Origin: a virus
Virus record (IMG/VR): IMGVR_UViG_3300005253_000128
Span: 1 to 20,509 of that record
DNA: 20,509 nucleotides
Reading direction: 5' to 3' (one strand)
Under the pieces are notes generated by a model. The model saw nothing but the letters and a program-made list of their open reading frames with translations, did no database searches and had not been told where the DNA came from. Positions 1 to 20,509 of this stretch are shown piece after piece; the first letter of the stretch is position 1; every line of letters begins with the position of its first letter. The translations under genes and the position numbers were made by a program.

Positions 1-308
1 TTGTTGAGAACCTGGATGTCCTCTTTGGTCATTGAGACGTTGGCGTAGGTGAAACGGGGTTGAAACTGGAGAGACTGCTCAATCTGCTTCTCGGTGATGT
101 CGAATTCCTCACCCTTGGCATAGGCTCCGCCAGGCTGGCCGTCGTAAAGCAGACCTTCCTGGATCAGCGTACCTCCCGGAAAGCCCACCTGAAGGTTCGA
201 CTTCAGATAGGCAGTAAACGGGTCGGGGTGGAATACAGCATCCACCAAGGCAGGGTCGGTTCTGATGAAGCGCCGGGTTGCGACGTTCAACTGATCGAGT
301 TCTGCCAT
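1..308 (-). CDS. Major capsid protein, N-terminal part (runs off the left edge)
   Basis: The first 102 codons of a phage major capsid protein; the rest lies beyond base 1. The start ATG at 308 follows an AGGAG-type ribosome site. Visible features are an N-terminal arm (MAELDQLNVATRRFIRTDP) and then segments with GFPGGTLIQEG, YDGQPGGAYAKGEEFDIT and FTYANVSMTKEDIQV. From my knowledge of HK97-fold coat proteins, this pattern (YLKSN, a GG-T-IQE loop, a phenylalanine-rich strand, then a V-KEDI helix start) is typical of a family common in uncultured tailed phages. It sits directly downstream of the scaffold candidate, the usual order. It would form the icosahedral shell. Alternative: another head protein, which I think unlikely. 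Confidence 0.8.
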   Translation of the reverse strand, partial: MAELDQLNVATRRFIRTDPALVDAVFHPDPFTAYLKSNLQVGFPGGTLIQEGLLYDGQPGGAYAKGEEFDITEKQIEQSLQFQPRFTYANVSMTKEDIQVLN

Positions 309-353
309 TTCCTTGCTCCTCTCTGCCCCCCTTTAGAGGGTAGAGTTGTGTTG

Positions 354-1112
354 CTAAGGGGACGCTTTGGCGGCTGCTTCGTGCCACCCTTCTGTAAAAG
401 CTGCCAGGCCATCAGGCTTATCGCCTTCAGTGGAGCGGACATTCTGGAGGAATTCGCTCCCACCTGTGGTTCCGGCGTCGGGTGGACTTTGCTGCTCGCT
501 TCGTCCCTTTAAGACTCCCTCCTCATAGGAGGCTTTCTTTGATGCCACAAGGTCATCTTCCCGCTTCTTTATCAAGCGGGGCTCGATGAACTTGTCGTAA
601 GCCTGTTGGAGAGGGAGTTGATGTTCGGCGGCGAACTTCTTGACCTCTGTGACCGGTAGGGCTTCTCCGAAGGTTGCCTGGTGAGAGTTCTGGAGATTAA
701 CAGTCGTCTCCAAGAGACTCACGTAGGCGTCATCCCGCTTGGCCAGATAGTCAGACATCTCTTTTCTGGTCAGCGGTTTGTCGTCGGGGGTAACCTGCGG
801 GTCAACAGAGTCAATAGGGTCATCGCCTCTGCCAGCAGCCTGTTGCTGAGCCTCGATGGCCTTCAATTCCGCGTGGAACTGAAGCCATTTCTTCTCATTT
901 TCCTTGTGCTCAGTCTTTGTGACCTCAAACGCATCCTTGTCGGTCTTGAGGGTATCCATGTTTCTGGAGTAGTCCTCACGAGCCATGACATCGCGCTTGA
1001 ACATCTCGGCTGCTTTCGGGTTCTCAGCCACAGCCTTCAGGACGGCTTTGGTGGAATCTGCATCCCACCTACCTTCCTGAGCCAGCGTGTTGATGTATTC
1101 AGTTACTTCCAT
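354..1112 (-). CDS. Putative capsid scaffolding protein
   Basis: A 252-aa, highly charged, mostly helical protein immediately upstream of the capsid gene. Residues about 30-105 are rich in K, E, D and Q with coiled-coil spacing, followed by an acidic linker (about 106-120), a second helical part and a low-complexity tail containing SEQQSPPDAGTTGG. This composition and position are typical of phage scaffolding proteins, which fill the procapsid, guide coat assembly and leave or are cleaved. No protease gene is visible between portal and coat in this window. The ATG at 1112 has an AAGGA site 9 nt upstream. The identification rests on context and composition, not on a motif. Confidence 0.65.
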   Translation of the reverse strand: MEVTEYINTLAQEGRWDADSTKAVLKAVAENPKAAEMFKRDVMAREDYSRNMDTLKTDKDAFEVTKTEHKENEKKWLQFHAELKAIEAQQQAAGRGDDPIDSVDPQVTPDDKPLTRKEMSDYLAKRDDAYVSLLETTVNLQNSHQATFGEALPVTEVKKFAAEHQLPLQQAYDKFIEPRLIKKREDDLVASKKASYEEGVLKGRSEQQSPPDAGTTGGSEFLQNVRSTEGDKPDGLAAFTEGWHEAAAKASP

Positions 1113-1142
1113 TGTCGTTCATCCTTTGTGTCGCCTCAGCCA

Positions 1143-1162
1143 GTCCTCCCTCTTGCGAGGGG
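1143..1162 (-). other. GNRA-tetraloop hairpin before the scaffold gene
   Basis: On the minus strand the 77-nt gap before the scaffold gene reads CCCTC-GCAA-GAGGG: a five-base-pair stem closed by a GNRA loop, without a U-tract after it. It could be an mRNA stability or processing element between the small 112-aa gene and the scaffold gene. No terminator is claimed. Confidence 0.35.
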
Positions 1163-1189
1163 CCAGACCTTGAAGCGGATTTCAACAGG

Positions 1190-1528
1190 TTAGGTGGCCG
1201 CCCCACCCCCGAGCATCCCCATGAGTTGGGCTGCTTGGTTATCAGGTGGTGCGGCTCCTTGGGCCTGTTGATTGATTGCCTGACTGAGTATCGCTCGGAG
1301 CCTCGTGCGGAGGTCATCCAGTTGCGGCGATAGGTCGGGCAAAATCTGTTGAAACTCTTGCAGGCGCTGGTCGATGAAAGCGCCTCTCTCCACGATTCCC
1401 GAGACCATGTCTTGGGTGGGTGGGAGTTCCCCTCCTTGCTGTCCAGCCAGCCCCATCAGGGATGGTCGGCTACCCCCTCCAGGGGGGAGAGGTGGAGGGC
1501 TGTCTAGGTTGACTCTGGGGTCGGGCAT
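1190..1528 (-). CDS. Small Pro/Gln-rich structural-operon protein, unknown
   Basis: A 112-aa protein I do not recognise. The N-terminus is proline- and glycine-rich (LDSPPPLPPGGG), the middle (about residues 35-85) is predicted helical with regular hydrophobic positions (VERGAFIDQRLQEFQQILPD), and the C-terminus is rich in Q, A and G (NQQAQGAAPPDNQAAQLM). It lies between a lysine-rich mini-protein and the scaffold candidate, with its start 4 nt after the preceding stop. A disordered-plus-helix layout next to the scaffold suggests a head assembly partner or minor virion protein. That is inference from position only. Confidence 0.6.
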   Translation of the reverse strand: MPDPRVNLDSPPPLPPGGGSRPSLMGLAGQQGGELPPTQDMVSGIVERGAFIDQRLQEFQQILPDLSPQLDDLRTRLRAILSQAINQQAQGAAPPDNQAAQLMGMLGGGAAT

Positions 1529-1531
1529 CGG

Positions 1532-1648
1532 TTAATACTTTTTGCCCAGTTTCTTGCCAGCCATCTTCTTCCCGCCCTTCTTGCTTGCCAGGGCCTTGAC
1601 GTTGCTGGAACTCTTTATGATTCCCTTACCATGGCTTAGTCCTTTCAT
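1532..1648 (-). CDS. Lysine/glycine-rich 38-aa basic peptide
   Basis: A 38-codon gene with a good ribosome site (GAGAGGAGACC before the ATG at 1648) ending 3 nt before the next gene. The product is dominated by K, G and S (ALASKKGGKKMAGKKLGKKY) with no acidic residue, so it is very basic. Similar tiny basic peptides occur in phage head operons, where they may bind packaged DNA or nucleic acid in the capsid; here that is only inference. Its clean ribosome site and tight packing argue that it is real although very short. Confidence 0.6.
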   Translation of the reverse strand: MKGLSHGKGIIKSSSNVKALASKKGGKKMAGKKLGKKY

Positions 1649-1783
1649 GTTGGTCTCCTCTCGGGCTAGGCGTCCTAGCTTAGGCTGTGACTCCTATCCT
1701 AGTCATCAAGGGTAGGCTGTCACACTAATGGGGGTGTGTCAAGTCAAGGGTACTACAGGGAGGGGTCAGGGGGGGGGGGAGTG
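1649..1783 (-). other. Intergenic spacer with dyad and C11/G11 tract
   Basis: This is one of the longer gaps in the otherwise packed leftward operon. It contains a perfect 6-bp dyad GCTAGG-CGT-CCTAGC (1665-1679) just upstream of the ribosome site of the 38-aa gene, and a looser CACAC/GTGTG dyad near 1720-1736. A run of 11 G (1769-1779 on the plus strand) starts a few bases after the stop of the secreted-protein gene. It may carry an internal promoter or processing site. I see no convincing -10/-35 pair. Confidence 0.4.
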
Positions 1784-2098
1784 CTACTTAGGGAACCTGG
1801 AAGCCTTTATCTTCTTGGCTACCCGCTTCAACCAGTTATCACAATCCTTCAGCGCCTTCATCCTCTTGGTGCGGGCTGAGTACCAGAGTTTCCAGTCCTT
1901 CTTCTTCGGGGCCGGGGTGGAGTAGTGCGCCCAGACTATAACCTGCCAAGCCTCTCTTTGTGTGTGAACGTCGAGGACACGACTGACTTGGCAGCCAGTG
2001 GAGACTGTCCGCGCTAAGTCGGGGAGCTTCTTGTCGATGTTTCCTGCTGAGAGGGCGGGGCAGAGCATCAGGGCAATGAGGATGACTAGCTTTCCCAT
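1784..2098 (-). CDS. Secreted or periplasmic small basic protein with signal peptide
   Basis: A 104-aa protein beginning MGKLVILIALMLCPALSAG, a classical signal peptide with a likely cut after LSA. The mature part has two cysteines (in TGCQVS and KDCDNW) that could pair outside the cytoplasm, a W/Y-rich middle and a strongly basic tail (KKIKASRFPK). I chose ATG 2098 over an upstream TTG (2104) because AGGAG sits 6 nt before it. It follows two tiny membrane proteins and the fibre gene. A role in lysis, entry or superinfection exclusion is possible, but no family is recognised. Confidence 0.65.
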   Translation of the reverse strand: MGKLVILIALMLCPALSAGNIDKKLPDLARTVSTGCQVSRVLDVHTQREAWQVIVWAHYSTPAPKKKDWKLWYSARTKRMKALKDCDNWLKRVAKKIKASRFPK

Positions 2099-2107
2099 TG
2101 CCAACTC

Positions 2108-2272
2108 CTATCGAGTCCAACAAACAGTGCAGTAGCGAAGCTCCATGATGGCATCGTCTAGTGCGCGACCGGATTCTAGCACAGTGTAGGTGAGGAATAC
2201 AAGGGAGACCAAACAGAGAACCACGAGTGCGCGGGGGTGGTTGATTCTGAGGCCGAGGTCAATGACAACCAT
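2108..2272 (-). CDS. 54-aa single-span membrane protein
   Basis: A short gene overlapping the end of the preceding 28-aa gene by 14 nt. The product has a basic/polar N-terminus, one hydrophobic span at about residues 14-31 (ALVVLCLVSLVFLTYTVL) and a C-terminal segment with two cysteines (YCTVCW). With its upstream partner it forms a pair of tiny membrane proteins, which recalls holin- or spanin-type lysis genes. There is no endolysin in the window to anchor that idea. The alternative reading in this stretch, a 60-codon frame at 2176-2358, lacks such features. Confidence 0.5.
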   Translation of the reverse strand: MVVIDLGLRINHPRALVVLCLVSLVFLTYTVLESGRALDDAIMELRYCTVCWTR

Positions 2273-2345
2273 TGTACTTCTTGATTACCAATAGCAAACC
2301 CCCGAGGGCCAGCAACACGAAGGCGATTGCGCCGAGCCAGTTCAT
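2259..2345 (-). CDS. 28-aa membrane peptide, TAATG-coupled to the fibre gene
   Basis: The start codon overlaps the stop of the fibre-like gene by one base (TAATG), a typical re-initiation arrangement. The product is almost only a transmembrane helix (WLGAIAFVLLALGGLLLVI) followed by a short basic tail (KKYNGCH), giving an N-out/C-in type topology. It is too short for routine gene calling. It might be a holin-like or membrane-tether peptide; the size is at the low end for a holin. Evidence is the coupling, the hydrophobicity and the absence of another frame that explains this gap. Confidence 0.45.
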   Translation of the reverse strand: MNWLGAIAFVLLALGGLLLVIKKYNGCH

Positions 2346-3526
2346 TAGTTCGCCTCAATGGTGGTATTGGCTAGTGGTTGAGAGACGAAAATTTGAATCC
2401 TTGCCTGCCCTGCCGTGGCGAAGATATGGTCGTCTCCGGTCAAATCACACTGGATTTCAATCACCCCTCCAGCCAAGAACATATAAGGAGCGAACTTGTC
2501 AGTGGCATCAAAGAGCCGAATCCCCTTCCCCCCGCTCGCGGTCGCATCGTGCAGTTCGTACCGAGTTCCAGTGGCGAAGAAATTGTCGTCCAATGCCAAG
2601 CCGTCGGCTGGCCCGGCTTGCTCTCCAACCGAGCAAACCGCCGCTGAAATCGAACCTCCAGACCAACCCGTAACCACCGTCGCCATAACATCGTGAATCA
2701 TCGTATTGGCTGGCAGCGTCCAGAGAGTGAAAGTATCCGCCGGCTGCCCGGCCATCATATCGCTGAAGTCCACGACCTTCAAAATCCAGCGGGGAGTGTT
2801 GGAGAGATCGCCCTCAGCAGGAGAAAGCAGTGTGCTCCCCCTAGCATCGAACTTGACACTCGGGGTCGCCGTACCGATGCCGACATTACCACCACGTAAA
2901 ACTATAACAGATGGACTACTTGAATCCCCTAAATGTAAATCACTATCTTCAGCCTGTAACAGTATATCTGTATTTCCACTTTGCGCATCACCTACAAAAC
3001 CCGTTCTATCAAAACTAGCCGCTGTTGTGCCCCCAAACTCGATAAATGCAGTAGTAGCTGTTGCAACGTTCTCAATGTCCCTAATTCTCATAATGGGAGA
3101 ACTTGATCTTAGCTCTACCGTCTGACTAGGAAACGCTGTCCCGACCCCCAACCTGTTACTAGAATCATTCCAGAAGAAATTGGCGTTGTCCTGGGTATAG
3201 ACCCCTGCCGCCCCCGCAAACACGACCGAACCAAGCGTGAAGGCCCCCGCTCCTGTCCCACCAATCCCTACCTCTAATGTCCCACTGGAGAAAAAGCTGG
3301 CCGCTGAGTCACCCGTGGCCGCAATCCCTCCGAATGGGCCAATCAGCAGCCACGAGCCACTGTTGCAATGATAGACATCCCCAGTGGCGCTGTTGATGCC
3401 GACCATGATGAACGCGCAACTCCCCGAAGGGACGCCGGGGAACAGGAGGGTCACTGTGTTGCCCCGTCCCTGAACAGGGAGGCTGATGCCGAGCAACAAG
3501 GCGATGGTTAGAAGTAGCTTTTTCAC
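2345..3526 (-). CDS. Fibre-like (GIGT-repeat) protein with N-terminal signal peptide
   Basis: A 393-aa protein starting at GTG 3526 with an AGGAG site 6 nt away. It opens with a signal peptide (MKKLLLTIALLLGISLPVQG). After a glycine/alanine-rich stalk come two motifs of the tail-fibre/adhesin stalk type, SSNRLGVGTAFPSQTVEL (about residue 120) and GGNVGIGTATPSVKFDARG (about 212). Between them is a segment with FIEFGGTTAASFDRTGFVGD. The C-terminal about 170 residues form a beta-rich, probably trimeric head. Fibre stalks of this type are common in phage receptor-binding proteins; a Sec signal on one is unusual. The DNA for residues about 115-215 is visibly AT-richer than the rest, as if that module was exchanged. 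Confidence 0.65.
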   Translation of the reverse strand: MKKLLLTIALLLGISLPVQGRGNTVTLLFPGVPSGSCAFIMVGINSATGDVYHCNSGSWLLIGPFGGIAATGDSAASFFSSGTLEVGIGGTGAGAFTLGSVVFAGAAGVYTQDNANFFWNDSSNRLGVGTAFPSQTVELRSSSPIMRIRDIENVATATTAFIEFGGTTAASFDRTGFVGDAQSGNTDILLQAEDSDLHLGDSSSPSVIVLRGGNVGIGTATPSVKFDARGSTLLSPAEGDLSNTPRWILKVVDFSDMMAGQPADTFTLWTLPANTMIHDVMATVVTGWSGGSISAAVCSVGEQAGPADGLALDDNFFATGTRYELHDATASGGKGIRLFDATDKFAPYMFLAGGVIEIQCDLTGDDHIFATAGQARIQIFVSQPLANTTIEAN

Positions 3527-3535
3527 TGGACTCTC

Positions 3536-3868
3536 CTAGCGAACAATGAAACTCACATTGACCCTAGTGGTGCTGGTATCAGCACGCAGCTCAATGTCTT
3601 TGAGATAGATGAGGTTCGACTCATGGGAGCCGGTTGACCATTCCATAGTGGCTACCAACACAGCCCCATAGTTGGTCGCTGATAGCGTATCGGGATTGCC
3701 AACAAAGACCCTCGCTGCTCCCTCATCAATGTCAACTTGGATGGAGATTGACTGCACATGAGCCGGGACTTCAGGGTCGAGCGCTTCCAGGAGAGTGAAG
3801 AGGTTGACATTGGTGTCAGCACTCGGGATTGTTACGCTCTGTAGCCAGGGGCTATAGGGTCGAGCCAT
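3536..3868 (-). CDS. Small beta-rich structural protein, unknown
   Basis: A 110-aa protein with alternating hydrophobic/polar strands (SISIQVDIDEGAARVFVGN, TTRVNVSFIVR) and no cysteine. Such short all-beta proteins in phage structural operons are usually head decoration, neck or fibre-attachment proteins. It overlaps the coiled-coil gene upstream by 17 nt and ends 10 nt before the fibre gene, so it is likely translated with both. AAGGGGAAG lies ahead of the ATG. No family is recognised. Confidence 0.6.
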   Translation of the reverse strand: MARPYSPWLQSVTIPSADTNVNLFTLLEALDPEVPAHVQSISIQVDIDEGAARVFVGNPDTLSATNYGAVLVATMEWSTGSHESNLIYLKDIELRADTSTTRVNVSFIVR

Positions 3869-4421
3869 TTTTCTTCCCCTTTCGAGTCAGCCATCTCCAG
3901 AAGCACTTCAGGGGGGCTTGCTCCAGTTGGTGGATGCGGTCACTCAGTAACACATTTCTTGCAGCATGGACGGTGTCAACTCCTTCTACCAACTTCAGTA
4001 TGGCGTTGATTTGCTTAGTGGTCAGCTTTCGCTCGTCCTCCAAGCGGGCCTGTTGGGCCTTGTCCAAACTGTCGAGACCCTGGTGGAAGGTGTTGGTGAG
4101 CGCTGCCCCTAGTTCTCCCAACTGGTCATGTTGAGCACAAGCCAAGGCTTGGCCCGCCTGCTCAAGGCCAAGCAATCGCTGACCCAGTTTGCCCGCCTCT
4201 TCCGTTGTCTGCTTCTGAAGGGTTGACAACCATTGGGTGAAATCCCACGCCAACTTCTCCAGGTGCTCAGCAGTCGCGGATGCTACTGCCTCTCGGTCAG
4301 TCTGAGCATCCCTCAACATCTTCCTCAGCGCACTAAGCTGCGCCGGGACGGTGTGCCAAGCAATCGCCTCCTCTATCGGTTGAGGAGGGGCGATGTGTAC
4401 GCCATGTCCGAGGTTGCTCAT
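3852..4421 (-). CDS. Coiled-coil structural-operon protein
   Basis: A 189-aa protein, almost entirely helical from about residue 25 to 175, with leucine/alanine heptad spacing and many Q/E/K residues (KLGQRLLGLEQAGQALACAQ is a sample). It ends in a basic, tryptophan-containing tail (FWRWLTRKGKKNG). It has neither a signal peptide nor a membrane span. It could be a rod-like spacer, a chaperone for the fibre or a minor virion protein. Its position between two beta-rich proteins and the fibre suggests a part of a host-contact structure, which is inference. Confidence 0.6.
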   Translation of the reverse strand: MSNLGHGVHIAPPQPIEEAIAWHTVPAQLSALRKMLRDAQTDREAVASATAEHLEKLAWDFTQWLSTLQKQTTEEAGKLGQRLLGLEQAGQALACAQHDQLGELGAALTNTFHQGLDSLDKAQQARLEDERKLTTKQINAILKLVEGVDTVHAARNVLLSDRIHQLEQAPLKCFWRWLTRKGKKNGSTL

Positions 4422-4462
4422 CTAGTTCGATTCCCTTGCGAGCATGAGGCAGAGTGTGGGCA

Positions 4463-5017
4463 TTAGGGTTCAAAATAAGTAACAGGAAGTTTAAGATTGA
4501 GGTTGGTGGTGATGACACCAAGAGTGGCAGGCAAAACTCCCGCTACGCCGGGATTCGCCGCAATCCCTATCTTGGCAGGTACAACTCTTGCTGACATCGC
4601 ACCACCAGTACCATCGGATACACCAGCAACCGCAAATAAAGCTCCTGTCGTTCCGTCCGCTGTCCAGGCGTGAAAATATACCCCCGGTTCGAGGATTACA
4701 GCAGCAACAGCAGTAGACTTGGGCCCTGTGGCGGCAACACTCACAGCGCCGCTATGAACCAATCTGTTGCGATCTTTGTCGTAGAGGCCTACTCCGGCAA
4801 ACTTTCCGGCCTCTAATGTGTTCACGTTGAAGGTTATGTTTCTAACTATAGACCGGAAAGGCAAAACAAACTGGTACACGGCGACATCATTGGCGACGAC
4901 TATGGTTTGTGTAGAACCACCAGCGGCTGGTGCCCAAGCAGTCCCTCCATAGAATCCACCTTCCCCCGGCGTATCCACCGTCGCAATTGTTGCATACCTT
5001 GTGTACTGATTCGACAT
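4463..5017 (-). CDS. Beta-rich virion or appendage protein
   Basis: A 184-aa protein of the beta-sandwich kind seen in phage fibre tips and head fibres: many alternating V/A/G/T strands, FRSIVRNITFNVNTLEAGKF and LEPGVYFHAWTADGTTGALF. The phrase of type 'PGVYFHAWTADG' is, from memory, common in phage appendage proteins that present a jelly-roll domain. It starts at ATG 5017, two bases after the stop of the preceding gene, with GGGGTGG as ribosome site. The exact role (receptor binding or decoration) cannot be settled here. Confidence 0.6.
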   Translation of the reverse strand: MSNQYTRYATIATVDTPGEGGFYGGTAWAPAAGGSTQTIVVANDVAVYQFVLPFRSIVRNITFNVNTLEAGKFAGVGLYDKDRNRLVHSGAVSVAATGPKSTAVAAVILEPGVYFHAWTADGTTGALFAVAGVSDGTGGAMSARVVPAKIGIAANPGVAGVLPATLGVITTNLNLKLPVTYFEP

Positions 5018-5019
5018 CG

Positions 5020-5322
5020 CTAGACCACCCCGTAGCCGACCCAGACACCGTCGTCATTGTTGTCGGCGTCAATGAAGATTTCTTGCAGGTCGTAGATATT
5101 CGGCACCGAAGGGGTGGGGAAGGTAAAGCCATCGGTGGGGGACAACTCCACCATCTTAGAGGTGGATGAGACTGCTGAGCCGCCGACGTGAATCTTCCCA
5201 GTGTTGTCTGCCTTGGCTTGGATGAATACCCAAGCAGCGGTAATCTGGGTGGAACTAAGGGCGACTGCCGTGCCAGCAGCAGCCACGTCCACGCCGCTTG
5301 CTATGTGGTTTATTGATGCCAT
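5020..5322 (-). CDS. Small beta-structured virion protein
   Basis: A 100-aa protein of the layout AWVFIQAKADNTGKIHVGG ... SSTSKMVELSPTDGFTFP ... YDLQEIFIDADNNDDGVWVG. I recall many phage structural regions encoding a protein of this size with the same order of motifs (a strand ending in N-TG-I-VGG, an L-P-DG turn and a final I-ID-D---DGV strand), probably a decoration or fibre-associated protein. The ribosome site GGAG lies inside the end of the HNH gene, consistent with the HNH gene having been inserted ahead of it. Confidence 0.6.
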   Translation of the reverse strand: MASINHIASGVDVAAAGTAVALSSTQITAAWVFIQAKADNTGKIHVGGSAVSSTSKMVELSPTDGFTFPTPSVPNIYDLQEIFIDADNNDDGVWVGYGVV

Positions 5323-5925
5323 TTACTGTTCTCCTTCCAGAAGTATTCTAACACCAAATTCAGTGCTCGTCTTGGTTCCTTTCCGCAGATTGCAATCAGC
5401 GCAAGCTGGGACTATGTTTGCGGGCCAGTTAGAGCCGCCCCTACTGATAGGAATGCGATGCTCCATCTGTGCTTCATCGAATCTCAACTCACGAGGACAA
5501 TAGGCGCAATGCCCGCCGTAGAATTGGAAGCGCCACAACCATTGCTCCCTGGAACACGTACCAGGAGCAGCCACAAGCCTTGTTCTACGCCTAGCAGTCC
5601 GTACACGCTTCCACACGCAAACCTTTGCGAAGTTGGTCTTCTCATATTCCTTCACAGCAGCGATACATCGCTCGCGGTTGCGTTGGTAGTAATCCCTGTA
5701 TGCAGTTCGTCGCGTTGCAAGGCGAATCGGGTCTGCCTTCCGCCGCTCATTGGCTGCCCGCCAATACTCCTTGTGTTGCTCTGGATGAGCCGCTCGATAT
5801 ATCTTTTCTTGGGCAGCGTCTCTTTCCCTATGCTTCAAATAGGTACGGCGTCTGCTTGCCTTAGCACGCTCTGGATGTCGCTTCCTCCAACGCCGAGATT
5901 TTTCGACTGCTGTGAAGTTCACCAT
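5323..5925 (-). CDS. HNH endonuclease (homing-type) inserted in the structural operon
   Basis: A 200-aa protein with a C-terminal HNH/zinc module: C140xxC143, E155-H156, an SRGGSN turn, N170, and C175xxC178-N followed by RKG. The first 115 residues are a highly basic series of degenerate repeats of the type K-Y-x-x-HPE and R-x-Y-R, as in free-standing HNH homing endonucleases that grip DNA over a long stretch. It would cut DNA at a specific site, favouring spread of its own gene, although HNH proteins next to terminase can also assist packaging. It sits between portal and virion genes, and its stop abuts the next start. The ATG at 5925 has only a weak ribosome site. Confidence 0.85.
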   Translation of the reverse strand: MVNFTAVEKSRRWRKRHPERAKASRRRTYLKHRERDAAQEKIYRAAHPEQHKEYWRAANERRKADPIRLATRRTAYRDYYQRNRERCIAAVKEYEKTNFAKVCVWKRVRTARRRTRLVAAPGTCSREQWLWRFQFYGGHCAYCPRELRFDEAQMEHRIPISRGGSNWPANIVPACADCNLRKGTKTSTEFGVRILLEGEQ

Positions 5926-5933
5926 GTCTTCAT

Positions 5934-7862
5934 CTACTTAGACTCCACGATGCGTCCGTCAGGACGTAAAGTCGGCATGGTGCCCCCCGAAGCTTTCCTA
6001 CCTGTAGGATTTATGTTAGCCTGCAACCCCATCTGCGCCTCGGCCTGAAGCCGCTGAGTGATGTTATTCGACCCATCAGGCGGCTCTCCAACATTCGGCA
6101 CCCCGAGGGTTTCGAGCATCGTCCAGTGGTCGATTGCGCCGCCGCGCCAGAGTTGGACGTACAGCAACTTCTTGCTTATCTCAGAGGCTGACAGCAATGA
6201 CCCAGGGGCCACGTGGAACTTGAACTGGTTGAGGAAGTCCACGGCTCGCTCTTGACGGGTGCGGGGATTCCCCCCAGCGACTCTATCAACATCGATAGTC
6301 TTGACAATATCAGGTATCAGCGTCCCCGGGTCTTTGTCAGCGTCCTCGAAGGTGATTCCCTCTGCCGGGCCGAGAGTGGCAACCCGCTTGGCCACATCGT
6401 AGAACTGGAAGAACCCACTCAACACCATCATGGCGGTCTCTCTCATATAGGCTTCCAGCACCCTGCTCCTCAACCTGACCATCGGGGACATGGCCTCCAT
6501 CATCTTCTCGACTGTCTCGGTGGTGGGTATCTGACCAAGACGCGCAAGTTGGGAGATGTCCATCTCGCCGCTGAGGAAGGCCATCTCACTGCGGAGGTCT
6601 TCAATGGCTTGGAAAAGCGAAGCATCGGGGGGATTCTCTTGAACCGTCTCCATCGGTTTCCCTTGGAAGGCGTTGACTCTGACCTTTTGACCTGGCCGTG
6701 CGGGGTCGTAGCGGGCTTGGGTGGCCCGACTGACTGCATTCTTATCCCAAACTGTGTTCGGCCTTCCCGTGCGGCGATGATAGTTGGCAAGGTCTCGACG
6801 CAACTTGTTTAGTTCCTCCTGGAGGGGGATGAGGTCTCTCATGGTCATCTTGCCCAGGAAACTCCACGGCACTGGATCGAGAGTGAGCTTGGCGAGAGGG
6901 AACAGGCCGTGCCAGTAAATCGAGGGGCCATCATAGAGAACCGCTGTCCTGGTGAAGATTATCAGGCGCTTGCGAGGGAACATGCGCTCGCCCGGCTGGA
7001 CGATGTAGCTCCAGTTGTTCATGGCCACCAGGCCATCCTTTCCCCTTCCCCAGTCACCTACGTGACGTTGAACACCACCCTTATTCCGTTGGCGGTCGTC
7101 GATGTACATGTAGAAAACATCAACCGCTGGGATTTTCAGGTCAGGCTTCTTCTTGAGCGTCGAAGCGAGGTTCTGTAGGAAGGCGCTCTTGGGTGGAGAG
7201 TAACCCACGCCTGGGGAGTGAATCATGTCAACCTGGCTGGCAACCGAGGTGTCCCTTTCAGCCACTACCCTCGCGGCCCGGCTGCCAAACTTCTGCTTCA
7301 CCCAGTTGACTGTCCGCTCTCGCCTGATGATAACACCGAAAGCATCTTGAATAGTGTGCAGCGATGCCGGGCGGATGGGGATGACATTCCTCGGGTCTTC
7401 GGGGATGACATCGAGGTCTTCGAGTTCATGGTTGTAGATGATATGGGCATAGCCGCTCCCACCAGCCAGGGCATATTGCACCACTCCCAGTTGCCGTAGG
7501 TCGATGTTGCGATTGTAGTACCAAGCGGCGGAGAGCTTGTTGGATATTGTGGCTTGCTGCTCGAACTTCTTGTTGTAGGTACGATAGTCCCAGAAGGGCT
7601 TGGTGTCGGTCATGGAGGCCGAGAGGTTGAAGAAGGTCTTGGCAAAGCGGTTGTCCACGATTCGAGAGAGGTCGGTGTGCTGCTTTCTGGTGTCAAACTC
7701 CCCCATCACCATGTCGATTATCTTCTGGATGTCGTTGAATCCCCTTTGGGAGCGGAGGAAGATTTCGCCTTCTTGTAGGGCCTCGTTGGCCCAACCTAGA
7801 ACCTGCTCCAAGTGCTTACGCTCGCTCTCAGAGGGCTGGTTGTAGGCTGGGGTATCAGCCAT
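5934..7862 (-). CDS. Portal protein
   Basis: A 642-aa protein, the largest in the window, next in line after the terminase. The portal forms the dodecameric ring through which DNA enters and leaves the capsid and on which the terminase docks. Supporting features are size, position, the central segment PLQEELNKLRRDLANYHRR and the helix after it with SEMAFLSGEMDISQLARLGQ, ETVEKMMEAMSPMVRLRSRV and a late FFQFYDVAKRV. This resembles the wing/stem/crown order of large portals. The start overlaps the stop of the zinc-ribbon gene (TGATG) without a strong ribosome site, implying coupled translation. The C-terminal tail (about residue 615 on) is short and polar. Confidence 0.85.
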   Translation of the reverse strand: MADTPAYNQPSESERKHLEQVLGWANEALQEGEIFLRSQRGFNDIQKIIDMVMGEFDTRKQHTDLSRIVDNRFAKTFFNLSASMTDTKPFWDYRTYNKKFEQQATISNKLSAAWYYNRNIDLRQLGVVQYALAGGSGYAHIIYNHELEDLDVIPEDPRNVIPIRPASLHTIQDAFGVIIRRERTVNWVKQKFGSRAARVVAERDTSVASQVDMIHSPGVGYSPPKSAFLQNLASTLKKKPDLKIPAVDVFYMYIDDRQRNKGGVQRHVGDWGRGKDGLVAMNNWSYIVQPGERMFPRKRLIIFTRTAVLYDGPSIYWHGLFPLAKLTLDPVPWSFLGKMTMRDLIPLQEELNKLRRDLANYHRRTGRPNTVWDKNAVSRATQARYDPARPGQKVRVNAFQGKPMETVQENPPDASLFQAIEDLRSEMAFLSGEMDISQLARLGQIPTTETVEKMMEAMSPMVRLRSRVLEAYMRETAMMVLSGFFQFYDVAKRVATLGPAEGITFEDADKDPGTLIPDIVKTIDVDRVAGGNPRTRQERAVDFLNQFKFHVAPGSLLSASEISKKLLYVQLWRGGAIDHWTMLETLGVPNVGEPPDGSNNITQRLQAEAQMGLQANINPTGRKASGGTMPTLRPDGRIVESK

Positions 7863-8233
7863 CAGCGGTCATCACAGGGGGGGAGAGTGTGCTCATCAAA
7901 GTGCATTGCCTGATTAACAGCCCCTGTCCTACGGGCAAGTGCATCAACCTCATGGAGATGCTTCATGCGCTTGGGGCGGAAGCCAGCCTTGACATACTTC
8001 TCAGGCATGGGCCGGTCGTTTCTACCAGGATACGAGACCTGGCCGGTCTTGGGGTTCTCGAACACCAGCACCGAGTCCTTGTCAGTCCACTGCACCGAAT
8101 GGTCAAGCCCTTGTTCGTATCCACGGGCCATGTCTAAGCACTCTCTACAGTTCCCTTTGGGCAGCACCTTGTCGTCGAAATACAAGGGACGACATGGCTT
8201 GCCGCAATGATTGCAGGTGAAGGGGAGGCTCAC
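7862..8233 (-). CDS. Zinc-ribbon protein between terminase and portal
   Basis: A protein of about 123 aa starting FTCNHCGKPCRPLYF, with a second pair CRECLDMARG about 20 residues on. This gives a CxxC...CxxC zinc site near the N-terminus. The remainder is polar with many H and R and shows no known motif. I place the start at GTG 8233 because it overlaps the preceding stop as GTGA; GTG 8245 (four residues longer) is possible but lacks a ribosome site. The protein is encoded between TerL and portal, so it may help motor docking or act on nucleic acid. Unknown function. Confidence 0.65.
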   Translation of the reverse strand: MSLPFTCNHCGKPCRPLYFDDKVLPKGNCRECLDMARGYEQGLDHSVQWTDKDSVLVFENPKTGQVSYPGRNDRPMPEKYVKAGFRPKRMKHLHEVDALARRTGAVNQAMHFDEHTLPPCDDR

Positions 8234-8619
8234 AGCCCCACCCACTGGCTGAGCAGTCGGATGATGAGAGCATCGAGAGTGTTTACGTCCCCACCTTCAG
8301 AGGTCAGTCTGTCCTTGAGCCTCCGGCCAATGTCGATGGGGATAACTAACTTGTGTCCGTCAGGGAGTTCGATTTCAGCGTTCCCCCTGATGGCATCAAG
8401 GGCTTCGGCGGCTGAGTTCAGTTGCTTGTCGAGCAACAGTTCAAGCTCATTCCTCTGCTTGTCGTCAAAGAAGAGAGGACTTGATGCTCGATGGTCAACG
8501 CAGGCAACCAGTCGCGCAGCCATCTCCAGTTCCTCGTTCCCCTCCCCCTGGGCCTCGTAGACAGCACAGACCTCTGCGGGGATTTGGAGTTTCACAATCA
8601 CATCTGGATGCTTGGCCAT
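8230..8619 (-). CDS. Hypothetical protein of the packaging operon
   Basis: I do not recognise this 129-aa acidic, mostly helical protein (ELEMAARLVACVDHR, LELLLDKQLNSAAEALDAIR), followed by a strand pair ELPDGHKLVIPIDIGRRLKD. The ATG at 8619 is preferred over ATG 8637 because GGAGG lies 5 nt upstream. Downstream it overlaps the zinc-ribbon gene. It might be a terminase/portal accessory or a head completion protein; there is no motif to decide. Confidence 0.6.
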   Translation of the reverse strand: MAKHPDVIVKLQIPAEVCAVYEAQGEGNEELEMAARLVACVDHRASSPLFFDDKQRNELELLLDKQLNSAAEALDAIRGNAEIELPDGHKLVIPIDIGRRLKDRLTSEGGDVNTLDALIIRLLSQWVGL

Positions 8620-8660
8620 GAGTCCCTCCACCGCCATCTAACCACCCTATTGGGGGAAAG

Positions 8661-8951
8661 TCAATCGCCTTCAGCGAGACGGTAGTGACTCAGGGGTCGC
8701 CAGTAGCCCAAGTACAACGACTTAGTGAATAGCGCCAAATGGATTCCAGTAAAAAACTCGCTACTGTCCACCTGTGGAGCGTTTATGTAGAAGCCAGCAC
8801 TCAAGAAGTCGCGGCCCTCCTTATCAGCGCTCCGCCGAAGCCGGACACGTACCCAGTGATACCACATTCTGTTCAGAAACTTGTCTGGCCTGTGAGTGTC
8901 GATGTTCCAACTGAAAAGCCCAACAGTGTGAGTGTTGTTAGGATTCTTCAT
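8661..8951 (-). CDS. Small aromatic-rich protein, unknown
   Basis: A 96-aa protein rich in W, Y, F, H and R (VGLFSWNIDTHRPDKFLNRM, FFTGIHLALFTKSLYLGYWR). The ribosome site AAGGAGG overlaps the stop of the TerL nuclease gene, and the second of two ATGs (8951) has the correct 6-nt spacing, so the product begins MKNPNNTHTVG. It is probably co-translated with the terminase. No signal peptide is visible. Beta-rich with several aromatic strands; function not recognised. Confidence 0.6.
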   Translation of the reverse strand: MKNPNNTHTVGLFSWNIDTHRPDKFLNRMWYHWVRVRLRRSADKEGRDFLSAGFYINAPQVDSSEFFTGIHLALFTKSLYLGYWRPLSHYRLAEGD

Positions 8952-8962
8952 GTTCATCCTCC

Positions 8963-9811
8963 TTAGAAACTCGCCCCATCCAATATATCCCCCACCTGCT
9001 CCTCAGCCTCCTCCATCATCTGGTCGTAGCTGACATCTCTTGCTTGCCATTGCACAGTCTTAGTAGACTCAACCTTGGATTCAGGCTCATAGTCAATCTC
9101 AGATGTCCAATCATGTGCTCCCCAGATCGAAAGGAAGAACGCTCGCACTCTATCGTCCTTCCGCCCCCACCTTGCCCGAAGCGTGGACTCCATCCAATCA
9201 GAGGTACAGTCAGCACACTCTTCAACCAACCAAGGAGAACGAAAGAGTATCCCCCCTCGGTCGATATGGCGGAGACACTTCATAAACAGAATCTTGTTGC
9301 TCTCTCGCGTGGCTGCCCAACCGAAGGTGTTGCTACGCTTTACCTTCATCTGGTCGAGGGTTGACCATCTCCATAGGTTCGGGTAGCTATAGCGACTCAA
9401 TAACTCTCTGACTGTGGTTACCCCAGGGCCAGTGGTTTCGATGACAGCGAGGGCTGCCTCCTCCTCACTTCTACCCTTGTAGAGCCTCCCGACTGCATTC
9501 ACCACCTCAGCGATGTCGATGGCGTCGATGGGGGCGGCATATTCAGCCACCTGCACATCCGACTTCGGCGGTACCCCTATACGGATAACCTGTATCACTC
9601 CATTGTCGGTGTCCACATCATCGCGGGAGCGAGAGAGGCGATTCCACCCAGCAAGCCCAATGGTCGGGTCGTTGCCAAGAGAGTAGATTTCGTTGGCCTT
9701 CGGTTCCTCATAGAGCCACAAAATCCCTCTGGGGTCACCATCCCACTTCTCGTCGAGGTAGTTGGCATCCATCGCGGGGATATGGGTCTTCCCTATCTTC
9801 CAGCCGTCCAC
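8963..9811 (-). CDS. terL: Terminase large subunit, nuclease part (separate ORF)
   Basis: A 282-aa ORF carrying the RNase H-like nuclease half of a phage large terminase. D48 in SLGNDPTIGLAGW, E125 in ALAVIETTGPG and the D219-D220 pair in RKDDRVRAFFLSIWGAHDW correspond to the metal-binding acidic residues that cut concatemeric DNA. It begins at GTG 9811, whose G is the last base of the ATPase ORF stop (TAGTG). Normally the two halves are one polypeptide. Here they lie in different frames joined over a G-GGG-GGC stretch, so the product could be a separate subunit, a -1 frameshift fusion, or the result of a one-base error in the G-run. Confidence 0.8.
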   Translation of the reverse strand: MDGWKIGKTHIPAMDANYLDEKWDGDPRGILWLYEEPKANEIYSLGNDPTIGLAGWNRLSRSRDDVDTDNGVIQVIRIGVPPKSDVQVAEYAAPIDAIDIAEVVNAVGRLYKGRSEEEAALAVIETTGPGVTTVRELLSRYSYPNLWRWSTLDQMKVKRSNTFGWAATRESNKILFMKCLRHIDRGGILFRSPWLVEECADCTSDWMESTLRARWGRKDDRVRAFFLSIWGAHDWTSEIDYEPESKVESTKTVQWQARDVSYDQMMEEAEEQVGDILDGASF

Positions 9812-11028
9812 TAGAGGCCCCCCAACCGAACATCAAATGGCTTTCCCGTTGTCGTTTGCAGCCGCAACTTCTCCAAGATTTCAGGGGCGAAAGCGGATTG
9901 GCCGGTGTGTTGGAAACTCTCCTCCGGCGTGGCACAATAGTTCGTGAGGAAGATGTTCAACACCCCCCGCTTGACTGCATCCCCTCTCTCGGACTCCCAC
10001 CAGTAAAGCTGCTCCGGGGAAAGCATGACTGCCCTGCCAATCCACTCCGGGCTGGTTTCGTAAACCTTCTTGGCATGGAGCATAGCAATCTCAGAGGGCT
10101 TCCACCCTGCTGGGGGAGTGAACCGATACTTCTTCTCCTCGGCATACCAGGGGATGAATAAGTAACGCCACCGCGAGGAACCCTTGATGCGAATCCGCTC
10201 GGTGAAGTCATGCCACCAATTAACCCTCCCCTGGGCGGTTGACTCAAGGATACAGAGGGTCGAAGCAGCCCTGGGGATAGTTGGGTAGAGGTCATTCTCA
10301 ATCGTCAGCGGATACGGCCAGGAAGCACATTCGGTCAGGTGGATGACATCGAACTGTCGTCCTTGGCCGACTCCGCTTTTCTGGCTCCCGACCTGATAGA
10401 GCACCTTGCTGGAGAGCTTGCCGAAATGGATATGAGCGCCCTTTTCGTCGTACTTTATCTCCGGCTTCAGCCACCAAGGTAGATTGTCGAGGATGGTCTT
10501 GTCCCTGGTGTAGAGTTCCATCACCTTGTCCTCATCAACCGAACCCGCGAGGACTCGGACACCTGGGACAGTGGTGAGGCGATGGGCTGAGAGGGAGCGA
10601 CAGAGGGCAGTCATTCCGAGTTGCCGAGCCTTGTGTGCAGCCACAAGGGTGCCGATAGCATCTGCCTTGTTAGCTACTCGATACTGGTCTTCATCCTGCC
10701 ACTTGGCCAGGTGCTTCAAGACTATCCGTTGGCTTCCCCACAAGTGTAGGTGACCAAGCCCACCGCCTTCCATCGCATCCAATTCTATTGTGTGATAGCG
10801 TTCCGAATGGTACAAATAGTCAATCGTGCTGAGCAGGGTCTCGTTGAGGATGAACCTGTCCTCTTCAGGGGTCAGGGCACGACGCAACAGTTTCTTGTCC
10901 GAGTCATAAGCAGCATCAAGGTGAGCCACCCATGCTTCTACCTTGTCAAGGGGGTAGCGGGTCAACTTGAAGCCCAAGCGCTTCTCTAAGCGTCCTTGTT
11001 GGTCGTCGATGATCTTTTGGGAGTACAT
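9811..11028 (-). CDS. terL: Terminase large subunit, ATPase part
   Basis: A 405-aa ORF holding the packaging motor ATPase. Walker A-like KARQLGMT lies at 133-140, the Walker B stretch FDVIHLTE at 226-233 ends in the catalytic Glu, and the coupling motif LCILESTAQG is at 258-267. The protein ends with NYCATPEESFQHTGQSAFAP, which in ordinary large terminases leads straight into the nuclease domain. The stop TAG follows three codons after a G6 run. The enzyme translocates DNA into the prohead in complex with the small subunit and the portal. The start at 11028 has a weak ribosome site, fitting coupling with the gene before it. Confidence 0.85.
   Translation of the reverse strand: MYSQKIIDDQQGRLEKRLGFKLTRYPLDKVEAWVAHLDAAYDSDKKLLRRALTPEEDRFILNETLLSTIDYLYHSERYHTIELDAMEGGGLGHLHLWGSQRIVLKHLAKWQDEDQYRVANKADAIGTLVAAHKARQLGMTALCRSLSAHRLTTVPGVRVLAGSVDEDKVMELYTRDKTILDNLPWWLKPEIKYDEKGAHIHFGKLSSKVLYQVGSQKSGVGQGRQFDVIHLTECASWPYPLTIENDLYPTIPRAASTLCILESTAQGRVNWWHDFTERIRIKGSSRWRYLFIPWYAEEKKYRFTPPAGWKPSEIAMLHAKKVYETSPEWIGRAVMLSPEQLYWWESERGDAVKRGVLNIFLTNYCATPEESFQHTGQSAFAPEILEKLRLQTTTGKPFDVRLGGL
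9816..9830 (-). promoter_or_regulatory. Candidate -1 frameshift site in terL (G-GGG-GGC)
   Basis: On the minus strand, codons TTG GGG GGC CTC TAG contain the heptamer G-GGG-GGC, which fits the X-XXY-YYZ pattern for tandem -1 slippage. A -1 slip would continue CCT CTA GTG GAC into the nuclease ORF, giving one full-length TerL. The two frames overlap by only about 24 nt (an in-frame TGA lies just upstream), and the heptamer is inside that overlap. I could not find an obvious strong stimulatory stem close downstream. Confidence 0.4.
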
Positions 11029-11031
11029 CGC

Positions 11032-11310
11032 CTATGCTTCAACAATCCTCTTACCCTTTCGTTGAAATACCCTATGTGCCCGCTTATTCAAAAAGAAGTC
11101 GCCGTTAGGGCCTCGAAAGACCTCAAAGAGATAGAGATGTGTGAGGCCACAATCACAGCAGGTATTAGTCACTGCCCCCCGCACAGAGCGGTCGTTTCGC
11201 TGGCGTACCAATGGAATCAGGGTGCAATCACCATCCGAGTTCCACTGCATCCCATACTTGTACTTCAACTTCTTTGGGTTCGGAAGCCAATCATACTTAT
11301 ACTTCGCCAT
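11032..11310 (-). CDS. Small Cys-containing packaging-operon protein
   Basis: A 92-aa protein with a basic, tyrosine-rich N-terminus (MAKYKYDWLPNPKKLKYKYG), a CCDCGLTHLYLFEV stretch in the middle and a basic C-terminus (KRAHRVFQRKGKRIVEA). The cysteine cluster is too compact for a full zinc finger, but with nearby His it could hold one metal. ATG 11310 overlaps the previous stop (TGATG) and has GGAGG 4 nt upstream. It lies directly before TerL and may be a packaging accessory or DNA-binding protein. Not recognised. Confidence 0.6.
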   Translation of the reverse strand: MAKYKYDWLPNPKKLKYKYGMQWNSDGDCTLIPLVRQRNDRSVRGAVTNTCCDCGLTHLYLFEVFRGPNGDFFLNKRAHRVFQRKGKRIVEA

Positions 11311-11546
11311 CAATCCTCCTCCTCTGACCTGCCCTTCATCAACTCATCAACCTCCTGTTGAGCATAGACCTCGTCAACACTCTCCATCACCTCGCTCTCA
11401 TCCTTTGGCTGCTTACCATCCAAGGGCAAGGAGATGTTGTACTGCCGCAGGACGATGACCTCTAGGGCGGTTGCTATCCGGTCAAGGGCACCCAAGAGCG
11501 CCTTGAAATCATCCGTCTGTAGGTAGTTCTTCAACTGATTCAGCAT
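11310..11546 (-). CDS. Small acidic helical protein between TerS and TerL
   Basis: A protein of about 78 aa whose first half is helical (MLNQLKNYLQTDDFKALLGA, IATALEVIVLRQYN) and whose second half is acidic and polar (KDESEVMESVDEVYAQQEVD). I place the start at ATG 11546, with a G-rich site AGGGGG about 9 nt upstream, overlapping the TerS candidate by 38 nt. A longer reading up to 11633 would overlap that gene by 125 nt and adds an unlikely N-terminus. Function unknown; co-translation with the terminase genes is expected. Confidence 0.55.
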   Translation of the reverse strand: MLNQLKNYLQTDDFKALLGALDRIATALEVIVLRQYNISLPLDGKQPKDESEVMESVDEVYAQQEVDELMKGRSEEED

Positions 11547-12156
11547 CGACAACTTCCCCCTCTGTTGTTGGTTCAGACAACAATTGTTGTGCCAACCCCA
11601 CTCTTGTCTCCAGCGACTGTGGCCCACCGACATTTATTTGAATGGCCTGCCCAGGGGCACGCTTGCCTATCAGGCCCGCCATCTCAAGCACGAGCTTTCG
11701 ATTATCCAGGTCGCCCTTGACCACTATGACTCCCTTGCCCTTGCAACTCTTGCAGGAAGCATCCTTGACCCTCCCCTCTCCTCCACATCGTTCACAAGGC
11801 ACCTGATGCGAGAGGGCATCATCAGCGGTCTCCTCCATGACATCAGGGAGCTTCCTGCCCATCCTGATAATCCCCTCAGCCTTCTTGGCGGAGGTGAATA
11901 GGAGAATCAACTCTGACGCTGGCATCCCTGACATGACTGCGAGCTTGCCGATGGTTGCTTTGTTGAAGAGGGGATTCGACAGCAACGCCAACAACTTCTC
12001 CGCCTTGGCGTTCTCAGGGAAGTGGCCCAGCACCTCCTGCCACTCCTGCTTGTCAACCATCTTGGAGAGCTTCATAAAGGTGCGGTCATGCCTGACATCA
12101 AGGATAGCCTTGCTGCCGCCCTTCCCTCTCGGGGCTACGAGTCGGTGTCGGGGCAC
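11509..12156 (-). CDS. terS: Terminase small subunit candidate with DnaJ-like zinc finger
   Basis: A 215-aa protein two small genes ahead of terL. Residues 65-90 (KATIGKLAVMSGMPASELIL) look like a helix-turn-helix, and residues 121-142 form CERCGGEGRV...CKSCKGKGV: two CxxCxGxG repeats, half of a DnaJ zinc domain, enough for one zinc. The tail (AIQINVGGPQSLETRVG) resembles the oligomerisation ends of phage TerS proteins. TerS recognises the packaging site and feeds DNA to TerL. GTG 12156 is preferred because GGAG lies 5 nt upstream. Identification rests on position, HTH and size. An alternative is a zinc-finger regulator. Confidence 0.55.
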   Translation of the reverse strand: MPRHRLVAPRGKGGSKAILDVRHDRTFMKLSKMVDKQEWQEVLGHFPENAKAEKLLALLSNPLFNKATIGKLAVMSGMPASELILLFTSAKKAEGIIRMGRKLPDVMEETADDALSHQVPCERCGGEGRVKDASCKSCKGKGVIVVKGDLDNRKLVLEMAGLIGKRAPGQAIQINVGGPQSLETRVGLAQQLLSEPTTEGEVVDAESVEELPTDG

Positions 12157-12326
12157 TCTGTCTCCAATGTGCTCTCAAGCAATCCCATCAGGGCTGAAAT
12201 CGCCTTCACCTCTCCCGCCTCCCACCTGACCACAGTCGTCCTGTTCACCCCTAGCTTATCAGCCAGGGCCTGCTGGCTCCATCCCCTTTCCTGGCGAAGC
12301 TGGCGAATCTGGGTGGGGGTTAGCAC
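12135..12326 (-). CDS. XRE/Cro-CI type HTH regulator
   Basis: A 63-aa protein consisting almost only of a lambda-repressor-like HTH: TPTQIRQLRQERGWSQQALA then KLGVNRTTVVRWEAGEV, with the recognition helix around residues 27-37. This is the standard XRE domain that binds palindromic operators as a dimer. It starts at GTG 12326, overlaps the SprT-like gene by 7 nt and overlaps the next gene by 22 nt, so it is expressed with the packaging genes. It is a candidate to bind the palindromes at 12944-12960 or the repeated operators on the right arm; nothing in the sequence decides between these. Confidence 0.85.
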   Translation of the reverse strand: MLTPTQIRQLRQERGWSQQALADKLGVNRTTVVRWEAGEVKAISALMGLLESTLETECPDTDS

Positions 12327-12670
12327 AGGGTGGGTTCCTTGTTCAAGATAGAGAGCACTTTACAGTGATGACGACTTCCACGCTTGTGGCAGTTATCGGC
12401 CTCCCCCTTCACGCCTCTTTGATGATTCCATTGGTGGGCCATTTCATGTGCGAGCACCAACTCAGTCAGCGTGGTGAAGGGCTTCAGCCCTGCGTGAATG
12501 AGAATGCAGACTTGGCCATTGGACTTGAAAATCGTGCGTCCAACCGCCTCCACATCGTCTGATGCGGGCTGCTTCGAGAACCTCACCATCGACGGCCTCT
12601 TGAGCTTCCCCCTGAAGTGTCGGCGGTTCAACTTATCGAAGCGGTTGAGGAGGGTGAGGGGTTTGGGCAT
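12320..12670 (-). CDS. SprT-like zinc metalloprotease domain
   Basis: A 116-aa protein with the zincin motif LVLAHEMAHQWNHQRG (HEMAH at 75-79) and a downstream NCHKRGSRHHC segment in which a His could be the third zinc ligand. The N-terminal FDKLNRRHFRGKLKRPSMVR resembles the opening of SprT/SPRTN-type domains (short for the family; the C-terminal zinc ribbon is reduced to two cysteines). In cells such proteins cut DNA-crosslinked proteins. In phages of this kind the role is unknown; processing of a head protein or host protein is possible. It lies second in the leftward operon with a weak ribosome site. Confidence 0.8.
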   Translation of the reverse strand: MPKPLTLLNRFDKLNRRHFRGKLKRPSMVRFSKQPASDDVEAVGRTIFKSNGQVCILIHAGLKPFTTLTELVLAHEMAHQWNHQRGVKGEADNCHKRGSRHHCKVLSILNKEPTLC

Positions 12671-12674
12671 TGAG

Positions 12675-12863
12675 CTAAATCTCTAAATCTCCAAACCGCA
12701 CGCCGCGTTTCATTGTTTCCTCCACGCGGGACTGATCCTCTGGAGAACACCCCTCAATCCAGCGAATCAAGAGAATGCCTTCAGGTGTGACAAACAGGAG
12801 TGCCGCTGGCTTAGCGCCCATTTGTAGTAGAGGCTCCCCAACATCCAACTGAATCATCGACAT
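12675..12863 (-). CDS. First gene of the leftward operon, unknown 62-aa protein
   Basis: A 62-aa protein with a beta/alpha feel (AALLFVTPEGILLIRWIEGC, EDQSRVEETMKRGVRFGDL) and no motif I recognise. The ATG at 12863 has an excellent ribosome site (AAGGAG, 6 nt). It is the first gene downstream of the candidate leftward promoter at 12941-12960 apart from the 41-aa ORF. Neighbours suggest a small regulatory or accessory role in the late operon. Confidence 0.65.
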   Translation of the reverse strand: MSMIQLDVGEPLLQMGAKPAALLFVTPEGILLIRWIEGCSPEDQSRVEETMKRGVRFGDLEI

Positions 12864-12940
12864 CTCACACTCCTTGACCCATCGAGGCTATCACACCTCT
12901 GTGGCAGATGCAACAGGCCCCTCTCAGCGTGCCCATAGAA

Positions 12941-12960
12941 ATTATCACAACTTTTGTGAT
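12941..12960 (-). promoter_or_regulatory. Leftward promoter -10 with overlapping palindromic operator
   Basis: The plus strand reads ATCACAA-CTT-TTGTGAT (12944-12960), a perfect 7-bp dyad. On the minus strand the dyad runs into TGTGATAAT, an extended -10 (TGn + GATAAT) about 80 nt ahead of the leftward operon start at 12863. The -35 (CTGTGA at 17 bp) is weak, as in activator- or repressor-controlled promoters. A second, less regular CACA-CCTC-TGTG dyad lies near 12893-12904. Confidence 0.5.
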
Positions 12961-12963
12961 ATC

Positions 12964-13089
12964 TCACAGCAGGGCACAGTGTAGTTTGACTTTGTAGCCA
13001 CGACACAGAAGCCAAGCCTTTGCCAGAGAATCTAGGTAGGTGTTGTCAAAGGCCCGCATGAGCTTGTAGTTGAACCAGTACCTATTCAT
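12964..13089 (-). CDS. 41-aa basic peptide in the divergent control region
   Basis: A short minus-strand ORF just upstream of the leftward promoter palindrome. It encodes MNRYWFNYKLMRAFDNTYL and continues LAKAWLLCRGYKVKLHCALL, an aromatic and basic peptide with two cysteines. GAGGGG precedes the ATG at 13089. No family is recognised. It might be a leader peptide or small regulator. It is below the usual length threshold and no homologue is known to me, so it may also be a chance frame. Confidence 0.4.
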   Translation of the reverse strand: MNRYWFNYKLMRAFDNTYLDSLAKAWLLCRGYKVKLHCALL

Positions 13090-13138
13090 CGCCCCTCAAG
13101 CATAACGCCCCTTTGGTGCACATGCAACTATTATTTTT

Positions 13139-13153
13139 ACCGGGAATCCCGGT
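13139..13153. repeat. 15-bp palindrome ACCGGGA-A-TCCCGGT
   Basis: Perfect 7-bp arms around a single central base. The one-base loop makes an RNA hairpin unlikely and favours a protein-binding dyad. The flanking T-run lies on the wrong side for a rho-independent terminator in either direction. Confidence 0.55.
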
Positions 13154-13191
13154 GCGGCGGCCATTTTGGTGTTCCGTACACAAATAGTGGA

Positions 13192-13250
13192 CTGTCAGGA
13201 AAAGTGGACGAATTGCTGACAGACTGATGCAGGTGCGTCAGGCCACTTTT
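13192..13250. repeat. Mutually exclusive inverted repeats
   Basis: CTGTCAG (13192-13198) pairs with CTGACAG (13216-13222). The same CTGAC can instead pair with GTCAG (13237-13241), inside an outer stem AAAAGTGG (13200-13207) with CCACTTTT (13243-13250). AGTGGAC also occurs twice as a direct repeat (13186-13192, 13203-13209). The two folds exclude each other, as in attenuators or origin-type structures. Confidence 0.5.
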
Positions 13251-13414
13251 GGAAAAATTTTGTGAGCCCCACACGACCGAGTGTCCATAACTCCACCCTG
13301 CTTCACCCCCTTCGTACAATGAATGGGGATAGGACTATGGTCACGTACTAGGAGTACTATGCTAGTGGCTGACTAGGCGGTGGGTCACGGGCATAGGCAA
13401 AGCGGGCAGGTCAT

Positions 13415-13431
13415 GGGATGGGAGGGGCGGG
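13415..13431 (+). other. Canonical G-quadruplex motif
   Basis: Four G-tracts with loops of 1-2 bases: GGG-AT-GGG-A-GGGG-C-GGG. It lies inside a G-rich stretch (about 13375-13505) that also contains GGGGG, GGG, GGG near 13441-13454 and two G6 runs near 13483-13498, all on the plus strand, upstream of the first rightward promoter. Confidence 0.55.
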
Positions 13432-13543
13432 CTAGTGAGCGGGGGCAGGGCGGGCAATTAGGACGTGGGTCATGGTTATCATGGGGGGACAGGGGGGCTA
13501 GAGTGTGACTAGTGGGCTAGACATGATTGTGACCATTGGATGC

Positions 13544-13579
13544 TTGACATGAGCTGGGGCTGGTGCTACTATGGAAGCA
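13544..13579 (+). promoter_or_regulatory. Early promoter-operator module P1
   Basis: TTGACA (13544-13549), 17-bp spacer ending in TGC, -10 TACTAT (13567-13572). A degenerate dyad TGCTACTATGGAAGCA (13564-13579) covers the -10. It is followed by GTGAGGTGACAAC and the start codon at 13596. It is the first of four related modules and the one with the least perfect dyad and best -10. Confidence 0.8.
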
Positions 13580-13595
13580 TGAGTGAGGTGACAAC

Positions 13596-13802
13596 ATGTT
13601 CAACGCAACCTACAAAGGGAAGCACGGCACTACAGTCGAGCACGACGACCCCAAGCGGCAGGCTTACAAATACATGGCGCTGGCGCAGGGACAAGGACGG
13701 CACACCAGCACCACTTGGCACGCTGATGGTTGCATAACCGTTAGCGTGGATGGGTTGGAGCCGTTGACATTCGAGCTCGCACAGCCTGTTAGTGCAGCCT
13801 AG
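13596..13802 (+). CDS. First rightward gene, 68-aa unknown protein
   Basis: A 68-aa protein with a polar N-terminal part (MFNATYKGKHGTTVEHDDPK), a helix (RQAYKYMALAQGQG) and a final strand (VSVDGLEPLTFELAQP). GAGG lies 7 nt from the ATG, the spacing shared by all genes opened by the four promoter modules. It is the sole gene between P1 and P2, so it should be one of the first made after infection. Not recognised; the small size and early position would fit a host-takeover protein. Confidence 0.65.
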   Translation: MFNATYKGKHGTTVEHDDPKRQAYKYMALAQGQGRHTSTTWHADGCITVSVDGLEPLTFELAQPVSAA

Positions 13803-13830
13803 CCCGACTCCCTGCCCTTACCGATTTCAC

Positions 13831-13866
13831 TTGACAAGGGCAGGTGGGCGTGCTACTGTGGTAGCA
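13831..13866 (+). promoter_or_regulatory. Early promoter-operator module P2
   Basis: TTGACA (13831-13836), 17 bp, -10 TACTGT (13854-13859) preceded by TGC; dyad TGCTAC-TGTG-GTAGCA (13851-13866) with perfect 6-bp arms over the -10. GATTTCAC just upstream and AAGGG after the -35 are shared with P4. Confidence 0.85.
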
Positions 13867-13882
13867 GTAGAGAGGTGAGACA

Positions 13883-14101
13883 ATGGCACTAAGCAAGCAA
13901 CAGGAAGATGAGCTAATGCAGATATGGTACACATCTAAAACCGCTAGGGACGGACTCCATGCACGGTTGCTGTGGACTCGTGACTGGTTCATCAAGCGGC
14001 ATCCTGAATACAAACCGCTGCACATCTACAAGGAGCTGAATCGCTTGACCTATTGGCTGAAACCAATAAGCGCAGGATTCAGGATGGAGGATTTACGATG
14101 A
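13883..14101 (+). CDS. 72-aa small basic protein, unknown
   Basis: A 72-aa helical protein with many aromatic and basic residues (MALSKQQEDELMQIWYTSKT, ARLLWTRDWFIKRHPEY). It starts 7 nt after GAGG, downstream of P2, and ends in an ATGA overlap with the next gene. The pattern of charged helices suggests a nucleic-acid or protein-binding early factor, with no recognised family. Confidence 0.65.
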   Translation: MALSKQQEDELMQIWYTSKTARDGLHARLLWTRDWFIKRHPEYKPLHIYKELNRLTYWLKPISAGFRMEDLR

Positions 14102-14325
14102 CACACAAAGACTACATCGTACTTGCACAAGCAATTCAAAACGGTAGACACGATGCGCTTGGTGTTGAGCCAGAGTTAGACTCCCAGGCCATTGAGTACA
14201 CCATTGACACAATCGCGGTTTTTATCGCTAACGCCCTGCTAAACGACAACCCGCGATTTGACCACGCCCATTTTCTCCGCGTAGTGCGGGAAGAAAAGGC
14301 GCTAACGTCTAGGCCACCGCAATAG
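14098..14325 (+). CDS. Conserved short phage protein (NPRFD type)
   Basis: A 75-aa protein starting MTHKDYIVLAQAIQNGR and ending with a helix FIANALLNDNPRFDHAHFLR. From memory, small phage proteins with this MT-KDY start and a late NPRFD-x-x-F-x-R motif are widespread in tailed phages and prophages with no assigned function. ATG 14098 overlaps the previous stop (ATGA) and has GGAGG 7 nt upstream; an upstream frame to 14053 would overlap the previous gene needlessly. Confidence 0.75.
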   Translation: MTHKDYIVLAQAIQNGRHDALGVEPELDSQAIEYTIDTIAVFIANALLNDNPRFDHAHFLRVVREEKALTSRPPQ

Positions 14326-14335
14326 CGCTCGCCGT

Positions 14336-14355
14336 CTGCATCCTCTGGGGTGCAG
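14336..14355. terminator. Hairpin between convergent genes (weak terminator candidate)
   Basis: CTGCATCC-TCTG-GGGTGCAG: an 8-bp stem (one G-T pair) with a 4-base loop, placed between the end of the rightward gene (14325) and the end of the leftward zinc-type ORF (14380). No U-tract follows on either strand, so termination would be weak or factor-dependent. Confidence 0.35.
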
Positions 14356-14379
14356 GCTGATGGATGCTATGACGTTAAC

Positions 14380-14616
14380 CTATTCATTCTCAATAGCTTC
14401 CGCTGGTGGCTCGATTTGCCCAGGGGTCGGCTCCCTTAGAGGTTTAGACGTAGCAGGTGTCAAGTGCATATGAATATGATGCCTACGCATACAATCAGGG
14501 TAGGGACAAATCACGCTCTCGCTGTACTGAGAGCCTCTGAAATGCATCCACCTATGGCAAGCGAGACACTCCGCATGGACTCCGCCGAGAGTGTACATCT
14601 TTCGGGCTGGGCGCAT
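14380..14616 (-). CDS. Zinc-type protein on the opposite strand
   Basis: A 78-aa ORF running against its neighbours. It contains CLACHRWMHF and, 20 residues on, ICPYPDCMRRHH, a plausible zinc-binding knuckle (two Cys pairs plus His), and then a proline-rich tail. The plus-strand frame here (14464-14661) has no such pattern. ATG 14616 has no ribosome site but follows TATACT by 7 bases, as for a leaderless message; an internal ATG at 14598 is possible. It lies between the P2 and P3 clusters. Reality is supported by the Cys/His pattern only. Confidence 0.5.
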   Translation of the reverse strand: MRPARKMYTLGGVHAECLACHRWMHFRGSQYSESVICPYPDCMRRHHIHMHLTPATSKPLREPTPGQIEPPAEAIENE

Positions 14617-14647
14617 GGCAGGGAGTATATCACAGGAGGGCTGGACG

Positions 14648-14869
14648 ATGAAGACCTATAGCGTCACCATCCAACACAAATCAGGGACTTGGCAGACGAA
14701 CTGGTACAAATACACCGCCCCGGACGAGATCAATTGGGATAAAGTTGCGTCCTCCGCTGCGGAGCACGATTCACTTGCCTACGGCTACCAGCATGGACAT
14801 GATAGCTACAACCTAGTATCTGCCCGTACTAGGACTGTGCTTTGGGAGCGGGGGAGTCATCGTGGGTAG
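14648..14869 (+). CDS. 73-aa protein, unknown
   Basis: A 73-aa protein with a beta-type start (MKTYSVTIQHKSGTWQTNWY), a middle helix (INWDKVASSAAEHD) and a YGYQHGHDSYNLVSA stretch. GGAGG lies 8 nt before the ATG. It is upstream of P3 and has no own module of the P1-P4 type, so it is probably transcribed from P2 or a local promoter. Not recognised. Confidence 0.65.
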   Translation: MKTYSVTIQHKSGTWQTNWYKYTAPDEINWDKVASSAAEHDSLAYGYQHGHDSYNLVSARTRTVLWERGSHRG

Positions 14870-14889
14870 GATAGCACCTAAAATAGTCC

Positions 14890-14925
14890 TTGACAAGCCC
14901 TAATAGCTGTGCTACCACGGTAGCA
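14890..14925 (+). promoter_or_regulatory. Early promoter-operator module P3
   Basis: TTGACA (14890-14895), 17 bp, -10 TACCAC (14913-14918) preceded by TGC. The dyad TGCTACC-AC-GGTAGCA (14910-14925) has perfect 7-bp arms, the most symmetric of the four. Its -10 is the poorest, so operator symmetry seems to be kept at the cost of promoter strength. Confidence 0.8.
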
Positions 14926-14945
14926 GATTCGAGGGAGGTGAGATG

Positions 14946-15125
14946 ATGACTAACCAGCAACGCCTATATCGACTGGCCCGGCGAGATGGGTTCGACCTCT
15001 ACGCTGCGCGAGAGTTAGCAAAGGTGACACCCAATGGCGTCCCCTGGCATTCAGTCTGGTGGGCCTACATGTGGGGGCCGATGTTTCAAGCAAGAATGCA
15101 GGATGCGTTGAAGGTGCGACAATGA
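14946..15125 (+). CDS. 59-aa HTH-like small protein, unknown
   Basis: A 59-aa protein opened by P3. Residues MTNQQRLYRLARRDGFDLYA and RELAKVTPNGVPWHSVWW suggest a compact helical fold. Two ATGs are adjacent (14943, 14946); the second keeps the 7-nt gap to GGAGG found at P1, P2 and P4, so I choose it. The end overlaps the next start as ATGA. Not recognised. Confidence 0.6.
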   Translation: MTNQQRLYRLARRDGFDLYAARELAKVTPNGVPWHSVWWAYMWGPMFQARMQDALKVRQ

Positions 15126-15283
15126 CACTACGACAGTTTATCAAAGAGAATCGTCAAGCGTTGGACGAGATCATCCAAAGTCTAGCCCCAGGGTCGTCCA
15201 AGAGCGATAGTGAGCGCGAACTGTGGGTGCTCAACGATGAAGACCTCTACAACTGGGCGCGGTCTGAGGGGGTGCGGATATAA
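15122..15283 (+). CDS. Conserved short phage protein (WARSEGVRI type)
   Basis: A 53-aa protein with a helical start MTLRQFIKENRQALDEIIQS and the ending LWVLNDEDLYNWARSEGVRI. I recall this ending (LNDE-LY-WARSEGV) in many short phage and prophage proteins, which often have a central cysteine pair that is missing here. Function unknown. It is linked by ATGA to the gene before and by TAATG to the gene after. Confidence 0.75.
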   Translation: MTLRQFIKENRQALDEIIQSLAPGSSKSDSERELWVLNDEDLYNWARSEGVRI

Positions 15284-15564
15284 TGGGACAAGACAGTAAG
15301 ACTTTACACACCTTTGAGTGTAATAGGTGTTCAAACACGACGCCATGGCAATCAAGTTATAAACCGCCAAATGGATGGTATTGGTTGAAATGGCCGTGGG
15401 AGGGGCCGCCTACGGAAACCCCCACAGGAGTAAATTCGTTGTGCCCTGATTGTATAGCGGCCTTCTTTGAATGGTGGGAAGGCAAAAAACCAGGTGGAAT
15501 TGCAATCTGTCCCTGTGGTGATCCTGAATGCTGTGGAATCCACGACGGGATACAGGACAAATAG
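15283..15564 (+). CDS. Multi-cysteine zinc protein
   Basis: A 93-aa protein with C13xxC16 (FECNRCSN), C54xxC57 (LCPDC) and a C-terminal cluster at 76, 78, 83 and 84 (CPCGDPECC). Eight cysteines, with the first two pairs forming a ribbon and the last possibly a second metal site, surround a tryptophan-rich middle (GWYWLKWPWEG). The start overlaps the previous stop by one base (TAATG). Such mini zinc-ribbons often bridge proteins or bind nucleic acid; the partner is unknown. Confidence 0.65.
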   Translation: MGQDSKTLHTFECNRCSNTTPWQSSYKPPNGWYWLKWPWEGPPTETPTGVNSLCPDCIAAFFEWWEGKKPGGIAICPCGDPECCGIHDGIQDK

Positions 15565-15566
15565 CT

Positions 15567-15761
15567 ATGAGCAAAAGAAAGGCTGACCCTTACTCCATGA
15601 GCAATCCTGGGGCGTCTAGCAAAACGCCGCTAGTGCCAACTTGGGTCGCTGAGCACGAGGAACACATTGCCCGCCGCTTAGCAGATGGTTGGTATGCTAT
15701 CCATTTCTGCCAAGAGTGTCAAGAAGAGAAGCGGCAAGAGGAAATGTGGAAGAAGTCATGA
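15567..15761 (+). CDS. 64-aa protein with a CxxC motif
   Basis: A 64-aa protein starting MSKRKADPYSMSNPGASSKT, with a HIARRLADGWYAIHFCQECQ segment and a charged tail EEKRQEEMWKKS. One Cys pair alone cannot bind zinc without help from His, so a dimeric site is possible. ATG 15567 is used instead of 15528, which lies inside the preceding gene. The ribosome site is weak (AGGA, 10 nt). Confidence 0.55.
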   Translation: MSKRKADPYSMSNPGASSKTPLVPTWVAEHEEHIARRLADGWYAIHFCQECQEEKRQEEMWKKS

Positions 15762-15811
15762 TCAACCAAACCAAGCGGGAGTCAATAGTCAATGAGCTAC
15801 ACTCCCCCTGA
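15758..15811 (+). CDS. 17-codon ORF in an ATGA chain
   Basis: A tiny frame (MINQTKRESIVNELHSP) that starts in an ATGA overlap with the gene before it and encloses the start of the next gene. It may be a real mini-gene, a coupling relay that passes ribosomes to the gene at 15792, or chance. I list it with low weight. Confidence 0.25.
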   Translation: MINQTKRESIVNELHSP

Positions 15812-16010
15812 TCTAGGCAAGTTTAAGGGCGGCAAGCGTGGGCCACAGCGTAGGGGGCCGCTACGCAAGGTAGTCAAGACCCTGCGGGAGTCTGAGGGGA
15901 TATTTGACCGGCCCACTGTAGAGCTAGAGTGCGGCCATGTGACTACGTCGTGGGGAGTCAAGGCAAGGTGCTCGGAGTGTAGGAAGGTGGTTAAGGGAGG
16001 AATGAGATGA
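15792..16010 (+). CDS. Basic protein with a C-terminal zinc-type motif
   Basis: A 72-aa, very basic protein. Residues 10-35 are K/R/G-rich (KFKGGKRGPQRRGPLRKVVK), followed by ELECGHVTTSWGVKARCSEC, in which one Cys/His and one CxxC pair can hold a zinc. From memory, the 'CGH....C..C' ending is a frequent short phage/host protein motif. A basic DNA- or RNA-binding role is likely. It is joined by ATGA to the next gene. GGGAG lies about 11 nt before ATG. Confidence 0.6.
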   Translation: MSYTPPDLGKFKGGKRGPQRRGPLRKVVKTLRESEGIFDRPTVELECGHVTTSWGVKARCSECRKVVKGGMR

Positions 16011-16141
16011 CACACCGAGAACGTTACGAGGAATACTGCCAAGCAAAGCGAGAGCTAGAGGAGATACCGTTCACCTTTGAGGACTGGCTATGGCTAGACG
16101 ATGCTCACCGAGTCAGGGCTGAAGTTGATGGGGAGGAATAG
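16007..16141 (+). CDS. 44-aa acidic protein, unknown
   Basis: A 44-codon gene with the ATGA overlap at its start. The peptide MTHRERYEEYCQAKRELEEI ... FTFEDWLWLDDAHRVRAEV is a charged helix followed by an acidic, aromatic motif. No family is recognised. Ribosome site AGGGAGG lies 8 nt upstream. Confidence 0.5.
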   Translation: MTHRERYEEYCQAKRELEEIPFTFEDWLWLDDAHRVRAEVDGEE

Positions 16142-16148
16142 GTTAGTG

Positions 16149-16262
16149 ATGCGTTTCAAGAAAGAATGGTTCGGGCTGGATGACCCCCTTGTCTTAATAG
16201 TGTTACTAGCGTTGCCAATTATTGTGGTTCTGTTTCTGGTTTATGTAGCCATTACGAATTGA
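16149..16262 (+). CDS. 37-aa membrane peptide
   Basis: A tiny gene encoding MRFKKEWFGLDDPLVLIVLL followed by ALPIIVVLFLVYVAITN: a short basic head and one transmembrane helix of about 25 residues. Start options ATG 16149 or GTG 16146 both follow GGGGAGG by about 10 nt. One of several single-span mini-proteins on this arm (others at 17049, 18593, 18845, 20118). Confidence 0.5.
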   Translation: MRFKKEWFGLDDPLVLIVLLALPIIVVLFLVYVAITN

Positions 16263-16274
16263 AGGGAGGAGCCC

Positions 16275-16439
16275 ATGACACAGCAAAGTAAGTTAGCAAA
16301 GGTGACTTGTTGCCGGTGCGGTGAGACTTTCGAGTACGAGGACGATGGGGTAACTATGGGGTGTATGCCTGATGGTGCGTTCCTGCACTTTCAGGAGAAC
16401 GAGTGGGCCTGTTCAGACTGCTTAGAGGATGGTGAATAA
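16275..16439 (+). CDS. 54-aa zinc-ribbon protein
   Basis: A 54-aa protein whose middle reads KVTCCRCGETFEYED and, after a loop, NEWACSDCLEDGE: two Cys pairs about 36 residues apart, the layout of a compact zinc ribbon. Ribosome site GGGAGG 6 nt upstream. The first residues (MTQQSK) match those of the protein at 17203, probably by chance or from shared leader sequence. Function unknown; nucleic-acid or protein binding is likely. Confidence 0.6.
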   Translation: MTQQSKLAKVTCCRCGETFEYEDDGVTMGCMPDGAFLHFQENEWACSDCLEDGE

Positions 16440-16468
16440 TGAGGGGCAAATAACCCATGTGATTTCAC

Positions 16469-16504
16469 TTGACAAGGGTTAGGTAGTGTGCTACTAGGGT
16501 AGTG
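16469..16504 (+). promoter_or_regulatory. Early promoter-operator module P4
   Basis: TTGACA (16469-16474), 17 bp, -10 TACTAG (16492-16497) preceded by TGC. The dyad TGCTAC-TAGG-GTAGTG (16489-16504) has five matching bases on the right half. GATTTCACTTGACAAGGG is shared with P2. Confidence 0.8.
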
Positions 16505-16522
16505 AGTTAGGGAGGTGAGACG

Positions 16523-16714
16523 ATGAAAGACTCGATTAAGTGTTGGTTCTACTGTGAGGACGCCCCCGCTTGGGCTGCCTGCTCAGACATAGGCGGCAAT
16601 ACCAAACCCTTTAGGATGCTAGATGGCGAGTTGATCCAAGTTTGCCCGCGCCACTTTCGACAAGTAGCACTAGAAATGGGGATTGGCGTGGGGCTAGGCG
16701 AAAGGCCCTTGTAG
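16523..16714 (+). CDS. 63-aa Cys-containing protein opened by P4
   Basis: A 63-aa protein with four cysteines in two clusters (KCWFYCEDAPAWAACS and ELIQVCPRHFRQ), which with the late His could form one zinc site. GGAGG lies exactly 7 nt from ATG 16523. The end is followed at once by a GGCCCTT/AAGGGCC dyad and a 100-nt non-coding stretch. Similar 'CEDAPAWAAC..' small proteins are common in phage accessory regions by my recollection, without a known role. Confidence 0.65.
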   Translation: MKDSIKCWFYCEDAPAWAACSDIGGNTKPFRMLDGELIQVCPRHFRQVALEMGIGVGLGERPL

Positions 16715-16820
16715 TCCCTCCCACAAAAGGGCCATCGGGGAGTCTGTGAGCGCAGTCTGTCGCTGAGTTATCAAGGCGTGATCGGGCTCCCCTTCGGCCT
16801 CAGGGTGAGGGATTGGAGGA
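16704..16820 (+). ncRNA. Structured non-coding stretch (candidate small RNA or mRNA element)
   Basis: No gene is supported between 16715 and 16820. GGCCCTT (16704-16710) pairs with AAGGGCC (16727-16733); GGGGAG (16737-16742) pairs with CTCCCC (16787-16792), enclosing AGCG (16749-16752)/CGCT (16761-16764). AGTCTGT is repeated at 16741 and 16754. The nested stems suggest a folded RNA. It is not a tRNA: T-loop and length do not fit. Confidence 0.3.
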
Positions 16821-16823
16821 ATG

Positions 16824-17015
16824 ATGGCAAAGACAAGCGCAGAGCACTTAGAGGAAATCGAGGCTTCTTCGCCCTACAAAATCCACTTTGATGGTGAGCA
16901 ACAGTGGAAAGTTTTGACACGGGTGGAAAACCTACTGGTCAAGTATTGCGACACCTTACGCGAAGCAATTGAACTTGTTCACGCGCTCGAACATGATGCG
17001 GAAAACCCTAGTTGA
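16824..17015 (+). CDS. 63-aa helical protein, unknown
   Basis: A 63-aa acidic helical protein (MAKTSAEHLEEIEASSPYKI, VENLLVKYCDTLREAIELVH). Two adjacent ATGs are present; 16824 is chosen as it lies 4 nt from GGAGG, whereas 16821 is only 1 nt away. No recognised family. It is the first gene after the structured stretch. Confidence 0.6.
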   Translation: MAKTSAEHLEEIEASSPYKIHFDGEQQWKVLTRVENLLVKYCDTLREAIELVHALEHDAENPS

Positions 17016-17048
17016 ATTAGGCAGCGGACATTCCGCTGGGAGGATGAG

Positions 17049-17189
17049 ATGGCTTGGAGATTGATACCCAAGAATTGGCAAGAGGACTTGAGCGAGGACT
17101 TTGAGATTGTCGCACTTGGTATGTTTGTATTCTTTGCGCTTGGAACCTGGTTCGGCGTTTGGCTAGAACGTCTCGACTTTCCGCAGTAG
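17049..17189 (+). CDS. 46-aa single-span membrane protein
   Basis: A 46-codon gene with GGGAGG 5 nt before ATG 17049. The peptide starts MAWRLIPKNWQEDLSEDFEI and continues into a membrane helix VALGMFVFFALGTWFGVWL and a short polar end. Probably inserted in the inner membrane; possible superinfection exclusion or host-interference role, without a match to a known family. Confidence 0.55.
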   Translation: MAWRLIPKNWQEDLSEDFEIVALGMFVFFALGTWFGVWLERLDFPQ

Positions 17190-17202
17190 GAGGAACCAAA
17201 CC

Positions 17203-17505
17203 ATGACACAGCAAACCAAACCATCGGCGGGAGCGTTGAGGGCTGCCATAGCAATCGAAGGGCACTTGTGGGCAGACATACCAAACGCAATGACAAAGGG
17301 GAAGTTCAAACGCGGAAACTGCGCCGAAATCATCGACCGCGAAACCGGCGTAGCAGAGTTGTTGGAGGCTGCTGGACAAGCTATCAAAACTGGTGAGCAG
17401 GTATCGGTCTTACTTTATGAACTTAACGTAGGTGGCCTTGTGTTCAGAGAGCACGAGGCTGCTTTGAGCAGGTTGCAAGCCATCGCCAAGTGTGAGGGTA
17501 GATGA
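17203..17505 (+). CDS. Conserved phage protein (KPSAGALRAA type)
   Basis: A 100-aa helical protein beginning MTQQTKPSAGALRAAIAIEG, with a middle CAEIIDRETGVAELLEAAGQ and a late ALSRLQAIAKCEG. From memory, short phage proteins with this order (PSAGA-RAA start, IIDRETG-PELLEA, ending A-AKAEG) are widespread among tailed phages and have no assigned role. The ATG at 17203 has AGGAGG upstream. It is linked by ATGA to the next gene. Confidence 0.7.
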   Translation: MTQQTKPSAGALRAAIAIEGHLWADIPNAMTKGKFKRGNCAEIIDRETGVAELLEAAGQAIKTGEQVSVLLYELNVGGLVFREHEAALSRLQAIAKCEGR

Positions 17506-17708
17506 ATCGAACACAGAAACGGCTCTACAAAGCTGTTGTGGCGGCCTTAGAGAAGATAGCGTGCCCTTGGTGCGGTAAGACATTTAGGCGTGGCCGCCTG
17601 AACCAGATTTATTGTTCTGTTGACTGCAAAGATGCTAACTGGAAGGCCAGATGGAGAAGGGCAAGAAAGTCCAGCGAGCAGGGAGGGAGTGATGCGTCTG
17701 ATATTTGA
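17502..17708 (+). CDS. Zinc-finger basic protein
   Basis: A 68-aa protein: helical lead (MNRTQKRLYKAVVAALEKI), a zinc finger CPWCGKTF then YCSVDCKDANWKARW with CxxC...CxxxC, and a basic tail. This CPxCGK-F ... YCS-xC layout resembles zinc-ribbon or FCS-type fingers that bind nucleic acid. It overlaps both neighbours. Likely a small DNA/RNA-binding factor. Confidence 0.7.
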   Translation: MNRTQKRLYKAVVAALEKIACPWCGKTFRRGRLNQIYCSVDCKDANWKARWRRARKSSEQGGSDASDI

Positions 17709-17904
17709 AAAAAGAGACTTGCTGAAACTCGCTGCGGCAGCAGTTAGCACCGTAGCTGACCTAGAGGGATGGGATAGCCCTCACTCGTCTTGGACTCTTA
17801 CGAACGGCGGATTCTTACCATCCAGTAAGTTTACTAGAGAACTTGCTAAAAAGCTCCGCCATCATGGCTACATTGTGAGCGAAGCCAAAGGGAGGAAACC
17901 ATGA
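17692..17904 (+). CDS. 70-aa protein, unknown
   Basis: A 70-aa protein (MRLIFEKRDLLKLAAAAVST, then ADLEGWDSPHSSWTLT and a late KFTRELAKKLRHHGYIVSEA). ATG 17692 has GGAGG 5 nt away inside the end of the previous gene (17-nt overlap). The alternating helices and basic ending recall small winged-helix proteins, but no family is recognised. Confidence 0.6.
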   Translation: MRLIFEKRDLLKLAAAAVSTVADLEGWDSPHSSWTLTNGGFLPSSKFTRELAKKLRHHGYIVSEAKGRKP

Positions 17905-18098
17905 GCGATGCCTTGCCGCATTGCATGAATAGCAACTGCCCCATGACGCTGGGATACTACCTGGGCGGCGGTGTCTATGTTTGCTGGTTACACCTTGTAG
18001 CAGGCTTTCCTTATCAGCTTGTGAGAGAAACCGTGGACAATCAAGACACCGTAGGCCTTGTGCCAACAGGAGGACTAAATGAGCACCGACAAGATTGA
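17901..18098 (+). CDS. 65-aa Cys/His protein
   Basis: A 65-aa protein opening in an ATGA overlap. CMNSNC and, 18 residues later, CWLH give a plausible C-C-C-H zinc site inside the first 35 residues, around a glycine-rich loop (GYYLGGGVYV). The tail is polar. It overlaps the next gene by 20 nt. Function unknown. Confidence 0.6.
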   Translation: MSDALPHCMNSNCPMTLGYYLGGGVYVCWLHLVAGFPYQLVRETVDNQDTVGLVPTGGLNEHRQD

Positions 18099-18417
18099 CA
18101 AGGCGACACCGAGGCCGTGGGCTGTCGAAGAGGTCGGGGTAGGAGAACTCTTTATCGTGAGCCCAGATGGAAAGGGCGGCTGGTTTGGGGTTGCAGAAAT
18201 GAGCAGGGATGCGGCCTTCAAAGACGCTAATCTTATTGTCGAGGCCATCAACTCCTACAACCCCGAACGCGACCAGCTGGCGCGGGAGTTGGCCTTTTCA
18301 ATTCAGGCCGGGATGGGAACTACTGGTGGGTCACTGGAAATCTCAGAAGCAGAGCGTGACCTGTGGCGAGACAAGGCCGGTGAACTGTTGAAACTGTATA
18401 AGGAGAAGAAACCATGA
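18079..18417 (+). CDS. Conserved phage protein (TPRPW type)
   Basis: A 112-aa protein with the start DKATPRPWAVEEVGVGELFI, a centre EMSRDAAFKDANLIVEAINS and a helical tail. From memory the TPRPW-x(n)-F-DA-LIV-AVN pattern recurs in numerous phage hypothetical proteins, whose function is not known to me. GGAGG is 5 nt from ATG 18079. Confidence 0.7.
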   Translation: MSTDKIDKATPRPWAVEEVGVGELFIVSPDGKGGWFGVAEMSRDAAFKDANLIVEAINSYNPERDQLARELAFSIQAGMGTTGGSLEISEAERDLWRDKAGELLKLYKEKKP

Positions 18418-18596
18418 ATCATCTGAGGATCATCTGTCTGGCGTTGCTTGTGTTTCCATTCCATGCTTGTCCACGGCCTACTCCTACTCCCGAGCCTCGC
18501 TCCTTTGAAGGGGGTGCTTGTAGAGAGTACACGGTTGAGGGTGGAGTGGGGCAGGGGAGGATGGTGCCATGCAGCGAGCTTGGGAAGGGACGATGA
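18414..18596 (+). CDS. Putative small proline-rich lipoprotein
   Basis: A 60-aa protein beginning MNHLRIICLALLVFPFHACP, i.e. a hydrophobic leader ending in a HAC that could be a weak lipobox, followed by proline repeats (RPTPTPEPR). This layout resembles Rz1-type outer-membrane spanin partners, but the lipobox is poor, the gene sits among early genes and no i-spanin is next to it. It begins and ends in ATGA overlaps. Confidence 0.5.
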   Translation: MNHLRIICLALLVFPFHACPRPTPTPEPRSFEGGACREYTVEGGVGQGRMVPCSELGKGR

Positions 18597-18712
18597 GCGA
18601 TTGGTTGACCCGGCTCCTCGACACCCTGGCTTTCTTTGTGTGGTTGGCTGTCGGGACGATGGTGCTGTTCATGCCGCTTCTGTGGCGGATGTATGTGGAG
18701 GTGAGTCAATGA
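18593..18712 (+). CDS. 39-aa membrane peptide
   Basis: A short gene with ATGA overlaps at both ends. MSDWLTRLLDTLAFFVWLAV then GTMVLFMPLLWRMYVEV makes one long hydrophobic helix with an arginine near each end. It directly follows the proline-rich lipoprotein candidate, so the pair may act together at the envelope (inference). Confidence 0.5.
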   Translation: MSDWLTRLLDTLAFFVWLAVGTMVLFMPLLWRMYVEVSQ

Positions 18713-19032
18713 GCACTGTTTATTATCCATGCGCTAAGTGTGGTGATGAGATTGGTTCTGCACACCCAATTGAATGGTCAGCAGCGAAACCTTATCACTC
18801 CGAATGCACCCCGACTTTCAAGCCCCGGCGGTATTGGAGTGCGAATGGATTTTCTATTGCTATTGTGGTTCTTCCTGGCATCGTGGATTGGGCTGCTTAC
18901 ATCGGAGCCACAATGGGGACGGTTCGTGAAGAAGAGACGGTCGAATTCGTAGCAGCCAGAGGATGCAAGTTGGAAGAGTCCCTTGCAAGGACGCTGTTTC
19001 CGCAATTCTCTGAGACTTCGTATAGAGCCTAA
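18709..19032 (+). CDS. Zinc-type N-terminus with membrane segment (107 aa)
   Basis: The first 35 residues carry CAKCGDEI and YHSEC, a short zinc ribbon; residues 48-70 form a hydrophobic stretch (IAIVVLPGIVDWAAYIGATM), and the rest is polar. GGAGG lies 7 nt from ATG 18709. A second ORF with a better membrane profile overlaps in another frame (18845-18952), so the C-terminal half could be a product of a frameshift. Both readings are listed. Confidence 0.5.
   Translation: MSTVYYPCAKCGDEIGSAHPIEWSAAKPYHSECTPTFKPRRYWSANGFSIAIVVLPGIVDWAAYIGATMGTVREEETVEFVAARGCKLEESLARTLFPQFSETSYRA
18845..18952 (+). CDS. Nested 35-aa membrane peptide (alternative frame)
   Basis: Inside the 107-aa gene but in another frame, GGAG lies 5 nt before ATG 18845. 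The frame encodes MDFLLLLWFFLASWIGLL followed by a basic end (RFVKKRRSNS), the typical layout of a small inner-membrane protein. Either the two genes truly overlap or an upstream shift joined a zinc-type gene to the wrong frame here. Confidence 0.4.
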   Translation: MDFLLLLWFFLASWIGLLTSEPQWGRFVKKRRSNS

Positions 19033-19047
19033 TAAGGAGGAAGGACA

Positions 19048-19245
19048 ATGGGAATCTGGAGTGACAATCCTGAATGGTTCGACGAGTGGCTAGAGCAACG
19101 AGCCCTCGGAGGCCAGTTTGGCAAGGAGTTACAGCAACAGGCCGAGACAGGAGACTTCGTGGCCTATGAACAATGGGGCGTGCTCGATGTGGATGGTTCG
19201 CTCGGGTCTCAGGCAATGGATGATTATTGTACGAGGTCTGTGTAG
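19048..19245 (+). CDS. 65-aa acidic protein, unknown
   Basis: A 65-aa acidic, W/Y-containing protein (MGIWSDNPEWFDEWLEQRAL, then ELQQQAETGDFVAYEQWGV). AGGAGG lies 7 nt from the ATG. A DNA-mimic-like acidic surface is possible. I do not recognise a family. Confidence 0.6.
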   Translation: MGIWSDNPEWFDEWLEQRALGGQFGKELQQQAETGDFVAYEQWGVLDVDGSLGSQAMDDYCTRSV

Positions 19246-19269
19246 AAAACTAACGACAAGGAGGAAGTG

Positions 19270-19695
19270 ATGACTAGAGAAGAGTTGAACAAGGAAATCA
19301 GGGAGCATCAAGACTACGCTATGCAGCTGGCTCAGATTTTGGCAGCGGTGGACGATGAGCCAGAGGGCCAACGGGACGAGTTGTTGGAGGACATTTGGTT
19401 CTTTTTGCTCATCGGTGTCAGTAGCGTGTATATGTATCTCCGCAACAAGCACTCTCGCTGGCCACGTTTGCTGGCTGGGGTGTTTGGTGAGGGCACCAAG
19501 AAGGTAGCGGATGATGGCATTGATGTGTACTTCAAGGATGCCCCGCTTCCCTTGACTGTGCGGGGCTACCTCTCCCCCAACTGTCACATTGAGACGGTGG
19601 AATACGAAGAAGAGGAGCCGATTATGACAGAGCCCGAGGAAACAGGGGAAACTCGGATGGTTACTAAGACGCGGACGCGAGTGATCTGCGACTGA
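19270..19695 (+). CDS. 141-aa protein with hydrophobic core, unknown
   Basis: The longest product of this arm. The N-terminus is a charged helix (MTREELNKEIREHQDYAMQL), followed by a hydrophobic segment DIWFFLLIGVSSVYMYL at about residues 42-58 that may be a membrane span, then a mixed alpha/beta domain and a C-terminus rich in E and T. ATG 19270 is chosen over GTG 19267 for the 5-nt gap to GGAGG. Not recognised. Confidence 0.65.
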   Translation: MTREELNKEIREHQDYAMQLAQILAAVDDEPEGQRDELLEDIWFFLLIGVSSVYMYLRNKHSRWPRLLAGVFGEGTKKVADDGIDVYFKDAPLPLTVRGYLSPNCHIETVEYEEEEPIMTEPEETGETRMVTKTRTRVICD

Positions 19696-19725
19696 GCCAG
19701 AGAGAACCTATGTGGAGGTGGTGAG

Positions 19726-20121
19726 ATGAGCAAGCTAACTTGTCGTGAGTTGGGAGAGCATGACATGGTGAAATTCAAGGCCAGTTCTCACAGGTTCGGG
19801 ACGGCAGAGTTCATATTCTGCTTCGTGCTCAAACGAGGGAAGGTGAAGGAGTTGTTCATCTGGCCTTCCCAACAACCTGATGTGACTGAGTTCTTCCATG
19901 TGGCGCTGCCCTATGCGCCGCAGCAGTTTGGTGTCTCAGCTTGGACACATAAGGGGATGGATGAGCCCCGCTCGTGGATGTTCTTCTGGTGCCAAGAGCA
20001 TAAGTGCGTGGCCTTTCGGGTCTATGTCCCAAAGCAGGCTAAATGCTTTCGCGTCCACTTTGGGAGTTGGTTTCGCATCATCTTTGACACAACTTGTGAG
20101 CCCTATGGAGAAACGAAATGA
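19726..20121 (+). CDS. 131-aa aromatic-rich protein, unknown
   Basis: A 131-aa beta-rich protein with many F, W and H residues (MSKLTCRELGEHDMVKFKAS, WMFFWCQEHKCVAFRVYVPK, FRVHFGSWFRIIFDTTCEP). C/H pairs in FWCQEHKC might bind a metal. GGAGG lies 7 nt from the ATG. It joins the next gene by ATGA. No family is recognised. Confidence 0.65.
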   Translation: MSKLTCRELGEHDMVKFKASSHRFGTAEFIFCFVLKRGKVKELFIWPSQQPDVTEFFHVALPYAPQQFGVSAWTHKGMDEPRSWMFFWCQEHKCVAFRVYVPKQAKCFRVHFGSWFRIIFDTTCEPYGETK

Positions 20122-20273
20122 CTATTTGGAACTGGCTACTCATGACAGGCTGTGTGATGCTCTGGACTGCCTGTGTCCTGATGACCGCTCAGTTGCTGGG
20201 AGAGTGGAAGCGTCGGGAGCGATTGGCTGAGGCTGATAGGTGTCGGAGGAAATGGGGGGTGGACACATGGTAG
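20118..20273 (+). CDS. 51-aa single-span membrane protein
   Basis: ATGA-linked to the gene before. MTIWNWLLMTGCVMLWTACV and LMTAQLL form a transmembrane helix, followed by a strongly basic cytoplasmic tail (EWKRRERLAEADRCRRKWG). Typical small inner-membrane protein topology; function unknown. Confidence 0.55.
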   Translation: MTIWNWLLMTGCVMLWTACVLMTAQLLGEWKRRERLAEADRCRRKWGVDTW

Positions 20274-20497
20274 AGCCAAACGAGGGTATGGCAATCCTTC
20301 GCCGAGCAGAGGGCTATTGCCTACACAAAGCCCTTTGTTCTCAGGACTATGAAGGGGTGAGGGACTATCTGGATGCCGCTAACTGGCTGAATTGGCTGTG
20401 GCGGGAGATGTGGCAGGGGGTTAAGTATGCTCAGAACGCACATGAGGCCCCTCCACAGGCCGATTTTGGAGGCAACCATGACCACCAACAACTGTGA
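20267..20497 (+). CDS. 76-aa helical protein, unknown
   Basis: A helical protein (MVEPNEGMAILRRAEGYCLH then YEGVRDYLDAANWLNWLWRE). Start at ATG 20267 (7-nt overlap with the previous stop) is chosen for GGTGG 4 nt upstream; ATG 20252 and GTG 20240 are alternatives that only extend a glycine-rich leader. Not recognised. Confidence 0.55.
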   Translation: MVEPNEGMAILRRAEGYCLHKALCSQDYEGVRDYLDAANWLNWLWREMWQGVKYAQNAHEAPPQADFGGNHDHQQL

Positions 20498-20509
20498 CTG
20501 GTACGAGGG
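20478..20509 (+). CDS. Start of a further gene, cut by the right edge
   Basis: TTGGAGGCAACC precedes ATG 20478 and the frame MTTNNCDWYE is open to the end of the window. Only ten codons are visible; the overlap with the previous gene follows the habit of this arm. Confidence 0.4.
   Translation, partial: MTTNNCDWYE

Follow-up and report, generated by a model that had tools for sequence, protein, structure and literature searches.

Phage accessory genes, including anti-defence and host-takeover genes, turn over fast, and it is seldom visible how a newly arrived small gene comes to be expressed immediately. The tailed-phage sequence analyzed here (the window; 20,509 nt, IMG/VR record IMGVR_UViG_3300005253_000128) raises this question at a promoter-like module that recurs ahead of small genes in its rightward arm. 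We compared the window with its three known close relatives, R101, R102, and R119 (clade n = 4). All four genomes are fragments from a single metagenome (IMG/VR 3300005253), so that misassembly at 29-30-nt identical runs is possible for individual junctions. No DNA match to a phage was found among phage GenBank records, and TerL matches that of Tunturiibacter phages at only ~26%. Distant relatives with TerL at 42-52% and records of up to 58-64 kb gave module matches at chance level only and had no home-grown repeats. An Rfam search of the small-gene arm returned no match. With a probability of roughly 0.6, we think that the modules represent fixed expression sites whose conserved boundary would let small genes be exchanged, in this one phage clade.

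Module layout and predicted promoter strength

The first-pass annotation described one layout at 13544, 13831, 14890, and 16469. This was borne out: TTGACA-N14-TGCTAC is exact at all four positions and occurs on the plus strand only. The window has four copies on one strand, none on the other and none in the reversed control, and shuffled sequences give an expectation of ~0.01 such matches per genome even with a gap of 13-15 allowed. Chance does not account for the four modules, which are real. As had also been stated, all four contain GAGGTGA, with GAGG placed 7 nt before the ATG (14946 in P3, the later of its two ATGs), and the distance from the -35 to the ATG is 52-56 bp throughout. Coordinates are collected in Table 1.

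Table 1. Positions of the modules, their genes, and neighboring features in the window
Feature	Position	Strand	Details
63-aa XRE-type HTH protein	12135..12326	-	HTH_3, E 6e-12; 84-93% identical in three relatives
P1 module	13544..13595	+	TTGACA 13544-13549; extended -10 TGCTACTAT 13564-13572; imperfect dyad 13564-13579; SD GAGGTGA 13585-13591; start 13596
Gene behind P1	13596..13802	+	68 aa; unmatched in Pfam and PHROG
P2 module	13831..13882	+	-35 13831-13836; extended -10 TGCTACTGT 13851-13859; perfect dyad 13851-13866; SD 13872-13878; start 13883
Gene behind P2	13883..14101	+	72 aa; unmatched to any family and without homologue in R101, R102, or R119
P3 module	14890..14942	+	-35 14890-14895; TGCTACCAC 14910-14918; 7-bp dyad 14910-14925; SD 14935-14941; start 14943 or 14946
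Gene behind P3	14943..15125	+	60 aa; unrelated to the 103-aa F4 behind R102 P3
Gene family F3	15792..16010	+	72 aa; kept in 4/4 genomes; serves as upstream landmark for the P4 site
P4 module	16469..16522	+	-35 16469-16474; TGCTACTAG 16489-16497; imperfect dyad 16489-16504; SD 16512-16518; start 16523
P4 junction half	16496..16525	+	AGGGTAGTGAGTTAGGGAGGTGAGACGATG; 30/30 identical to promoterless R101 copy 13173-13202; 29/30 to promoterless R102 copy 15269-15298
Gene behind P4	16523..16714	+	63 aa; unrelated to the P4 genes of three relatives
Conserved block	16711..16816	+	Long complementary arms GGGCCATCGGGGAG...GGGCTCCCCTTCGGCC; follows the variable P4 unit in 4/4 genomes

Calling these modules promoters was an overstatement. 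TTGACA, the 17-bp spacer, and TGn ahead of the -10 hold in 4/4 modules, whereas a good -10 is found only in P1. The hexamers of P2, P3, and P4 (TACTGT, TACCAC, and TACTAG) each match TATAAT at 3/6 positions, and a sigma-70 scan of the modules flagged P1 alone. Promoter activity of P1-P4 is a prediction from the consensus, with weak -10 hexamers in P2-P4. A consensus scan detected no terminator-like site inside P1-P4; the sole nearby site of this kind on the plus strand lies at 14812-14833, ~57 bp upstream of P3.

The element has two halves. The -35 and the extended -10 make up the promoter half, GGTAGCA...GAGGTGA-start the junction half, and the latter also exists by itself. Six promoterless copies stand between successive small genes, 0-6 nt from the stop of the upstream gene, and in three of the six the TAG of GGTAG serves as that stop. 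GAGGTGA is found at 10/17 element genes vs 3/62 others (Fisher p = 3e-6), an enrichment that is partly circular since GAGGTGA helped to define the elements.

The dyad over the -10 hexamer

Each module had been assigned a dyad TGCTAC-N4-GTAGCA over the -10. It is perfect in P2 and P3, whereas the dyads of P1 (GGAAGCA) and P4 (GGTAGTG) contain one and two mismatches, respectively; in the relatives, R102 P1, R102 P3, R119 P1, and R119 P4 carry perfect dyads as well. P3 does combine 7-bp arms with the -10 hexamer TACCAC, which had been taken as a sign that a good -10 and a good dyad are in conflict. The P1 sites of R102 and R119 contradict such a trade-off, as they carry TGCTACTATGGTAGCA, that is, TACTAT together with a perfect dyad.

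The dyad could be an operator, and in the form proposed by the first-pass annotation the 63-aa HTH protein would bind all copies and thereby silence or time the small-gene units. In favor of this, the symmetry spans 6-7 bp, is perfect or near-perfect and is centered just past the -10, with a chance arm match of ~1/4096; moreover, the HTH protein is present in 4/4 module carriers, and no close homologue was found in the module-less distant relatives. However, the left arm is already fixed by the extended -10, and conservation of the right arm needs no dyad, because the promoterless copies, which lack a left arm, all retain GGTAG (6/6). The right arm is damaged in 5/11 promoter copies, and its outermost CA falls at the initiator (YR) position, where CA and TA are commonest in unrelated phage promoters too. 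Since the HTH protein and the modules co-occur in one clade, this counts as one event, and the HTH gene itself sits in a leftward group whose putative promoter has a different conserved dyad (12943-12961). We rejected a lysogeny repressor, which is less expected given that no tyrosine integrase was found in the clade fragments or most long relatives. We would wager modestly against an operator of any kind, and we regard an operator served by the 63-aa HTH protein as improbable.

Among all IMG/VR contigs, TTGACA-N14-TGCTAC-N4-GTAG matched 88 stretches. Outside the contigs of two relatives, the matches differ in leader and context, and we interpret them as promoters scattered among other phages; tighter patterns retrieved the known relatives only. 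CA is enriched after GTAG in these matches, but TA is enriched equally, which points to an initiator dinucleotide, and the idea of a wide use of the dyad was dropped.

A very improbable alternative is that the dyad acts in translation only, as an mRNA hairpin just 5' of the SD in read-through transcripts. Upstream of the SD, P2 and P3 could form hairpins with energies near -11 to -12 kcal/mol, but shuffled sequences do as well (z -0.4 and -1.4), and the promoterless copies lack the left arm. In addition, transcription is predicted to start where the right arm ends, which would leave the hairpin out of the module's own mRNA.

Syntenic sites with differing genes

The first-pass annotation had suggested a search of relatives. 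All three (3/3) also carry the motif that the window defines, on the same strand, in the same arm, and before small genes. TTGACA-N13..15-TGCTAC is present twice in each of R101, R102, and R119 and absent from the other strand, at an expectation of <=0.01 per genome; overall, the relatives add six TTGACA copies and two first-site copies without TTGACA. These copies support the earlier view of dispersed small-gene units, each with a putative ready-made promoter and ribosome site.

Two promoter sites are syntenic in 4/4 genomes, namely, the first of the rightward arm (P1) and the one after F3 (P4). At the first site, R101 and R102 carry F1, R119 carries F10, and the gene of the window is unrelated to these. 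At the site after F3, the four genes are mutually unrelated, with no BLASTP match. The block around P3 (14847-14941, 95 bp) is 90.5% identical between the window and R102, and homology stops at the start codon. F4 shows 90% nt identity between R101 and R102, beginning ~12 nt before the ATG; its leader is of the P4 type and promoterless in R101, whereas in R102 it is the P3 promoter module. F10 is preceded by a promoter in R119 and by a promoterless leader in R102. In R101, the P4 module is interrupted, its 42-bp and 30-bp parts lying ~200 bp from each other.

The repeats might instead stem from a recent duplication of a promoter region and have persisted through ancestry, not through function or exchange. 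P2 and P4 have GATTTCACTTGACAAGGG in common and share an 18-nt identical stretch, and the P4 copies of the window, R102, and R119 are 83-88% identical, as recent duplication would predict. Yet TGCTAC and GG are both invariant in 11/11 promoter-linked copies while the spacers have diverged, and the two syntenic sites hold their position in four genomes despite turnover of the flanking genes. Shared ancestry alone is thus an unlikely explanation.

We favor fixed expression sites. In a full copy, a sigma-70-type promoter (TTGACA, 17 bp, TGCTACnnn), probably transcribed by host RNA polymerase, would lead straight into the junction half, which would supply a strong ribosome site and, behind another gene, also the stop of that gene (TAG in GGTAG). 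Homologous or homeologous recombination at the short shared boundaries would swap genes, so that an incoming small gene would land behind a working leader. We infer the direction and mechanism of exchange from static comparisons, and no recombinase was identified. The evidence covers the architecture of the putative expression sites and the turnover of the genes behind them. It suggests that four coexisting relatives separate expression site from cargo, with promoter and ribosome site staying in place and the start codon as exchange point. If this is confirmed, the sites could serve as bait for cataloging the small genes that this phage group exchanges rapidly.

Related arrangements and gene arrays

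Mycobacterium phages and T4-like phages are already known to have arrangements of this kind, though in another form. In cluster K mycobacteriophages, a different phage group from the clade studied here, a short repeat (SAS) precedes the starts of many small genes from unrelated families in the non-structural arm and may contain the upstream stop codon, and a repressor acting at the SAS/ESAS repeat is a suggestion only (PMC3203893; PMC11373665; PMC12699233). About half of the SAS copies have an upstream inverted-repeat extension, ESAS (Pope 2011, PMC3203893; PMC11373665; PMC12699233), which for Adephagia has been interpreted as a SigA-like promoter, its -35 and -10 being 17-18 bp apart (2024, PMC11373665). 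Similarly, the small genes that follow the module copies in the rightward arm of four genomes are unrelated. Unlike ESAS, with its imperfect 17-bp repeats and variable spacer, the arms here are 6-7 bp around the -10 with a 2-4-bp center; and whereas ESAS mostly tracks the gene family, here the leader stays at the site and the gene changes (F4, F10). The 13-bp SAS consensus GGGATAGGAGCCC, with <=2 mismatches and upstream of start codons, had 0 matches in the window. The dispersed 17-bp dyads of cluster O mycobacteriophages, many in short intergenic gaps and with some recombination between copies (PMC4351075), lie mostly away from promoters, whereas the dyad here is locked to the extended -10.

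In T4-like phages, the promoter early stem-loop (PeSL) is a regulatory cassette, present in repeated copies, that places an early promoter between small genes and is described as mediating gene shuffling (Arbiol 2010; Comeau 2014; as summarized in PMC4503421). As far as those accounts go, the likeness lies in shuffling between relatives, with different genes at syntenic sites and homology ending at the start codon, and the difference in the terminator stem-loop that PeSL adds to its promoter, no terminator-like site having been detected within P1-P4 by the consensus scan. Short conserved boundary sequences have been proposed for recombination between mosaic phage modules (PMC3029335). Here, too, a short conserved sequence edges the exchanged genes, but the boundary itself would be promoter, stop, and ribosome site.

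A more speculative version, which we find rather doubtful, sees an integrase-free gene-capture platform, with the junction half (GGTAGCA...GAGGTGA-ATG) of fixed phage promoters as the exchange site. Single genes would be inserted successively behind a promoter, each bringing its own junction half, and would give rise to arrays of single-gene cassettes between direct repeats, comparable in function to a miniature integron or an expression site, with general recombination as the driver. The promoter and junction halves of P4 in R101, ~200 bp apart, would be a case of such insertion. Arrays are present in two relatives, with the order P1-F1-junction-F10-junction-gene in R102 and P1-F10-junction-gene in R119.

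Occurrence and layout of the modules

The left part of this 20,509-bp virus fragment (W) holds leftward structural and packaging genes, and a rightward arm of small genes, with products mostly of 40-140 aa, starts at about 13.5 kb. By terminase, three close relatives were identified, L101 (96%), L102 (83%), and L103/L119 (80%), all from the window's own metagenome, and distant relatives at 42-52%, some in records 58-64 kb long. Because an Acidobacteria genome contig carries a terminase at 37% and Tunturiibacter phages one at 26%, Acidobacteriota are a fair guess for the host. L101, L102, and L119 were reverse-complemented to match W (R101, R102, R119; coordinates refer to the reverse complement). 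The comparison set comprises four fragments from one sample.

TTGACA-N14-TGCTAC is present at all four positions where the first-pass annotation had placed promoter-operator modules (P1-P4), exclusively on the plus strand and with no hit in the reversed control; the count covers the 20,509-bp fragment. The described layout holds: the -35 and -10 are 17 bp apart, TGn stands ahead of the -10, and GAGGTGA is followed by an ATG 7 nt past GAGG, all within 52-56 bp. Only P2 and P3 have a perfect dyad; that of P1 has one mismatch and that of P4 two. A sigma-70 consensus scan accepts P1 alone, since P2-P4 have hexamers that agree with TATAAT at only three of six positions. When the window-defined motif was applied to the relatives as a held-out test (gap 13-15), it occurred twice in each of R101, R102, and R119 and never on the opposite strand (expectation at most 0.01 per genome). 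The first sites of R102 and R119 have TGCTACTATGGTAGCA, but without TTGACA at the usual spacing.

The element falls into a promoter half and a junction half (GGTAGCA to GAGGTGA and start codon). All 11 promoter-linked copies contain TGCTAC followed by GG. Six further copies consist of the second half alone, GGTAGCA or GGTAGT with a Shine-Dalgarno sequence (SD) and start codon, with no promoter-like sequence ahead of them; they sit 0-6 nt from the upstream gene's stop codon, which in three of the six is the TAG within GGTAG. GAGGTGA precedes 10/17 element genes versus 3/62 remaining arm genes, a partly circular count as the SD was used in defining the elements.

Features of the window and its relatives, with arm maps (half, junction half alone; F1, F3, F4, F10, small-gene families)
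Feature	Record	Position	Strand	Remark
P22-like portal	W, left part		leftward	Pfam
Terminase large subunit	W, left part	9811-11028	leftward	similarity to annotated terminases
62-aa gene	W	12675-12863
Arm junction, CTATCACACCTCTGTGGCAGATGCAACAGGCC	W	12888-12928
Second dyad, TATCACAACTTTTGTGATA	W	12943-12961		between divergent arms; 0.02 expected
Non-coding block (...CCACCCTGCTTCACCCCCTTCGTACAATGAATGGGGATA)	W	13225-13340		upstream of P1
P1, P2, P3, P4	W	13544, 13831, 14890, 16469	plus
Back-to-back promoter-like site	W	14868-14896	minus	TTGTCA-17-TATCCT with TG
Block with long complementary arms (GGGCCATCGGGGAG...GGGCTCCCCTTCGGCC)	W	16711-16816		after variable P4 unit
Other repeated leader, GAGGAACCAAACCATGAC	W, L101, L119	~17203 (W)
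P4 promoter piece	R101	12936-12977		42 bp
P4 junction piece	R101	13173-13202		30 bp
Dam-type DNA adenine methyltransferase gene	L127	2242-2727	minus	Pfam E 7e-28
Arm map	W			P1-68aa-P2-72aa ... P3-60aa ... F3 ... P4-63aa
Arm map	R101			P1-F1-half-53aa ... F3 ... P4 ... half-F4
Arm map	R102			P1-F1-half-F10-half-70aa ... P3-F4-F3 ... P4-85aa-half-61aa
Arm map	R119			P1-F10-half-54aa ... F3 ... P4-106aa

Gene turnover at conserved sites

The four genomes show the module architecture together with turnover of the genes behind it. All four have the arm's first site and the one that follows F3; the P4-adjacent genes are unrelated throughout (BLASTP), and the P1-adjacent genes belong to three families. 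None of the genes behind the window's four modules matched Pfam or PHROG. The P3 block is 90.5% identical between W and R102 over 95 bp and stops at the start codon, beyond which the genes are unrelated. The F4 protein is 94% identical between R101 and R102, and its leader is P4-type in the former and P3-type in the latter; judged from these sequences, the leader therefore belongs to the site, not to the gene. In R101, the P4 module is split into two pieces with about 200 bp between them, and the junction piece is identical to W at 30/30 positions; individual joins at such 29-30-nt identical runs might be assembly artefacts, although most shared blocks have diverged (83-91%).

We infer that host RNA polymerase initiates at every full module and transcribes one or few small genes. 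The junction half would supply each gene with a strong ribosome site and could close the preceding frame. This short sequence recurs at several positions and is shared by several phages, so a recombination event across it would exchange the gene without disrupting promoter and leader.

Around the sites, the non-coding block upstream of P1 is 83-91% identical in all relatives and was not found elsewhere in IMG/VR. The promoter-like site back to back with P3 overlaps its -35 region and has a counterpart in R102 (TTGTCA-17-TACCCT). The methyltransferase gene lies directly upstream of the R102 P3 module and is not at the corresponding place in the window.

The dyad and its possible regulator

Dyad symmetry and placement over the -10 speak for an operator, but the extended -10 requires the left arm regardless, the right arm is conserved in copies without the left arm, and its final two bases are the expected -1/+1, fitting an initiator. 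Both CA and TA are enriched at these positions in distinct promoters of other phages (collection scan), which suits an initiator dinucleotide. The claimed trade-off between -10 and dyad fails, as TACTAT and a perfect dyad coexist in R102 and R119. We regard an operator of any kind at the -10 as a tentative reading, somewhat on the doubtful side.

Considerably less probable is the full model of the first-pass annotation, in which the 63-aa HTH protein regulates all modules through this dyad. The protein is conserved in 4/4 module carriers, and no close homologue was found in the module-less distant relatives, but clade membership alone explains this co-occurrence. The second, different dyad, of which the three relatives have changed yet largely symmetric versions, overlaps a -10-like TGTGATAAT (minus strand) of the leftward group that includes the HTH gene. 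It may be an operator of the leftward genes and would be at least as good a candidate for the HTH target as the modules.

Nearby, the arm junction sequence is nearly identical in 4/4 genomes (95% over 41 bp versus R101). Whereas the window has its 62-aa gene upstream of the HTH and SprT-like genes, the three relatives carry it on the opposite side of them, a local gene-order change.

Comparison with known systems

In cluster K mycobacteriophages, start-associated sequences (SAS) precede unrelated small genes, and about half are extended forms (ESAS) that include inverted repeats (PMC3203893); a later reading takes these for SigA-like promoters, possibly with a repressor site (PMC11373665). Promoter-stem-loop cassettes (PeSLs) of T4-like phages are credited with shuffling genes, as cited in PMC4503421, and PMC3029335 discusses the proposal that recombination occurs at short boundary sequences. 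By our comparison, the present element resembles all three in its proposed working but is a member of none, because the window contains no match to the SAS consensus, the repeat geometry differs from SAS/ESAS, the modules, unlike PeSLs, contain no terminator-like site (consensus scan), and the leader, in contrast to SAS/ESAS, follows the site and not the gene.

The block with long complementary arms showed no compensatory changes among the four genomes and no Rfam match; it is conserved in 4/4 genomes, with a consensus fold of -31.8 kcal/mol. The other repeated leader lacks a promoter-like part; in W, R101, and R119, the small genes behind it are unrelated.
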